Part shown: positions 1-64,000 of the stretch, piece by piece
Numbering within the stretch: the stretch's first letter is position 1
Layout of the letters: each line of letters starts with the position of its first letter
NCBI GenBank assembly: GCA_002733715.2
Contig: NVWQ02000055.1
Span: 1-64,000, forward strand
Reading direction: 5' to 3'
Source: Methylophaga sp.
Lineage (GTDB): Bacteria > Pseudomonadota > Gammaproteobacteria > Nitrosococcales > Methylophagaceae
DNA length: 64,000 nucleotides
Translations under genes and position numbers: made by a program
Notes under the pieces: generated by a model
The model's database searches: none
The model's input: the letters and a program-made list of their open reading frames with translations, nothing else
What the model was told of the DNA's origin: nothing

Positions 1-2
1 CT

Positions 3-440
3 ACCATTTTCCAAACATCCACGATAGCATTTAACATGCTTAAAATTATCGGTGCATTGTATTTACTCTATCTTGCTTGGCTCGCTTTCCAAGCCGGCAC
101 TGCCCAGCTAAATGGAGCAAAAGATGTAAACATCGATTGGCACAAGCTTTATTATCGTGGTGTCATAATGAATCTCACCAATCCAAAGGTAGCTATCTTC
201 TTCCTAGCATTTCTTCCGCAGTTCGCCGATCCATCAAAAGGCTCAATTACTATTCAGCTGTTGATGTTTGGTGGATTGTTCATCATCGCGACCTTGTTAA
301 TTTTTGGCTCTATCGCTTGGTCTGCCGGCTTTCTTGGAGAATGGCTAAAAAGCTGTACGAAAGCTCAAACAATAATGAACCGCACCGCAGGAACGATATT
401 TCTAGGCTTAGCCCTTAAACTAGTCATAAGTGAGTCGTAA
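3..440 (+). CDS. LysE/RhtB family amino-acid exporter (5' end outside window)
   Basis: The frame is already open at the left edge and closes at a TAA, so the first third of the gene is missing; about 145 residues are visible. They match the rear of a LysE/RhtB exporter: a hydrophobic helix (IIGALYLLYLAWLAF), the family signature NLTNPKVAIFFLAFLPQF, then two more membrane segments up to the C-terminus. Family proteins are about 205 residues with six inner-membrane helices and expel amino acids such as threonine, homoserine or lysine. The substrate cannot be told from sequence. A same-strand GST gene follows after 47 bp. Confidence 0.85.
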   Translation, partial: TIFQTSTIAFNMLKIIGALYLLYLAWLAFQAGTAQLNGAKDVNIDWHKLYYRGVIMNLTNPKVAIFFLAFLPQFADPSKGSITIQLLMFGGLFIIATLLIFGSIAWSAGFLGEWLKSCTKAQTIMNRTAGTIFLGLALKLVISES

Positions 441-487
441 TTTTGACTATTGTCTAAGAATTAGTCACGCACTATCTGGGGGGAAAT

Positions 488-1114
488 ATGATTAAAATTT
501 ATGGAAAATCAGGTACGCGAAGCACTCGCGTTCTCTGGGCACTAGAAGAAGCAGGTGCCGACTATGAATTTATCACCGTCGACTTAGGAAAAGGTGAAGC
601 GAAACAGGATGCTTATCTAAAACTCAATCCTGGCGCTAAAGTGCCTTCTTTAGTTCACAATGATTTAGTTTTGACAGAATCTGCTGCGATTTGCACTTAT
701 ATTGGCGATCTATTCCCTGATTCAAAGCTTGTTCCAGCCTATAATTCATCTGAGCGAGCGATCTACAATCAGTCATGCTACTTCGCCATGACCGAGCTTG
801 AACAGGCACTTTGGAGTATGGCAAAACACCGATTTGCACTACCTAAAGAATTTAGAATTCGAGACATGATCACAACAGCAACGTATGAATTTGAAAAAGC
901 CTTGGATGTATTCAGTGTGTGCCTTGGTGATCGTGAGTTTTTAGTGGGTGATAACTTCACCTGTGCCGATTTAATCACCGCAAGTATTCTAAAATGGGCA
1001 GCTCAAGGCGGTAAACGAGCGCGGTCATTACGGCATGATAATGTTGAGCAATATCTAGGCCGAATACTTTCCCGTGAGGCTTTTGTTCGGGCACAGGCTC
1101 GCGAGCAGGATTAG
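488..1114 (+). CDS. Glutathione S-transferase family protein
   Basis: 208 residues, the usual length for a bacterial GST. Residues 1-80 form the thioredoxin-like half, with the start MIKIYGKSGTRSTRVLWAL and the glutathione-site stretch KVPSLVHNDLVLTESAAI (cis-proline in VPSL, then the ES pair that binds the gamma-glutamyl group). The rest is the all-helical C-terminal domain, including the conserved stretch DNFTCADLITASILKW. A G-rich Shine-Dalgarno run precedes the ATG. Family members conjugate glutathione to electrophiles or act as peroxidases in the cytoplasm; the substrate is unknown. It is a stand-alone gene between an exporter and a small membrane protein. Confidence 0.85.
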   Translation: MIKIYGKSGTRSTRVLWALEEAGADYEFITVDLGKGEAKQDAYLKLNPGAKVPSLVHNDLVLTESAAICTYIGDLFPDSKLVPAYNSSERAIYNQSCYFAMTELEQALWSMAKHRFALPKEFRIRDMITTATYEFEKALDVFSVCLGDREFLVGDNFTCADLITASILKWAAQGGKRARSLRHDNVEQYLGRILSREAFVRAQAREQD

Positions 1115-1155
1115 TTAAAGAGATAGCATTAAATGCGCTTTAAATATTGGGACAA

Positions 1156-1479
1156 ATGATAATGGATAATAATCGTGTTTGGTTTAATACTGTAGCTAAA
1201 ACGTTTGTCTACTTATTTACCGCTATTACTCTCTTGTATTTATTTTTAGTTGGTTTTAATGATCTCTATGTACCACTATCCTATCTCGCTCCATCTTTAA
1301 CACTGTTTAAACGAATTGGCATTGTCATAGCAGGTATTATTTTTTTAGTTCAATTACCAGTTGTGGCTAGTTATTATGTATCCGTCTTAAACAAAAGATA
1401 TGTTCCTTTAGCCGTAATGACCATCATTTCTTGGTTTGTTTTTGTCAGTGGAATCATCCTTATTGCTCATATAGATTGA
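1156..1479 (+). CDS. Small hydrophobic membrane protein, unknown function
   Basis: About 107 residues with three clear hydrophobic helices (roughly residues 12-33, 47-67 and 80-102), so an inner-membrane protein. I do not recognise the family. The frame could open at a TTG at 1147, but the ATGs at 1156 and 1162 are more natural starts; none has a strong ribosome site. Between helices 2 and 3 lies YYVSVLNKRYVPLA, a short loop. It sits between a GST gene and a MITE-like element and has no evident partner. Confidence 0.55.
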   Translation: MIMDNNRVWFNTVAKTFVYLFTAITLLYLFLVGFNDLYVPLSYLAPSLTLFKRIGIVIAGIIFLVQLPVVASYYVSVLNKRYVPLAVMTIISWFVFVSGIILIAHID

Positions 1480-1531
1480 TACCTTTCAACGAGATCTTGT
1501 TGCCCCTACAATTTAGTATCAAATCTTAATT

Positions 1532-1751
1532 AACCTCAGTTCTGAGGTAAGAGTTTAACCCTACTGTGAATGGAAAGCGTGTAATTTAAAGGCTTTATTG
1601 CTAAGATCCTTCCTCCTAACGTCGTCAGAATGACACTATTTGTATGTCATCCTGAGCTATAGCGAAGGAGCTCCTGTCGAAGCCATTCATTTATCAGTTA
1701 TACAATTGAATTAAAAGGATAAATTATTTTTCCTTATCCAGAACTGAGGTT
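1532..1751. mobile_element. MITE-like non-autonomous element with IS982-type ends
   Basis: A 220-bp stretch without a gene is bounded by perfect inverted ends: AACCTCAGTTCTG at 1532 and its exact complement ending at 1751. AATT lies outside each end; including these flanks the perfect inverted repeat is 18 bp (1527-1544 and 1739-1756). The outer 13 bases differ at one position from the right end of the IS982-family element at 43576-44566 (AACCTCAGATCTG), which also has AATT on both sides. Inside, a hairpin built on CAGAATGACA and TGTCATCCTG (around 1627-1656) looks like a dispersed intergenic repeat. It has no coding capacity, so it would depend on a transposase acting in trans. Confidence 0.7.
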
Positions 1752-1813
1752 AATTATTTAGCAAAGACGCGTAATAAGGTAAACTATGTCTTTAATTTAA
1801 TTGAGAATAGAAT

Positions 1814-2184
1814 GTGCAACAGTTAATCGCTATTGCTGGCGGGGGTGCATTAGGTGCTGTATTGCGCTTTTTGATGTCTTCTCATGTCTACCGATTATTT
1901 GGTAAAGACTTCCCTTATGGTACGCTTTCAGTGAATATTTTAGGCTCGTTTTTAATGGGGCTTTTGTTCATTTTAATTATCGAGCGTGGCATGCTATCCG
2001 GTGAATGGCGCAGTATTATCATCGTCGGATTTTTGGGTGCATTTACCACCTTTTCAACTTTTTCAATTGAAACATTAAACTTGCTAGAATCTGGTGAATT
2101 AAGCCGCGCCGCGCTGAATATATTTTTAAGTGTCGCGCTTTGTCTTGTGGCGACATGGCTTGGCTTGGTAATGGGAAGACAATT

Positions 2185-2188
<4 letters not shown>
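1814..2188 (+). CDS. crcB: CrcB/FluC fluoride ion channel
   Basis: 124 residues, normal for FluC, with four membrane helices. Signatures visible: GGGALGAVLRF near the N-terminus, GTLSVNILGSFLMG in the middle, and GFLGAFTTFSTFSIE, the phenylalanine-box and sodium-site region of the channel. FluC dimers export toxic fluoride passively across the inner membrane. The start is a GTG; the ATG two bases earlier is out of frame. The stop overlaps the ATG of the DUF190 gene (ATGA), so the two are translationally coupled. I found no fluoride riboswitch upstream; the MITE-like element ends 62 bp before the start. Confidence 0.93.
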
Positions 2189-4454
<2,266 letters not shown>

Positions 4455-4471
4455 GCTTAAGGAGAACATTT

Positions 4472-5689
4472 TTGGATACGGTAGCATTACAATCTCGTCG
4501 CATCGTCTCGGGCATGCGCCCAACGGGGAGGTTACACCTTGGTCATTATCATGGCGTATTAAAAAACTGGATTAAACTCCAACATGAATTTGATTGCTTC
4601 TTTTTTGTGGCTGACTGGCATGCGCTGACTACACATTATGAAGAAAGTGGCATTATCGAAGATAGTGTTTGGGAAATGGTCATTGATTGGATCGCTGCCG
4701 GTATTGAGCCTTCAGCCGTGTCTTTATTCCTGCAATCAAAAGTGCCTGAGCATGCCGAGTTACATTTATTATTATCGATGATAACCCCTATCTCGTGGTT
4801 AGAACGCGTGCCAACCTATAAAGATCAGCAAGCAAAACTAAAAGAAAAAGACCTGTCAACTTATGGATTCTTAGGCTATCCATTGCTACAAAGTGCCGAT
4901 ATTTTGATTTATCGTGCAGGGCAAGTGCCCGTAGGTGAAGATCAAGTTGTGCATGTTGAGTTAACCCGCGAAGTAGCCCGCCGCTTTAATCATATTTATG
5001 GTCGCGAAGCTGATTTTGAACAAAAAGCCGAACAAGCGATTAAAAAAATGGGTAAGAAGAATGCAAAATTGTATTCAAATTTACGTAGGGCTTACACTGA
5101 GCAAGGCGATGCTGAGGCCTTAGAAACGGCTCGTGCATTATTAAAAAGCCAACAAAACTTGGCTTTAGGTGATACCGAACGATTATTTGGTTATCTTGAG
5201 GGTGGTGGTAAAGTTATCCTTCCTGAGCCACAAGCTTTGCTTACTCCAGCAGCTAAAATGCCGGGCTTAGATGGCCAAAAAATGTCTAAATCGTATGGTA
5301 ATACCATTGCATTACGTGAATCTGAAGCATCGATCTCTGAGAAAATTAAAAAGATGCCCACCGATCCTAGCCGTGTCCGTCTTACTGATCCCGGTGAGCC
5401 GGATAAATGTCCTGTATGGCAGTTGCACGAGATCTATTCATCTGACGATCAAAAACAATGGGTGCAAGAAGGCTGCCGTAGTGCAGGCATTGGTTGCTTA
5501 GAGTGTAAAGGGCCACTCATTGATTCTATTTGTGCTGAATTAAAACCTATTCGCGAGCGTGCAGAAGAATTGAGCCGTCACCCTGAAGATGTGCGGCGCA
5601 TCATTGAAGATGGTAATGAAGCTGCGCGCGAAGTGGCGCGCGATACTCTAAAAGAAGTACGAGAAGCAATGGGCTTGAGCTACAAGTAA
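4472..5689 (+). CDS. trpS: Tryptophanyl-tRNA synthetase (long form)
   Basis: 405 residues, longer than the 330-residue E. coli enzyme because of an insertion before the KMSKS loop (about residues 170-250), as in a known subgroup of proteobacterial TrpRS. Class I signatures: PTGRLHLGHYHG (HIGH variant) and GQKMSKSYGN (KMSKS). The start is a TTG with a good ribosome site (AAGGAGA) nine bases upstream. The enzyme charges tRNA-Trp in the cytoplasm. It follows the M50 protease by 17 bp and is followed by a strong stem-loop. Confidence 0.96.
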   Translation: MDTVALQSRRIVSGMRPTGRLHLGHYHGVLKNWIKLQHEFDCFFFVADWHALTTHYEESGIIEDSVWEMVIDWIAAGIEPSAVSLFLQSKVPEHAELHLLLSMITPISWLERVPTYKDQQAKLKEKDLSTYGFLGYPLLQSADILIYRAGQVPVGEDQVVHVELTREVARRFNHIYGREADFEQKAEQAIKKMGKKNAKLYSNLRRAYTEQGDAEALETARALLKSQQNLALGDTERLFGYLEGGGKVILPEPQALLTPAAKMPGLDGQKMSKSYGNTIALRESEASISEKIKKMPTDPSRVRLTDPGEPDKCPVWQLHEIYSSDDQKQWVQEGCRSAGIGCLECKGPLIDSICAELKPIRERAEELSRHPEDVRRIIEDGNEAAREVARDTLKEVREAMGLSYK

Positions 5690-5700
5690 ATCTTAAACTC

Positions 5701-5754
5701 ACCACAGAGACACTGAACTTATAAAATCCGCTGTGATCTCAGTGCCTCTGTGGT
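5701..5754. terminator. Stem-loop between trpS and rluB
   Basis: Two 16-base arms, 5701-5716 and 5739-5754, pair with one mismatch (ACCACAGAGACACTGA against TCAGTGCCTCTGTGGT) around a 22-base loop. The right arm is followed by AAAAACAAAA rather than a T run, so on the plus strand it is not a classical intrinsic terminator. The CACAGAG-rich arms resemble a dispersed intergenic repeat type; it may end or protect the trpS transcript. Confidence 0.5.
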
Positions 5755-5795
5755 AAAAACAAAATTTATAATTAATCATGTCGGGAGACAACAAA

Positions 5796-6677
5796 ATGGC
5801 AGAACGAATTCAAAAAGTATTAGCACGTGCAGGTTACGGCTCACGTCGTGGCCTTGAGAAAATGATCAAAGATGGCCAAATTACTGTAAATGGTGAGCAG
5901 GCTAAATTAGGCGATAAAATAGCCTTTGGCGATACGGTTCGCCTCGAAGGTGGTAAACCATTATCACCGAAACGCTTATGGCAACAACCACAACAAGTCA
6001 TGCTTTATAACAAACCGGTAGGTGAAGTATGTACGCGTAATGACCCTGAAGGCCGCCGAACTATGTTCCAAGCATTACCCGCGCCTGAAGAAGGTCGCTG
6101 GGTCAGTGTTGGCCGCTTAGATATTAATACTAGTGGATTAATTATCTTAACCACTGATGGTGAGCTAGCTAATAAATTGATGCATCCCTCGAATGAAATG
6201 GATCGTGAATATGCCGTTCGTGTTTTGGGTGAAGTCACATCTGAAATGATGCAGAATTTACGTGATGGTGTTGAGCTAGAAGATGGTAAAGCACACTTTT
6301 CTGATATTCAAGAAGCCGGTGGTGAAGGTGCCAATCATTGGTATCACGTGGTTATTCAAGAAGGGCGTAACCGCGCTGTTCGACGATTATGGGAAAGCCA
6401 AGGCGTACAAGTGAGCCGCTTGATGCGCGTTCGCTATGGCACCGTGATTATTCCTAAGCAGTTAAAAATGGGCAAGTGGATGATGCTTGAAGGAAAAGAC
6501 TTAGAAAGACTTTATGAATCTGTAGATTTACAGCCTAATGAAGTCGAGAATATAGGTCGTGCACAGCGTGAGAAAAAGCTTCGTCCAATCAAAATGACCA
6601 AAGCACCACCTGCACGACAAAAAACTGATAGCAAATCATATAAAGGAAAACGTGCGCCCCGTATTCGAGGCCGTTAG
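5796..6677 (+). CDS. rluB: 23S rRNA pseudouridine(2605) synthase RluB
   Basis: About 293 residues from the ATG at 5796, preferred over the ATG at 5778 because GGGAG lies nine bases ahead of it and the protein then opens MAERIQKVLARAGYGSRR like its family. Residues 1-60 are an S4 RNA-binding domain. The RsuA/RluB catalytic domain follows, with the active-site aspartate in GRLDINTSGLIILTTDGEL and the later motif EGRNRAVRRLWE. The tail is basic (KGKRAPRIRGR), as usual for RluB. It isomerises one uridine in helix 93 of 23S rRNA during ribosome assembly. Confidence 0.92.
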   Translation: MAERIQKVLARAGYGSRRGLEKMIKDGQITVNGEQAKLGDKIAFGDTVRLEGGKPLSPKRLWQQPQQVMLYNKPVGEVCTRNDPEGRRTMFQALPAPEEGRWVSVGRLDINTSGLIILTTDGELANKLMHPSNEMDREYAVRVLGEVTSEMMQNLRDGVELEDGKAHFSDIQEAGGEGANHWYHVVIQEGRNRAVRRLWESQGVQVSRLMRVRYGTVIIPKQLKMGKWMMLEGKDLERLYESVDLQPNEVENIGRAQREKKLRPIKMTKAPPARQKTDSKSYKGKRAPRIRGR

Positions 6678-6703
6678 TTAAACCTTAATTGAGCAGGGGA
6701 TGA

Positions 6704-7627
6704 TTAAGCACTAATTGTTGTTTGATTTCGCCCTGCTTTTTTTGCTTTGTATAAGGCACTATCAGCACGAGAAAATAAAGATTCGCTTTTTTCACCATGC
6801 TTTAATTGAGCCACACCTAAACTAACGGTGAAACCAAATGTCCGTGATCCATCATTACAATTTAATTGTGATATGGCAATACGAATACGCTCAGCGACTA
6901 ACAATGCCGCCTTGCTATCAGTATTACTTAAGATAAGCGTAAACTCTTCGCCACCATATCTGAAAGCAATATCACTTGCACGCATTGAATCGGTCAATGA
7001 TTTTGCTAATTTCTTAAGTGCTAAGTCTCCAGCGCTGTGTCCATAGGTATCGTTTACTGCTTTGAAAAAATCGATATCTAACATTACCAATGACATAGGT
7101 GAATGTTGACGTTGAGCTAAATCAATTTCACGTTTTAGACTCTTATCAAAAGCACCTCGGTTATTTAAGCCTGTTAATTTATCCTGCAATGCCGCCGCTT
7201 GTGCTTCACGATAAAGTAAGCAATTACGCAATGGGTATACTAACTTGCATAACAAGTCTTCTAATAATTGCGTATCAGAATCAGTAAATTTTTTACTGCG
7301 CGTTAATGTTAGCTCGCCTAACCAATCTCCATTCATTTCCAAACGGTAGTGGCAAGAATGATGGCTACGGCTACCAGTATTAATTTCACAGTGAGAACTT
7401 TGATTTTGATAGTGCAGGCTATCATAGTCTAATACTTTGCTTGCCTCTATATGAAACAACTCTATAACCTTATCAAGCTCTAAAGTGATTTGTAAAATGC
7501 CGGGGAGCCTAGCAATAATATCTTCTTCGCTAGTAGATGCATCTTCTGGAAGATTGAAATCAATTGCGTGGCTATGTTTGCCAACCAAAGATAATTTTGC
7601 GGTTTCTGTCTGTAGTTGATTTTCCAT
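6704..7627 (-). CDS. Diguanylate cyclase (GGDEF) with N-terminal sensor region
   Basis: 307 residues. The N-terminal 140 residues have a GAF-like look and no membrane segment; the rest is a GGDEF domain with metal and substrate motifs (DIDFFKAVNDTYGHSAGD), the active-site variant GGEEF, and an inhibitory RxxD site (RASD) five residues before it. It should make cyclic di-GMP from two GTP. The ATG at 7627 follows GAGGA at good spacing and is preferred over a TTG at 7642. It stands alone, convergent with rluB. Confidence 0.88.
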   Translation of the reverse strand: MENQLQTETAKLSLVGKHSHAIDFNLPEDASTSEEDIIARLPGILQITLELDKVIELFHIEASKVLDYDSLHYQNQSSHCEINTGSRSHHSCHYRLEMNGDWLGELTLTRSKKFTDSDTQLLEDLLCKLVYPLRNCLLYREAQAAALQDKLTGLNNRGAFDKSLKREIDLAQRQHSPMSLVMLDIDFFKAVNDTYGHSAGDLALKKLAKSLTDSMRASDIAFRYGGEEFTLILSNTDSKAALLVAERIRIAISQLNCNDGSRTFGFTVSLGVAQLKHGEKSESLFSRADSALYKAKKAGRNQTTISA

Positions 7628-7744
7628 CTTGTAAATCCTCAAGCTCTAGTTTTATATAACTAGTCTTAAGCGATTATCATGCCAAAATAGTATTCTATCT
7701 AAATATCAATATGTTAAGAGATGATTGTCGATAAATTGACGGGG

Positions 7745-8476
7745 CTATTGTGCAGAAAAACACTGGCCTGTTTTAGTGAGGCTATCTTTTCCCATTAAAT
7801 AAAGATAGGTTGACACAAGATCTTCTGGCAAGGGTAATGAGTTTGGATTAATCCCTGGAAAAGCACGTGCATATAGCATCGTTTGCACCGGCCCTGGTAT
7901 CACGCAATTCACCCGCAATCGCCCTTCACTTTCAAATTCATCGGCTAACTGTTTACTTAATGTTTCGATGCCTGCTTTAGCCACACCGTAGCCTGCCCAA
8001 TATGCTTTGTCTTTATAATCATCGCTAGTGAAAATGATGGCGCCATGTTCCTGCTGCCGAAGCATCGCCACACATGCACGCGTTAATAAATAAGGCGCTG
8101 TAAGATTAATGTGCAATGTTTCTAACCATATCGCTGTATTTTGATTGTCAAAAGATGCAATTTGGCCCAAGCTTGCAGCGCAATGCACTAAACCATCTAA
8201 GCGCCCAAAATTTTCGGCAATATTACTCGCTAAGGTTTCATAGTCTGTAACACTTGCGCCCATTAAATCCAGCGGATAAATTGCCGGTGTTTTTCCACCA
8301 TTTGCTTCAATATCATCATAAGTTTTTTCTACCGCTTTAATATTCTTATCTAGCAAAACAACGGTCGCGCCATGTTTAGCATAAGATTTGGCCACGGCTG
8401 CACCAATACCATCTCCCGCTCCGGTTACGAGAATAACGCTATCAAGAAGAAGATCAGATGTAGCAGAATAATTCAT
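7745..8476 (-). CDS. yciK: YciK family short-chain oxidoreductase
   Basis: 243 residues with a classical SDR fold: cofactor motif TGAGDGIG at about residues 19-26 and an active-site region around SDDYKDKAYWAGYGVAKAG with the YxxxK pair, close to the E. coli YciK pattern. It presumably reduces or oxidises a small carbonyl compound with NAD(P); the physiological substrate is not known. It lies on the same strand as the hpnE-hpnD genes and downstream of them by 41 bp. Confidence 0.82.
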   Translation of the reverse strand: MNYSATSDLLLDSVILVTGAGDGIGAAVAKSYAKHGATVVLLDKNIKAVEKTYDDIEANGGKTPAIYPLDLMGASVTDYETLASNIAENFGRLDGLVHCAASLGQIASFDNQNTAIWLETLHINLTAPYLLTRACVAMLRQQEHGAIIFTSDDYKDKAYWAGYGVAKAGIETLSKQLADEFESEGRLRVNCVIPGPVQTMLYARAFPGINPNSLPLPEDLVSTYLYLMGKDSLTKTGQCFSAQ

Positions 8477-8517
8477 TTTTATGGATTCAGCAGTAATTAA
8501 AGGTAACAGTATACCAA

Positions 8518-9798
8518 CTACTTAAGACTGGCCACTACTTGCTTTGCACAATTTTCGCCATTGCGAATGGCACCCTCTAAAGTAGCAGGATAATTATTGG
8601 CAACATAATCACCGGCCAACCATAAACCTGTAATATCCGTTTTGTACTCTGGCCGCTGCTTTTCTATACCTACCGTACATGCAAATGTGGCACGCTTTTC
8701 CCTAATTACCAATCCCTGTTCTGCTTGCTCCGGCATGCTAGGAAAAAGTTGATGAACCTCTGCGCAGACTAAAGAAATTAATTCACCCTTTGCCATGCTT
8801 TCATGCTTGCCCGGTGCGCTGATCACTACAGCCATTAAGCCCGGCGTTTGTTCGCTTCGATCAAAGATCCACTGACTTGTTGTACCTGACATGCCCAGCA
8901 TAGGTGCATTCAAGCGCGTATCCTCAGCATACTGCAAATACACGGTACAAATTGGATATTCTTCTGGTAAATGAAAGTTCATATGTGGAGACAATAAGGT
9001 ATGACTCTGAGATACATTGGTGGCAACAATAACAGTATCACCTTCAAGCCGACTATCGTCGTCGGTAACAAGTCTTTTAACTTTGTTATCTTCAACGATA
9101 AGCGCTTTCACTCTGGTTTTCAGGCTAATTTTACCGCCATGTTCCTGAATATATTTTGCTGCCGCCTTGGGAAATAAATCACCCAAAGGCTGACGCGGAA
9201 TCAATGTATCAGCAGACGACTTGCCTTTACCCATGCTATCTCGCAATACAATGGCAAGCAAATGCGCCGAGGCTTCTTCTATCGGTGTATTCAATGTGGC
9301 GAGGCATAGTGGTTCCCATAACTGCCTAACTAAGCGCTGTGATTGCCCGGAAGAAAGTAACCACTTACTCACTGTTATATCTTCTAAGGATAATACTCTT
9401 TCAATATCGGACTGTAATTTAGAAACCCGCTTTAATCCTGACATTCCAGCGCTGGAAGCTAAATTCCACGCTAAAGATAAAGGCCAGGGGAGGTAGCTTT
9501 TACTTGATAACCGTAACGGCGGATATTGTGTATCATGGATAACAAGATCCATCGCTTGTCGGTCAAAGACCTCTGCCGTATCAATACCTATCGACTGCAT
9601 CATAGCCAACATTCGATCATAAGCTCCGATCATCAAGTGCTGACCATTATCAATAGTGCGCGCACCCCATGATACATTTCGAGCTCGGCCACCCAATTGT
9701 TTGGCCGATTCGATTAAATGAACTGATTCTCCCTGCTGCACACAGGTAATGGCCGCGGCAAGACCACTCCAACCGCCACCGACGATCAAAATTGTCAT
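8518..9798 (-). CDS. hpnE: Hydroxysqualene dehydroxylase HpnE
   Basis: 426 residues. The N-terminus is a Rossmann FAD site (ILIVGGGWSGLAAAI) and the early motif IDNGQHLMIGAY is typical of HpnE rather than of carotenoid desaturases; the C-terminal FAD motif is LWLAGDYVANNYPATLEG. In the HpnCDE route it converts hydroxysqualene to squalene, the precursor of hopanoids or C30 carotenoids. The start overlaps the hpnD stop by four bases. No HpnC-type gene lies in this window. Confidence 0.88.
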   Translation of the reverse strand: MTILIVGGGWSGLAAAITCVQQGESVHLIESAKQLGGRARNVSWGARTIDNGQHLMIGAYDRMLAMMQSIGIDTAEVFDRQAMDLVIHDTQYPPLRLSSKSYLPWPLSLAWNLASSAGMSGLKRVSKLQSDIERVLSLEDITVSKWLLSSGQSQRLVRQLWEPLCLATLNTPIEEASAHLLAIVLRDSMGKGKSSADTLIPRQPLGDLFPKAAAKYIQEHGGKISLKTRVKALIVEDNKVKRLVTDDDSRLEGDTVIVATNVSQSHTLLSPHMNFHLPEEYPICTVYLQYAEDTRLNAPMLGMSGTTSQWIFDRSEQTPGLMAVVISAPGKHESMAKGELISLVCAEVHQLFPSMPEQAEQGLVIREKRATFACTVGIEKQRPEYKTDITGLWLAGDYVANNYPATLEGAIRNGENCAKQVVASLK

Positions 9799-10640
9799 TT
9801 AAATTTCTTTTGCTGACGCGCCGTTCGCCATGCTATCCATAACTTTCTAAGTGGCGTTAATGAAACGCGGTGCTGCATCACCTTAAAACCGTCCTTTTCA
9901 ATTTCATCTAACGTCGCTTCATAAATAGCCGCCATAATTAAACCTGTTCGTTGGCTGTAGCGATCGCTGTCTGGCAATACATCCATTGCCTGCTGATAAT
10001 ATTGTCGCGCGCGTTCTGTTTGAAATGTAAGACAAGCGATTAACTCCTCACTTGATTGAAGCTCTAACAACTCTTCTGTTTTAACATTAAATTTCTGCAA
10101 GTCTTCCTGTGGCAGATAAATACGACCTCGCTCTGCATCTTCACGCACATCTCGTATGATATTAGTGAGCTGTAATGCCATTCCCAGATTTTCTGCATAT
10201 TTAAGCGTGTTTCGGTCCTTATAACCGAAGATCTCAACAGATAATAGCCCAACAACACTAGCTGCACGATGACAATACAAGGCAAGATGCTTAAATTCTT
10301 GATATGAAAACTGGTCCAAATCCATTTCCATACCATCAATGATTTCCATAAAGTATTCTTCATGCAAATCAAAATTTTGTATCGCCGTCTGCAGCGCTTT
10401 ACCTACAGGATGCGCCGCCTCACCTTTAAAGGTTTGGGTGATTTCAAAGCGCCACCACTCTAGTTTTTTACGGGCAACATCAGCATCACTGGTCTCATCC
10501 ACCGCATCATCCACTTCTCGGCAAAATGCGTATAACGCAATAATTGCTTGACGCTGTAACTCAGGTAAAAACAAAAAACTATAATAAAAGCTAGAACCAC
10601 TTTTGGCCGCTTTATCTTTGCAATATTCATCAGGCGTCAT
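9795..10640 (-). CDS. hpnD: Presqualene diphosphate synthase HpnD
   Basis: 281 residues of the squalene/phytoene synthase family. The opening YCKDKAAKSGSSFYYSF and the first aspartate-rich motif FCREVDDAVDE are of HpnD type; the second is LTNIIRDVREDAERGRIYLP. It joins two farnesyl diphosphates to presqualene diphosphate. It overlaps hpnE at its 3' end and the ferredoxin gene at its 5' end, four bases each, so the three are co-translated. Phytoene or diapophytoene synthase activity is the main alternative, but the partner HpnE argues for squalene. Confidence 0.87.
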   Translation of the reverse strand: MTPDEYCKDKAAKSGSSFYYSFLFLPELQRQAIIALYAFCREVDDAVDETSDADVARKKLEWWRFEITQTFKGEAAHPVGKALQTAIQNFDLHEEYFMEIIDGMEMDLDQFSYQEFKHLALYCHRAASVVGLLSVEIFGYKDRNTLKYAENLGMALQLTNIIRDVREDAERGRIYLPQEDLQKFNVKTEELLELQSSEELIACLTFQTERARQYYQQAMDVLPDSDRYSQRTGLIMAAIYEATLDEIEKDGFKVMQHRVSLTPLRKLWIAWRTARQQKKFK

Positions 10641-10939
10641 CGTTTTAAACGCTCCACAATTTTACTCTGCTGCAAGTGAGACTCCAGAATCTCATCAATG
10701 TCTTCCTTAGTTTGATATTGATACCACGTACCTTCAGGATAAATCACCATCATCGGCCCTAATGCGCAACGATTTAAACAGCCGGCATTGTTTATCCGCA
10801 CCTTTTTAAGTCTTAATTCTTTTACCCTTTGCTTAGCATAGTCACGTAACGACTGCGCACCATGCTGTTGGCAATACTCTCTACCATCATCACGTTCATG
10901 GGTGCAAAAGAATAAGTGGTATTTATAAATTTCTTTCAT
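10637..10939 (-). CDS. Thioredoxin-like [2Fe-2S] ferredoxin
   Basis: 100 residues from the ATG at 10939 (MKEIYKYHLFFCTHERDDGR). Four cysteines in family spacing: Cys in FFCTHERDDGREYC and the pair in INNAGCLNRCALGPMMVIYP. This is the stand-alone (2Fe-2S) thioredoxin-fold ferredoxin related to NuoE. Its stop overlaps the hpnD start (ATGA), so it heads the hpn operon; it may supply electrons to HpnE, but that is inferred from position only. The frame extends upstream to 11020 without family similarity or a ribosome site. Confidence 0.8.
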   Translation of the reverse strand: MKEIYKYHLFFCTHERDDGREYCQQHGAQSLRDYAKQRVKELRLKKVRINNAGCLNRCALGPMMVIYPEGTWYQYQTKEDIDEILESHLQQSKIVERLKR

Positions 10940-11116
10940 GGTGAAAGGATAACGGATAAACGCATTCAGACAAACAAAATAGTCTAAATTAACCACTATT
11001 AGGGATGGATATTCACTCAAGAGCGTGATTAACTTATCAATATTCGTGATATAGCTACAAGAATAACAATATAGTTTAATTGTATGATATTGGAAATACC
11101 TTATAAGTCGACATAA

Positions 11117-13672
11117 ATGAATTTAATTCTAACCATACTAAGTCTCAGCTGCGTATTTCTTATTGTCTGGATAATTTATTTACATCAGAAAATAAGCGCT
11201 CAAAGTGTAGCTGATAAGCTACTGCTTAAAAGTGAGCAGCGCTTCCAATCGTTATTAGAAAACATTCCCAATATATCTGTACAAGGCTATAACCGTGACC
11301 GGCGCGTTATCTTCTGGAACGAGGCCAGTGAAAAACTATACGGCTACAGTAAAAAAGAAGCTCTTGGCCAATTAATTGAAGATTTAATTATTCCTGATGA
11401 AATGAAAGGTGTTGTAATTGAGGCAACGGATAATTGGATGAGTGGCGGTGAAGCCATTCCCGCCGCAGAATTAGCACTAAAAACAAAAAGTGGCCAGCTT
11501 ATTGATGTCTATTCCAGTCATGTTATGCAATATGATAGAAACGGTAATCCTGAAATGTATTGCATTGATATCGATCTTACTGCGCGCAAACAAGATGGGG
11601 CGGCATTAAAACTAAGCGAACGACGAGCTCGAGCTATTATTGATAACTCACCCACGCCCTTAGCACTACACAATACCTCCCAAGAGATCATATTTCTAAA
11701 TGATGCTTTTACAGAACAATTCGGTTATGTAGTTGAAGATATTCCCACATACATCGAATGGGGGAGCAACGTTTATCCTGATCAAGATTATGGTCATGAA
11801 ATTCGTACTATTTGGGAAGAGAGAATTGAGCGATATATAAGTAGCGGGGATAAGTTTGAATCTCTTGAAATCAAAATTCGTTGTAAAAATGGCTCTTTTA
11901 AAACCGTGCTGGTCAATGCCTCACTGATGGCAGATTCGTTAGGTGCATTTAATGGTGAAATACTTATTAGCCTATATGATATTACTGAACGTAAGAAATT
12001 AGAGGAGGAGCGCGCACTAGCCGCAATGATGTTCAAGCATACTAGTGAAGGAATGATGGCAAGCAATACCGAAAAAATAATTACGGCCGTTAACCCTGCC
12101 TTTTGTGAGCTTTCTGGTTATTCTGAGGATGAGGTTATTGGAGAGCCCTCTTTGCTATTAATGTCTGATCGGCATGATGCTAGTTTTTACATCGAAATGA
12201 ATCAGGAGCTTGATCGCATAGGAAGGTGGCAAGGTGAAGTGTGGAATAAGCGTAAAACAGGTGAAGATTTACTCGTTTGGTTAACCGTTAATACTATCTA
12301 CAATGAAGATAATACTATTAAGCTGCGCGTAGGTTTATTCTCCGATATAACAGAGAGAAAGCAAGCTGAAACGTTGGCGCTCAAACAAGCTTATTACGAT
12401 ACCTTGACATCATTGCCTAATCGCACCATGTTTCACGATCGCTTAGGTCAAGAAATCAGAAAGTCTAACCGCTCCAATAAGCCACTAGCATTGTTCTTCC
12501 TTGATTTAGATAAGTTTAAAGATGTAAATGATACTTTTGGCCATCCTGTAGGAGATAAACTCCTTATTGAGGCCGCCAAGCGTATCACCGATTGTGTACG
12601 CGATACCGATACCGTATCTCGGCTCGGTGGTGATGAATTTACAGTGATTCTATCCGATCTGGATGATATTCATGGCATTGAACGAATTGCCTCCAATATT
12701 ATCAAATCATTAAGTCAGCAGTTCCAATTAGATAATAATATTATCTATATTTCAGCGAGCATTGGTATTACGCTTTATCCTAATGATGCTAATAATGTAA
12801 ACGATCTGCTTAAAAATGCAGACCAAGCCATGTATTTCTCCAAAGACTCTGGCCGAAGCCGCTTCAGCTATTTTACCCCACAAATGCAGGAGTCCTCTTT
12901 AGAACGATTTAACTTAACCCGTGATCTACGCGTAGCTCTAGCTGAAAATCAACTAGAGCTTTATTATCAACCGATTATTTATTTGCCAACAGGAAAAATC
13001 CACAAAGCTGAAGCATTATTACGGTGGAAGCATCCTGAAAGAGGCATGGTAAGCCCTGCTGAATTTATTCCTCTTGCTGAGGACTCAGGTCTAATTAATG
13101 AAATTGGTGAATGGGTATTTCAGCAGGCAACGCAACAGGCGAAAGTGTGTCAGCAATATGATGCTGATTTTCAGATAAGCATTAACGTATCACCCGTACA
13201 GTTTAAAGAGGAAAATGATTGGAGCTCAGTAATAACTCAAGAATATTTCGCTGGTAGCAATGTCATTATTGAAATAACCGAAGGCTTATTGATGGAAGAT
13301 AATGAGCTGATAGCTGAACAACTATTAAATTTCCGTGATGCCGGTATCCAAGTTGCGATTGATGATTTTGGAACAGGCTATTCTTCTTTGTCCTATCTCA
13401 ATAAATTTGATATTGATTACTTAAAAATAGACCAATCCTTTATTCGAAACTTAACCGCAGATTCCAATGAAATGGCCTTATCTGAAGCCATTATTATAAT
13501 GGCTCACAAGCTGGGTCTTAAAGTGATTGCTGAAGGCGTTGAAACAGAGCAGCAACGTGACTTATTAGCTGCCGCAGGCTGTGATTATGTGCAAGGCTAT
13601 TTGTTTTCTAGACCACTTCCTGTGGATGAATTTAAAGCACTCTTAAATGCTGATAATCTTGCCAAGACTTAG
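11117..13672 (+). CDS. PAS-PAS-PAS-GGDEF-EAL membrane protein
   Basis: 851 residues. An N-terminal membrane anchor (residues 2-24) is followed by three PAS repeats (about 38-155, 165-285, 297-415), a GGDEF domain with intact GGDEF at residue 504 and an RxxD inhibitory site (RDTD) five residues earlier, and an EAL domain starting EALLRW at 632. The EAL catalytic signatures are intact (EITEG, DDFGTGYSSL, LKIDQSFI, AEGVE, GYLFSRPLP), so both making and degrading cyclic di-GMP are possible. A shorter paralogue follows directly. Confidence 0.92.
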   Translation: MNLILTILSLSCVFLIVWIIYLHQKISAQSVADKLLLKSEQRFQSLLENIPNISVQGYNRDRRVIFWNEASEKLYGYSKKEALGQLIEDLIIPDEMKGVVIEATDNWMSGGEAIPAAELALKTKSGQLIDVYSSHVMQYDRNGNPEMYCIDIDLTARKQDGAALKLSERRARAIIDNSPTPLALHNTSQEIIFLNDAFTEQFGYVVEDIPTYIEWGSNVYPDQDYGHEIRTIWEERIERYISSGDKFESLEIKIRCKNGSFKTVLVNASLMADSLGAFNGEILISLYDITERKKLEEERALAAMMFKHTSEGMMASNTEKIITAVNPAFCELSGYSEDEVIGEPSLLLMSDRHDASFYIEMNQELDRIGRWQGEVWNKRKTGEDLLVWLTVNTIYNEDNTIKLRVGLFSDITERKQAETLALKQAYYDTLTSLPNRTMFHDRLGQEIRKSNRSNKPLALFFLDLDKFKDVNDTFGHPVGDKLLIEAAKRITDCVRDTDTVSRLGGDEFTVILSDLDDIHGIERIASNIIKSLSQQFQLDNNIIYISASIGITLYPNDANNVNDLLKNADQAMYFSKDSGRSRFSYFTPQMQESSLERFNLTRDLRVALAENQLELYYQPIIYLPTGKIHKAEALLRWKHPERGMVSPAEFIPLAEDSGLINEIGEWVFQQATQQAKVCQQYDADFQISINVSPVQFKEENDWSSVITQEYFAGSNVIIEITEGLLMEDNELIAEQLLNFRDAGIQVAIDDFGTGYSSLSYLNKFDIDYLKIDQSFIRNLTADSNEMALSEAIIIMAHKLGLKVIAEGVETEQQRDLLAAAGCDYVQGYLFSRPLPVDEFKALLNADNLAKT

Positions 13673-13865
13673 TACCGGATAACGCTTTGAAACCAAAGGC
13701 AACTCTGTGTTATATTAAAATTCTAATTGATGCCTCATAATTTAACTACACCTATAGTGATTGCATGTACAGCCACCCTATTAAAATTCACCTGCTAAAA
13801 TACAGCTTAGTTAAATTTAAAACCTCTATCTATAATGTTTGCCTCAAAACAATGGGCGCAAATAT

Positions 13866-15947
13866 ATGACCAGCGAATTATCTATAGAAAATACAGAACT
13901 CACCCAGACGATTCTAAATGCCTCTCCAACGCCATTTATTGTACATAATAAACAAAAAGAAATCGTTTATGTTAATGATGCTTTTACAGCACAGTTCGGC
14001 TATACCCTTAAAGATATTTCCACACCTGATAAACGGGGAACCACCATCTATTCCAATCGAGAATATGCTTGCAAAATTAAAAAAATATGGGAGCAGCACC
14101 TGAAAGAGGGTATTCAAAATAATATTTTTAAGCCTTTAGAAGTACAGCTTCGCTGTAAAAATGGTGACTGCCGAACAATCATCGCTCATGCAACTCACCT
14201 TCCTGAATCAGCGAACAATCTATTGATCAGCTTGCATGACATCACCAGACACAAGCAAAATGAAGAAATGATTCAGTTGGCATCCACCGTTTTCCAACAT
14301 AGTGGTGAAGGCATGCTTGTCACCTCTGCTGAAAAAAACATTATTGCCATTAACCCTGCTTTCTCAAGCATCACCAACTTCTCAGAAGCAGACGTTCTGA
14401 ATAAACCAGCATCTATACTTATCTCAAAACGATATGATTCCGCATTTCTAACAGAGGTGAATAGCATTCTTGAGCTCTCAGGACAGTGGCAAGGAGAAGT
14501 CTGGGTCTGCCGGAAAAAAGGTGAAGAAATTCTTGTTTGGTCCACCATCAATACAATCTACAACGAAGATGGAAGCGTAAAACAACGAGTCACCTTATTT
14601 TCAGACATCACTGAAAAAAGGCAAGCTGAATTACTCGCTTTAAAACAGGCTAATTATGACCCTTTAACATCATTGCCCAATCGTACTTTTTTCTTCACTC
14701 GTTTAGAAGAAGAAATTAAAAATTCCAATATTACAAATAAACCTTTGGCCATTTTTTTCCTTGATTTAGATGGATTTAAAGTAATCAATGATGCCTTTGG
14801 CCACCCCGTAGGCGATAAACTGCTTATTGAGGCAGGTAAACGGATTGCTGACACTGCGCCAAATGAAGATTCTGTAGCGCGTTTCGGCGGCGATGAATTC
14901 ACTGTGCTTCTACCTAATTTAAATGATCTTAACCGGATTGCACTCATCGCGGACACGATCATTACCTCATTAAATCAACCTTTTCAAATAGAAGGTAATC
15001 TTGTTTATATTTCTGCAAGCATTGGCATCACGATATACCCTGATGATGCACTCACCGCAGATGATCTCCTAAGAAATGCCGATCAGGCTATGTACTTTGC
15101 AAAAGATGCAGGTCGAAGTCGCTATTTTTATTTTACCCAACAAATGCAGCGGTCATCTATAGAGCGCTTTAGTCTTACAAATGATTTACGTGAAGCGCTG
15201 GAGCTAAATCAACTTGAAGTTTATTACCAGCCTATTGTTTACTTACCCACAAAAAAAATCCAAAAAGCCGAGGCATTGCTGCGCTGGAACCATCCTGAAA
15301 GAGGCATGGTTAGCCCTAGTATTTTTATTCCTCTCGCTGAAGAGACCGGGCTTATTAACGAAATAGGTAACTGGGTATTCCATCAAGCTGTTCAGCACGC
15401 CCAGCTTTTTCAACAACATAACCCTGATTTTCAAGTCAGCGTAAATGTATCTCCCGTTCAATTTAAAGCACAAAATGATTGGACATCCGCAATATCAGAA
15501 GTTTATTTTTCTAGTTGTAATCTTGTAATAGAAATCACCGAAAGCTTGCTAGTAAAGGACGACCGACAAATTATTGACCAATTGTTAGATTTCCGAACCG
15601 CTGGTATTCAAGTCGCCATTGATGATTTTGGAACCGGTTATGCTTCGTTGTCATATCTCAATAAATTTGATATTGATTACTTAAAAATAGACCAATCCTT
15701 TATTCAAAACTTATCAACAGACTCCAGTGAAATGGCCTTATCTGAAGCCATCATTGTAATGGCTCACAAGCTAGGTCTTAAAGTGATTGCTGAAGGCGTT
15801 GAAACAGAGCAGCAGAGCGGCTTACTTTATAGTGCGGGGTGTGACTTTGTCCAAGGTCATCTATTTTCGCAACCTTTACCCGTCAACAAACTCTTAGGGC
15901 TTTTATCTTCAGAAAAATCCTCTGAAAGTGCACTTTATTTTGAATGA
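13866..15947 (+). CDS. PAS-PAS-GGDEF-EAL protein, tandem paralogue
   Basis: About 693 residues from the ATG at 13866 (an in-frame TTG lies at 13839). It lacks the membrane anchor and first PAS of its neighbour and starts directly at the equivalent of the second PAS. GGDEF is intact at residue 341, but the RxxD inhibitory site is absent (the aligned stretch is APNEDSVARF). The EAL domain begins EALLRW at 469 with intact DDFGTGYASL, KIDQSFI and AEGVE. It arose by tandem duplication of the preceding gene; identical DNA patches of 52 and 41 bp remain. The stop lies directly against the attachment repeat of the tRNA-Met island. Confidence 0.9.
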   Translation: MTSELSIENTELTQTILNASPTPFIVHNKQKEIVYVNDAFTAQFGYTLKDISTPDKRGTTIYSNREYACKIKKIWEQHLKEGIQNNIFKPLEVQLRCKNGDCRTIIAHATHLPESANNLLISLHDITRHKQNEEMIQLASTVFQHSGEGMLVTSAEKNIIAINPAFSSITNFSEADVLNKPASILISKRYDSAFLTEVNSILELSGQWQGEVWVCRKKGEEILVWSTINTIYNEDGSVKQRVTLFSDITEKRQAELLALKQANYDPLTSLPNRTFFFTRLEEEIKNSNITNKPLAIFFLDLDGFKVINDAFGHPVGDKLLIEAGKRIADTAPNEDSVARFGGDEFTVLLPNLNDLNRIALIADTIITSLNQPFQIEGNLVYISASIGITIYPDDALTADDLLRNADQAMYFAKDAGRSRYFYFTQQMQRSSIERFSLTNDLREALELNQLEVYYQPIVYLPTKKIQKAEALLRWNHPERGMVSPSIFIPLAEETGLINEIGNWVFHQAVQHAQLFQQHNPDFQVSVNVSPVQFKAQNDWTSAISEVYFSSCNLVIEITESLLVKDDRQIIDQLLDFRTAGIQVAIDDFGTGYASLSYLNKFDIDYLKIDQSFIQNLSTDSSEMALSEAIIVMAHKLGLKVIAEGVETEQQSGLLYSAGCDFVQGHLFSQPLPVNKLLGLLSSEKSSESALYFE

Positions 15948-15965
15948 AAATGGTGGCTATGGGTG
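15948..15965. repeat. Distal attachment site of the tRNA-Met island
   Basis: Copy of the last 15 bases of tRNA-Met plus three flanking A residues, identical to 24446-24463. It abuts the stop codon of the PAS-GGDEF-EAL gene. Before insertion the tRNA 3' end would have lain here, convergent with that gene. Confidence 0.88.
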
Positions 15966-16025
15966 CCTCCCAGTTTGCGCTGTAATCCCTTGTGGTTACT
16001 ATGTCGCAGGTTTTTACATTAAAAA

Positions 16026-16046
16026 GTTACCACCATAGTTACCATC
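16026..16046. promoter_or_regulatory. Putative integrase arm-binding sites, left end
   Basis: Two direct copies of GTTACCAYC at 16026 and 16038, twelve bases apart. Three more copies lie at the other end of the element, just upstream of the integrase start (24294-24335). Repeated short sites inside both ends fit arm-type binding of a lambda/P4-type integrase or of an excisionase. Confidence 0.6.
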
Positions 16047-16078
16047 AAAATAGCTTTACTGGAAACAGTATAACCCGA

Positions 16079-17275
16079 CTAAAGCACCCCAATAAAGTTA
16101 GGGAATAGCATATCATCGTCATTTATTGAAAGTAATCCCATTTCAATAAGTTGCTTCATATCCCTTCTTCGTGTTTTATCAGTTAGCTTACGATAAAGAG
16201 CCAAATACCAAATTGAGCGTTGCAATTCTTTTAAATTACTTGCTGTTCCTTTTCTCAGTATTTCATTAATAATTATGTATTGCCTGTCATTAATCTCTTT
16301 CTGATCATGTAATCGCTTTATCTGAGTTTCAAAAAGAACGACATTGACCATACCGTTTACCCGATCATGCAGGTTATTGATTGTTTCTAGCATTCCCTCA
16401 AGGAAAAAAGATACAAATTCTACGTTGGGGTAATCTCGCTTTTTATTTGAAGCCTTACGACAGAAGTTAAACAATGCAAAATAATGATCAATATGTTTCA
16501 AATAATAGGAGGCCTGAGCAAAAGGCGCATAACGAAAACCATCGGCATACAATATGCCAGCCTCTAAAACCCGACCTACACGCCCATTACCATCCCAAAA
16601 CGGATGGATAAGCTCAAAATATAAATGTACGAGTGGTGCGCGGATTAAGGCTGGCACACCCTGATCTGAAAGCACTACATTCCAAGATAATAATTCACTC
16701 AAAAGCAAACGAATATCTGCACCGTTTTGTGGTGGCTTATAAACTCCACCATGCGAGCTATTACCCACACTGGTCACTACTCCATCAGGATTATCTCTAA
16801 ATATACCTTGGTTCTGATCTTCACCCAACGCCTCGTAAATTCTATTATGGATTTCAACAACATCTTCTACAGTGGGATTCCAACTTTCAGCAACAGATAC
16901 TTCTTTAATATACTCATAGGCATTTTTAATATTCAAAGCGCGTTGCTGCTGAATATTCTGGATCTGCTCCGGTGACAATAACAAAGCTTGTTCAGTTTCA
17001 TCTTCGGATAACTCTCCACCCTCAATGGTATTTGTCCCAAAAACAGAGCTAACCACTACTTCTTTTTCCAATCGTGTCGCTACAGAAGCCAATGGAGAAA
17101 CACGGAAACGATCTTGAGCATCTTGAACCCGTCGAACTATAGTTTCTACCCCATCTCGACTTAATCCAAGCTGGAACTTGAATACACCAAACTGGTTAGT
17201 TTCAATACGCTTTATATTATTGTCGGTGTAAATGTCCATCAAAATGTCCTGAATATATTTTTTATATTCAATCAT
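16079..17275 (-). CDS. Fic domain protein (class II, self-inhibited type)
   Basis: 398 residues. The full Fic motif HPFWDGNGRVGR is at about residues 218-229, so the AMP-transferase site is intact. An inhibitory-helix motif TNTIEGG near residue 82, in front of the Fic core, marks a class II protein that blocks its own active site with a glutamate. The N-terminal domain and the C-terminal winged-helix-like region match the common 370-400-residue Fic family. It would AMPylate a target protein; the target is unknown. It is the outermost cargo gene of the tRNA-Met island and has an operator-like triple site upstream. Confidence 0.93.
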   Translation of the reverse strand: MIEYKKYIQDILMDIYTDNNIKRIETNQFGVFKFQLGLSRDGVETIVRRVQDAQDRFRVSPLASVATRLEKEVVVSSVFGTNTIEGGELSEDETEQALLLSPEQIQNIQQQRALNIKNAYEYIKEVSVAESWNPTVEDVVEIHNRIYEALGEDQNQGIFRDNPDGVVTSVGNSSHGGVYKPPQNGADIRLLLSELLSWNVVLSDQGVPALIRAPLVHLYFELIHPFWDGNGRVGRVLEAGILYADGFRYAPFAQASYYLKHIDHYFALFNFCRKASNKKRDYPNVEFVSFFLEGMLETINNLHDRVNGMVNVVLFETQIKRLHDQKEINDRQYIIINEILRKGTASNLKELQRSIWYLALYRKLTDKTRRRDMKQLIEMGLLSINDDDMLFPNFIGVL

Positions 17276-17322
17276 ATACAGGATGAAACATCAATAAATT
17301 GTCCATAAAAGCGTGTTTTCTC

Positions 17323-17375
17323 ATGTAAAGATAATTCAATTATCTATACATATGCTCCCCGTCATGTATAGATAA
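17323..17375. promoter_or_regulatory. Triple operator-like site upstream of fic
   Basis: Perfect 12-base inverted arms TTATCTATACAT (17340-17351) and ATGTATAGATAA (17364-17375) around a 12-base spacer; a third half-site, ATGTAAAGATAA, lies at 17323-17334. The cluster is 48-100 bp ahead of the fic start. Half-site spacing suits a dimeric repressor; Fic proteins often control themselves, but no regulator is proven here. Confidence 0.6.
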
Positions 17376-17986
17376 CCCACAAATCTAATCATGTTTTATC
17401 GAATGGTGTTTCTCTATTTAATTACTGAAACATAAAAATAACACTGTGAGGCGGTCACGGGATATGACGAATTCTTGATTATTTACCCGCCCTACCACTA
17501 GGTAACGGAAGTACAACCCCCTCAAAGATTTCTATATCTGGGAAAAACTCGCGAGTTGAAATGCCCGTACATCAACGCTGATTTACAGTACCTTTTATCT
17601 TTAATGGGTGACGGAACCCCTAGGCCATAAACAAACATAAACACATAGCTCTATCATGCAGGATTGATATGATTAAGGGATGACAATCGCGACACCGCGA
17701 CAGCTAAAAATAAAAAACACTGTTTTTGAAATACTTGCGTACCCCGTCGCGGTGTCGCGGTTATTGAGTAATTATTTAGGTGGATTGAAAGTAAGCAGAA
17801 TGACGTGCTACTTATTGCGGAAGTTTAATACCCGTTCTGAATAGTTCATTTAGTGGTAAGGGAATAAGAAAATAGCTGTTTAGCTATCTATAAATGTAGT
17901 CACCCCTTTAGATAAATCTAACTATATAAAGGGGTATCAAATTGTAGTGTTAAGGCTTGTTATATCAGGGGTTAGCTGTTATCCAC
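17376..17986. other. Gene-free stretch holding one 82-bp repeat and a hairpin
   Basis: About 610 bp without a convincing gene between fic and the next coding region. It holds the left copy of the 82-bp repeat (17684-17765) and an inverted repeat ACCCCTTTA/TAAAGGGGT (17902-17910 and 17927-17935). The absence of genes and the repeat make it a candidate replication or control region of the island. Confidence 0.5.
17684..17765. repeat. 82-bp palindromic repeat, copy A
   Basis: Identical over 82 bp to 18422-18503. Each copy carries GC-rich arms, CGCGACACCGCGAC near the left end and GTCGCGGTGTCGCG near the right, around an AT-rich centre with AAAAACACTGTTTTT. Each arm holds two CGCGAC-type units, like iterons. 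The GC-rich arms stand out from the AT-rich surroundings. Confidence 0.85.
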
Positions 17987-18391
17987 CTACTGTTCAATAT
18001 AGTCTCGTAGCCATGTATTAGCGTCCCGCCTTGCTTGCCCTGTTTGGCTGTTAACTTCAGCCCCAGCACTTTGTGCTGAATTGTACACTTGACTATATCT
18101 AAGCATAACGGGTTCACGTTTGGCAAGGGGTAATCTTAAAAGCATATCCACCAGCCATTGTTTATCACCCTCATGGTGTGCGTAACTTGCCACAATGTCA
18201 TGCACATCCTTAGGCTTGATCCGTTTTGGCTTAGATTGCTGCACTGGCTGTTTATCTTCACTGCTTGCCATAGGTTGAGAAGCATCAGTAACCACGTTCC
18301 CTTGCTGTTTAGCACTGAATAACCCGTCTAACCCACGATTAATATAGGCTTCATAGCTACCATAACCATCCCATTTTGCACTTGATCTCAT
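17987..18391 (-). CDS. Hypothetical protein of the tRNA-Met island
   Basis: 134 residues, soluble, no recognised family. The first 30 residues (opening MRSSAKWDGYGSYEAYI) and the last 75 look folded, joined by a polar linker rich in Q, S and K (residues 32-60). It lies between the two identical 82-bp repeats, downstream of the DUF3987 gene and on the same strand. A role in replication or its control is a guess from position. Confidence 0.6.
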   Translation of the reverse strand: MRSSAKWDGYGSYEAYINRGLDGLFSAKQQGNVVTDASQPMASSEDKQPVQQSKPKRIKPKDVHDIVASYAHHEGDKQWLVDMLLRLPLAKREPVMLRYSQVYNSAQSAGAEVNSQTGQARRDANTWLRDYIEQ

Positions 18392-18421
18392 GCTGTTACC
18401 TCATAAACCCTTGTTTTTACT

Positions 18422-18503
18422 CAATCGCGACACCGCGACAGCTAAAAATAAAAAACACTGTTTTTGAAATACTTGCGTACCCCGTCGCGGTGTCGCGGTT
18501 ATT
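18422..18503. repeat. 82-bp palindromic repeat, copy B
   Basis: Identical to 17684-17765. Its right edge overlaps the stop codon of the DUF3987 gene, and it lies 31 bp upstream of the start of the 134-residue hypothetical gene, so it also occupies that gene's leader. Confidence 0.85.
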
Positions 18504-20073
18504 TGCCCTCAATTTCAAATAATGACGGGTGAACACTATAAACAGCATTTCCTTTTGCTGTTTTTCCTGATTCTTTTAGCCATTGATACGGTGGCTCAGT
18601 CAGTACACCTATCACATCCACCAGCTCAGACCGGCTTAGTTTTGGCCTTGGGGCACTTCGTTGAATTTCACGGGCACCAATTTCGGTACAACCTTTTATC
18701 CTTAACCAATCAAGCAACCGCTTTGCATGTCGTAGGTGTTCGCCATCATCTGCCCCGCGTTGTGATCGTATCGCCTCTTTCATAAAAAACGATCCTAAGC
18801 GTTCTGCTTTTTGCCATGTAGCTATGTCTATCTTGCTGGTGGCCTCATTTAATAAATCGGGGTTATTAGCAAGATGAAGTATTAAAGCCAGCTTACAGGT
18901 TTGTGACGTGGCTTTAGAGGCAATGTCTCTCACATCATCCAACCCATTCCCATCTGCCATTGCTTTCTCAATATTGTTATAAAGCACTAATCTTGCCTTT
19001 TGTGCTTCGCTTGAAAAGGTCGCCTTATGCCGTATTAAATCGCCCTTATCATTCAAAGGCTGCACGGCATCAATAAAACGGGTCACACAATTATAAAACG
19101 GGGTTAGGGCTTCCCAGTCCAATCCTGCCTCGTCTAATTGCTCAAAGCGCGTGCCCACTAATGACGGCAACCAAACAGGCCATAATCGTGCAATTAATCC
19201 CGATGCTCTAAGCCCTTTATGCATAGCAACGCTTAAAAACATATCAGGCTGTATCATCAAGGTCATATTCAGGCTAGGTTTATACATCACCAGTTCTATA
19301 GCACCATCACCCGATCCAACACGGTCACGGCTAACCCTATCCCCCGAAAACCCTGATAAATACAACTTATCACCCGTTCCCGTTCCCCCTCGATTACTTC
19401 CCGTTAATGCTTCCATAATGTCGCGGCCTTCGGCTGACATAACGGCATAGGTTTCATCCCGCTCGTGCATTTTATGGAACAGAATTTCCGCGGTAATGTC
19501 AGAGGTATAAAGTGACGGTTCAACAGGTATGGCCTGTCTTTTCTTTTCAAGGTGATCTATCTGTTCATTAATCTCAGCTAGGTCAATATCGCTTTTATTG
19601 CCCTCATTTTTTATTTTCTTAATACGATCATCAATCATATCGTTATTATTAATTGCCTTTCTGACTTCGGCGGGATGATCTTTCTTTCGGGCTTGCTCCC
19701 AAGCATTCAAGGGTTTAGCCATATAACTAAATACAGGGCTTTTACGCTCTCCTGTTCCAGCTATCAATACAAAAAAGAATGTGGGATTAAGCTCATGACC
19801 GTCCCGCTCTACAATAATCGCCTTTTTACCCAAAGCCGTCGCCAGTACACCCAGCCCAGAGATAGCGGGTGCCATTGCCGGTACTTTGCTAAATCGCTCA
19901 ATCTCTCGGGCAGCCTGTTGTATGATGGGTGGCAAGCCATCAAACGGGAAGCCTTTAGCATCATCACTTGCCGTAATATCGGGCAATGGTTTAGGTGTAG
20001 GCCATAACTCTTCCACATTGTCCGCCTGTATCGGTTTCGCCTTGCTTACTGCTTTTTTAATATCGTCGCTCAT
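18499..20073 (-). CDS. DUF3987 family P-loop protein, replication module
   Basis: 524 residues matching DUF3987 proteins of phages and integrative elements. A Walker A-like motif, IAGTGERKSPVF, is at about residue 83-94. A stretch after about residue 190 (AEILFHKMHERDETYAVMSAEG) belongs to the conserved core, and a winged-helix-like tail (GAREIQRSAPRPKLSRSELV) ends the protein. In P4-like elements such proteins accompany a primase and probably act as helicase or loader; this is family knowledge, not shown. Its start overlaps the primase stop by four bases. Confidence 0.82.
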   Translation of the reverse strand: MSDDIKKAVSKAKPIQADNVEELWPTPKPLPDITASDDAKGFPFDGLPPIIQQAAREIERFSKVPAMAPAISGLGVLATALGKKAIIVERDGHELNPTFFFVLIAGTGERKSPVFSYMAKPLNAWEQARKKDHPAEVRKAINNNDMIDDRIKKIKNEGNKSDIDLAEINEQIDHLEKKRQAIPVEPSLYTSDITAEILFHKMHERDETYAVMSAEGRDIMEALTGSNRGGTGTGDKLYLSGFSGDRVSRDRVGSGDGAIELVMYKPSLNMTLMIQPDMFLSVAMHKGLRASGLIARLWPVWLPSLVGTRFEQLDEAGLDWEALTPFYNCVTRFIDAVQPLNDKGDLIRHKATFSSEAQKARLVLYNNIEKAMADGNGLDDVRDIASKATSQTCKLALILHLANNPDLLNEATSKIDIATWQKAERLGSFFMKEAIRSQRGADDGEHLRHAKRLLDWLRIKGCTEIGAREIQRSAPRPKLSRSELVDVIGVLTEPPYQWLKESGKTAKGNAVYSVHPSLFEIEGK

Positions 20074-21101
20074 GCTACTTTTTCCTGTTCGTTTAATACA
20101 TCAAGCCAATCGGTTCCCGCTTGTTCGGGGGTGATAATCTTTACCTCTCGCGTGCTATCTTCATCAATTAGCCTTTTTGCTACTGTGTTGGCTGCACGTT
20201 GGCCTACACCACTTAAATCATTATCGCTCCCAATGATTACCCGCTTTACACTTGAGGGAATAACGACCGATTCAAGACCACCAGCACTAATACATGCCCA
20301 TACTGGCTTATTTAATGAAATATGCAGGGCTAATGCTGTTTCTATTCCCTCCGCCACTATTAATTCATCAGTTGCAGGGTATAAGCGGATAGCCCCGCCT
20401 TTTGTTGCACCTTGCTTAATCGGTGGCATCATTTTCTTAACGGTGGGTAAATCAGCTTTATGGCCTGATTGGTTTAAGTAGGTGCGGTGATAGGTGATCG
20501 GTTTGCCCTCCTTGTTGCGTATAAGTGCCACCAATGCAGGAAAATTGCCGTACTCTTTGCCATCATGCCAATAAGATAAGGCAGGGTGAAAATGTAAATC
20601 ATCGGGTAATGACTTCAATACCTCACCTAATCCACGATTAATAAGGTAACTTCTAGCCGGTTGAGCAATCACATCATCTAAGCCCACCAGCTCGCATTTA
20701 ACGGCATTAAGTGCATTTTGCTTATATCGTATCGTTTTGGCCTCTTTTATGGGATCGGTGATCACTGGTGATCTTTTTACGATAGGTTTAGGCGTTTTGC
20801 TGGTGGTTGTAATACCAAGATAATCAGCAACAGCCTGTAAACTATCGGGCAATGTCCAGTGATTTATCCACGCTATTAGGGCAAAGCCATCAGGGTGCGC
20901 CCCACATGTGTTACAAATTCCACCGCCAGTGTCATCAGCATTACGATATAGCCTGAAGCCGTCCCTACCCCCATGAACAGGGCAAGGAACATGCTTTGGG
21001 TGCTTTTCGATAGCTTCAGATAATGACGGGGTAATATGGCTGAGTATATTTAACCAGTTACCTTGTGCGTGAGGGCGTACATCATCAAAATTGATTGTCA
21101 T
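20070..21101 (-). CDS. Zn-finger/Toprim primase of P4 type
   Basis: 343 residues. An N-terminal primase zinc ribbon has ligands in VPCPVHGGRDGFR (Cys40, His43) and CNTCG (Cys63, Cys66). The Toprim domain follows, with the acidic triad in LIVAEGIETALAL (Glu251) and IIGSDNDLSG (Asp293, Asp295). It should lay down primers for replication of the island. It is shorter than the P4 alpha protein because the helicase part is a separate gene here (DUF3987, overlapping by four bases). Confidence 0.88.
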   Translation of the reverse strand: MTINFDDVRPHAQGNWLNILSHITPSLSEAIEKHPKHVPCPVHGGRDGFRLYRNADDTGGGICNTCGAHPDGFALIAWINHWTLPDSLQAVADYLGITTTSKTPKPIVKRSPVITDPIKEAKTIRYKQNALNAVKCELVGLDDVIAQPARSYLINRGLGEVLKSLPDDLHFHPALSYWHDGKEYGNFPALVALIRNKEGKPITYHRTYLNQSGHKADLPTVKKMMPPIKQGATKGGAIRLYPATDELIVAEGIETALALHISLNKPVWACISAGGLESVVIPSSVKRVIIGSDNDLSGVGQRAANTVAKRLIDEDSTREVKIITPEQAGTDWLDVLNEQEKVA

Positions 21102-21115
21102 AGCTTCACCCCCCC

Positions 21116-21466
21116 CTATGCTACAAAATCAATATTTGCATCGGGTACGGTTACAGCTTCGGGCATGCCTAGCCGTCTTTCCGTTATAAATGAGCAGTCA
21201 TCCATATGAAAAATACGGCTTTCTTCTATTTCTCTGCCTTGTTCATCTAGCTCAACCTCCGTATAAATATGGTGACCTAAGGCAACCAGTGATCCAGCTA
21301 TAGGTAAAAGTGACCACATTGCAATTTGTGTATCTTTGAACTCTGTTACTCTTACTGCACCATCATCCTGCAAGGCTTCAAGTAGCACACTTTGTTCTGT
21401 CGTAAGGTTTTGAGCAATGAGCCCAGCCAATCTAATACGGTTGGTTTTCTTGATGTTTGGGTTCAT
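21116..21466 (-). CDS. Hypothetical protein between AlpA and primase
   Basis: 116 residues from MNPNIKKTNRIRLAGLIAQN; the ATG shares one base with the alpA stop codon (TAATG) and has AAGGAGGTG just upstream, which fixes the start. Soluble, with a short hydrophobic stretch (WSLLPIAGSLVALGHHIYTE). No family recognised. It sits in the control-replication operon, coupled to alpA and 14 bp from the primase. Confidence 0.7.
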   Translation of the reverse strand: MNPNIKKTNRIRLAGLIAQNLTTEQSVLLEALQDDGAVRVTEFKDTQIAMWSLLPIAGSLVALGHHIYTEVELDEQGREIEESRIFHMDDCSFITERRLGMPEAVTVPDANIDFVA

Positions 21467-21663
21467 TACGCCACCTCCTTGCGAGAGGCGGCTATTCTTT
21501 CTTCTAACCACTGGTCAATTTCAGACTTAAGCCAGCCGCTCGATCTTTCAGATAATTTTATAGGTGGTGGAAATTTACCATCTTGAACAAGGCGGTAAAC
21601 GCTAGAGCCGCTGAGAGAAACGGTATTTGTTACTTCTAATAACTTTAATATTTGTTCTGACAT
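21466..21663 (-). CDS. alpA: AlpA family excisionase/transcription regulator
   Basis: 65 residues with the AlpA winged-helix pattern: a helix-turn-helix SGSSVYRLVQDGKFPPPIKL followed by the WLKSEIDQWLEERI tail. AlpA-like proteins of P4-type elements activate the integrase or act as excision factors. It is the first gene of the minus-strand replication operon, with an imperfect palindrome directly upstream. Confidence 0.9.
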   Translation of the reverse strand: MSEQILKLLEVTNTVSLSGSSVYRLVQDGKFPPPIKLSERSSGWLKSEIDQWLEERIAASRKEVA

Positions 21664-21667
21664 ATCT

Positions 21668-21703
21668 TGTAGCCTCTTATTTTGTTTTATAGAGGCTTAC
21701 AAG
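21668..21703. promoter_or_regulatory. Imperfect palindrome upstream of alpA
   Basis: Arms TTGTAGCCTCT (left) and AGAGGCTTACAA (right, ending at 21702) pair except for one extra base, around a 14-base AT-rich spacer. The position immediately before the alpA start fits an operator for AlpA or another island regulator. Confidence 0.5.
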
Positions 21704-21750
21704 GTATATGATGATTACAGTGGTTTATGCCATGAAAAATACACCATTAA

Positions 21751-22419
21751 TCACACATTATTTTTTTCACTATATCCTCTGATATCTTCAATTGTCAGAT
21801 CAATTCTATCAAGCCATGTACCGAGAGATGAGTTAGGTGGCACACCATATTCATCAAATATTTCAACTAGACCAGTCGCAACTTCCATAGGTGTACCCAT
21901 ACTGGTGCTAATTGGTGGTCTAGCTTTCATTTTCTTGCCGTCATCTTGGATAAGGCTTTCAAAAGTTGAAGCCCATATAGTCGAAAAATTATCGCCCTGT
22001 ATTTCCGCCTTAATTTGGATCAAATAATTAAGCACAGAATCGTCTTTCCCTGGCCTTCCCTTCCTATGTTTCTTTTCGCGAATTAATTTTTCAGCATCAA
22101 GAAGGAGTTGATGATGTATTAACATATCGCTGGATATCATAACGTCAAGAAGTCCATCTGCCAGTTTTGCGCTGCCAGTAATAACAGCCCCAAGTAAGGC
22201 CTCATTGTATTTGTCTGTAAAAGTTTTAAACCCGTCACAGTTATCTTTTTCTTCTTTACTTAATACTATCGAAAATAATTCATCCCTCTCATTGTCTGTT
22301 AAAAGGTGTAAGGCATATTGTCTTTCTTGGTATGGTTTTGCAGAAAGAAAACAGTCTTTCTTTGCCTTTTCAAGTGAAACTAACCATGCAGCTATTTTTT
22401 TCTCCACTACGGCCTCCAT
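21751..22419 (-). CDS. Hypothetical protein, tRNA-Met island
   Basis: 222 residues, soluble, helical and charged, no membrane segment. It contains a basic patch, KHRKGRPGKDD, near residue 138 and ends in an acidic region. I do not recognise the family. It is preceded by the short RadC gene on the same strand (29 bp gap) and followed by the alpA operator region. Confidence 0.65.
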   Translation of the reverse strand: MEAVVEKKIAAWLVSLEKAKKDCFLSAKPYQERQYALHLLTDNERDELFSIVLSKEEKDNCDGFKTFTDKYNEALLGAVITGSAKLADGLLDVMISSDMLIHHQLLLDAEKLIREKKHRKGRPGKDDSVLNYLIQIKAEIQGDNFSTIWASTFESLIQDDGKKMKARPPISTSMGTPMEVATGLVEIFDEYGVPPNSSLGTWLDRIDLTIEDIRGYSEKNNV

Positions 22420-22447
22420 TAAACTAGACTTACCATTAACTTCTTAC

Positions 22448-22972
22448 TTATATTAGCCCATGTTTAGAAAAACTATAAGCACTCCCTCCACCCACAATAA
22501 TATGATCAAGCACTCCAATATCCACAACGCCCAAAGCATGCTGCAATCTGCTTGTAATGCTTTTATCCGCTTGGCTTGGCTCAGTAAAGCCAGAAGGATG
22601 ATTATGTGCAAATATAACAGCGGCAGCATTTAGCTGCAATGCACGCTTAACAACCTCGCGCGGATAAACATTAGCACCATCAATAGTTCCTCTAAACAAT
22701 TCCTCAAAAGCAATTAAGCGGTGCTGATTATCGAGAAACAAACAAGAAAACACTTCATGCTCGCGATTTGAAAAATGGGTTATTAGATAGTCTTTTGCTA
22801 CACAAGCATCCTCAAACACATCAACGCGATTTAGCTTGTTAGCCAAGATTGCTTTAGCTGCTTTTATTATTTGCAAATCCGTTAAGCTACGCCTTGCCAT
22901 ATATCGCCCACTTGCTTCATGAATCTTGAAGTGTGGTACTTTTAAAGTAGTGGTATTATTACTTATAGTCAT
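22448..22972 (-). CDS. Short RadC-like JAB domain protein
   Basis: 174 residues, shorter than chromosomal RadC (about 224) because the N-terminal helix-hairpin-helix region is mostly missing. The JAMM metal motif is complete: His123 and His125 in FAHNHPSGF, Asp136 in PSQADKS. Such mobile-element RadC proteins (YeeS-like) are common in islands; the biochemical role is unsettled. It lies two genes upstream of alpA and downstream of the integrase. Confidence 0.88.
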   Translation of the reverse strand: MTISNNTTTLKVPHFKIHEASGRYMARRSLTDLQIIKAAKAILANKLNRVDVFEDACVAKDYLITHFSNREHEVFSCLFLDNQHRLIAFEELFRGTIDGANVYPREVVKRALQLNAAAVIFAHNHPSGFTEPSQADKSITSRLQHALGVVDIGVLDHIIVGGGSAYSFSKHGLI

Positions 22973-23074
22973 TATTAAAGCTCCTTGTTAGCTTTGGTTT
23001 TGATTAGTCGAGGCTGGTGTGTCACCATCAGCCTCGATGTTAACTTTTCTTTTTCAAGAAAAAAATGGATTGAT

Positions 23075-24292
23075 CTATCCATTTCTACCTTGTCGATTAA
23101 GTGGTACCACATCAGCACCACCAGCCAAACCATCAAGATAATCCGCCCACGCTTGCATCATCTTTTTACGCTCTGGCATATGTTGCGCGTGGTTATAAGC
23201 GGCTCTTACTGAGTTACCTTCCACATGGGCTAATTGCTTTTCTATCCAGTCAGAATTATAGCCTTGCTCGTTTAGCATGGTTGAAGCCATGCCTCTAAAA
23301 CCGTGTGTTGTAATTTCGCCTTTGCCATAACCCAAACGACGAAGAGCCGATCTTAATGTATCAATACTCATAGGCTTTTTATCTGAACGATTGCTAGGGA
23401 ATACATATTCACCTGTTCCCGTTAAAGGATGAATACCTTTTAGAATAACCAAGGCTTGTTTTGATAGTGGCACAATATGCTGCTGGTCACCTTTCATGTT
23501 TTCTACTGGTATGCGCCATTCTGCTTTATCTAAATCAATATGTTCCCATTTTGCTTGTGCGATATTGGCAGGGCGTGACATAACGTAAGGTGCAAGTCTC
23601 AATGCACAGCACACAACATACGTACCCTTATAGCTGTTTATGTCTCGCATCAATTTACCCACAGCACGGGGATCGGTAAGCGTTGCGTAATGTTTTGTCT
23701 TAGCGGGTGGTAATGCTCCGATAAGTGCATCAGCGGGGTTGCTGGTGGCTTTGCCTATTGCAATGGCATACCGATATATTTGACTGGTTATCTGCCTAAG
23801 TTTGTGAGCTGTATATAACGTGCCCCTGCTTTCAGTTCGTCGTAACACGGCTAATAAACCTTGAGGGGTAATCGTATTGATAGGTTCATCACCTAGCCAG
23901 CGGATTAAATTGGCGTTGATTCTGCCAAAGGTGCGTTCAGCATAACTTTTTGACCAGCTTGGGGAATGTTTTTTGTGCCACTCTAGTGCTATTTCGCCAA
24001 AGGTCTCACCTAAAGCATTAACCGCCTTTTCCGTTTTACGCTCAATAGCTGGATCTACCCCATCAAATACCTGTGCCCTAATTTCATCACGCTTTATTGT
24101 CGCGGCTTTTAAAGTTACATCAGGATAGGTTCCTACTGACAATTCTTTCTGCTTACCGCCAAATCTATAGCGCACTCTCCACCACTTACCACCATTTGGC
24201 GCAATTATTAGGTACAAACCAAGCCCAGCGGCCAGTTTATACTGCTTCTCTTGCGGTTGTGCATTTCGGATCTGAATATCTGTTAAAGCCAT
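23075..24292 (-). CDS. Tyrosine integrase of the tRNA-Met island (P4 type)
   Basis: 405 residues from MALTDIQIRNAQPQEKQYKL; in-frame GTG codons extend the frame to 24334, but the P4-integrase N-terminus starts at this ATG. An arm-binding DUF4102 domain is followed by the core-binding and catalytic domains; catalytic residues are seen in APYVMSRPANIAQAKW (Arg), THGFRGMAST (HxxR) and the LAHVEGNSVRAAYNH region with the tyrosine nucleophile. It reads away from the tRNA, as usual for this family, and should catalyse integration at tRNA-Met. Confidence 0.93.
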   Translation of the reverse strand: MALTDIQIRNAQPQEKQYKLAAGLGLYLIIAPNGGKWWRVRYRFGGKQKELSVGTYPDVTLKAATIKRDEIRAQVFDGVDPAIERKTEKAVNALGETFGEIALEWHKKHSPSWSKSYAERTFGRINANLIRWLGDEPINTITPQGLLAVLRRTESRGTLYTAHKLRQITSQIYRYAIAIGKATSNPADALIGALPPAKTKHYATLTDPRAVGKLMRDINSYKGTYVVCCALRLAPYVMSRPANIAQAKWEHIDLDKAEWRIPVENMKGDQQHIVPLSKQALVILKGIHPLTGTGEYVFPSNRSDKKPMSIDTLRSALRRLGYGKGEITTHGFRGMASTMLNEQGYNSDWIEKQLAHVEGNSVRAAYNHAQHMPERKKMMQAWADYLDGLAGGADVVPLNRQGRNG

Positions 24293-24293
24293 T

Positions 24294-24335
24294 GTTACCA
24301 CCACCCCTTTGATAGTTACCATCAAAGTTACCACT
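24294..24335. promoter_or_regulatory. Putative integrase arm-binding sites, right end
   Basis: Three copies of GTTACCAYY at 24294, 24315 and 24327, matching the two at 16026 and 16038. They lie over the integrase leader, so binding could both assemble the recombination complex and repress the integrase gene. Confidence 0.6.
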
Positions 24336-24445
24336 AGAATAGGTGGGAAGTCTAGCTATTTCACAAGACAGCATGGGACAAGATAAAGCCTTAAAGCCTT
24401 ATTTTATGCGGGTTTTGGGATGATTTTGGAGGGTGTGGGAAGTTG

Positions 24446-24463
24446 AAATGGTGGCTATGGGTG
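24446..24463. repeat. tRNA-proximal attachment site of the tRNA-Met island
   Basis: Identical to 15948-15965; covers the 3' terminal 15 bases of tRNA-Met and three bases beyond. The integrase lies next to it, on the island side. Confidence 0.88.
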
Positions 24464-24525
24464 GATTCGAACCACCGACCCCATCATTATGAGTGATGTG
24501 CTCTAACCAACTGAGCTACATAGCC
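24449..24525 (-). tRNA. tRNA-Met (CAT), elongator type
   Basis: 77 bases including an encoded CCA. Acceptor GGCTATG pairs with CATAGCC; D stem GCTC/GAGC; anticodon stem CATCA/TGATG with loop CTCATAA, anticodon CAT; T arm with GGTTCGAATCC. The body follows the E. coli elongator tRNA-Met closely. Its 3' end is the attachment site of the island on its left. Confidence 0.96.
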
Positions 24526-24583
24526 TTGTGAAGCCGAGCATTTTACGATGCTGGCCACTAAATATCAAGCAATACTGAATTCT

Positions 24584-25597
24584 TTATAGCCAATCCGTTA
24601 GTTGGATCCCCATGCCTATACTATTTGATCTCGAATCATAGTCAATCAGGCTCTCTCCATAACCATTAAACCATTGAATATACCACCGACCATGATTTGA
24701 TAATAAATGAAGGGGGAAACTCCATCCTAATTGAAATGCGCCATGATTTTCACTGCTCCGTAGATTATTTCTAATCATAAAGTCAAAATTATGGTCGCCT
24801 TTTTTATATACGCCGCTTAATTCAAAATTGCCAAGATACTTGTCAATATCTCGATTATCATCATTTTTTATACTTTCAGGAACGCGCCACCAGGGTTTAA
24901 AAGATAGATACAGGTTCTCTCGTTCAAAAATAAAATCAGCATATACTCTGTTCCAGCTTCGAGATAAGCCGCTTGATTGTCCATTCGATTGATGAACGAA
25001 ACCGGTTCGAATCAATGAGTTATGCCAACCAAAATAATCCTGGTCTCGTTTGAATGATAGCCATGCTTCTGGTTCATGATTTGAATCTCGAAATGGTGCT
25101 GAACCTTCTTTATTAAACATCTGCCAAAATGATCGATTGGTATAAGCAACATATAAATCACCCTCTCCAAAAAGAACACTGCGTGCTATGGGGACTTTTA
25201 CACTTAATTGAAACTTTGTCTCCCATGGTTGAAAATTAAAACCACGATCGGGATCAGCATTATTAAAAGGCTGCTCGTTCGGTGAGTCTAAATTATTGCT
25301 TAAAATTATATAGTTAGGCTTATGGGCTTGCAGAGAAAAAGGGTTATCCTGTTGTTGACGTTCAAAAGCAACTCGGCGTTTTATCGCGGAGTTAATTGGC
25401 GTGACCTCTTCAATTTGCGAAACAATTTGCTTGCTGAGCCTGAGCCGCAAGCATATCTTTTTTAGCTCTCCAACGGTTACTGATTCTTGCGCTGTATCCA
25501 TTTGCTCTAGCAAGCAGCTATCCATAGAAAATGATGCAAGCGCTGGGCCGGCGATCATTCCAGTAATTAACATCATTGTCGTTACTAATTTTTTCAT
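24584..25597 (-). CDS. pldA: Outer membrane phospholipase A
   Basis: 337 residues with a signal peptide (MKKLVTTMMLITGMIAGPALA). The catalytic triad of OMPLA is present at the right spacing: His202 and Ser204 in FVHQSNGQ, and Asn216 in RSWNRVY (12 residues after the serine, as in E. coli). The rest shows alternating beta-barrel strands, ending in WL rather than the usual terminal aromatic. It hydrolyses phospholipids that reach the outer leaflet. It stands between tRNA-Met and ychF. Confidence 0.93.
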   Translation of the reverse strand: MKKLVTTMMLITGMIAGPALASFSMDSCLLEQMDTAQESVTVGELKKICLRLRLSKQIVSQIEEVTPINSAIKRRVAFERQQQDNPFSLQAHKPNYIILSNNLDSPNEQPFNNADPDRGFNFQPWETKFQLSVKVPIARSVLFGEGDLYVAYTNRSFWQMFNKEGSAPFRDSNHEPEAWLSFKRDQDYFGWHNSLIRTGFVHQSNGQSSGLSRSWNRVYADFIFERENLYLSFKPWWRVPESIKNDDNRDIDKYLGNFELSGVYKKGDHNFDFMIRNNLRSSENHGAFQLGWSFPLHLLSNHGRWYIQWFNGYGESLIDYDSRSNSIGMGIQLTDWL

Positions 25598-25647
25598 CGC
25601 CTTACACCTAATATAATTAAGCTCGTCTATATAAGTATCCTATCGAC

Positions 25648-26739
25648 CTACACATTAAAACGGAAATGCATCACATCGCCATCATTGATAATGTAGTCTT
25701 TACCTTCTAAACGCCATTTGCCCGCGTCTTTAGCACCTGCTTCGCCTTTATATTCTACAAAACTGTCATAGCTGATAACTTCTGCTCGAATGAAACCTTT
25801 TTCAAAATCAGTATGAATAACACCTGCGCCTTGAGGAGCTGTTGCGCCGATTTTAACCGTCCACGCCCGCACTTCTTTTACGCCAGCAGTAAAATAGGTT
25901 TGTAGACCTAATAATGAATAACCACCGCGAATCACACGATCTAAACCGGGTTCGTCTTGGCCAATTTCTTGTAAAAATTCCATTTTTTCATCATCATCCA
26001 GCTCAGCGATTTCAGACTCAATTGATGCACAAATGGCCACTACAATCGCGCCTTCTTGCTCTGCCAATTCATTTACACTATCTAAAAAGGAGTTATTCTC
26101 AAATCCATCTTCAGCCACATTGGCAATATACATGGTTGGTTTAATGGTGAGTAGGTGTAGCTCATTTAATAACGCTAGATCATCTTCATCTAAGCCCATG
26201 CCACGAACAGGTTTACCTTCATTAAGTACAGCACTCATTTTAATCAATAATTCTAAGCGTGCTTTAGCAACTTTATCGCCACCTTTAGCATCACGTGTTG
26301 TTTTAGTGATCGCTTTATCAACACTTTCTAAATCAGCCAGAGCCAATTCGGTATTAATTACTTCGATATCATCGAGCGGCGAAATTTTATTGGCTACATG
26401 AATAACATTATCATCTTCAAAACAGCGTACTACATGGGCAATCGCATCTGTTTCACGGATATTCGCTAAGAACTTATTACCTAAACCTTCACCTTTTGAT
26501 GCACCCGCAACAAGCCCTGCAATATCAACAAATTCCATTGTTGTTGGCAATACACGTTCTGGCGATACAATTTCAGCTAAGGCATCCATCCTAGAATCAG
26601 GCACAGGAACTATGCCCACATTAGGCTCAATAGTACAAAATGGATAATTCTGCGCTTCGATACCCGCCTGAGTTAATGCATTAAATAAAGTTGATTTTCC
26701 TACATTTGGTAAGCCAACAATGCCACACTTAAATCCCAT
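25648..26739 (-). CDS. ychF: Ribosome-binding ATPase YchF
   Basis: 363 residues, the standard length. P-loop [15 protein letters not shown], switch region [20 protein letters not shown], the NVAED stretch in place of NKxD that explains the preference for ATP, and the C-terminal TGS domain ending [19 protein letters not shown]. It binds ribosomes and takes part in stress control. pth lies 83 bp upstream on the same strand, the usual gammaproteobacterial pairing. Confidence 0.97.
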
Positions 26740-26822
26740 GGTATTTCCTAAATATTAATTATGAGTTCTTTCTCACGATAAGTATTTTCCAGCATGGCGG
26801 AAAAGACGACTCGTGAAAGGCC

Positions 26823-27395
26823 TCATTGTGAATGTAGCCAATTCATGGCTTTCTCTAAATCATCTGATAACACATCAGGCAAAACGTTTAACGAGTCATC
26901 TATTGCATTTTTAATCGCTTGTCGATCAGATTGCGATGGCTTGCTAAGCACATAATTAGATACATCTTTGCTATTGCCCGGATGATCAATGCCTAAACGG
27001 CAGCGTAAAAAGTCTTTGCTACCTGTTCGAGCAATAATGTCTCGCAAGCCATTATGCCCACCATGGCCACCACCTTTCTTCAGGCGAGCTATGCCGGTAG
27101 GCAAATCAAGCTCATCATGAATTACCAGAATGTTGGTCGGGGGGATTTTATAAAAATGTGCTAATGCAGCAACCGATTGCCCACTGCGGTTCATAAACTG
27201 TAGGGGTTTTAGTAAAAACAGCTTGTTTCCTGAAAGTTGGCACTGAGCCAACTGGCCATGATATTTACTGTCAACAACAAAGTTAACACTCATATCATGA
27301 GCCAATTGATCCAGCCACCAGAACCCGACATTATGCCGAGTATGTTCATATTGAGGACCAGGATTGCCCAAGCCGGCGATTAACCAGTTAGCCAC
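26823..27395 (-). CDS. pth: Peptidyl-tRNA hydrolase
   Basis: 190 residues. Catalytic histidine in TRHNVGFWWLD, substrate motif FMNRSGQSV, and the signature ILVIHDELDLPTG with GHNGLRDI. It frees peptides from prematurely released peptidyl-tRNA. Part of the rplY-pth-ychF string on the minus strand, 26 bp after rplY. Confidence 0.97.
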   Translation of the reverse strand: MANWLIAGLGNPGPQYEHTRHNVGFWWLDQLAHDMSVNFVVDSKYHGQLAQCQLSGNKLFLLKPLQFMNRSGQSVAALAHFYKIPPTNILVIHDELDLPTGIARLKKGGGHGGHNGLRDIIARTGSKDFLRCRLGIDHPGNSKDVSNYVLSKPSQSDRQAIKNAIDDSLNVLPDVLSDDLEKAMNWLHSQ

Positions 27396-27421
27396 ATTAC
27401 ATCCTCAAAATCACTACAGTA

Positions 27422-28117
27422 CTAGTCTTCAGATGCTTCTTCAGTGTCTTCACCAGCTACTTCCACATCACCAGCTGCAACATCATCTTCTTCAACTTCA
27501 ACAACAACTCGTGGAGTATGAATATTGACAACAGCTTGATCATAAGAAGAACGTTCGCCTTCTTCTAGGTGCTCTTCTTGTGCATGTGATAATGCTGTCA
27601 ATGTAACGCCTTTTGGCAATACAAGCTCTGTTAGGTGAATACTTGCGTCCAACACTAATGCAGAGATATCAACTTCGATGTATTCAGGCAAATCTGCTGG
27701 CATACAAGAGATTTCAACATCTGTCATTAAGTGAGAAACCGCACCACCTTCTTTAACACCAGGGGCAACATCGTCACCAACAAAGTGAAGCTGTACCGTC
27801 ATTGTCATTGCTTGGTTAGCATCAATACGCAAAAAGTCAGCATGCATAATGCGAACATCACTTGCCGGATGACGCTGTAAGTCTTTTAATACTACTTTGC
27901 TTTTCTTACCATCAATTACTAGAGTAAGAATATGAGCATAAAATGCCTCTTCTTCTAGATGGCGAAGGAACTTGTTGTGCTCTAGCGTGATAGATATTGG
28001 TGCATCATCGCCACCGTATACAATAGCTGGAACTTGACCCGCATGACGTAGGCGGCGGCTCGCACCTTTCCCCGCGTCAGTACGTAGTTCAGCTTGAACT
28101 TCAAATAAATTTTTCAT
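27422..28117 (-). CDS. rplY: 50S ribosomal protein L25 (long, general stress type)
   Basis: 231 residues from MKNLFEVQAELR; GGAG lies eight bases ahead of this ATG, so the TTG at 28129 is rejected. The N-terminal 95 residues are the 5S rRNA-binding L25 domain and the rest is the CTC-type C-terminal domain, with a strongly acidic tail (EVEEDDVAAGDVEVAGEDTE). Long L25 proteins of this kind are common outside the enterics. Downstream come pth and ychF. Confidence 0.95.
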   Translation of the reverse strand: MKNLFEVQAELRTDAGKGASRRLRHAGQVPAIVYGGDDAPISITLEHNKFLRHLEEEAFYAHILTLVIDGKKSKVVLKDLQRHPASDVRIMHADFLRIDANQAMTMTVQLHFVGDDVAPGVKEGGAVSHLMTDVEISCMPADLPEYIEVDISALVLDASIHLTELVLPKGVTLTALSHAQEEHLEEGERSSYDQAVVNIHTPRVVVEVEEDDVAAGDVEVAGEDTEEASED

Positions 28118-28231
28118 TTTTTTCTCCAAATCATGAACACCTCAGTGTCCATTAAAAATACCGCCTATTGGCGGCTAACACTGCCTCTCTTGCGACCAGA
28201 GAGACATCAAAATAACCTAAGCTATATAAAT

Positions 28232-28266
28232 TTAAGACCTATGTACGAGTCGTACATAGGTCTTAA
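28232..28266 (-). terminator. Perfect palindrome at the prs 3' end
   Basis: Arms of 17 bases (28232-28248 and 28250-28266) are perfectly complementary around a single G; the arm is TTAAGACCTATGTACGA. It overlaps the prs stop codon. On the minus strand only a short T stretch (TTTATA) follows, so it may be a terminator, a transcript-end protector or a binding site. Confidence 0.6.
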
Positions 28267-29198
28267 TCCATGTACAAAGAGCTAACTGACTCCTCGTTAC
28301 TAATTCTATACATCGCTTCAGCAAGCATTTCAGCAATGCTCAAAAGCCTAATTTTTTTGCATGCTTTTGCATGTGCTTGCAACGGAATCGTATTGGTTAT
28401 CACCAATTCATCCAAAACAGATGCTTCAATATTATCAATTGCTGCTCCTGATAGAACGGGATGAGTACAATAGGCGACAACACGCGCCGCACCTTTTTCT
28501 TTTAATGCCGCCGCCGCCGCACATAATGTACCGCCGGTATCAACCATATCATCTATCAATACACAAGAGCGGCCTTCAACATCACCAATAATATTCATTA
28601 CCTTGGCGACATTCGGCTTTGGTCGACGTTTGTCAACAATCGCCAATTCTACATCTAATAATTTGGCTAATGCGCGCGCGCGCACAACGCCGCCAATATC
28701 AGGTGAAACAACTACTAAATTTTGAAGCTTCTGCTTCCAAATATCACCTAATAAAACAGGTGAGGCATACACATTATCAACGGGGCAATCAAAAAACCCT
28801 TGAATTTGATCGGCATGTAAATCAACCGTTAACACGCGATCAGCACCAACGCCAGTTAACATATTCGCAACCACTTTAGCTGTTATAGCTACGCGGGCAG
28901 AACGTGGGCGACGATCTTGTCTAGAATAGCCAAAATACGGTATTACCAAGGTAATTCGTTTAGCTGAGGCACGACGAATAGCATCAGTCATCACCATTAA
29001 TTCCATTAAGTTGTCATTTGCCGGCATACAGGTCGGCTGAACAATAAATACATCCTTGCCGCGGACGTTATCCAAAATCTCAACCATGATTTCACCATCA
29101 CTAAATGACTCTACCGTAGCTTTGCCTAAAGGGACATTGAGGAATTTTGTAATTTTTTGTGATAGTTCACGGTTGGCATTGCCAGAAAACACCATCAT
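28263..29198 (-). CDS. prs: Ribose-phosphate pyrophosphokinase
   Basis: 311 residues starting [16 protein letters not shown], the family N-terminus. The PRPP-binding loop is [13 protein letters not shown]; the ATP-flap region includes [18 protein letters not shown]; the catalytic lysine lies in the latter. It makes PRPP from ribose 5-phosphate and ATP for nucleotide, histidine and tryptophan synthesis. The same frame runs farther upstream, but that part is the tRNA-Gln gene read as protein. tRNA-Gln lies 83 bp upstream on the same strand. Confidence 0.97.
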
Positions 29199-29281
29199 GC
29201 TGTTATCTGAAGTACGTTCTTGCAATTGAAGAAATCTGTTTTTGCTCACAGTAAATGGCCAGGGTCTTGTCAAACAAAAAA

Positions 29282-29356
29282 TGGCTGGGGTACCAGGATT
29301 CGAACCTGGGAATGCAAGGATCAAAACCTTGTGCCTTACCGCTTGGCGATACCCCA
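29282..29356 (-). tRNA. tRNA-Gln (TTG)
   Basis: 75 bases with encoded CCA. Acceptor TGGGGTA pairs with TACCCCA; the anticodon stem AAGG/CCTT encloses loop TTTTGAT with anticodon TTG; T arm CCAGGTTCGAATCCTGG. It lies in the ispE-prs interval, its usual gammaproteobacterial position. Confidence 0.96.
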
Positions 29357-29397
29357 ACAGAAAACTTATTTTAACATCTAACAGGTCTATTATGCAT

Positions 29398-30228
29398 TCA
29401 ATTTATGCATTGTGTGAGCGGCGACTCATTACACCCCTTTGCGACAAAACCTTGCCAATTCTCTGGCAATATCGCTAACACCTTTTGTGCTTGCTGCTGA
29501 CTTTTAAAATCAGCAAAAACACAGGCTCCTGTTCCCGTCATTCTTGGCGATCCATATTGCGACAACCAATCTAACGCTTCAGCAACAGGTGGGTAATTCT
29601 TCTTTACCACGTCCTCACAAACATTCCTGCCCTCCCCCGAAAGGAAGCGCGATATTGTGATAGATCTACAGTCTCTAGTCAATTCAGGTAATGAAAATAC
29701 TTCAGCTGTCGATACATGGCAATCTGGGACAACGACCACATACCATGGCTCAGGCGGTGATATCACTAACAATTCTTCACCTACACCTTCTGCCCAAGCA
29801 GCATGGCCATGGATGAAAATAGGTACATCTGCGCCTAAACCAATTCCAAGTTGCGCTAAATCATCACTCGATAGCTGACATTTCCAAAGCTGATTTAATG
29901 CCACTAAGGTGGTGGCAGCATTTGAGCTCCCTCCACCTAAACCCCCACCCATAGGTAGCTTTTTATCTAATGAAATTATTACCCCTCGCTCAACTTTGGC
30001 AGAGCGTTGTAACAATTTTGCAGCACGAACAATCAAGTTATCGTTATCATTCACGCCATCAATAGAATGCATTAATCGAATATCTGATTGCTCTGTTATT
30101 TCAAATTGCAGATAATCGCAATAATCTAGAAATTGAAACACTGTTTGTAGTTCATGGTAGCCATCACTTCGTTGCCCTGTAATATGCAAAAATAAATTTA
30201 TTTTTGCAGGCGCGGGCCATAAGATCAT
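29398..30228 (-). CDS. ispE: 4-diphosphocytidyl-2-C-methyl-D-erythritol kinase
   Basis: 276 residues of the GHMP kinase family: N-terminal [23 protein letters not shown] motif [17 protein letters not shown], and the C-terminal SGTGACVF equivalent [13 protein letters not shown]. It phosphorylates an intermediate of the non-mevalonate pathway, which would feed farnesyl diphosphate to HpnD. The start overlaps the lolB stop by four bases. Confidence 0.96.
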
Positions 30229-30830
30229 GGACTATTTTTCCAAGATGTAATCACCAGCCGCAAGCTACGATCAGGCTGGGTAATAAAGATTTTAGAAGGC
30301 AATGAATACTGTTTAAAAGGTACATAGCGTTTAAAATCAATGTTCCATCCTTGTTGGACCAAATGAATTATTTGGCCTTTATCATCATATTCAATCAACT
30401 CAACTTTTGATTGCTGATGCGGCAAACCTCGCACCCAATCTCGCAAAGCATTAATCGGCAAAGCGACACCTAATATTTTGGCTATCAACTCTTCAGGATC
30501 GGTCGAATGTAATTTCTGCCCATCATCTAGCGTCATAATCACAGACTTATCATCGCCTTCAATGCTCACACCGCCTTGAGAAAATGGGCCTAATAGCTGT
30601 ATTTGAAATTCATTATTATTTTGCTGCCAGCGCAGACCCACATTCCATGCTTCTTGCTTATTCCTAATAACGGTTCGGCCTTGAATTTTCCAATTATTAA
30701 ATTGTAATAACTCTGTTTGTCGTGCTTGTCCTAATGCCTCGGGACTCATATCCGGCCGTGTTTGCCAGATTGGTGTACACGCCGTTAATGCAACACCTAT
30801 GGCCACCATTAAAATTAGATTTCTAAACAT
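30225..30830 (-). CDS. lolB: Outer membrane lipoprotein receptor LolB
   Basis: 201 residues. Signal peptide with lipobox LTAC (cysteine at residue 18), then the conserved WQTRP and [10 protein letters not shown] segments and [15 protein letters not shown] of the LolB beta sheet, plus the LRDWVRGLP loop typical of LolB. It accepts lipoproteins from LolA and inserts them in the outer membrane. It lies between the TPR lipoprotein gene (two-base gap) and ispE (four-base overlap). Confidence 0.93.
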
Positions 30831-30832
30831 GG

Positions 30833-32611
30833 TTACTGCTTAAGGCGACGCATGGTGTCATTTAATAACTTATTTGTTGACTCTTTTTTAGTGGCTTGCT
30901 GCCAAACTTGTTCGGCTTCATCACGCTTTCCTTGCACCCATAATACTTCGCCCAAATGTGTAAGTAATTCCACATCCGGTCGTATTACAACAGCCTGTCT
31001 TAAATAATCAGCCGCTTTTTCTAGCTCACCCAAGCGATAATAAACCCAGCCCAAACTATCTAAATAAAAGGCATCGTCAGGCTTCAATGCTACGGCTTTG
31101 TTAATCAACTCAAAAGCTTCTTGATAACGATCTGTACGATCGGCCAAGGTGTAGCCCAAAGCATTTAATGCCTGATGATTGTTGGGATCTTTTGCCAAAA
31201 TCTCATTTAGATCTTTTTCTAAAACATCTAAACGATTTAAGGGCTCTGCCACCATTGCTCTTCCATGTAACAAATCAGCATTGCCAACATTTTCTTTAAG
31301 TGCTTTGGTATAAAGATCAAACGCTGCTTGTTTTTGATCGCGTTCAATTAGAAATTGTGCTTCAAATAAATAATATTGGATGGCTCTTTGTGGCTGCTCT
31401 TTTCGTAGTAGTTTTAAATGCAAGCGCGCTTTGTTTAAGTCGCCATTATCAGCCAACAAATTAATATAGCGTGTCTGCGCAGCATTGAATCGTTGACTAT
31501 CAACCGGCACCGAAGCGTACCAAATCAATGCTGCATCAACATCTTTATTTAATTCTTCCGCTAAGCCCATAAAATAAGAAGCTTGCTTTCCTCTGTCCCC
31601 TAGAATAATCAACTTGTTGAAATATGCTTTTGCTGTTTCGCCATCTTGCTCTTCCATCGCAAGCAACCCTAGAGCAAAAATGACTTCTTCATTTTCCGGC
31701 TGCTCAGCATGCAATTGTTCAAATACAGCACGAGACTCATCTATTTTTTTGTTTTGCCCTAATAATTTAGCATAAGAAAATCGAACTGAAAGACTGGCTT
31801 CATCCTGATTAGCTGCTTTTTTTAATACTGCAATCGCTTTGTCGCCTTCTCCGATACTTTGCAGAATCTCAGCCTTTAAAACCAATGCATCTTCACGATT
31901 AGCTTGCTGCTGCAATACTTGTTCAATTGCAGGTAACGCACCATCATAGCGTTTTGAAAAATTGGCTAAGCGGCTATAAGCAAACAAGGCCTCAGGATCA
32001 TTATTTTTATAGAGGTCTAATTGCTCAATCACATGCATAGCTTGATCAGCATTGGCTAGCTCAATCAAGTTGTCTGAAACACGTGATAAAAATTCGCGCG
32101 ATCTATCAGGTGATAATTCAAGCGCTGTATTGACCACATCCACCACACCTGCAAAATCATTTTGCAGCATGAGAAAAGGCGCACGGGTGATATAAATCTC
32201 TGCATCATCCGGATCAACTTCCGTCCACCGTTTTAATGCACGATCTATACGCTGTTGATCTCGCGAAAAAAGCGCAATTTCTGCTGACCGACTAGCAAGA
32301 GATGAAGATTCCGATACCGTTGAAGCCTTATAATATAAATCTACCGCTGTGCCCATTTGACCTCGCTGGCCGGCGATTTCAGCAACGGTAAGATAATAAA
32401 TAAGTTCCGGCGTAAGCGGCAAAGGCTCAACTTCAGGTTCCGCTACAAGCTCGGCTTGAACCTCCTCAACTACTTGAGGCTCAACTAAAGCTTCATCCGT
32501 TTTCTGCACAGGTGTAGCCACACATGCCACTAGCAATACAGGCATACTAAGGAGTGAAGCCTGCTTGAATAAACGAATTACACATATTGAATAGTGCTGT
32601 AAAAAACTCAT
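30833..32611 (-). CDS. TPR-repeat lipoprotein upstream of lolB
   Basis: 592 residues. The N-terminus is basic then hydrophobic with a lipobox (VLLVAC), so a lipoprotein is likely. Most of the rest is about 12-14 tetratricopeptide repeats, clear ones being NHQALNALGYTLADRTDRYQ and DDAFYLDSLGWVYYRLGELE. Genes of this type lie before lolB in many gamma- and betaproteobacteria; the function is not settled, probably envelope assembly. The ATG follows GGATCG. Confidence 0.88.
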   Translation of the reverse strand: MSFLQHYSICVIRLFKQASLLSMPVLLVACVATPVQKTDEALVEPQVVEEVQAELVAEPEVEPLPLTPELIYYLTVAEIAGQRGQMGTAVDLYYKASTVSESSSLASRSAEIALFSRDQQRIDRALKRWTEVDPDDAEIYITRAPFLMLQNDFAGVVDVVNTALELSPDRSREFLSRVSDNLIELANADQAMHVIEQLDLYKNNDPEALFAYSRLANFSKRYDGALPAIEQVLQQQANREDALVLKAEILQSIGEGDKAIAVLKKAANQDEASLSVRFSYAKLLGQNKKIDESRAVFEQLHAEQPENEEVIFALGLLAMEEQDGETAKAYFNKLIILGDRGKQASYFMGLAEELNKDVDAALIWYASVPVDSQRFNAAQTRYINLLADNGDLNKARLHLKLLRKEQPQRAIQYYLFEAQFLIERDQKQAAFDLYTKALKENVGNADLLHGRAMVAEPLNRLDVLEKDLNEILAKDPNNHQALNALGYTLADRTDRYQEAFELINKAVALKPDDAFYLDSLGWVYYRLGELEKAADYLRQAVVIRPDVELLTHLGEVLWVQGKRDEAEQVWQQATKKESTNKLLNDTMRRLKQ

Positions 32612-32708
32612 AAAAAACGATCCTAAAGCCTGATTTTGCTAGAATAGCGGTTTAATCAAATAACAGCTGTAGAGTTTACCAGCATTTAACGACGACTAAC
32701 CACCCTAT

Positions 32709-33968
32709 ATGCAATTTGTCACCTATGGTATTAACCATAAAACAGCGCCAGTTCACATTCGTGAAAATATTGTTTTTAATGACGATATTCTCCCTAATGC
32801 GCTGACGTCTGTAACTCAACATCCTAGCGTTATTGAAGCCGTTATTTTATCCACCTGTAACCGCACTGAAATCTATTGTTACATTGATGATGACTCTGAC
32901 AACATAATCAGCCCTTGGTTGCACCAATTTCATCAACAAGCTGAAAATACTTTGGACGAATTCCTTTATTGCCATCAAGGTGACGATGCGATTAATCATT
33001 TGTTTCGTGTTGCATGTGGGCTCGATTCTATGGTGCTAGGCGAACCACAAATTTTAGGCCAAATAAAAACAGCTTATAGCCATGCACTTAATAATGGTTC
33101 GCTACAAAAAGTTTTGGGCCGCTTATTTCAACACGCTTTCACCGTCGCCAAACAAGTGCGAACAGATACCGCAATCGGAAGCAGTCCCGTTTCAGTTGCT
33201 TTTGCTGCGGTCAGCCTAGCCAAACAAATTTTTAGTAAACTATCTGACTCAACCGCATTATTAATTGGCGCAGGTGAAACGATTGAGCTAGCGGCTCGTC
33301 ATCTTCGTGATAACGGTGTAGGCCGCATTATTATTGCTAATCGCACCATTGAACGAGCACACAATTTAGCCATGGCTGTTGACGGCTACGCAATTAGTTT
33401 AAGTGAAATGCCAGCACACTTACCTGAAGCCGATATTGTGATTAGCTCAACCGCCAGCCAATTGCCTATTTTAGGAAAGGGTGCGGTTGAACGTGCTTTA
33501 AAAGAGCGAAAACGCCGCCCCATGTTTATGGTTGATATTGCCGTCCCACGCGATATTGAACCCGAAGTCGGCAACCTAGAAGATGTCTACTTATATTGTG
33601 TTGATGATCTGCATGACATCATCGATGAAAACTTACAATCTCGTCGAGAAGCAGCACAGCAAGCCGAAGAAATTATCGACACACAAGTCGAACATTTTAT
33701 GGCGTGGATTCGAACTCAAGATGCTGTTCCAATAATAACAGCTATAAGAGCAAGGGCAGAGTCAGAAAGTGAACACTTACTTGTAAAGGCAAAAAAACAA
33801 CTTAGACAAGGCCTGCCTGCTGAACAAGTAGTAAGTGAATTAGCACGCACACTGACTAAAAAACTATTACATGAACCAAGCCGCCAACTGCGACAATCAG
33901 GCTTAGATACTGACAATAATTTAATCGAAGCAGCACGTAGCCTATTTAATATTCAGGATAAACAGTGA
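32709..33968 (+). CDS. hemA: Glutamyl-tRNA reductase
   Basis: 419 residues. Catalytic cysteine in [14 protein letters not shown] (about residue 50), the substrate motif [22 protein letters not shown] site [15 protein letters not shown], and the spinal helix and dimerisation domain with [16 protein letters not shown]. It starts tetrapyrrole synthesis by reducing Glu-tRNA. Transcribed away from the lolB operon; the stop overlaps the prfA GTG by four bases. Confidence 0.97.
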
Positions 33969-35053
33969 AAGATTCAATCAAACACAAACTAGAAACCTTG
34001 GTTGAACGCCAGGAAGAGATTGCAGGCTTACTTGCCGACCCAGAAACCATGGCTGATCAAAATAAATTTCGTGAGTTGTCACAAGAATATGCACAGCTAG
34101 AGCCTGTGGTTAAAAACTTTACTGACTACAAAGCAAGCTTAATCGCCATTGTCGATGCCAAAGAAATGCTCAAAGAAGAAGACAAAGAAATGCGTGAAAT
34201 GGCTAAAGAAGAATTAGCCGAGGCACAGGCATCAGAGCAAGCATTAGAGCTGACCTTACAAAAATTATTATTACCAAAAGATCCCAATGATCAACGTAAT
34301 ATTTTCTTAGAAATTCGTGCTGGTGCTGGCGGTGATGAAGCGGCATTATTTGCAGGCGATTTATATCGCATGTATACCCGTTATGCCGAATCACGCAAAT
34401 GGGGTGTTGAGCTAATCAATGTGCAAGAAAGCGAGCAAGGCGGCTATAAAGAAGTCATTATTAAAATTCTCGGTGATGGCGCATTTTCACGCATGAAATT
34501 TGAGTCGGGTGGTCACCGTGTACAACGTGTACCCGAAACCGAATCACAAGGTCGCATTCACACCTCAGCGTGTACCGTCGCCATCATGCCGGAAGTAGAC
34601 GAAATCGACCAAGTAGTGATCAATCCTGCCGATTTACGTGTCGATACCTTCCGCGCATCGGGTGCGGGTGGTCAGCATGTAAATAAAACAGACTCCGCTA
34701 TTCGACTCACTCATTTACCTACGGGTATCGTAGTCGAGTGCCAAGACCAACGCTCACAGCATAAAAACCGCGCCCAAGCGATGTCGGTTTTAGCCGCCCG
34801 CATCATGTCAGAGCAACAAGATAAAATTGATTCAGAACAAGCCGAAACCCGCAAATTACAAGTCGGTAGTGGTGACCGAAGCGAACGCATTCGCACCTAT
34901 AACTATCCACAAGGGCGTATGACCGATCATCGCATTAACTTAACTTTATACAAATTAGCCGAAATTATGGGCGGCGATCTTGAACAAGTGATTGAACCTT
35001 TGATTAATGAATATCAGGCGGATCAGCTGGCTTCTTTGGCTAGTGAAAACTAA
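33965..35053 (+). CDS. prfA: Peptide chain release factor 1
   Basis: 362 residues with a GTG start inside the hemA stop (GTGA). The stop-codon recognition loop is present as [18 protein letters not shown]; the catalytic GGQ is in [15 protein letters not shown]. It releases peptides at UAA and UAG. The gene order hemA-prfA is standard, but the methylase gene prmC that often follows is not here. Confidence 0.97.
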
Positions 35054-35199
35054 TTCACGTCTTTCTTTAAACTCAATTAGTCACTGCTATCGTTTGGTAT
35101 AAACAACTCCAACAGCAGCGCCTATTAACGGACTAATACAAACACCCAAGATAGAATAACTAGTCCATGGGCTTATTTACATGTTAAATCTCTAAGCGT

Positions 35200-35507
35200 T
35201 TAAGCCCAAAAATAAACTGCAGCGACAATAGCCACGACGACGATAACAGCAGTAATCATCATTGTTGATGAACTTTCTGATTCAACATCATCTGCGGCAT
35301 CCATAACATTCTCAGCCCGCGTTCGTCCTTGATCATCAGTGGCTAGAGTGTAGGATACTTCTTGTCCAATAACTGGCTTTCCTTTACGCTCGGTAAAGGC
35401 CTTGATGTGAACGAAGATTTGTTTATCTTCATTGTCAGGGGCGATAAAGCCAAAGCCTTTTCTGCCATTCCAGTACTTTATAGCACCTTTTAATCTTTTT
35501 TCTTTCA

Positions 35508-35508
<1 letters not shown>
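35200..35508 (-). CDS. Cold-shock domain protein with C-terminal membrane anchor
   Basis: 102 residues from the ATG at 35508, which shares one base with the hemF stop. Residues 4-68 are a cold-shock domain with RNP1-like KGFGFIAP and RNP2-like QIFVHIKAF. An acidic serine linker (DAADDVESESSS) follows, then one hydrophobic helix (MMITAVIVVVAIVAAVYFWA) at the very C-terminus. So the nucleic-acid-binding domain appears tethered to the membrane from the cytoplasm. DUF1294 proteins also pair CSD with membrane helices but have several; here there is only one. Confidence 0.85.
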
Positions 35509-36973
<1,465 letters not shown>

Positions 36974-36987
36974 AAATTTTAGACCTT

Positions 36988-37022
36988 AAAAACAAAGATA
37001 CCGCTTAGTAAAAGCGGTATCT
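36988..37022 (-). terminator. Intrinsic terminator of prk
   Basis: On the minus strand a 10-bp stem AGATACCGCT/AGCGGTATCT (37022-37013 and 37005-36996) with a 7-base loop is followed by TTGTTTTT. This is a good Rho-independent terminator downstream of prk and upstream of tsaC. Confidence 0.8.
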
Positions 37023-37060
37023 ATACCCGTGATCATTCAATCTGTGGATTTTCGCTCCTC

Positions 37061-37133
37061 CGTCACTCCGGTAGGTTTTTAGCCGGAGTCTTGTTTATAG
37101 TCAGATTCCGGCTAAAAACCTGCCGGAATGACG
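37061..37133. repeat. Long imperfect palindrome, dispersed-repeat type
   Basis: Two 27-base arms (37061-37087 and 37107-37133) pair with two mismatches around a 19-base loop. The arm reads CGTCACTCCGGTAGGTTTTT then AGCCGGA. TCATTCCGGC...GCCGGAATGA hairpins of this look are scattered in many bacterial genomes as intergenic repeats. It lies between the prk stop and the prk terminator. Confidence 0.75.
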
Positions 37134-37194
37134 AAACGGTAAAGACTGAAAATTGATTTCACTTGGATATATCTCTGCAACGTTAGCGACAAGA

Positions 37195-38067
37195 TTAACC
37201 ACGTTGACGTTTTTTAACCATCATCTCATCGATAACCGGCGTTAAAATGATTTCCATTGCTAAGCCCATTTTAACCGCGGGCACAACTAAATTGTTTGGC
37301 CGAGACATAAATGAATCTTTCAACATACTCAAGTAGTATGGAAAATCTGCCATCGCAGGATCTTTAAAACGGATCACAATTAAACTTTCATCTGGCGTTG
37401 GAATTTCACGCATCACAAAGGGGTTTGACGTATCAATTAACGGCACACGTTGAAAGTTAATATGTGTGCGTGAAAACTGTGGTGTGATGTGATGAATATA
37501 ATCTGGCAGACGCTTTAGAATAATGTCGACCACTGCTTCTTGCGAATAACCACGGTTAGTGCAGTCACGTTTAATTTTTTGGATCCATTCCAAGTTTATA
37601 ACGGGCACAACACCAATCATCATATCTACGAATTTAGCAATGTTGACTTCATCCGTGACGACGCCACCGTGTAATCCCTCATAGAACAATAAGTCATTAT
37701 CATTATCAATTTCTTCCCATGGCGTAAATGTGCCTGGAGGTTGATTAAACTTAGCGCCTTCAGCTTCATCATGAATGTAGTAACGCTTTTCACCTTTACC
37801 TGTCTCAGCATAGGTTTGGAATAAATTCTCTAAACGATCTAGGCAGTTTGCTTCTGGTCCAAAATGCGTTAACGATACTCCCTTTTCTTCCGCCTTTACG
37901 ACTTCTGCTCGCATTTCTTTACGATCATAACGATGAAAACTATCACCCTCGACAACAACAGGTTTAATACCGCCGCGGCGGAATATATCTTCAAATGCCT
38001 GTTTTACAGTTGATGTGCCTGCACCTGATGAACCAGTAACAGCAATAATAGGATGAGCGTCGGACAT
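37195..38067 (-). CDS. prkB: Phosphoribulokinase (class I, PrkB-like)
   Basis: 290 residues, the octameric bacterial class. P-loop VTGSSGAGTSTVKQAF, catalytic and substrate residues in VEGDSFHRYDRKEM, then LLFYEGLHGGV and RDCTNRGYS. It phosphorylates ribulose 5-phosphate. No Rubisco or other Calvin-cycle gene is in the window, and gammaproteobacteria without Rubisco often keep prkB, so carbon fixation cannot be concluded. purD lies 26 bp upstream on the same strand; a terminator follows. Confidence 0.93.
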   Translation of the reverse strand: MSDAHPIIAVTGSSGAGTSTVKQAFEDIFRRGGIKPVVVEGDSFHRYDRKEMRAEVVKAEEKGVSLTHFGPEANCLDRLENLFQTYAETGKGEKRYYIHDEAEGAKFNQPPGTFTPWEEIDNDNDLLFYEGLHGGVVTDEVNIAKFVDMMIGVVPVINLEWIQKIKRDCTNRGYSQEAVVDIILKRLPDYIHHITPQFSRTHINFQRVPLIDTSNPFVMREIPTPDESLIVIRFKDPAMADFPYYLSMLKDSFMSRPNNLVVPAVKMGLAMEIILTPVIDEMMVKKRQRG

Positions 38068-38093
38068 TCAAACTTCTCCTTAACAATCTGGGT

Positions 38094-39380
38094 TTATTTT
38101 TGTTCTCGCGCTATCGCACGATAGGCGATATCAGTTCGGTAATACATATCTTGCCAACTGATACCATTGATTCTTTTATACGCTAAGCCTTGCGCTTCGG
38201 CAACTGTTTTGCCCAATGCGGTGACACATAAAACACGTCCACCAGCAGTAACAACTTCACCATCTTTCAAGCTTGTTCCGGCTTGAAATACTTTAGTTTC
38301 ACCAGCGACATCAAGGTCTAAACCGTTAATTACATCACCTTTTTTATAAGCATCAGGATAACCGCCAGCCGCTAATACCACACCAACGGCTGCGCGTGGA
38401 TCCCACTGCGCTTGTGCGTGATCTAATTGGCCATCTAGCGCAAGTTCACACAATTCCAACAAATCAGATTGAAGGCGCATTAAAATAGGTTGCGTTTCAG
38501 GGTCGCCAAAACGGCAATTGTATTCCACAACACGCGGTGCGCCTTGTTCGTCAATCATCAAACCCGCATATAAAAACCCCGTATAGGGGCGACCATCTGC
38601 CGCCATGCCTTTCACTGTCGGCTCAATCACTTCTTCCATAATGCGTTTATAAACAGCATCAGTAACAACAGGTGCAGGTGAATAAGCACCCATCCCTCCG
38701 GTGTTTGGACCTTTATCGCCATTGTCTCGTGCTTTATGATCTTGTGATGTTGCTAGTGGCAAAATATTTTCACCATCGACCATTACGATAAAGCTGGCTT
38801 CTTCGCCCGTCATAAAGTCTTCGATTACAACACGGCTACCGGCCTCACCGAAGACATTACCTGATAGCATATCTTCAACGGCATTTATCGCCTGCTGTTC
38901 AGTCATCGCAACGATCACACCTTTACCTGCAGCTAAGCCATCGGCTTTAACAACAATGGGCGCACCTTGCTCTTTAATATAATCAACTGCCGGCGAAACG
39001 TCCGTGAATACTTTATACGATGATGAAGGAATATTGTGGCGCGCTAAAAAGTCTTTGGTAAAACTTTTTGATGCTTCTAATTGCGCCGCTTCTTTTGAGG
39101 GGCCAAAACAGCGTAAGCCGGCATCATTAAAAGCATCGACAATGCCCATCACTAACGGTACTTCAGGGCCGACAACCGTTAAACCAATATCATTATTTTT
39201 AGCAAATTCGACTAAGGCGGAAATATCTTCAACCGCTATGGCTACATTTTCGATATTGTCTTCATTTGCACTGCCCGGATTGCCCGGCGCCACAAAAACT
39301 CGCTCACAACGTGGCGATTGAATTAATTTCCATGCTAATGCATGTTCACGACCGCCGCCACCAATAACCAATACTTTCAT
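38094..39380 (-). CDS. purD: Phosphoribosylamine-glycine ligase
   Basis: 428 residues of the ATP-grasp family: N-terminal MKVLVIGGGGREHALAWKL, PGNPGSANE, the ATP-binding VVKADGLAAGKGV, and RFGDPETQ for metal binding. It performs the second step of purine synthesis. Divergent from the LOG-family gene; the 82-bp interval should hold both promoters. The usual partner purH is not here. Confidence 0.97.
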   Translation of the reverse strand: MKVLVIGGGGREHALAWKLIQSPRCERVFVAPGNPGSANEDNIENVAIAVEDISALVEFAKNNDIGLTVVGPEVPLVMGIVDAFNDAGLRCFGPSKEAAQLEASKSFTKDFLARHNIPSSSYKVFTDVSPAVDYIKEQGAPIVVKADGLAAGKGVIVAMTEQQAINAVEDMLSGNVFGEAGSRVVIEDFMTGEEASFIVMVDGENILPLATSQDHKARDNGDKGPNTGGMGAYSPAPVVTDAVYKRIMEEVIEPTVKGMAADGRPYTGFLYAGLMIDEQGAPRVVEYNCRFGDPETQPILMRLQSDLLELCELALDGQLDHAQAQWDPRAAVGVVLAAGGYPDAYKKGDVINGLDLDVAGETKVFQAGTSLKDGEVVTAGGRVLCVTALGKTVAEAQGLAYKRINGISWQDMYYRTDIAYRAIAREQK

Positions 39381-39462
39381 TATATTTATACGCTTTTAAT
39401 CAAATTTTAGAATGGGTATATGATACCGTAAACACTTAGCAGAAGAAATGAAGAGAGGCCAA

Positions 39463-40134
39463 ATGGAAGACATCAAAAAAACAGAGGCATGGCGTGTATT
39501 ACGGATCCAATCAGAACTGGTGACGGGCATCGATGCTTTGCATGAGCTTGGGCCTGCTGTTTCCATTTTTGGTAGCGCACGACTACCGCCAGAATCACCT
39601 TATTATAAAGATGCCGAAGCGGTTGCGCGGATATTATCGCAAGCCAAATTTTCAGTCATAAGTGGTGGTGGCCCCAGCATTATGGAGGCTGCAAATAAGG
39701 GCGCGTATAAACAAGGTGGGCAATCGGTAGGCTTAAATATCGACCTGCCCTTTGAACAAACAGCTAACGCAGAACAAGATATCAGCCTGTCATTCCGTTA
39801 TTTCTTTGTTCGCAAGCTTATGTTTGTAAAATACTCCATGGCCTATGTCGTTTTTCCCGGTGGTTTTGGCACATTGGATGAGTTTTTTGAAGCACTCACA
39901 TTAATGCAAACAAAAAAAATAAAGCATTTCCCTATCATTCTTTACGGTTCAGACTTTTGGGCGGGACTACTTGACTGGGTCAAAGATCAGCTTTTAACAC
40001 AAGGCTGCATCAGTGAAAAAGATTTAGATCTTTTCTATATTATTGATTCGCCAAATGATGTATTGCCTATCATTGAAAAACATCAGCAATACTTAACTAA
40101 ACATCCTGAAGACGATCATCGCTATGCCGTTTGA
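39463..40134 (+). CDS. LOG family Rossmann-fold protein
   Basis: 223 residues from the ATG at 39463, which has GAGAGG at good spacing, unlike the ATG at 39448. The family motif PGGFGTLDEFFEALTLMQT is intact, as is the nucleotide-site stretch SGGGPSIMEAANKGAY. LOG proteins are phosphoribohydrolases acting on nucleoside 5'-monophosphates, best known for cytokinin release; bacterial members of this size are also linked to nucleotide turnover. The stop codon is inside the FNR-like box of the next gene. Confidence 0.88.
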   Translation: MEDIKKTEAWRVLRIQSELVTGIDALHELGPAVSIFGSARLPPESPYYKDAEAVARILSQAKFSVISGGGPSIMEAANKGAYKQGGQSVGLNIDLPFEQTANAEQDISLSFRYFFVRKLMFVKYSMAYVVFPGGFGTLDEFFEALTLMQTKKIKHFPIILYGSDFWAGLLDWVKDQLLTQGCISEKDLDLFYIIDSPNDVLPIIEKHQQYLTKHPEDDHRYAV

Positions 40135-40172
40135 TCTGCATCATTTTATCTTGGCACTTAGAACGCTATAAT
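40131..40172 (+). promoter_or_regulatory. Class II FNR-type promoter of hemN
   Basis: TTGATCTGCATCAT at 40131-40144 matches the FNR consensus TTGATNNNNATCAA at nine of ten fixed bases. A perfect TATAAT is at 40167-40172. With a start site seven bases after the -10 box, about 40179, the FNR box is centred at -41.5, the exact class II activation position. This predicts anaerobic induction of hemN. Confidence 0.75.
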
Positions 40173-40203
40173 CCAAGCCTATAAAAAATCAGGAATAATC
40201 GCC

Positions 40204-41586
40204 TTGGAACAAACTGTCACCTTTGATCTTGATCTTATCCGCAGATATGACGCTGCGGGGCCTCGTTACACGTCATACCCCACGGCTGTTGAGTTTGACG
40301 AAAAATTTAACGCTAATAGTTATCAAAAACAAGTGGCGTTATCCAATCAGCGTAGCGGACCATTATCACTTTATTTCCATTTGCCTTTTTGCGATACCGT
40401 TTGCTTCTATTGCGCCTGTAACAAAATCATCACCAAAAACCGCAAACATGCTGAACCTTATCTAGCAAACTTGCACAAAGAAATTGCCATGCAGGCTGCA
40501 CTATTCGACTCAGATCGCGTAGTCGAACAGCTACATTGGGGCGGCGGTACGCCTACCTTTATTAGCCACGATCAAATGCGTGAATTAATGGCTGTTACCC
40601 GCCAACACTTCAATCTAGCTGATGATGATAATGGTGAAGTCTCTATTGAAATCGACCCTCGTGAAGCAGATGCCGAGACAATTGCAATACTCCGCGAAAT
40701 TGGCTTCAACCGTATTAGTTTAGGCGTACAAGACTTTAATCCTCAGGTTCAAAAAGCGGTCAATCGCATTCAAAGTGAAGAGGAAACTATTGCTGTAATT
40801 GATGCTGCTCGGGCAAATGGTTTCCGCTCTGTTAGCCTAGATTTAATCTATGGTTTACCACTACAAACCGCTGATAGCTTCTCAGAAACACTCGATAAAA
40901 TAATTGATATAAACCCAGATAGGATCTCAGTCTTTAATTACGCTCACTTGCCCGAACGCTTCAAAGTTCAACGCCAAATGCGAGATGAAGACATGCCACT
41001 TCCTGCGGTTAAGCTTGAGATATTACAACGCTCTATCGAACAGCTCACCGCCGCCGGTTATGTTTATATTGGCATGGATCACTTTGCAAAACCCGATGAC
41101 GAGCTCGCTATTGCACAGCGTGAGAATAATCTTTATCGTAACTTCCAAGGCTACTCAACACATTCAGAATGTGACCTTATTGGCTTTGGAATAACTTCCA
41201 TTGGTAGTGTCGGTGATTCATATTCGCAAAACCAACGTACATTAGAAGAATATGCCGCCAGCATCAAAAACAATGAATTACCTGTTTTCCGTGGCATCAC
41301 ATTAGATGAAGATGACAAAATACGTAGAAAAGTAATCACCAAACTAATTTGCCACTTCTCTTTAGATATTGTGGCCATTGAAAAAGAGCTAAACATTAAT
41401 TTTGCCGACTATTTCGCCGACGTTTACCCCAAATTAGACCAATTTTCTGTAGATAACTTACTTGAGTATAACGCAACGTCTATTAAAGTATTACCTGCAG
41501 GGCACCTTTTGATCAGAACAATCTGCATGGCATTTGACCGCTATATTCAGCAAAAAACAACCCAACGTTTTTCTAAAGTTATTTAA
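40204..41586 (+). CDS. hemN: Oxygen-independent coproporphyrinogen III oxidase
   Basis: 460 residues, standard for HemN. Radical-SAM cluster motif FCDTVCFYCACNK (CxxxCxxC), substrate motif HWGGGTPTF, and the N-terminal GPRYTSYPTA that holds the tripwire region. It performs the same step as HemF without oxygen. The start is a TTG with AGGA at proper spacing. An FNR-type promoter lies directly upstream, in agreement with the role. tRNA-Leu follows after 73 bp. Confidence 0.96.
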   Translation: MEQTVTFDLDLIRRYDAAGPRYTSYPTAVEFDEKFNANSYQKQVALSNQRSGPLSLYFHLPFCDTVCFYCACNKIITKNRKHAEPYLANLHKEIAMQAALFDSDRVVEQLHWGGGTPTFISHDQMRELMAVTRQHFNLADDDNGEVSIEIDPREADAETIAILREIGFNRISLGVQDFNPQVQKAVNRIQSEEETIAVIDAARANGFRSVSLDLIYGLPLQTADSFSETLDKIIDINPDRISVFNYAHLPERFKVQRQMRDEDMPLPAVKLEILQRSIEQLTAAGYVYIGMDHFAKPDDELAIAQRENNLYRNFQGYSTHSECDLIGFGITSIGSVGDSYSQNQRTLEEYAASIKNNELPVFRGITLDEDDKIRRKVITKLICHFSLDIVAIEKELNINFADYFADVYPKLDQFSVDNLLEYNATSIKVLPAGHLLIRTICMAFDRYIQQKTTQRFSKVI

Positions 41587-41659
41587 TACTTGAGCATATT
41601 CGATAAAAAAGTCAAAAACCCTTTAAAAAAGCAAAAGAACTACGGTATAATACTCTGAT

Positions 41660-41746
41660 GCCTGGGTGGTGAAATTGGTAGACACAAGGGACTTAAAATC
41701 CCTCGGCTTCACGGCCGTGCCGGTTCGATTCCGGCCCTAGGTACCA
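41660..41746 (+). tRNA. tRNA-Leu (TAA), integration hotspot
   Basis: 87 bases with encoded CCA. Acceptor GCCTGGG/CCTAGGT with wobble pairs, D loop with GGTAGACAC, anticodon loop CTTAAAA (anticodon TAA), a long variable arm, T arm CCGGTTCGATTCCGG. A perfect TATAAT sits at 41646-41651. Everything from the anticodon loop to the terminator is repeated downstream at 50877, and in worn form at 56585, 57609, 57984, 59651 and 60998. Confidence 0.95.
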
Positions 41747-41757
41747 AAAATATGAAA

Positions 41758-41790
41758 GCCTCAGTAGTTTATTCTGCTGGGGCCTTTTTT
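41758..41790 (+). terminator. tRNA-Leu terminator
   Basis: Ten-pair stem (GCCTCAGTAG with CTGCTGGGGC, two wobble pairs) and a run of six T. The same terminator follows the tRNA-Leu fragments at 50877 and 56585, and a worn one follows that at 57984. Confidence 0.85.
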
Positions 41791-41814
41791 ATTGGATGTG
41801 TTTGGATTGTTTAG

Positions 41815-42045
41815 CTAATCAATAATTTCATTCAAACCTTCAATGGCATCAAAGCCTAAACATTTGCAATACCAAACAAACTCCACCACATCTAAACGAC
41901 GTTGGCCAACCTCCGTTTTCCCGACAAACGAATGTGGTTTCCCAATAATTTCACCCGCTTGTCGCATGGTTAATCCTTTAAGCTCACGCTGATCGCGCAA
42001 CCATGTGGGTATCTTCTTAGACTCTGGAGAATATAAAGTTTTCAT
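41815..42045 (-). CDS. XRE family HTH regulator
   Basis: 76 residues with a Cro/CI-type helix-turn-helix: DQRELKGLTMRQAGEIIGK, then a second helix pair around VGKTEVGQRRLDVVEFVWY. It is the first gene after the tRNA-Leu terminator, divergent from the membrane/TerB pair 85 bp away, and so may control it or the element. Confidence 0.85.
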   Translation of the reverse strand: MKTLYSPESKKIPTWLRDQRELKGLTMRQAGEIIGKPHSFVGKTEVGQRRLDVVEFVWYCKCLGFDAIEGLNEIID

Positions 42046-42130
42046 TTGTTCCGATTATCGGTATAAAAATACTTGTGCGTAAATACGCAACGGGATAATA
42101 TTTAATCTATTCATCATGAGGAGTAAGGGA

Positions 42131-42604
42131 ATGAAAATATCAGGTATAGATCCGAATACAGGTGAGAAATTTCAGGCTGATGCAGAGATTAGTGATGATT
42201 TTATCCAATCAATGTCGGACTTCAATGTTTCAGATATAGGCGTTAGAAAACTAATTGATAATCTCCACCTTTCAGCAGATGCGAAATCAGCTTTGCATGC
42301 CCTTTCTAGCGCTACAATTAGGGCTGGCGACTATGTTTTAAAAATAGGGCGAAAGATAATAGATTTTGTTTGCTTTATTTTCAAAGAATACCCAACCGCC
42401 TCTTTTGGCATGGTGTTCGGGGCTATCGTAGGGTTTCTAATCACCTCTATTCCCATACTGGGGATTGTTCTAGGGCCAATAGTAGCGCCCATAGCAATTG
42501 CTCTTGGCTTGATTCTTGGTTTGCATGAGGATATAAAAGATAAAGCGCTTGAAAGAAAAATAGCTGAAATAAATGCTAAATTCTCTACACTTAAACCCCA
42601 ATAA
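42131..42604 (+). CDS. Two-helix membrane protein, partner of TerB-domain gene
   Basis: 157 residues from the ATG at 42131, which follows GGAGTAAGGGA. The N-terminal 65 residues are soluble; two closely spaced glycine-rich helices (about 90-112 and 115-136) form a hairpin, then a charged tail. I do not recognise the family. The TerB-domain gene starts four bases after its stop, so the two form an operon. Confidence 0.65.
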   Translation: MKISGIDPNTGEKFQADAEISDDFIQSMSDFNVSDIGVRKLIDNLHLSADAKSALHALSSATIRAGDYVLKIGRKIIDFVCFIFKEYPTASFGMVFGAIVGFLITSIPILGIVLGPIVAPIAIALGLILGLHEDIKDKALERKIAEINAKFSTLKPQ

Positions 42605-42608
42605 TTTT

Positions 42609-43463
42609 ATGGCTGATACGGGCAAACACAATTGGTTTGAAAATATTGCGGCTGTTATCACAGAGCCCTTAAAGTTTAAGGCTAAACTTGCTATTGGTGA
42701 AGACGCATATACTTCACTGAGATTAAAGAATGCTGCAACTAAACTTTGGGATACGTCGGGAGCCGCGGCTACAGGTGTAGTAGTCGCTAAATCATCGTTA
42801 GTAGCACCTACTTTTTTTGCGCCATCCGGTCTTTTGGCTGCAATAGGAATAGGAACGGCTGTAACGCCGATAGGATGGTTACTTGCCGCTGGCGTGGTTA
42901 CTGGTGGAGCTTGGGTCGGAGTAAGCCGCTATATCAAAGGTGCATCAGCAAGTCGTGTGACGGTAATCCCCAAATTTATCAATACACCTATGGATGAATT
43001 GGCAATAGGACTTTTTGATCTTATTGCACCGCTGGCTCTAAAGATCGCTGCTGTTGATAGTCATATTGATGAAACAGAAAGGAACCTTATCAGCTCCTAT
43101 TTCGTTACAGAATGGGGGTACGATCAAGATTTTATCAGCGAAGGGATTCTTTTTATTGAATCAAAATTACCTGACTTTTCAATTAAAGAACAAGCCCAAA
43201 TGCTTGCCGAATTTAAGAAGGCCAATCCAGATTGCAACTATGAGCCTATGTCCCAAGAAATTCTTCACTTCATCACTGATATTATGGAAGCAGATGGGCG
43301 AATCAATGAGCGTGAAGAATTAGCAATAGAAGAAGTTCGTATTATTTTCAGCGAAACAAATCAACATGTACTTGCAAAAACAATGAAGAAAAGCTGGAAG
43401 TCCGTGAAAGATACTGCTGGGGATGTGCTTTCAGATGGTCTTCTTCCAAACAAGAAAACTTGA
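42609..43463 (+). CDS. Membrane protein with C-terminal TerB domain
   Basis: 284 residues from MADTGKHNWFENIAAVI. A hydrophobic glycine/alanine-rich hairpin lies at about residues 60-105. The C-terminal half fits a TerB (tellurite-resistance B-like) helical domain with two acidic repeats, AAVDSHIDETERN and MEADGRINEREELAI, which bind metal in TerB. TerB-like domains occur in stress and phage-defence gene sets, so a defence role is possible but not shown. Second gene of a two-gene operon at the tRNA-proximal end of the element. Confidence 0.75.
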   Translation: MADTGKHNWFENIAAVITEPLKFKAKLAIGEDAYTSLRLKNAATKLWDTSGAAATGVVVAKSSLVAPTFFAPSGLLAAIGIGTAVTPIGWLLAAGVVTGGAWVGVSRYIKGASASRVTVIPKFINTPMDELAIGLFDLIAPLALKIAAVDSHIDETERNLISSYFVTEWGYDQDFISEGILFIESKLPDFSIKEQAQMLAEFKKANPDCNYEPMSQEILHFITDIMEADGRINEREELAIEEVRIIFSETNQHVLAKTMKKSWKSVKDTAGDVLSDGLLPNKKT

Positions 43464-43575
43464 TCTTCGTTTCTATTCAGTCGCAACGTTATTATTGGTT
43501 GATCCAAAGTCTAGCATTTCATCTAAAAGCCGCGGAAATATTGGCATCTTATATGAAAAGTATTAAAACCTAATT

Positions 43576-44566
43576 AACCTGAATCCTGTTTAAGAAAAGG
43601 GAACTAAACGCCTGTTAACCGATCAGATCTTTTACGACAAAGATTTTGATGAAAGGAAAACAGGCTCATGAACAAATTAACAGACATATTCTGTGATGTC
43701 GACGACTTTTGTAAAGTATTTATGCCGGAATGGGAGGCACAACTTCTAGCCGATGGTACCCGGAAACGTAATCGCCAATGCAGAATGACAATGAGTGAAA
43801 TAATGACCATTATTATTGCTTTTCACACATCAAATCAACGCGATTTCAAGAACTATTACGCAGGGTTTGTTGTCAGGTTTTACAAGCATAATTTTCCTGA
43901 GCTACTCAGCTATACCCGTTTTTTAGCGGTGATGCCAAAAGCGTTAACGCCTTTATGTGCTTACTTTACACATATCAAAGGCAAACCAACGGGCATTAGC
44001 TTTGTTGATTCAACCAGTATAAAAGTCTGCCATAATCTTCGAATAGAACGACATAAAACCTTTGCTGGAATAGCAAAAAGAGGACGGGGAACAATGGGCT
44101 GGTTTTATGGCTTTAAGTTACACATTATTGTGAATCATTTAGGCGATATTCTTGCGGCAAAAATTACGCCTGCTAATGTTGATGATAGAAAACCAGTACC
44201 TGAACTGGCTAATGGTGTAATTGGAAAGTTGTACGGTGATAAGGGCTATATTAGTCGGGCTTTATCCAGTGATTTATTTGATAAAGGGGTTGAGTTAGTG
44301 ACCAATGTAAAAAAGAATATGAAGGCAAAATTGCTCTCTGCATGGGATAGAGCCATGCTTTCTAGACGATTTATCATTGAAACTATCAATGACCAGCTTA
44401 AAAATATTACTCAAATTGAACATTCTAGGCATCGCAGTGTACATGGCTTTATGCTGAATATCATTGCTGGGCTTATCGCTTACTCACTTAAAGACAATAA
44501 ACCATCGTTGAGAATTACGAGCGAAGAATTTAGTATGATGACTGTTTCTTAAACAGATCTGAGGTT
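43576..44566 (+). mobile_element. IS982 family insertion sequence
   Basis: 991 bp with inverted ends AACCTGAATCCTGTTTAAG (left) and the complement of AACCTCAGATCTGTTTAAG (right): 22-base ends with a few mismatches. AATT flanks both sides and may be the target duplication. The single transposase gene is intact, so the copy may be active. Its ends match the 220-bp MITE-like element at 1532. Confidence 0.9.
43668..44552 (+). CDS. IS982 family transposase
   Basis: 294 residues, full length. DDE residues: Asp in SFVDSTSIKVCHN, Asp in LYGDKGYIS, Glu in FIIETINDQLKNI. Other family hallmarks are GTMGWFYGFKLHII and QIEHSRHRSVHGFMLNIIAG. The ATG follows GGAAAACAGGCTC. The frame is uninterrupted. Confidence 0.95.
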   Translation: MNKLTDIFCDVDDFCKVFMPEWEAQLLADGTRKRNRQCRMTMSEIMTIIIAFHTSNQRDFKNYYAGFVVRFYKHNFPELLSYTRFLAVMPKALTPLCAYFTHIKGKPTGISFVDSTSIKVCHNLRIERHKTFAGIAKRGRGTMGWFYGFKLHIIVNHLGDILAAKITPANVDDRKPVPELANGVIGKLYGDKGYISRALSSDLFDKGVELVTNVKKNMKAKLLSAWDRAMLSRRFIIETINDQLKNITQIEHSRHRSVHGFMLNIIAGLIAYSLKDNKPSLRITSEEFSMMTVS

Positions 44567-44674
44567 AATTAGTCCAAGGGATCCTCCCTAAAACACATTG
44601 TCAGAACTTCAGTTTTCAGTTATCCGCAGGACAATTCCTGTCTATACATCCCACAAACCAACAGGAGAACCACC

Positions 44675-45181
44675 ATGACCAACACCACAGAACCAACTAA
44701 ACGCATCATCAAAATTGAACAATGTTCAACCCTTACAGGCAAGGAAACCCTCACCTATCACATCGGTTGTGATGATAATAAAGTCATATACTTCCGTGTT
44801 GTTGCCAATTCCGGCAATGGCTTCTTTAATAAAGATTGGCTAGCTTTATCTAACATCCAACAAGCATTTGAAGATTGGCCTGTAGATTCAACCATTACAT
44901 CATTTACTTTATGGAGCTTATTGAAAGGTAAGTCATCCAATACATCAGCCTTTATTCTTGCAACCTTGAAGCATGAAGGCATCGTTGCCACACTGAAAGG
45001 TAAACGCCGTAATCATGAATACATTGAGCCCGTGGAGTTTCTGGCTGAGATGGGTAAGTTGATTGCTGATAGCGTTGATCTTAAGCCTGATGCATCTGTG
45101 AAAAAGAAGCCCGCTTCAACAGCAAAGCGTACAAAAAGTCAGCATAGGTCAACTTCGTACAATCCCATAACATCTCAGTAA
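44675..45181 (+). CDS. Hypothetical protein, tRNA-Leu element 1
   Basis: 168 residues; ribosome site AGGAGAACCACC before the ATG. The first 120 residues look like a folded domain (beta-rich start, helical middle), followed by a basic, lysine/serine-rich tail (KKKPASTAKRTKSQHRS) that could bind nucleic acid. No family recognised. It begins a run of small genes with good ribosome sites downstream of the IS. Confidence 0.65.
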   Translation: MTNTTEPTKRIIKIEQCSTLTGKETLTYHIGCDDNKVIYFRVVANSGNGFFNKDWLALSNIQQAFEDWPVDSTITSFTLWSLLKGKSSNTSAFILATLKHEGIVATLKGKRRNHEYIEPVEFLAEMGKLIADSVDLKPDASVKKKPASTAKRTKSQHRSTSYNPITSQ

Positions 45182-45379
45182 TCCATTGTAAGCAGGGATC
45201 TCTAGTCCCTTGTGTCTAACTTTTACTTCACCCGTAAGCCTCAGAAAAACAACAGTTTTTCCTTATTGTAAAATTCACCAAATACCAAAAGCGACCCTAT
45301 ATCGCACTTCTCTAACCCCATGTAACTGAACAACTTTCCTATTTTTCACTCTCATAAGCCTTTCTCATAAGGAAATTTA

Positions 45380-45601
45380 ATGCTGACTTCAATTCTAGTT
45401 CTATCAATAATTTCAGGCCTGTTCTTCAGGTCATTTTATGGCTTCGTATTTAGCCTATTCGCTCTGCTTCTGTTCATTTACCCAGTACCCACCATTTCAC
45501 TATTAACAACCCTCGGCATTTACGCCTACATATCTAATAAAGGAACGAACCATGAACAATCAAAATTACATTCTTCAAGCGATCGAGATGACAACAACTA
45601 A
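45380..45601 (+). CDS. Small membrane protein, element 1
   Basis: 73 residues with two hydrophobic helices (about 2-20 and 22-52) and a polar tail. Ribosome site AAGGAAA before the ATG. Its 3' end overlaps the start of the next small gene (45552) in another frame. No family recognised. Confidence 0.55.
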   Translation: MLTSILVLSIISGLFFRSFYGFVFSLFALLLFIYPVPTISLLTTLGIYAYISNKGTNHEQSKLHSSSDRDDNN

Positions 45602-45710
45602 CGATTGGGATCTTGATGATGAATATCTGTCTTATGCCATTCAATCTCAAGCTGAACTATTGCTAGGATTAACGGCTGAGTCATCTGAGTCCAATTACGA
45701 CATTCACTAA
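45552..45710 (+). CDS. Acidic 52-residue small protein, element 1
   Basis: A short frame starting ATGAACAATCAA, with AAAGGAACG seven to eight bases ahead, overlapping the 73-residue gene by 50 bp. The product is acidic and soluble (DWDLDDEYLSYAIQSQAELL). It is too short to place in a family; the ribosome site and gene overlap support it. Confidence 0.45.
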   Translation: MNNQNYILQAIEMTTTNDWDLDDEYLSYAIQSQAELLLGLTAESSESNYDIH

Positions 45711-45802
45711 TCATTCACTGCAACAGCTAAAGCACCACTCAATTTACATCTCACTCGTAACATTCCGCTACACATAATCACTAACAATTAAGGAGCACCA
45801 TC

Positions 45803-46030
45803 ATGACTACAAGCCAAGAACTATTGGAGATTTCTGCTCGTCTAGAAGAAGCCGTTGCTCGCATTACTGGCCCACCTGATAATCCAGAGGAGCTGTATGA
45901 TCGGTTTGAAATGTCGGCCATCGCCATCCTCGATTCGCAGCACGTAAATTACCCTGAGGGGGTGCTTTGTGCGTATCTAGCGGCCATTCTCTCAGAAAAA
46001 CGCCGTGAGCTGGGGCTGGAGGTATCCTGA
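45803..46030 (+). CDS. Small helical protein, element 1
   Basis: 75 residues, helical and acidic, with ribosome site AAGGAGCACC before the ATG. Opening MTTSQELLEISARLEEAVAR. No family recognised. The local base composition rises in GC within its second half compared with the AT-rich neighbours. Confidence 0.55.
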   Translation: MTTSQELLEISARLEEAVARITGPPDNPEELYDRFEMSAIAILDSQHVNYPEGVLCAYLAAILSEKRRELGLEVS

Positions 46031-47050
46031 CAATTTTGGATCTGGCTCGCGTTGGCTCTGGCAATCCGTCGCCACCTGTTTGATCTGTCGCCGTAAAACC
46101 CATGATAGCTATGGGATGGCGTCGGTTCGTCAGGTGCGTCGGATTTCCAACGGCTCCTTTTTACTACTACGGTCGCTGCTATAGTAGTTTCTTTCTTAGG
46201 CTTCACCTTATTATCACATACATATATTTTGCTACAGCTACCTGCATCAATTATTTTTAATCACTCTGCCTTCTGCGTTATTCAACTGTACTTATTAAAA
46301 GCTGTGTTTCATAGATCCAGATATTCATGAGCTACATACGTATTATAAGTTTCTTCATACATTATTTATCTATAACGTTTTAACGTTCATTAACAGACCA
46401 CGTTTTTCCTATGGGAAGGGGGTAGCTGCGTTATGGCTAACCTAACATTAACGTCATCATGACAGTTTACACATTAATCAAAACTAAGTAGAACAACTAA
46501 GCGGCACACATCATTATTATTGTGAATGTAATGTTGTGATTTGGCAATCGGCAGCTTTGGTTTATTTTGACCGACTCTAAGCGATACAAAATATTGCCTG
46601 TGGCCACCCGACGCACCCGACGACTTGTCGCCCTTCATCAGAAGCCCTAGTTACTGCTCAAATCTTACCCACTTTATGCCCTGATTACATCTCGTCCGTG
46701 TCCCTGCTTTCACATTATTTTATGTTTCTATTGGCAAGTAGGTCATTTTTAGGTAGGCGCATGCTTAATGATTGCGCAGAGATATCAATTTCAGCAGGTT
46801 TTATCAAAAAACCCATACTTTTTTTTCATCTTATTTTCCTTGCTGAAAGCTCTTTAATCCTCAATAGAAATTTTTTCCTTTCGCCAAGACACTTTAGGCT
46901 AGGAAGTGTTGTTTATAGCCGTTTACAGGAAATTGACATGTCTATATATAGGGGTTTAATCTGCGTTCTCCCTGTTTAGGCGGGTCTGTTTTTACGCAAT
47001 TGATCAGGGATAGTTCAGAATATTTTTATTTTAACTTATTAGGAGACTAT
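46031..47050. other. 1-kb stretch without a convincing gene
   Basis: No well-supported coding region. It starts GC-rich and becomes AT-rich. It carries a short palindrome around CCCATGATAGCTATGGG (near 46100) and a good promoter for the next gene at its right end. A 93-codon open frame at 46698-46979 has no ribosome site and unlikely composition. Confidence 0.5.
46933..46960 (+). promoter_or_regulatory. Sigma-70-type promoter ahead of the ATPase gene
   Basis: TTGACA at 46933-46938 and TTTAAT at 46955-46960, spaced by 16 bases, 90 bp before the ATG at 47051. A TATATATA run lies between them. Confidence 0.55.
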
Positions 47051-48490
47051 ATGGTCTTAAACACAAAAGAAAAACAGGAGGCAGTCCTGAAGAAACTACA
47101 AAAAAGGCTCACACTAACTGTCGATCAAGCCGGTCATGCTATTGCCATAAAAAAGCGTAATGGCAATCCTGAGACACATCGTATTCAGGCAACTAGCTTT
47201 AGGAAAATCATAATCAACATGGCTCGCTCTTTAGATCTCACACTTTCACGTCGTGAGATTGAGTCCATTCAACTGGCTTTATGTGATACTGCTGAGGCCT
47301 CAGATAATAGCGTCAATGTCTATCTCAGAGTAGCAGCTATTGAAAATGGTATTGAATTAGATGTCGGTAATAAGGAACAAACCCGAATCAGACTTACGCC
47401 GAGCAAAGTTAAGGTAATAACGAAAGGATCTGAAACATTTTTTTATAGACCCTCAGCCATGCAGCCATTTGTTATGCCCAGTAAAAAAGGCAACTTGGAT
47501 TTGATTTATAAATACCTAAATTTTGATGATGAGCAGGCTTGGCTTCTGATCGTTTGGATCTGCTATACACTCTCTACACCTCGTGCAAGTGATACTAACT
47601 ACCCAATCTTGGTTCTGATAGCGGAACAAGGGGCGGCTAAAAGTACAACTTGCAAGCTCATTATTCGCAGTTTACTTGATCCAAGCCAATTAGGGATCCA
47701 AGGATTTCCAAGTAATCGTCAAGATATGGTTTTGGCAGCCAATCATGCTCATATTTTGATTTACGATAATCTTAGATACTTATCCAGTAAATGGTCAGAC
47801 ACATTATGTATTGCAAGTACAGGAGGAAATGACCCCACGAGGAAGCTATACACCGATGGTGAATTAATGAATCACCCCTTTCAGGTGCCATTGGTACTGA
47901 ATGGGATTCATGATTTTATCGAAGAACCGGATTTAGCACAACGCTGTTTAAGGCTTGAGTTAAATTCTATTGCTGAACGTGACCGTCGTGATGAACGGGA
48001 ATTCACCAAAGAGTTTAATACAGATCTTCCTAAAATATTCAAAGGCCTCTTAGATTTAACGGCTGATATTCTTAAAAAACTACCTAAGGCCAAAGTGACC
48101 CATCCACAAAGAATGTTGGGTTATGTGCGTTACCTTGCTGCGACGGAAAAGGCACTAAAAATGAAGTCTGGAAGACTACAAGCTGTCTACAGTGACATAT
48201 TAAACGATGCTCAGCTCGACAGTGTACTCGAAAACCCCTTAGCCTCAGCTGTGCTTGACATGATGCAAGCGCGAACTGAATGGAATGGCACTCCCTCTGA
48301 ACTGTTAACAGAAATTACCGAGGATCTAACATCCTATGATCTTCTAAGGAGGTCTTTACCAACTAATCCTATATCTCTTTCCAAGCGGCTAAATGCGCTC
48401 AAATCGCCTCTGCGTAGTCAACAAATCAATATTTTCTTTACTCGCGGAAAAGAACGCCGTATCTCAATTACTAACTTGGAGTCTATTTAA
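47051..48490 (+). CDS. P-loop ATPase, replication-type, element 1
   Basis: 479 residues from the ATG at 47051, which follows TTAGGAGACTAT; the upstream in-frame part is rejected. Walker A is LIAEQGAAKSTTCKLI (about residues 189-204), Walker B-like HAHILIYDNLRYL (about 227-239), and a sensor-like NGIHDF follows. The region resembles SF3/DnaB-like ATPases of primase-helicase proteins in mobile elements, but no primase motif is visible. It probably serves replication of the element, by analogy with the DUF3987 gene of the other island. Confidence 0.75.
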   Translation: MVLNTKEKQEAVLKKLQKRLTLTVDQAGHAIAIKKRNGNPETHRIQATSFRKIIINMARSLDLTLSRREIESIQLALCDTAEASDNSVNVYLRVAAIENGIELDVGNKEQTRIRLTPSKVKVITKGSETFFYRPSAMQPFVMPSKKGNLDLIYKYLNFDDEQAWLLIVWICYTLSTPRASDTNYPILVLIAEQGAAKSTTCKLIIRSLLDPSQLGIQGFPSNRQDMVLAANHAHILIYDNLRYLSSKWSDTLCIASTGGNDPTRKLYTDGELMNHPFQVPLVLNGIHDFIEEPDLAQRCLRLELNSIAERDRRDEREFTKEFNTDLPKIFKGLLDLTADILKKLPKAKVTHPQRMLGYVRYLAATEKALKMKSGRLQAVYSDILNDAQLDSVLENPLASAVLDMMQARTEWNGTPSELLTEITEDLTSYDLLRRSLPTNPISLSKRLNALKSPLRSQQINIFFTRGKERRISITNLESI

Positions 48491-48757
48491 ATGTTAATGG
48501 CTAAAAAATCCACACTTCCTTTTGACCTTAAAGATGATACTTCCGTTGCTGACTTTGTATCATCTTGGCTACAAGATATTTCTCCTAGCGAACCTGTAAT
48601 GGCAAAACACATAATAGTGCCATACTGGCAATCTACTACAAACGCTGAACATATAGAGTTTGGCAAGGTGCTCTCTCGGCTCGTTGATTCAAAGAAGGTA
48701 CCACTGAAGGTCTTGGATAAGAACGCGTCTAATCATAAGCGCTATATCGTCACCTAA
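48491..48757 (+). CDS. Hypothetical small protein after the ATPase
   Basis: 88 residues starting one base after the ATPase stop, so translationally coupled; a second ATG lies six bases on. Soluble and mixed in charge; the shape (helices around VADFVSSWLQDISPS and a basic end NHKRYIVT) recalls winged-helix DNA-binding domains, but I cannot assign a family. Confidence 0.6.
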   Translation: MLMAKKSTLPFDLKDDTSVADFVSSWLQDISPSEPVMAKHIIVPYWQSTTNAEHIEFGKVLSRLVDSKKVPLKVLDKNASNHKRYIVT

Positions 48758-48851
48758 GTAAATCTAAACCGTAGCTACTGCGCACAACTGGCTGTAGCTA
48801 CTTTCTTTTTTCTACGTTTCATTTCTTAAATTCCTTATGGAGGAACACATT

Positions 48852-50042
48852 ATGGCTGTGATTGATTTGAAAAAGTTAATGTCCGGTGAACCAATATCTA
48901 ATTTGGTCTGTCCGGCTAATCGTAAGAGTATTGAATTTGTCGATGTTGGAGGCATCGGCTTATATTTGAAAGTAACTAAAACTAATCCCGGCGTGGGTAC
49001 TTATTATTTACGCTATAAGAATGCTGCTTGCAAAACAGCACATGTCAAAATTGGTCGTACTTCTGAAGTATCTCTTGAGGTTGCCCGTAATAAAGCGTTA
49101 AGCCTTAAATCTGAGATAGCGACAGGCAATGATCCTAGGGAACAAGCTCGTGCCAAAAAGTCTATCCCTAGCTTTGCTGAATTCTTTGATACTCAGTATT
49201 TACCTTATGCAAAATCACGTAAGCGTTCATGGAACAAAGATGAATCTATGTTTCGTGTTCGTTTAAATGATGCCTTTGGTCAAAAACAGCTCCATCAAAT
49301 CTCTCGACGTGAGGTACAAGTATTTCATACACGTTTACGGGAAGTAGATGGTTTGTCACCAGCATCATGTGACCATCATCTAAAATTGATGCGTCATATG
49401 TTTAATTTAGCTGTTGAGTGGGAAATGCTGGAGAAAAACCCACTTTCTCGTATTCCATTATTTAAGGAGGACAATAAAGTTGAAAACTATCTTGATGAAC
49501 AACAGTTAAAACAGCTCTTATATGTATTGCATACCGATAAAAACCGTATGACGTGCAATGTGATGCTGTTTTTATTATCCACTGGTGCTCGGCTAAATGA
49601 AGCATTGTCAGCAAAGTGGTCTCAGGTTGATATGGATAATCGTGTTTGGGTCATTCCGGCCACTAACTCAAAGTCTAAGCGCGTAAGATCGGTACCTTTA
49701 AATCAATCAGCCCTTGATGTGCTTGCTCAATTGGGGACTAAAGAGCATGACTATTTGTTTATGAGTAGTAGGTCTGATACCCATTTGAAGGAGATACATA
49801 CTGGTTGGAAGTCGTTACGTGAGAAGGCTGGATTGCCTCATTTGCGTATTCACGATCTACGACATAGCTTTGCCAGTTTTTTGGTTAATAATGGCAGAAC
49901 TTTGTATGAGGTGCAGCAGATATTAGGGCATTCAGTACCAACGGTAACGCAGCGTTATTCTCATTTGAGTGCTAAAACGCTACTGTCGGCAACCGATGAG
50001 GCTTCAAACTGTATCAATGCGGCAATGGCGGCAAACTCGTAA
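48852..50042 (+). CDS. Tyrosine integrase of tRNA-Leu element 1
   Basis: 396 residues from the ATG at 48852, which follows TATGGAGGA. N-terminal arm-binding domain (IGLYLKVTKTNPGVGTYYLR), then the catalytic domain with Arg in STGARLNEALSAKW, HDLRHSFASFLVNNG and LGHSVPTVTQRYSHL carrying the tyrosine. It differs from the tRNA-Met integrase, as expected from the different target. It reads toward the distal attachment site. Confidence 0.93.
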   Translation: MAVIDLKKLMSGEPISNLVCPANRKSIEFVDVGGIGLYLKVTKTNPGVGTYYLRYKNAACKTAHVKIGRTSEVSLEVARNKALSLKSEIATGNDPREQARAKKSIPSFAEFFDTQYLPYAKSRKRSWNKDESMFRVRLNDAFGQKQLHQISRREVQVFHTRLREVDGLSPASCDHHLKLMRHMFNLAVEWEMLEKNPLSRIPLFKEDNKVENYLDEQQLKQLLYVLHTDKNRMTCNVMLFLLSTGARLNEALSAKWSQVDMDNRVWVIPATNSKSKRVRSVPLNQSALDVLAQLGTKEHDYLFMSSRSDTHLKEIHTGWKSLREKAGLPHLRIHDLRHSFASFLVNNGRTLYEVQQILGHSVPTVTQRYSHLSAKTLLSATDEASNCINAAMAANS

Positions 50043-50164
50043 ATGAATATGGAGGTAACTGATTGGGATGAAATGCCTAGTCAGTTGCTTCTGAGTGTCC
50101 GACTCTCGGAAAATTTCGGGGTTAGCAAAGCGGGTTTGGGAGGGGGGGTAAATCAGGTTATATC

Positions 50165-50204
50165 TAGAATCCTCTGATGCTATAATTAAATTTAGAGGAT
50201 TCTA
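50165..50204 (+). promoter_or_regulatory. Palindrome enclosing a -10 box before the SHOCT gene
   Basis: Perfect 11-base arms TAGAATCCTCT (50165-50175) and AGAGGATTCTA (50194-50204) enclose TATAAT at 50181-50186. This is the layout of an operator straddling a promoter, 23-62 bp before the gene start. Confidence 0.6.
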
Positions 50205-50226
50205 AGTATCGAGGGTATGTATATAA

Positions 50227-50661
50227 ATGCAAGATCCAATTTATGAGATAGAGGATGTGAACAGCCTTGGTTGGCTTAAAGTTTATGAAGATAAAGTTGT
50301 TCTTACGAAGAAAGATCTTTTCTTTGGTACTAAGACAGAAAATACAATACTTTTTTCATCAATATCAAACGTTCAAATTTCTGAACCGGGGAAGATATTA
50401 AAATTAGGCACCATAACATTTTCATTGTATGGAGAAAGTAATAAGGATACCTTGGATATTTTCTGTTATCGGATAAAGGATTATGAACAGATATTTGAAA
50501 TCAAAAACTTCATTACATTATCAAAAGGAGCAGTAAGGAAAGATAACAATTTCGTGAAAATAAGCATTGCAGATGAACTCCAAAAGCTGGTCAGTTTGAA
50601 AGATCAGGGAATTCTTACTGTGGAGGAATTTCAGTCTGCAAAGGAAAAATTAATTAGTTAA
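50227..50661 (+). CDS. PH-like and SHOCT domain protein
   Basis: 144 residues. Residues 1-95 form a beta-rich PH-like domain (LGWLKVYEDKVVLTKK, TILFSSISNVQI); the last 30 residues are a SHOCT motif (LQKLVSLKDQGILTVEEFQS). SHOCT domains help oligomerisation and occur beside PH-like domains in many unassigned bacterial proteins. It is the last gene before the distal end of element 1. Confidence 0.8.
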   Translation: MQDPIYEIEDVNSLGWLKVYEDKVVLTKKDLFFGTKTENTILFSSISNVQISEPGKILKLGTITFSLYGESNKDTLDIFCYRIKDYEQIFEIKNFITLSKGAVRKDNNFVKISIADELQKLVSLKDQGILTVEEFQSAKEKLIS

Positions 50662-50779
50662 TCTTTGGAATATTTCTGATTTAGTCGGCAAATTTCGATT
50701 TCAGTTCACTGTTCACTTTGAACAACTCATTACCCTTCTTCGACTTAGTACAAAATAACTCAAAGATATTTCGATTTAT

Positions 50780-50876
50780 TTCTATATAGTCTCGCTTACA
50801 ACAATTCAAACACAAACTATAAATTATTCTGTTGCAATTCTTGCGCTTACTGGTATCATAGCCCACCATTAGTTGT
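50780..50876. repeat. Distal arm of element 1, shared with 60900-60997
   Basis: The 97 bp before the tRNA-Leu fragment at 50877 are about 80% identical to those before the fragment at 60998; shared stretches include AGTCTCGCTT, GTTGCAATTCT and GCTTACTGGTATCAT. They probably hold integrase-binding sites at the element end. A 62-codon minus-strand frame (50681-50869) with five cysteines crosses this repeat; the second copy has it frameshifted. Confidence 0.75.
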
Positions 50877-50980
50877 ACTTAAAATCCCTCGGCTTCACGG
50901 CCGTGCCGGTTCGATTCCGGCCCTAGGTACCAACAAATATGAAAGCCTCAGTAGTTTATTCTGCTGGGGCTTTTTTATTG
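50877..50980 (+). repeat. tRNA-Leu 3' half plus terminator, copy 2
   Basis: Repeats 41691-41794 with about two indels: tRNA-Leu from the anticodon loop to CCA, then the same terminator. It lacks the 5' half, so it is not a tRNA gene. It marks the distal attachment site of element 1 and the proximal edge of the next cassette. Confidence 0.9.
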
Positions 50981-51084
50981 TCTGTAGCTTTGGGCCATGC
51001 TTTAAAGTTGATTACCCCCCATCTTGGGCTGCCAATCAGTCTTGATATTTACCGGAATGGCCTAAGTTATAAAACAATATAGAC

Positions 51085-51123
51085 ATGTCAATGATTGACA
51101 TTCCATGTGTAGACGATCATAAT
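51085..51123 (+). promoter_or_regulatory. parDE promoter with palindromic operator
   Basis: The perfect palindrome ATGTCAATGATTGACAT (51085-51101) covers the -35 box TTGACA (51095-51100); CATAAT at 51118-51123 is spaced by 17 bases. This fits self-repression by the ParD antitoxin. Confidence 0.7.
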
Positions 51124-51147
51124 TCAACAAACTAGAAGGAGCATCTA

Positions 51148-51420
51148 ATGAGCACCAATATATCGCTTACCCCAGAGCTTGAGCTTTATGCTAAAGATCA
51201 AGTTGCCAGTGGTTTGTATAACTCAGTTAGTGAATTTATGCGGGAAGCGGTTCGCCTACACCGTGAAAAGAACATGGAGCATCAGCTTTATCTGCAAGCA
51301 ATGCATAAAGAGTTATCATTAGCAGAAACAGAAATTGATCAAGGCAAACTATCCCGCTTTAATATGCATGAGATCACTGAGCGTGCATTTAATGAAATGG
51401 ATAGTGACAATGCCGAGTGA
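51148..51420 (+). CDS. ParD family antitoxin
   Basis: 90 residues with a ribbon-helix-helix start (MSTNISLTPELELYAKDQV) and the family stretch SGLYNSVSEFMREAVRLH. The ATG follows GAAGGAGCATCT. It binds DNA and neutralises the ParE toxin encoded next, whose start lies inside its 3' end. First gene of the second cassette, behind a palindromic promoter. Confidence 0.9.
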   Translation: MSTNISLTPELELYAKDQVASGLYNSVSEFMREAVRLHREKNMEHQLYLQAMHKELSLAETEIDQGKLSRFNMHEITERAFNEMDSDNAE

Positions 51421-51763
51421 GCCACTGCCTATATACAAAACACCCACAGCAGAAAGAAAAATTATCGAGATTGCAAAATGGTCAGCCAAAAAATGGGGCA
51501 GAAAAATAGCAAGTGATTATTTGAACAAGATAGAGAAAATAATTAGCCTCGTTGCATCAGGGTTATTGCCAACGCAAAACAATAGTGAATTTAGCGATAG
51601 ATTCACTTTTTGCCTTGCGCAGCAGCATTATATTTTTTTTGAGATTCACAAAGACAGACTTATTATTGCAACGGTATTTCACACCGCTATGAATATAAAA
51701 GTGCGGATTAGTGAAGAACAGTTGGGCCTGAGGCGAGAAATAAAGAGGATAGAGGAAAAATAA
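51410..51763 (+). CDS. ParE/RelE superfamily toxin
   Basis: 117 residues from MPSEPLPIYKTPTAERKI, with the ATG overlapping the antitoxin by 11 bases. Fold hallmarks: AERKIIEIAKWSAKKWG and the C-terminal LIIATVFHTAMN of ParE toxins. ParE poisons gyrase; RelE-type members cut mRNA, and sequence alone cannot separate the two with certainty, but the ParD partner supports ParE. Confidence 0.87.
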   Translation: MPSEPLPIYKTPTAERKIIEIAKWSAKKWGRKIASDYLNKIEKIISLVASGLLPTQNNSEFSDRFTFCLAQQHYIFFEIHKDRLIIATVFHTAMNIKVRISEEQLGLRREIKRIEEK

Positions 51764-51833
51764 AAGCATGTTAGTTCTAAATATTTAATTTTAAAATATG
51801 GAGCTGAAACAATGTTATCTAAAAAGGATTTCC

Positions 51834-54800
51834 ATGAATCAAACAGGCATCTATGAACAGCTGATTACTCAATTGGTTGAACAAAATATAGATCGAGAAG
51901 TTTTTTATGTCGGTGAGCGGTCATTAGAGGCTGCGGAAGCTGCAACTTGGTTATCCCGTTTCTTAACACGTATTATTGAAATCGCTATGGACTCGGTTCC
52001 CAGTGGTGCTTCTAGGATTCAGGAACAAATAAGCCTCGCAAATACTATTGTTTTATGGCTCAGTAAACATATTAAAGATGAAGAGCTAATCAGTGAAAAC
52101 CTCCTAGACAGCCAAGGTAAAATTCTTACCGCGCTATTAGATAAAAATAACCCTATTGCTGCTGATTTACCCCAGTACGTAGAATCGATTATGCCAATAA
52201 CAGGGCTAACGCAGAGTGAGTTATTTTGCGGCAGTAATGTTGGTACTTCACTAGAAACCGAGATTAAAAGAGAAATTCAATCGTCCGATAAAATTTATTG
52301 GTTAGTGTCATTCATTAAATGGGCTGGCATTCGTATATTTAAAAATGAATTAGAATCGTTTACTCGAAGCGGTAAGCAGTTAAAAATAATTACTACGTCG
52401 TATATGGGCGCCACCGATGCCAAAGCGGTAGAGTTTTTAGCGTCATTACCGAACACTGAAGTTAAGCTGAGCTACAACACAAACCGTGAGCGTCTTCACG
52501 CCAAGTCCTATTTATTCATGCGTAATACGGGATTTCATACCGGTTATATTGGCTCATCTAATTTATCACATTCAGCATTAACGAGTGGATTGGAGTGGAA
52601 TCTAAAGATCACTTCACAAGAAATACCCCATATTATTGAAAAGTCGCTTAGTACGTTTGAAACGTACTGGGAATCACCTGATTTTGAGTACTTTGATGGT
52701 GAAATTGAAAGCCGTGAAAAGCTAAGCAATGCACTGCAAGCGGCAAAAGGTAGCTTCAATAACTCAATGCCTAATTTTTATTTTGATATAAAGCCCCACT
52801 CTCATCAGCAAGCTATATTGGAAAAGCTTCAGGTTGAGCGTGAACTACATGGTCGGTATCGGAACTTGGTGGTGGCGGCAACAGGCACCGGGAAAACTAT
52901 TATTTCTGCTTTTGATTTTTCACGGTTCTATAAAAAAAGTCCCGAAGCAAAGTTTTTGTTTATTGCCCATAGAGAAGAAATCCTAAAGCAGGCGTTAGGG
53001 GCTTACCGTGGCGTATTAAAAAACAGTTCATTTGGTGAGTTGTGGGTTGGCAACAACAAACCAAGTAAGTATCAGCATCTTTTCGCTTCTATTCAAAGCT
53101 TAAATAATCAAATTGATACCTTGGCGTTAAGTGAAGATTATTTTGATTACATTGTCATTGATGAGGTTCATCATATTGCAGCTAGCAGCTACCGCGCTGT
53201 TTTAAAATGCTTTAGCCCTCAAATACTATTGGGTTTAACGGCCACACCTGAACGACACGATGGCACCGATATTTTAAGTGACTTCTGCAATGTGATAGCG
53301 GCAGAAATTAGATTACCAGAAGCCATCAATCAACGCCACCTTTCACCCTTTCAATACTTTGCCATAAATGATGAGACAGACTTAACTAAAATTTCGTGGT
53401 CTAAAGGGCGTTATGATGTTGCCGAGTTAACGCGGCTTTATACCTATAATGATCAACGAGTTTTACGTATCCTACAAAGCCTTGATGAGATTGTTACCGA
53501 TATATCTCAAATGCGAGCCCTCGCGTTTTGTGTCAGTAAAGATCATGCAAAGTTTATGGCTCAAAAGTTTACGCTACAGAATATTGCTTGTGGTGTATTA
53601 ACGAGTGATAACAGCCAAGAACGTGAAATTCAGCAACAACGACTGCATTCGAAGCAAATTAATGTCCTGTTTGTTGTTGATATATTTAATGAAGGTGTTG
53701 ATATTCCAGAATTAGACACGCTGCTATTTTTGCGACCCACTGAAAGCTTAACTGTTTTTCTTCAACAACTTGGACGAGGGCTGCGGTTAACCAATGATAA
53801 AGAATGCTGCACTATTTTAGATTTTGTCGGTAATTCGCGACCAGAATATGACTTTTCAAATAAATTTAGGGCATTGGTCGGTAAGACTAATCAGTCGATA
53901 GCCAAAGAAGTTAAACAGGGTTTTCCCCATCTTCCATTAGGTTGTCGAATTGAGTTACAAGAAAAAACTCAAGCGATGATCTTAAAAAACATTAGCCAAG
54001 CAGCACTTAATAAAAATAAGTTAATAAGCTTAATCATCAATTTCCCCCATATTACAAACTTGCCATTAACACTGCTTAATTTCTTACATATTTACCCTAA
54101 TGTTACGCTAGAAGATATATACAAAGTTAAATTTGGTAAGTTTGGCGGATGGACAGTATTGCTTGCTGCAAGTAAGGAGAAAGAAATAGACAAGCAGGCG
54201 ATTTATACTGCTTATTACCGAGCAATTAATAATAGGTTGATGAATTGCTCATCCATATCATATTTGCGGTTTATTAAAGCACTTTGTGATAATAATTTTT
54301 CAATCACATCAATTAATATTCAAGAAGGTACGCCAAAAACTAAGCAACTTTTTGCTTTGATGTGCCATTATGATTTTTGGGATAAAACAGGTAGTCAAGC
54401 TGGGTTTAGCTTTTTAGCCGAAAGCCTAATCGCCCTTAAAAACACAGCATTACAAAATGAATTAAGTGAAGCTATTTCTATTCTTATTGAACGGCTAGAT
54501 GTGAGTGAATTTGATATGCCGGCGGTTAATAATTCAGCGATAGATGCCTCGCCGCTTAAAATGCATGTTCGATACGCCAAAGAGCATATTCTTGTCGCTT
54601 TTGGCGATAGTACGTTTACTAAAAAGTCATCTAGTCGTGAAGGCGTTTTGAATATAGTTGATGCTAATACAGAATTATTATTTGTAACGTTAAACAAATG
54701 TGAAAAACAATTTTCAGCCACCACCATGTACCATGATTACGCTATTAGCCCCACGTTATTTCATTGGCAAACTCAAAACAGCGCTAGGCCAAATTCTGGT

Positions 54801-55025
54801 CGTGGCTTGGGCTATATAAAACAAAAAGAAAATAATAAAACAGTCCTGTTATTTGTGCGAGAGCAAGCTAAGGATGAAAATGGTAGAACAATGGGCTTTG
54901 TCAATTTTGGTCCGGTTGATTTTGTTAAATACGAAGGCAGTCAACCAATGAATATTACATGGAAACTTATGCATCCCATGCCCGCATATTTGTGGCACGA
55001 AACGGCTAAATTGGCGGTTGGTTAA
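51834..55025 (+). CDS. PLD-nuclease-like, SF2 helicase, DUF3427 protein
   Basis: 1063 residues from the ATG at 51834 (AAGGAT upstream). A helical N-terminus (to about 140) is followed by a phospholipase D-like domain with RLHAKSYLF (His222, Lys224) and GSSNLSHSAL. The SF2 helicase core has Walker A AATGTGKT (about 349-356), DEVH in VIDEVHHIA, motif III GLTATPERHDGTD and motif VI QQLGRGLRL. The C-terminal 350 residues fit DUF3427. Such fusions occur in defence-rich islands; nuclease activity is inferred, as only one HxK motif is visible and two would be needed, by dimerisation. Confidence 0.88.
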   Translation: MNQTGIYEQLITQLVEQNIDREVFYVGERSLEAAEAATWLSRFLTRIIEIAMDSVPSGASRIQEQISLANTIVLWLSKHIKDEELISENLLDSQGKILTALLDKNNPIAADLPQYVESIMPITGLTQSELFCGSNVGTSLETEIKREIQSSDKIYWLVSFIKWAGIRIFKNELESFTRSGKQLKIITTSYMGATDAKAVEFLASLPNTEVKLSYNTNRERLHAKSYLFMRNTGFHTGYIGSSNLSHSALTSGLEWNLKITSQEIPHIIEKSLSTFETYWESPDFEYFDGEIESREKLSNALQAAKGSFNNSMPNFYFDIKPHSHQQAILEKLQVERELHGRYRNLVVAATGTGKTIISAFDFSRFYKKSPEAKFLFIAHREEILKQALGAYRGVLKNSSFGELWVGNNKPSKYQHLFASIQSLNNQIDTLALSEDYFDYIVIDEVHHIAASSYRAVLKCFSPQILLGLTATPERHDGTDILSDFCNVIAAEIRLPEAINQRHLSPFQYFAINDETDLTKISWSKGRYDVAELTRLYTYNDQRVLRILQSLDEIVTDISQMRALAFCVSKDHAKFMAQKFTLQNIACGVLTSDNSQEREIQQQRLHSKQINVLFVVDIFNEGVDIPELDTLLFLRPTESLTVFLQQLGRGLRLTNDKECCTILDFVGNSRPEYDFSNKFRALVGKTNQSIAKEVKQGFPHLPLGCRIELQEKTQAMILKNISQAALNKNKLISLIINFPHITNLPLTLLNFLHIYPNVTLEDIYKVKFGKFGGWTVLLAASKEKEIDKQAIYTAYYRAINNRLMNCSSISYLRFIKALCDNNFSITSINIQEGTPKTKQLFALMCHYDFWDKTGSQAGFSFLAESLIALKNTALQNELSEAISILIERLDVSEFDMPAVNNSAIDASPLKMHVRYAKEHILVAFGDSTFTKKSSSREGVLNIVDANTELLFVTLNKCEKQFSATTMYHDYAISPTLFHWQTQNSARPNSGRGLGYIKQKENNKTVLLFVREQAKDENGRTMGFVNFGPVDFVKYEGSQPMNITWKLMHPMPAYLWHETAKLAVG

Positions 55026-55240
55026 TTTAGATAAAAAATATCAATATAGGTTGTATATACATTATCAGAACGAGCTCCATGGCATGGTAAGTTCATCAAA
55101 GCAGAGTTCTGGGACCTGACTGAAATGGCTCATAAAATCGTTCATCGATATAATCTCCTAAGGTGTTTGGAGATCTGATCCTTAATCTAGATTTATAATG
55201 ATCTTCCCCTGGGGTAGACCAGCTATGATCCATCACTAAA

Positions 55241-55987
55241 TCAAGCAGGTAACGGCAAACTGCCATTAATAAAAAAGTCTGTAATTGAAAAATGAACGAT
55301 CCTGTTTTCGCCTAAGGGTTTAAACGATACTTCACTTAAACTGGTTTCACATAACCACTGCTCCATTTTTGTCGGTGCTTGCTGCACAAAGGGCGATGTA
55401 TTAAATAAGGCAATACAAATAGTGTCATTTAGTGCACGCGCTGATTCATATTCAAATGCTTCAACGCCAGCTGATCTCATTTTGCTACCAAGCTGTTGTG
55501 CATGTGCATAATCACTGGGGTGTGTTAGTTCTGCTCGGTAATCATTAAAAGGTGGTCGATGCAGTTGCATCCCCATCTCTGTCTGATAATCAACACTAAA
55601 CAAGGTGTGTTCAGATCGAATTTTATCTTTTTTGCTGACACCTTCTATTGAATCTAAAAAAATGAAACGATAAAACGCAGACTCTGCCAGTGCCGCCGAG
55701 GGGTTGCAGCCAGCATAAAATAAACTAGGCTCATTCGTTTTGCCAAATCGAGAGCCCCACTGTAAGGGTGGGTAGCGAAAGGGCGTGGTTAACAAATAAT
55801 GAAACGCCTTAATTCCATCAGGATAGGTCGGCTTTGCTTGTTCAAGCATTTCTTCAAGCAATGCTTGCTCTTCCAGCGTCTCGACATAACCCATGGTTGC
55901 CACTTGTTCTTGGCTTTCCACCAAGCGATATAAGCTACCCGCAATAGGTTTTATGTGCTCAATTCCGTTGCAGGTACTCCAAATCAT
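55241..55987 (-). CDS. RES domain toxin (NAD+ phosphorylase type)
   Basis: 248 residues. RES core: early Arg in GSLYRLVES, then PLQWGSRFGKTNEPSLFYAG with conserved Arg and Tyr, and the helix NPSAALAESAFYRFIF with Glu. RES toxins deplete NAD+ by phosphorolysis. The N-terminal and C-terminal extensions match the longer RES family. Its start overlaps the antitoxin stop by one base, antitoxin first, which is the usual order. Confidence 0.9.
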   Translation of the reverse strand: MIWSTCNGIEHIKPIAGSLYRLVESQEQVATMGYVETLEEQALLEEMLEQAKPTYPDGIKAFHYLLTTPFRYPPLQWGSRFGKTNEPSLFYAGCNPSAALAESAFYRFIFLDSIEGVSKKDKIRSEHTLFSVDYQTEMGMQLHRPPFNDYRAELTHPSDYAHAQQLGSKMRSAGVEAFEYESARALNDTICIALFNTSPFVQQAPTKMEQWLCETSLSEVSFKPLGENRIVHFSITDFFINGSLPLPA

Positions 55988-56358
55988 TACACTTTACCGC
56001 GAATAGCATCAACGAAGCGAAGCACCGACATCAATCCTTCAATACTGGCTATTTGCTGAACAGGAATACCACCTGTCATTTTATTTTGGCTACGCATAAA
56101 CCGCTTGATCCATGCCTCATCACCACCCGTTAACGCAAATAACGCCCTCGCAATCCGTATAATGATCAAAGCAAGTTGACCTTCTTTTGATTGAGGATCG
56201 AGAAAAGGCTTACTTTTTAGCCGACTAAACGCAGTCCGGTGCATACCAATCGCTTGGGCTACTTCAGCTTGTTTTAAACCAAGTTGCTCGCTGGCATGAA
56301 CAACAGCATTAGCCAAAACAACTTCTCGCATTGCATTTTGTTTTTCTACAATAGACAT
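55987..56358 (-). CDS. Xre/MbcA/ParS family antitoxin
   Basis: 123 residues from MSIVEKQNAMREVVL; AAGGTG lies ahead of this ATG and a GTG at 56364 is an alternative. The N-terminal helix-turn-helix (LGLKQAEVAQAIGMHRTAFS) is followed by the toxin-binding MbcA/ParS/Xre region (ARALFALTGGDEAWIKRFM). It should bind the RES toxin and repress its own promoter through the repeats just upstream. Confidence 0.88.
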   Translation of the reverse strand: MSIVEKQNAMREVVLANAVVHASEQLGLKQAEVAQAIGMHRTAFSRLKSKPFLDPQSKEGQLALIIIRIARALFALTGGDEAWIKRFMRSQNKMTGGIPVQQIASIEGLMSVLRFVDAIRGKV

Positions 56359-56371
56359 AAGCACACCTTAA

Positions 56372-56411
56372 AAGTGATATATGCACAAATAATACACTAT
56401 AAGTGATATAT
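56372..56411. promoter_or_regulatory. Paired repeat upstream of the RES/Xre operon
   Basis: AAGTGATATAT occurs twice, at 56372-56382 and 56401-56411, 29 bases apart, just ahead of the antitoxin start. This fits an operator bound by the Xre-type antitoxin. Confidence 0.6.
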
Positions 56412-56584
56412 TAACAACGCTCTATCTCAATCTATATTACGGATAAACTATTAACCAAACTGCAATATGTGCTGTTCCAAGTATGTACCGTGCACACTTA
56501 TTTTAGGGCTGTTTTAGGCAGTTTTTAAGTTTGTCGAGCATTGTAAATGATTGATTATATTGCAATTCATCTTTTATGTTTAAG

Positions 56585-56688
56585 ACTTAAAATCTCTCGA
56601 CTTCACGTCCGTGCCGGTTCGATTCCGGCCCTAGGTATCAACAAATATGAAAGCCTCAGTAGTTTATTCTGCTGGGGCTTTTTTATTG
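56585..56688 (+). repeat. tRNA-Leu 3' half plus terminator, copy 3
   Basis: Same 104-bp block as at 41691 and 50877, with a few more substitutions (ATCTC, GAC, ACGTCC, GTATCA). The terminator is intact. It closes the toxin-antitoxin/helicase cassette (50981-56584), which has no integrase of its own. Confidence 0.9.
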
Positions 56689-56802
56689 AGCCCCTTAAAT
56701 GTCTAACAAAATATTACCCTCCTAATTTTTCATAGGTTTAAATGTAATTTAACAAGGTTTGCATCGTCTATAGTTTGTGACTGGCTTTTTTAGGAGCACA
56801 AG

Positions 56803-57603
56803 ATGAGCATACAAAACTATACAAATAGTACGATTCAACATCAGTTTGAAATACATAAGGTTGGATTAGCACAACCTTTTTTATGGCTTGCTCGGGGCTG
56901 GCAAGATTTATGGCAACGACCTTGGGTGAGCATTGCATATGGCTTGATGGTCACGATGATGGGAGTAGTAATACTACTTTTTGCTAGTACTCACATTTAT
57001 TTGATTGCAGCAGCAATTTCAGGTTTTTTACTGGCAGGGCCATTTATGTCGACAGGACTATGTGAACTATCTCGTCAGCATGAGCACGGACAATCCGTAG
57101 GTTTTGATGATTCATTAAACGTTTTGGCCTCTAAAATAACTCCTATCAAGCATTTTTCCGCGACTTTACTAATAATTAGCATTCTCTGGTTTATCTTATC
57201 TAGTTTAGCTTTGTTTGCCGTATTTGGAGATGCTTCCCCAAGTATCAATGCCTCCGTATGGAGCAGTTTTCTAGAAATAGTAAGTCTTCAACAAGTGCTT
57301 TTATATCTTGTTGTCGGTGGTATTTTAGCGTGTATTGTTTTCGCTTTGTCGGTTGTTTCCATCCCCGCAATTATAGATAGTGATGTCACAGCGCTAGATG
57401 CCATGTTGCTCAGTGTGCAAGTGGTGGCGCAAAACTTTTTTGCCATGATAATTTGGGCAAGCTTAATTTTTGTATTAACGGCTATTGGTTTTATCAGTTA
57501 TCTCTTGGGAATGATTGTCATTTTTCCCTTGCTGGGACATGCTACTTGGCACGCATATCGAGATCTTGTTGAAATCAAAGTTGAACCAACAGATGTTCTA
57601 TAA
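56803..57603 (+). CDS. DUF2189 family membrane protein
   Basis: 266 residues with about six membrane helices. Typical DUF2189 features: FLWLARGWQDLWQRPWVSIA near the N-terminus, FLLAGPFMSTGLCELSR, and IFPLLGHATWHAYRDLV at the C-terminus. Function unknown; often linked to cytochrome c or respiratory genes by neighbourhood, which is not the case here. Ribosome site AGGAGCACAAG. The worn tRNA-Leu copy 4 begins six bases after its stop. Confidence 0.88.
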   Translation: MSIQNYTNSTIQHQFEIHKVGLAQPFLWLARGWQDLWQRPWVSIAYGLMVTMMGVVILLFASTHIYLIAAAISGFLLAGPFMSTGLCELSRQHEHGQSVGFDDSLNVLASKITPIKHFSATLLIISILWFILSSLALFAVFGDASPSINASVWSSFLEIVSLQQVLLYLVVGGILACIVFALSVVSIPAIIDSDVTALDAMLLSVQVVAQNFFAMIIWASLIFVLTAIGFISYLLGMIVIFPLLGHATWHAYRDLVEIKVEPTDVL

Positions 57604-57608
57604 TACAG

Positions 57609-57648
57609 TTTAAAATCCCTCGACTTCACGGCTGTGCCGATTCGATTC
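57609..57648 (+). repeat. tRNA-Leu 3' fragment, copy 4
   Basis: Forty bases, from TTTAAAATCCCTCG to the T loop GATTCGATTC, matching tRNA-Leu with four mismatches; the end of the T arm, acceptor and terminator are missing. It breaks off into unrelated sequence. Confidence 0.8.
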
Positions 57649-57709
57649 TTGAAAGCGGGGTTGTGTATGTAGTAGATTACTCCATGAGATCTTTTTCGGA
57701 GAAAAATAT

Positions 57710-57979
57710 ATGAAAACTAAAGTTACAACTCTTAGTTTTGCTGTTGTTATGTGTGGTTGTGCCATTGAGCCGGTTATAACTGCTCAGCCCGATGGCAAAC
57801 AAAGCTACACTATAAATTGCAGTTCAGGCATAGACAAGTGTCATCAGAGATCTGCTAAACTATGTCCCACTGGCTACGATATTATTGAGCATTCTAAGAA
57901 AACATCTACGCTTGTGCCTCATTATGGTGAATATCCTATGACCATTAACATCGAGAATTTAACCATTAGCTGCAAATAA
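57710..57979 (+). CDS. Small lipoprotein, unknown function
   Basis: 89 residues. Short signal with lipobox-like VVMCGCAIEP, then a domain with four further cysteines (CSSGIDKCHQRSAKLCPTGY and the final ISCK), so disulphides are likely. A conserved pattern CHQRSAKLCPxGY occurs in small envelope proteins of gammaproteobacteria, but no function is known to me. It lies between two tRNA-Leu fragments. Confidence 0.7.
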   Translation: MKTKVTTLSFAVVMCGCAIEPVITAQPDGKQSYTINCSSGIDKCHQRSAKLCPTGYDIIEHSKKTSTLVPHYGEYPMTINIENLTISCK

Positions 57980-57983
57980 GAAG

Positions 57984-58053
57984 TTTCGCGACTGTGCCCA
58001 GTTCTATTCGGACACTAAACACCGATTATGAAAGCCTCCGCGGTTTTTTATTG
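57984..58053 (+). repeat. tRNA-Leu 3' fragment plus worn terminator, copy 5
   Basis: Matches the T arm, acceptor and following terminator with many changes: TTCTATTCGG for TTCGATTCCGG, then TATGAAAGCCTC and a T-rich end TTTTTTATTG. The 5' part is hardly recognisable. It lies directly before the 3' end of the glutamate dehydrogenase gene. Confidence 0.65.
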
Positions 58054-58077
58054 AACTGTTTATTATCGTTTCCGTTA

Positions 58078-59364
58078 TTAACCGTTAAAATAATTGTGAG
58101 TGCCATGCGCCTCTACTGCGGCACTTATTTTACGCAAGGCTTTAATATAGGCGGCTTCTCTAAGTGTTCGCTTCTCATTTTCAGCCAAGTCCCACACGGC
58201 TTCAAAAGCAGCTGTCATTTTTTCTTTTAATTTTTGTTGTACATCCTCAAGTGTCCATGTTTGCCCGCTACGGTTTTGCACCCATTCAAAATAACTCACG
58301 GTCACACCACCCGCGTTTGCCAGCACATCCGGCACTACTTTAATGCCTTTGCTGTGAAGAATATTATCGGCTTCAGATAAAATGGGTCCATTTGCGATCT
58401 CAATAATCGCTTTTGCTTGAATGCCGTGGGCATTATCTTTTGTGATAACGCCTTCAAGAGCTGCGGGGATAAGAATGTCGACCTCTAAGCTTAATAGTTC
58501 ATCGTTACTTATGCTTTCATGCTCAACCATTTCACATATTGATCCATTGCAGTACACACCCTTTATATGTTTGGAACGTTGTTTCTCTTGCCATAGGCTC
58601 TCTACATCAAAGCCTTTTTTAGCATAAATACCGCCTTGAGAGTCGCTAATCGCGACAATTTTACAGCCTGCTTGTTGCAACAACCTAGCAACGTGATAGC
58701 CACCATTACCAAAGCCTTGCACAGCTACGGATATGTCCGTTAAGGCCCGTTCCATTTTACGAATTAATTCTAATGCACATAAATACGCACCTCGGCCCGT
58801 TGCATCATCTCGACCTAAACTGCCGCCCAGCTCAATGGGTTTTCCGGTAATTACATCCGGTGCATGTGTTCGTTTTATCGAGTCATATTCCGCCATCATC
58901 CAGCCCATAATTCGAGAGTTGGTGTAGACATCAGGCGCGGGAATATCACGATGAGGGCCAATAAAATCTGCTAGAACGCGAATATAAACACGCGATAACC
59001 GCTCTAGCTCCATCGGTGATAATTCTTTAGGATTTACGGTTATTCCACCTTTTGCACCACCAAAAGGCAAGCCAATAACTGCGCATTTGATAGTCATCCA
59101 CAAGGCCAGCGCTTTGACTTCATCTTCATTTACATTGGGATGAAAGCGTACCCCGCCTTTGGTTGGACCAAGAATACTATTATAACGACAGCGGTAACCC
59201 GAAAAATACTTTTGTGACCCATCATCCATTCGAACAGGGAGGCTAACCATTATAAGTTCTTTTGGATGTAATAAGCCTTCAATAATTTCTAGATCAATAT
59301 TCGCCAGCTCGGCCAATGCTCTAACCCGAACTAATGCATCTTGAAAAGTGCTGCTTGCTGTCAT
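58078..59364 (-). CDS. gdhA: Glu/Leu/Phe/Val dehydrogenase, glutamate dehydrogenase type
   Basis: 428 residues from the ATG at 59364 (a TTG at 59382 is an alternative). Catalytic region GPTKGGVRFHPNVNEDEV and PFGGAKGGITVNPK with the lysine, then the Rossmann motif VAVQGFGNGGYHVARLL. Length and spacing fit hexameric NAD-dependent glutamate dehydrogenase (GudB/RocG-like). It interconverts glutamate and 2-oxoglutarate plus ammonia. It is a metabolic gene lying between tRNA-Leu remnants. Confidence 0.92.
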   Translation of the reverse strand: MTASSTFQDALVRVRALAELANIDLEIIEGLLHPKELIMVSLPVRMDDGSQKYFSGYRCRYNSILGPTKGGVRFHPNVNEDEVKALALWMTIKCAVIGLPFGGAKGGITVNPKELSPMELERLSRVYIRVLADFIGPHRDIPAPDVYTNSRIMGWMMAEYDSIKRTHAPDVITGKPIELGGSLGRDDATGRGAYLCALELIRKMERALTDISVAVQGFGNGGYHVARLLQQAGCKIVAISDSQGGIYAKKGFDVESLWQEKQRSKHIKGVYCNGSICEMVEHESISNDELLSLEVDILIPAALEGVITKDNAHGIQAKAIIEIANGPILSEADNILHSKGIKVVPDVLANAGGVTVSYFEWVQNRSGQTWTLEDVQQKLKEKMTAAFEAVWDLAENEKRTLREAAYIKALRKISAAVEAHGTHNYFNG

Positions 59365-59650
59365 GATTGTTTTCTCTATCAAAAGCCTTGTTTTACGTTA
59401 TCACAGACACCCTCAATTTACACTTACTCTTTCTAACGCAGATTAAAGGTATGTCTGAATATTTTATAAAGTCCTGACCTATAAGCTCTAAATATACCGC
59501 TATTATTAAATGAGAAATATCTCCATCTCTTCATGCAAGCAGAGTCTCCTTTTAAGCTTTAAGGTATGAGCAAAAAAATGCCATTACATTTTTGCACTAT
59601 CCCTATACAATCACTTCCGAAATTATGCGTACATAAAACCCTACAGTTTT

Positions 59651-59700
59651 ACACGCTGTGCCGATTAATATTGGCTCTCAGTACCCTATATTTAGGCCTC
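59651..59700 (+). repeat. Very worn tRNA-Leu 3' fragment, copy 6
   Basis: ACACGCTGTGCCGATTA, then ATTGGCTCTCAGTACC, aligns with the variable arm, T arm and acceptor of tRNA-Leu; AGGCCTC follows at the place of the terminator stem. A worn tRNA-Cys lies 26 bp on, the same order as at 60998-61181. Confidence 0.5.
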
Positions 59701-59725
59701 GGACTGTGCGGTTTTCATATCAAAA

Positions 59726-59798
59726 GACCGCGTGGCAGAGTGGTTATGCAACGGACTGCAATTCCGTAAACACCGGTTGGATTCCGACCGCAGCCCCA
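59726..59798 (+). pseudogene. Decayed tRNA-Cys copy
   Basis: 73 bases, about 88% identical to the intact tRNA-Cys at 61108. The anticodon GCA is kept, but the acceptor 5' strand GACCGCG no longer pairs at two positions with CGCAGCC, the T loop reads TTGGATT in place of TTCGATT, and the 3' end is one base short. The upstream TATCAAAAGACC is also shared, so a larger block was duplicated. Confidence 0.8.
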
Positions 59799-59818
59799 TT
59801 TTTAAATCACTTTCTGAC

Positions 59819-60601
59819 CTAACGTTTAATGTAGTTAAACCATCCATTAAAACGATCAATATAATGTGAGCCGCCAAACTCATCATTTTTATCATAAACT
59901 AAGTATTCTGTGCCTCCGGCACGAAATGTTAGTTCTGCATTTTCTGCCTCTTCCCAATAACAAGCATTTAAGAATAGATAATTATCATTTATTAAAAAAC
60001 CGACAAAATTTGGTAGGTAGTCATAGGAATATAACGTAAGCTTCTTACTGTCATCATCTGAGTACAATTTCTGTAAGTTTTCCTGGGCTCTAACTATGTC
60101 TTGGGTAACCGGAAATAAAGCATCAAACTTATCAAGATAGTCTTTGTTGTTTTCATAAAATTCAGGTGAAATCAATCCAATTTCGACATTAAATTTAGCG
60201 GCGTCATGAAGCGAATCATTGTTACTTTTGTCTAATAACCTCGATAGAACTGAATACCAGCCAAACCGCCCAGCGACACCAATATACTTGATATCAACAC
60301 GCTTACTTGTTTGGACTAAATTAAGCAGCTCATCATATAACGCGTTAGGCTTAATAACTTTAAGCCTGCCTCTGTCAGCAACGACTTTTTCATAGACCTG
60401 AAAAAGAATCTCCAGAAGAATCATTACGACAGTTACTAATAACGTCATCTCGATTTTCTGTGTGACTTCACTTGGGAATATCGACAAATTAGCAAGAATT
60501 TCTAAACCAAATATTGCAACAATAATAATATATGCAATAGGCTTTTTACCCTTTTCATATGCCTCTTTTAGACGTGTAATAAATGATTTATCAGTTTTCA
60601 T
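59819..60601 (-). CDS. Two-helix membrane protein with cytoplasmic domain, unknown
   Basis: 260 residues. Two membrane helices near the N-terminus (about 21-42 and 51-72) are followed by a 185-residue soluble domain. That domain has regularly spaced strands and helices (VDIKYIGVAGRFGWYSVLSR, VEIGLISPEFY, FVGFLINDNYLFLNACYW) somewhat like a PLD-type fold without HxK motifs. I do not recognise the family. The architecture recalls membrane effectors of defence systems, but no sensor partner is adjacent. It lies between decayed tRNA remnants. Confidence 0.7.
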   Translation of the reverse strand: MKTDKSFITRLKEAYEKGKKPIAYIIIVAIFGLEILANLSIFPSEVTQKIEMTLLVTVVMILLEILFQVYEKVVADRGRLKVIKPNALYDELLNLVQTSKRVDIKYIGVAGRFGWYSVLSRLLDKSNNDSLHDAAKFNVEIGLISPEFYENNKDYLDKFDALFPVTQDIVRAQENLQKLYSDDDSKKLTLYSYDYLPNFVGFLINDNYLFLNACYWEEAENAELTFRAGGTEYLVYDKNDEFGGSHYIDRFNGWFNYIKR

Positions 60602-60652
60602 ATGTATCGCCTCTTTAAAAAGCCTTTTCCGTACTCTACCATCTAATAAAGT

Positions 60653-60865
60653 TTATATAAATATAAGCGTTTTAAAGCCGCAGCGCATATAGGGCTCAGA
60701 AAGAAAGGTGATTACTTTGTTTATGATATTTTTATCTCGTAATATACGGTGGCGGCCTAGAGCCCGGGTAAGAGCAAGCTCACTGTTCACCCCGTCTTCG
60801 GCAATCATTTTGCTGCGTTCGACCGGTATATCCTCATCTTTTTCATCACTGATTAAGTAGCTCTT
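60653..60865 (-). pseudogene. Possible gene remnant
   Basis: A 70-codon open stretch on the minus strand without a usable start (preceded by a stop) reads like a protein fragment, with the segment VERSKMIAEDGVNSELALTR. The GC content is higher than in its surroundings. I cannot assign it. It lies between the unknown membrane protein and the distal arm at 60900. Confidence 0.3.
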
Positions 60866-60899
60866 CTAATTCAAATTAAAGATCAATCCCGCGACAAAG

Positions 60900-60997
60900 T
60901 TTCTATGTAGTCTCGCTTGTAACAGTTCAAGCTAATTCAAAAATTATTCGGTTGCAATTCTCCAGCTTACTGGTATCATTACGCACCATTATCTGTG
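60900..60997. repeat. Distal element arm, copy of 50780-50876
   Basis: About 80% identical to the sequence before tRNA-Leu copy 2. It shows that an element of the same family as element 1 once ended here. Confidence 0.75.
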
Positions 60998-61049
60998 CTT
61001 AAAATCCCTCGGCTTCACGGCCGTGTCGGGATTCCGACTCTAGGCACCA
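60998..61049 (+). repeat. tRNA-Leu 3' fragment, copy 7 (probable original end)
   Basis: CTTAAAATCCCTCGGCTTCA and following bases match the intact tRNA-Leu, but about three bases are lost in the T loop. It ends GGCACCA and is followed by a different hairpin (CTCAGCAC/GTGTTGAG, 61061-61080, then TCTTTT), and then by an intact tRNA-Cys. This is probably the displaced 3' end of the original tRNA-Leu. Confidence 0.8.
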
Positions 61050-61060
61050 TAATATAGAGC

Positions 61061-61086
61061 CTCAGCACTTCAGTGTTGAGTCTTTT
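61061..61086 (+). terminator. Hairpin after tRNA-Leu copy 7
   Basis: CTCAGCAC pairs with GTGTTGAG (one wobble) around a four-base loop and is followed by TCTTTT. It differs from the terminator carried by copies 2 and 3, consistent with those having come with mobile elements. Confidence 0.6.
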
Positions 61087-61107
61087 ATATCAAAAAGACC
61101 ACACAGA

Positions 61108-61181
61108 GGCTGCGTGGCAGAGTGGTTATGCAGCGGACTGCAACTCCGTAAACGCCGGTTCGATTCCGACCGCAGCCTCCA
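61108..61181 (+). tRNA. tRNA-Cys (GCA)
   Basis: 74 bases with encoded CCA. Acceptor GGCTGCG/CGCAGCC pairs fully; the anticodon loop CTGCAAC has anticodon GCA; T arm GCCGGTTCGATTCCGAC. This is the functional copy; a decayed one lies at 59726-59798. Confidence 0.95.
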
Positions 61182-61255
61182 TTTTTGGTTTCTATGAATC
61201 ATTTTCTAAAACCTTTAAAGGCCTTAGCATTAAAATGGTGTCGACGAAATAACGA

Positions 61256-63262
61256 TTATCTAAACAAACCCTTTATTTTATCTGCCACGGCACTGCCGGT
61301 CTCTTCTACCGTATCAACTATTTTAGTAGTTGCAGAGGGCATTTCTTCTTTTTTGCTTGTTGTCATTGATTTTTGACCTAATGCTGATATGCAAGGATTT
61401 GCGTCCGCGGTTGCACTATCGAGCAAACCTTTAGCTAAGAATGATAAACCACCTGTTGCCACAGCAGCACCTACAGATACCAATGTTGATCTAGCATCAA
61501 TGGTAGGACTAGGCGCCGTTAGTGTCCCTTCTAATTTCAGCATGCCTGCTAATTGACCTGCATTGAGCCCCAAGCCTTCTCGTGCATGTGGTTTAATGCG
61601 GATGTTTATTTTTTCAGTTCTAAGATCAATAGTACCGCTGCCAATGACACTCATTTCGCGAGTAACAGCAGCGATTCCTTTGTCTGTAGTGGCGATACCG
61701 CCTTTAATATCAAACTTTATTGCCAGACATTCTAATTGCGTTTCAGTATCGCTTTTTGCTAGCGGATTCAACATCGTTAAAATACTGGTATTTGCTATGC
61801 TAATTGCCGAGCCTTTAATCGCACCACCACCAGACTTAATCAATAATTTACCATTCAAGCCAGCCATTATCTGACTGACACTATTGCCGTTGCCTTTTAC
61901 GTTAATGCTGACATCCGTTTTTATACCCGATATTTTGTTGTTAAGATTTTCAAACTGTGATGGTTCCAAGCCTTTGAGGGTAAGATTTGTAATAAGTGAT
62001 GCTATTTTCCCACCAGCGTTGAGATTAATACTTCCATTCAAACTGCCTCCAGAGACTAGTGTGCTCAGTGGTTTAAGCAATAAATTTCCGTCTTTTAGTG
62101 TTGCCACAATTTTTGTTTTTTCTAAAACCAGACTGCTTGTTTTAATTTTTTTAGCATTGATCGTCACATTAGCATTTATAGATTTTAACCCTGACAAAGG
62201 TAATGGCTTCGAAGAGAATAAGCTGTCTTTTCTTCCTTTTGCCTTTGCTTTATCTTCGCCTGCGAAATCAACCAGATTAATCATCGATGAGTTCAAATTA
62301 GCTGTAATAGCTGGCCGTTTGCCAGAAATATTTACCGTTACATCACCTGAAAGGTCTGTTTTTCCTAATAATAATTTCAGTGCTGTTATTGAATACGTCC
62401 CTTTGCTTTCTGTCACTTTTCCAGTCAGGCTCACCGGACCTAGCGGAGGAAGATCGCTTCCTGCTAACTTGGATAGCTTTGATAATGAGTCAGTATTGAA
62501 TGCAAGATCTAAATCTAATCCTTTACCCTGCATTGGTTGGGCGACACTTCCTTTCAGCCCGATATTTGCATCACTCACCCTAATTTTAAGATCAAGTGGA
62601 TAATTGTCATTTTTAATTAATTTTTTGATATTGCCAATCGTGCCTTTAATTTCAACGGGAATCTCGTTATAAGCCGCTTTCATCATTAAAGAAAGCGGTT
62701 CACTCTCGCCCATTGATTTTAACTCAATAGTTTCGATTGAAAGCTTCGTCTCTTGCCCTGAAACACCATTTTTATAATGAATATTTGCATTCTTAATGAA
62801 CATTTTATTGATAATAATAGCTGGTAATGATGCTTCTGATTTAGACGTTTTCGATGTATCTTTTTCAGTTTCTTTACTTGCAAAGATCCAGTTAGCCAGA
62901 CCTTTTTTATTTGTTTCAAGTAAAATGTCCGGCTCTAACAGTATCAGGCGATTGACTTGGATGTTACCGCTCAATAAAGGTAACAAAGCAACTTCAATTT
63001 CAAATCTATTTAAGATCACCATCTCCGGTTTAGATCCCCAGCCAGCATTGCTAAATGTAACGTCTTCAACCACTAGGGTGGGGATTAATGATAGTCCAAG
63101 CTGTAAATCACTACCGATTTGCAATTCTCTTCCTGTGGCTTGTTCAACAGCATCGGTTAGTTCGGTTTTGTATTGATTTAGATCTAAAGTACTCAACACA
63201 ACAATCAATGTGATCACGGCAACAACAAATAAACCTATAACTATTTTTATGACTTTACCCAT
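61256..63262 (-). CDS. AsmA family protein
   Basis: 668 residues. One N-terminal membrane helix (IKIVIGLFVVAVITLIVVL) anchors a long periplasmic beta-rich protein. N-terminal AsmA hallmark: ATGRELQIGSDLQLGLSLIP; the C-terminal AsmA_2-like end includes LNAGQLAGMLKLEGTLTAPS, with a final Cys/Lys-rich tail. AsmA-like proteins are thought to form lipid-transfer bridges to the outer membrane. A strong ribosome site (GGGAGGGAG) precedes the ATG. Stand-alone gene. Confidence 0.9.
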   Translation of the reverse strand: MGKVIKIVIGLFVVAVITLIVVLSTLDLNQYKTELTDAVEQATGRELQIGSDLQLGLSLIPTLVVEDVTFSNAGWGSKPEMVILNRFEIEVALLPLLSGNIQVNRLILLEPDILLETNKKGLANWIFASKETEKDTSKTSKSEASLPAIIINKMFIKNANIHYKNGVSGQETKLSIETIELKSMGESEPLSLMMKAAYNEIPVEIKGTIGNIKKLIKNDNYPLDLKIRVSDANIGLKGSVAQPMQGKGLDLDLAFNTDSLSKLSKLAGSDLPPLGPVSLTGKVTESKGTYSITALKLLLGKTDLSGDVTVNISGKRPAITANLNSSMINLVDFAGEDKAKAKGRKDSLFSSKPLPLSGLKSINANVTINAKKIKTSSLVLEKTKIVATLKDGNLLLKPLSTLVSGGSLNGSINLNAGGKIASLITNLTLKGLEPSQFENLNNKISGIKTDVSINVKGNGNSVSQIMAGLNGKLLIKSGGGAIKGSAISIANTSILTMLNPLAKSDTETQLECLAIKFDIKGGIATTDKGIAAVTREMSVIGSGTIDLRTEKINIRIKPHAREGLGLNAGQLAGMLKLEGTLTAPSPTIDARSTLVSVGAAVATGGLSFLAKGLLDSATADANPCISALGQKSMTTSKKEEMPSATTKIVDTVEETGSAVADKIKGLFR

Positions 63263-63394
63263 AATAACTCCCTCCCTTTTAAGCGAAAACTATCAACTTT
63301 ATTGCTTTCTATATTATCCCTATGTTTTATTGAACACCACCTTAAGTTCCCATTTCAAATTATACTGGGAACCCATTAACTTGAATTGAAGCCC

Positions 63395-64000
63395 ATGCAC
63401 CCACAATCAAAAGGACTAATCCTCGCTATTGCCGCTTACACTATTTGGGGGTTTTTCCCTCTTTATTTCAGTTATCTGAATTCAGTATCGCCTGTTGAAG
63501 TATTAGCTCAACGTATTATTTGGTCTTTAGTGGCCACATTATCCATCGGCTTTTTATTTGGTTATCGCAATAAGTTGCTCACCGCCTTGAAAGATACAAA
63601 ACTTATCGGCTGGTTAGGATTGTCTGCATTCTTAATCAGTATAAATTGGTTAGTTTACATTTGGGCAGTAGGGCAACACCGCGTTATTGAAACCAGTCTT
63701 GGTTATTTTATATCGCCTGTTGTGAGTTTAATTCTAGCAAGACTCTTTTTTAAAGAAAGCCTGCATCCACTCCAAGTTTGGGCGGGCATAATTGCCGCAA
63801 CGGCTATTCTCTGGGAGTTTATTAGCATCGGCCAATTACCCTGGGTGAGTATTATTTTGGCCTTTGCCTTTGCTTTGTATGGTGTTGTTCGTAAACATTG
63901 CATCATCGACGGCATTAACGGCATGACGATTGAAACGGTGTGGCTCCTACCTTTTGCGCTGATATGGATTGGCTGGCAAGCTGTAGAGCCTACAAAATCA
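63395..64000 (+). CDS. rarD: RarD/EamA family transporter (3' end outside window)
   Basis: 202 residues run to the window edge without a stop. Starts MHPQSKGLILAIAAYTIWGF, typical of RarD, with PLYFSYLNSVSPVEVLAQRIIW and NWLVYIWAVGQHRVIETSLGYFI. Six or more membrane helices are visible of the ten expected. RarD proteins are putative metabolite exporters (E. coli rarD was described as chloramphenicol-sensitive locus). Divergent from the AsmA-family gene. Confidence 0.92.
   Translation, partial: MHPQSKGLILAIAAYTIWGFFPLYFSYLNSVSPVEVLAQRIIWSLVATLSIGFLFGYRNKLLTALKDTKLIGWLGLSAFLISINWLVYIWAVGQHRVIETSLGYFISPVVSLILARLFFKESLHPLQVWAGIIAATAILWEFISIGQLPWVSIILAFAFALYGVVRKHCIIDGINGMTIETVWLLPFALIWIGWQAVEPTKS

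What the first reader, a model, noticed from the sequence alone, without database searches (positions are those of the whole stretch)
17684..18503. Two identical 82-bp palindromic repeats in the tRNA-Met island
17684-17765 and 18422-18503 match at all 82 positions, while a 134-codon gene lies between. Each has GC-rich inverted arms made of CGCGACA-like units and an AT-rich centre. Perfect identity in non-coding DNA suggests selection or recent copying. They may be replication origins recognised by the primase/ATPase module, or twin regulatory sites.
Basis: partly seen in the sequence, partly recalled or inferred. Interest (0 to 1): 0.65.

Follow-up and report, generated by a model that had tools for sequence, protein, structure and literature searches.

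The report
Twin replication origins in satellite-like island
The two identical 82-bp repeats look like two copies of the replication start site of a small mobile island, each placed where its own helicase would bind; this is a familiar kind of site, here duplicated on both sides of a small gene.

Summary
In detail: 82/82 identity, 738 bp apart, only two copies in the genome. Each copy is a unit of two direct ~8-bp iterons (CGCGACA-N), a 33-bp AT-rich spacer and two inverted iterons. The proximal copy overlaps the stop codon of the DUF3987 (YfjI-type) helicase gene; the other lies past a 134-aa gene. The island (15948-24463) ends in a tRNA-Met gene and carries integrase, AlpA, Toprim primase and DUF3987. 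Two related islands have one unit in the same place: iterons conserved 23/24 and 14/15, spacer not. In Pseudomonadota an equivalent unit, with other iterons, follows 29 of 60 DUF3987 genes but 4 of 460 other ORFs. Phage P4 crr (twin 120-bp repeats 3' of alpha) and an E. coli PICI origin region have a like layout. Best reading: duplicated origin units bound by the winged-helix C-terminus of DUF3987; a new variant of a known kind. Origin activity is inferred, not shown. Whether the second copy works is open: most surveyed elements have one unit, but an unrelated element keeps a second one about 1 kb away. The 100% identity needs no special explanation.

The parts
17684..17765 (-). distal origin unit (copy 1): iteron pair 17688-17702, AT-rich spacer 17703-17735, conserved 24-mer with the facing iteron pair 17736-17759
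   Evidence: sub-coordinates read from the sequence
18422..18503 (-). proximal origin unit (copy 2), overlapping the DUF3987 stop codon: iterons 18426-18440, AT-rich spacer 18441-18473, 24-mer with facing iterons 18474-18497
   Evidence: single homologous unit at the same place in L007 and L008
18499..20073 (-). DUF3987 (YfjI-type) putative initiator helicase, 524 aa, C-terminal winged helix predicted
   Evidence: PF13148 E=5.9e-63, phrog_2373 DNA helicase, C-terminal model pLDDT 77
20070..21101 (-). Zn-ribbon/Toprim primase, 343 aa
   Evidence: PF08273, PF13362, DUF7146
17987..18391 (-). 134-aa gene of unknown function (phrog_852) between the two units; a homologue follows the single unit in L008 (as L005) and a similar ORF in L007
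21466..21663 (-). AlpA regulator
   Evidence: PF05930
23075..24334 (-). tyrosine integrase
15948..15965 (.). att direct repeat, island end
   Evidence: 18-bp repeat AAATGGTGGCTATGGGTG
24446..24463 (.). att direct repeat at the 3' end of tRNA-Met (24449-24525)
16079..17275 (-). Fic protein (SoFic-like), cargo

Best explanation
The two repeats are two copies of the origin unit of a P4/PICI-like integrative island. Shown: anatomy, position, conservation and recurrence in relatives. Inferred: after excision, the DUF3987 protein binds the inward-facing iteron pairs through its C-terminal winged helix (probably as two oligomers facing each other), melts the AT-rich spacer, and unwinds the DNA for the neighbouring Toprim primase. 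The proximal unit, at the end of the initiator gene, is the ancestral site. The distal unit is a duplicate that also took the last bases of the gene, and may act as a second origin or as a P4-crr-like helper site.
For: Unit lies directly 3' of DUF3987 in the window, L006, L007 and L008. Against L007/L008 (65-67% aa identity) the left iterons plus 10 bp are conserved 23/24, the right ones 14/15, the spacer 17-18 of 35 alignment columns; spacer GC 21% vs island 42%. Strict four-iteron unit 3' of DUF3987 in Gammaproteobacteria: 20 of 31 at shuffle p<=0.01, vs 1 of 31 inside the gene and 3 of 29 at +600-900 (two of the three are the second copies of window and L006); an inverted-repeat score gave 20 of 31 vs 1 of 31 and 4 of 29. 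Second sample: 12 of 29, vs 0 of 29 and 1 of 27. Score >=25: 29 of 60 DUF3987 ends vs 4 of 460 other ORF ends. Iterons differ between elements, and their similarity follows DUF3987 similarity, more for the winged helix (partial r 0.30, p 0.0005) than for the core (0.17, p 0.024), n=27. Second units: L041/L093 at +1014 bp (iterons 30/32 alike, spacer 13/22, 100-bp flanks 35 and 34 of 100), L044 at +132, L016 161 bp apart. P4 crr: twin 120-bp repeats (82% identical) 3' of alpha, with type-1 iterons inverted around ~45 bp. E. coli CFT073 PICI: two such units 3' of pri. Origin function of that PICI's rep-ori: PMC6092414 passages.
Against: No replication, excision or binding data. 28 of the 60 surveyed DUF3987 genes gave no unit at p<=0.01 (some have broken or misjudged ends, some have direct arrays only). 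The strict test also misses the known P4 crr (p 0.12) and is weak on the CFT073 PICI origin (p 0.04); K-12 yfjI reaches only p 0.05. A looser 8-mer count did not separate real from control regions. L007 and L008 manage with one unit, as do most surveyed elements, so the second copy may be inert. Iteron-protein co-variation is partly shared ancestry, since the core correlates too.
Confidence: 0.82

Rival explanations
1. Only the proximal unit is an origin; the distal one is an inert or transient duplicate kept identical by recency or gene conversion. (A narrower form of the best explanation, so the two confidences overlap.)
For: L007/L008 have one unit. The 82/82 identity is no better than expected given ~99% identity of the whole block between window and L006. 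Copy 1 keeps 5 bp that belong to the end of DUF3987.
Against: Both copies are kept in two assemblies whose DUF3987 body DNA is only 66-79% identical. An unrelated element (L041/L093) keeps a second unit 1 kb away with iterons 30/32 alike against 13/22 in the spacer.
Confidence: 0.4
2. Twin regulatory sites (operators for AlpA or another regulator) rather than origins.
For: Inverted repeats often bind dimeric regulators (general knowledge).
Against: No iteron pair near alpA or int; unit position follows the DUF3987 gene in many elements with different iterons; promoter-like sites in 17200-18700 are below the shuffle mean (2 vs 4.6).
Confidence: 0.07
3. Transcription terminator, REP/MITE-like or other genomic repeat.
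For: GC-rich hairpin, single-strand DNA fold z -4.3.
Against: Two copies in the genome; no terminator-like site found in 17200-18700; 44-nt centre and direct iterons are unlike a terminator; no target-site duplication seen by eye in the flanks.
Confidence: 0.04
4. Packaging (cos/pac) site or partition site of a phage satellite.
For: The island has satellite-type genes; conserved non-coding DNA lies next to copy 1.
Against: No convincing phage relative of the neighbouring non-coding block was found. No par or terminase gene was named among the nine island ORFs scanned. The position rule is tied to DUF3987.
Confidence: 0.04

Closest known systems
Phage P4 crr (cis required region for replication)
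   Same: twin direct repeats just 3' of the primase-helicase gene; 8-bp iterons facing each other across a ~45-bp centre
   Different: P4 repeats are 120 bp, 82% identical and 60 bp apart; alpha is one fused protein with D5_N/DUF5906 domains; P4 also has a separate annotated ori with more iterons. Here the repeats are 82 bp, 100% identical, with a gene between, and the helicase is DUF3987
PICI/SaPI replication origins (E. coli CFT073 PICI, SaPI Rep-ori)
   Same: directly 3' of the initiator gene; two iteron sets flanking an AT-rich region (PMC6092414 passages; PMC7581432 passages)
   Different: initiator families DUF5906/Pox_D5, DUF927 or D5-like there, DUF3987 here; different iterons
PICMI satellites of Vibrionaceae
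   Same: integrase, AlpA, and a primase defined by DUF3987/DUF5906 models (PMC10803314 passages)
   Different: inserted by fis, not a tRNA gene; the word iteron does not occur in that paper's main text
DUF3987/YfjI predicted helicases of mobile elements
   Same: predicted helicase, in primase fusions with a winged helix (PMC5862659 passages)
   Different: no origin was assigned to DUF3987 in the passages read

Membership tests
PICI/SaPI-type replication origin | lies directly 3' of the initiator helicase gene | tested here: met
   copy 2 overlaps the DUF3987 stop codon; same place in L006, L007, L008. That DUF3987 is the initiator is inferred
PICI/SaPI-type replication origin | two iteron sets flanking an AT-rich region | tested here: met
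   2+2 inverted iterons, 33-bp spacer at 21% GC vs 42% for the island
PICI/SaPI-type replication origin | initiator binds the iterons and the segment drives autonomous replication | not testable with these tools
   needs binding and plasmid assays
P4 crr | twin direct repeats carrying inverted iterons next to the helicase gene | tested here: met
P4 crr | repeats adjacent (60 bp apart) and next to a fused alpha primase-helicase | tested here: not met
   656 bp with a gene between; primase and DUF3987 are separate genes
P4 crr | a further, separate ori elsewhere with the same iterons | tested here: not met
   no other iteron pair within 3 mismatches in the island
PICI/PICMI phage satellite | integrase, AlpA and replication genes between att repeats | tested here: met
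PICI/PICMI phage satellite | induced and packaged by a helper phage | not testable with these tools
   no helper known; no packaging gene named in the nine island ORFs scanned
REP/MITE genomic repeat | dispersed multi-copy repeat | tested here: not met
   two copies in the genome

The most novel reading that the evidence does not exclude
DUF3987/YfjI proteins are a general family of self-loading origin-binding helicases that carry their own cognate origin directly behind the gene, with an iteron code read by the C-terminal winged helix. In the window's lineage, and independently elsewhere, this origin has been duplicated around cargo genes to give a two-site (ori plus crr-like) replicon.
Probability: 0.5. 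Interest if true: 0.6.

Novelty: new variant of a known kind. Interest (0 to 1): 0.45.

Why it matters
DUF3987 is still named 'protein of unknown function' in Pfam, though it sits in many islands, plasmids and satellites. A position rule for its origin would let one find origins and match initiators with iterons from sequence alone, define island boundaries and replicons, and test whether two-site origins such as P4 crr arose repeatedly.

Tried and rejected
Cos-site idea for the conserved non-coding block 17489-17640: blastn against phages gave only 24-base matches (E 0.9), and the 16-mer hits in two viral contigs share nothing around it; dropped. Viral contigs: no confirmed relative of the 134-aa protein or of DUF3987 from the peptide patterns used, and no hit of the exact iteron pattern. 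Plasmids: no DNA match; DUF3987 relatives in 33 records, 21-28% identity in the 30 rows shown. Phages: 7 records at 24-26%. None of these plasmid or phage records was examined for iterons. Loose 8-mer counting was uninformative: 29 of 31 test and 26 of 31 control regions passed, so the four-iteron test replaced it. The full-length DUF3987 model was poor (pLDDT 43.7) and not used; the C-terminal domain alone gave a winged helix (pLDDT 77, pTM 0.59, four sequences) with unspecific winged-helix matches (Foldseek best E 7e-3; VIA-align Z 7.3-8.7 in the 50 rows shown). No SaPI Rep match appears in the rows shown, which excludes nothing. A profile of eight DUF3987 proteins found no convincing solved homologue (best E 0.15). 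E. coli K-12 yfjI has no evident iteron unit 3' of it by eye (p 0.05). Papers: YfjI+iterons 0, DUF3987+iteron 0, DUF3987+satellite+helicase 0; DUF3987+origin of replication 2 (passages read). Also seen as passages: PMC7145576 (PLE origin), PMC9942202 and PMC8628076, of little bearing. This library lacks most subscription papers.

Rows dropped before the counts. First sample (31 rows: window, L006-L008, L010 and 26 loci): left out were L014, L015, L029, L040 (fragments or no clean gene end), L001-L005, L011-L013, L017 and L030 (duplicates) and three places without loci. Second sample: only the 29 newly fetched loci L051-L079, of 52 places listed. Gene ends were set mechanically as the longest open frame, and in L023, L028, L031 and L035 the end looks wrong; these rows were kept as misses. 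One search used 27 of the 32 elements with a unit (left out: L006 and L008 as near-duplicates, L072-L074 as weak units). In one search, 9 of 32 elements passed p<=0.02 for more iterons within 1.4 kb (L006, window, L020, L033, L041, L044, L057, L058, L061), with a threshold of 24 of 28 over the longer stretch, only window, L016, L041, L044 (and L079 weakly, in the opposite order) show a separate second unit. The L006 row landed on the window sequence, so its twin rests.

Full report
OBSERVATION. Positions 17684-17765 and 18422-18503 are identical over 82 bases, 738 bp apart, and no further copy was found in the 2.83-Mb genome. A second Methylophaga assembly (L006, record JALSLH010000059.1) holds the same pair 739 bp apart. 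Its distal copy equals the window's copy 1 (82/82) and its proximal copy differs from the window's copy 2 at one base.

SURROUNDINGS. The repeats lie in an 8.5-kb island bounded by an 18-bp direct repeat, AAATGGTGGCTATGGGTG, at 15948 and 24446, the second copy covering the 3' end of a tRNA-Met gene. Genes read leftward: integrase, RadC, a 222-aa protein, AlpA, a 131-aa protein, a Zn-ribbon/Toprim primase, DUF3987, a 134-aa protein (phrog_852) and a Fic protein. The nearest named relatives are Methylophaga MAGs, so the host is taken to be a Methylophaga-type gammaproteobacterium.

ANATOMY. On the gene strand each repeat reads AATAAC, then CGCGACAC CGCGACGG GGTACGCA, a 33-bp AT-rich spacer, then TGTCGCGG TGTCGCG and ATTG. 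So two direct ~8-bp iterons face two inverted ones across an AT-rich stretch (21% GC against 42% for the island). The DUF3987 stop codon lies within the proximal copy. Copy 1 keeps the same five bases although no gene ends there, which suggests, weakly, that the proximal copy was the source.

RELATIVES. L007 and L008, islands next to tRNA-Cys genes with DUF3987 at 67% and 65% identity, each have one such unit at the same place. Compared with the window, the left iterons with the adjoining 10 bp agree at 23/24 and the right iterons at 14/15, whereas the spacer agrees at 18 and 17 of 35 alignment columns. Between window and L006 the block 17700-18700 (both units, the 134-aa gene and the last ~65 codons of DUF3987) is 98-99.5% identical per 200-bp bin, while most of the DUF3987 body is 66-79%. 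The winged-helix end of the helicase and the units thus appear to have moved together. This high local identity also means that 82/82 between the copies needs no special selection. Only five of 57 genomes of the family have a DUF3987 relative at E<=1e-6, the window's own included; one of these, G424, has two fragments only.

SURVEY. DUF3987 helicases (phrog_2373) were sought in 369 gammaproteobacterial genomes (29 with a match) and 398 genomes of the phylum (45 with a match). In the 300 bp behind the gene I scored the best set of two direct 7-mers (period 8-10) facing two inverted ones. First sample (31 loci, four of them the window's own clade): 20 of 31 reach shuffle p<=0.01, against 1 of 31 inside the gene and 3 of 29 at +600-900, two of which are the second copies of window and L006. 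Without the four clade members this is 16 of 27 against 1 of 27 and 1 of 25. Second sample: 12 of 29 against 0 of 29 and 1 of 27. With a fixed score of 25 or more of 28, 29 of 60 DUF3987 ends pass but only 4 of 460 ends of other ORFs of at least 150 aa in 41 longer stretches (40 fetched loci and the window; ORFs within 1.5 kb of a DUF3987 end left out). The loci are not all independent by descent, so the Fisher p of 1e-26 overstates. The test is conservative: it misses P4 crr (p 0.12) and is weak for the CFT073 PICI (p 0.04).

DIFFERENT ITERONS, SAME PLACE. The iterons differ between elements (for example CGCACAAT, GCTATTCC, CTGACAAAA, CGCTACAAA). Their similarity follows DUF3987 similarity: Mantel r 0.395 with the winged helix and 0.313 with the core; partial 0.302 (p 0.0005) and 0.170 (p 0.024), n=27. 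This fits a cognate initiator-origin pair but is partly shared ancestry. The C-terminal 89 residues are predicted as a winged helix (H-E-H-H-E-E, pLDDT 77), with winged-helix domains among the best structural matches.

TWIN UNITS. Of 32 elements with a unit, five have a separate second one with the same iterons: window and L006 (738/739 bp), L041/L093 (1014 bp), L016 (161 bp) and L044 (132 bp); a weak sixth candidate is L079, and several others have extended iteron arrays. Short contigs mean that more could be missed. In L093 the first unit lies inside the ORF behind DUF3987 and the second about 1 kb further, past that ORF and another. The two units agree at 30/32 iteron bases, 13/22 spacer bases, and 35 and 34 of 100 bases in the flanks, although the 20 bases to the right agree at 13/20. 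This argues, without proving it, that second copies can be kept for their iterons. Phage P4 crr, annotated as two 120-bp direct repeats directly 3' of alpha, with type-1 iterons inverted around ~45 bp, is the closest known twin. The region 3' of the primase gene in the CFT073 island also shows two units (arms around 47 and 43 nt); I take this island to be EcCICFT073 from its gene content, without having seen the paper's coordinates.

MECHANISM. From published work, seen as passages: SaPI Rep recognises with its C-terminal domain an iteron origin directly downstream of its gene (PMC7581432); Gram-negative PICI origins lie 3' of the initiator with two iteron sets flanking an AT-rich region, and rep-ori drives plasmid maintenance (PMC6092414); DUF3987 was predicted to be a helicase of mobile elements (PMC5862659). 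By analogy the DUF3987 protein binds the facing iterons, opens the spacer and loads itself, and the Toprim primase primes. Every step of this for the window is inference. Whether the distal unit is a second origin, a crr-like helper or an inert copy is open.

NOVELTY. The site is of a known kind. What I did not find in print is an origin assigned to DUF3987/YfjI; twin identical units around a gene were not searched for as such. The library lacks most subscription papers.

Noticed in passing
17489-17640: Non-coding block between copy 1 and the Fic gene is nearly identical to L006 while adjacent DNA is less so; function unknown, the cos idea was not supported.
   Followed up: partly
17340-17375: Inverted repeat TTATCTATACAT/ATGTATAGATAA upstream of the Fic gene start, a candidate operator.
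   Followed up: no
16079-17275: Fic protein (SoFic-like) is mosaic: its N-terminal part is about 97% identical to L006, the C-terminal part 73-80% at the DNA level.
   Followed up: no
L018, L019, L026, L027, L041, L044 (3' of DUF3987): The iterons seem to lie inside the 5' end of the next ORF, which starts at or over the DUF3987 stop codon, so the origin appears embedded in coding sequence (read by eye; ORF lists only for L041 and L044).
   Followed up: partly
L022, L024, L055, L058, L061: Iterons of the TGTCGC/GCGACA type recur in several distant DUF3987 elements, resembling the window's CGCGACA; L024 has two direct TGTCGCAAC arrays 3' of the gene that the strict test misses.
   Followed up: no
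L006 2809-3839: The L006 primase gene appears split into two frames (140 and 205 aa) where the window has one 343-aa ORF.
   Followed up: no
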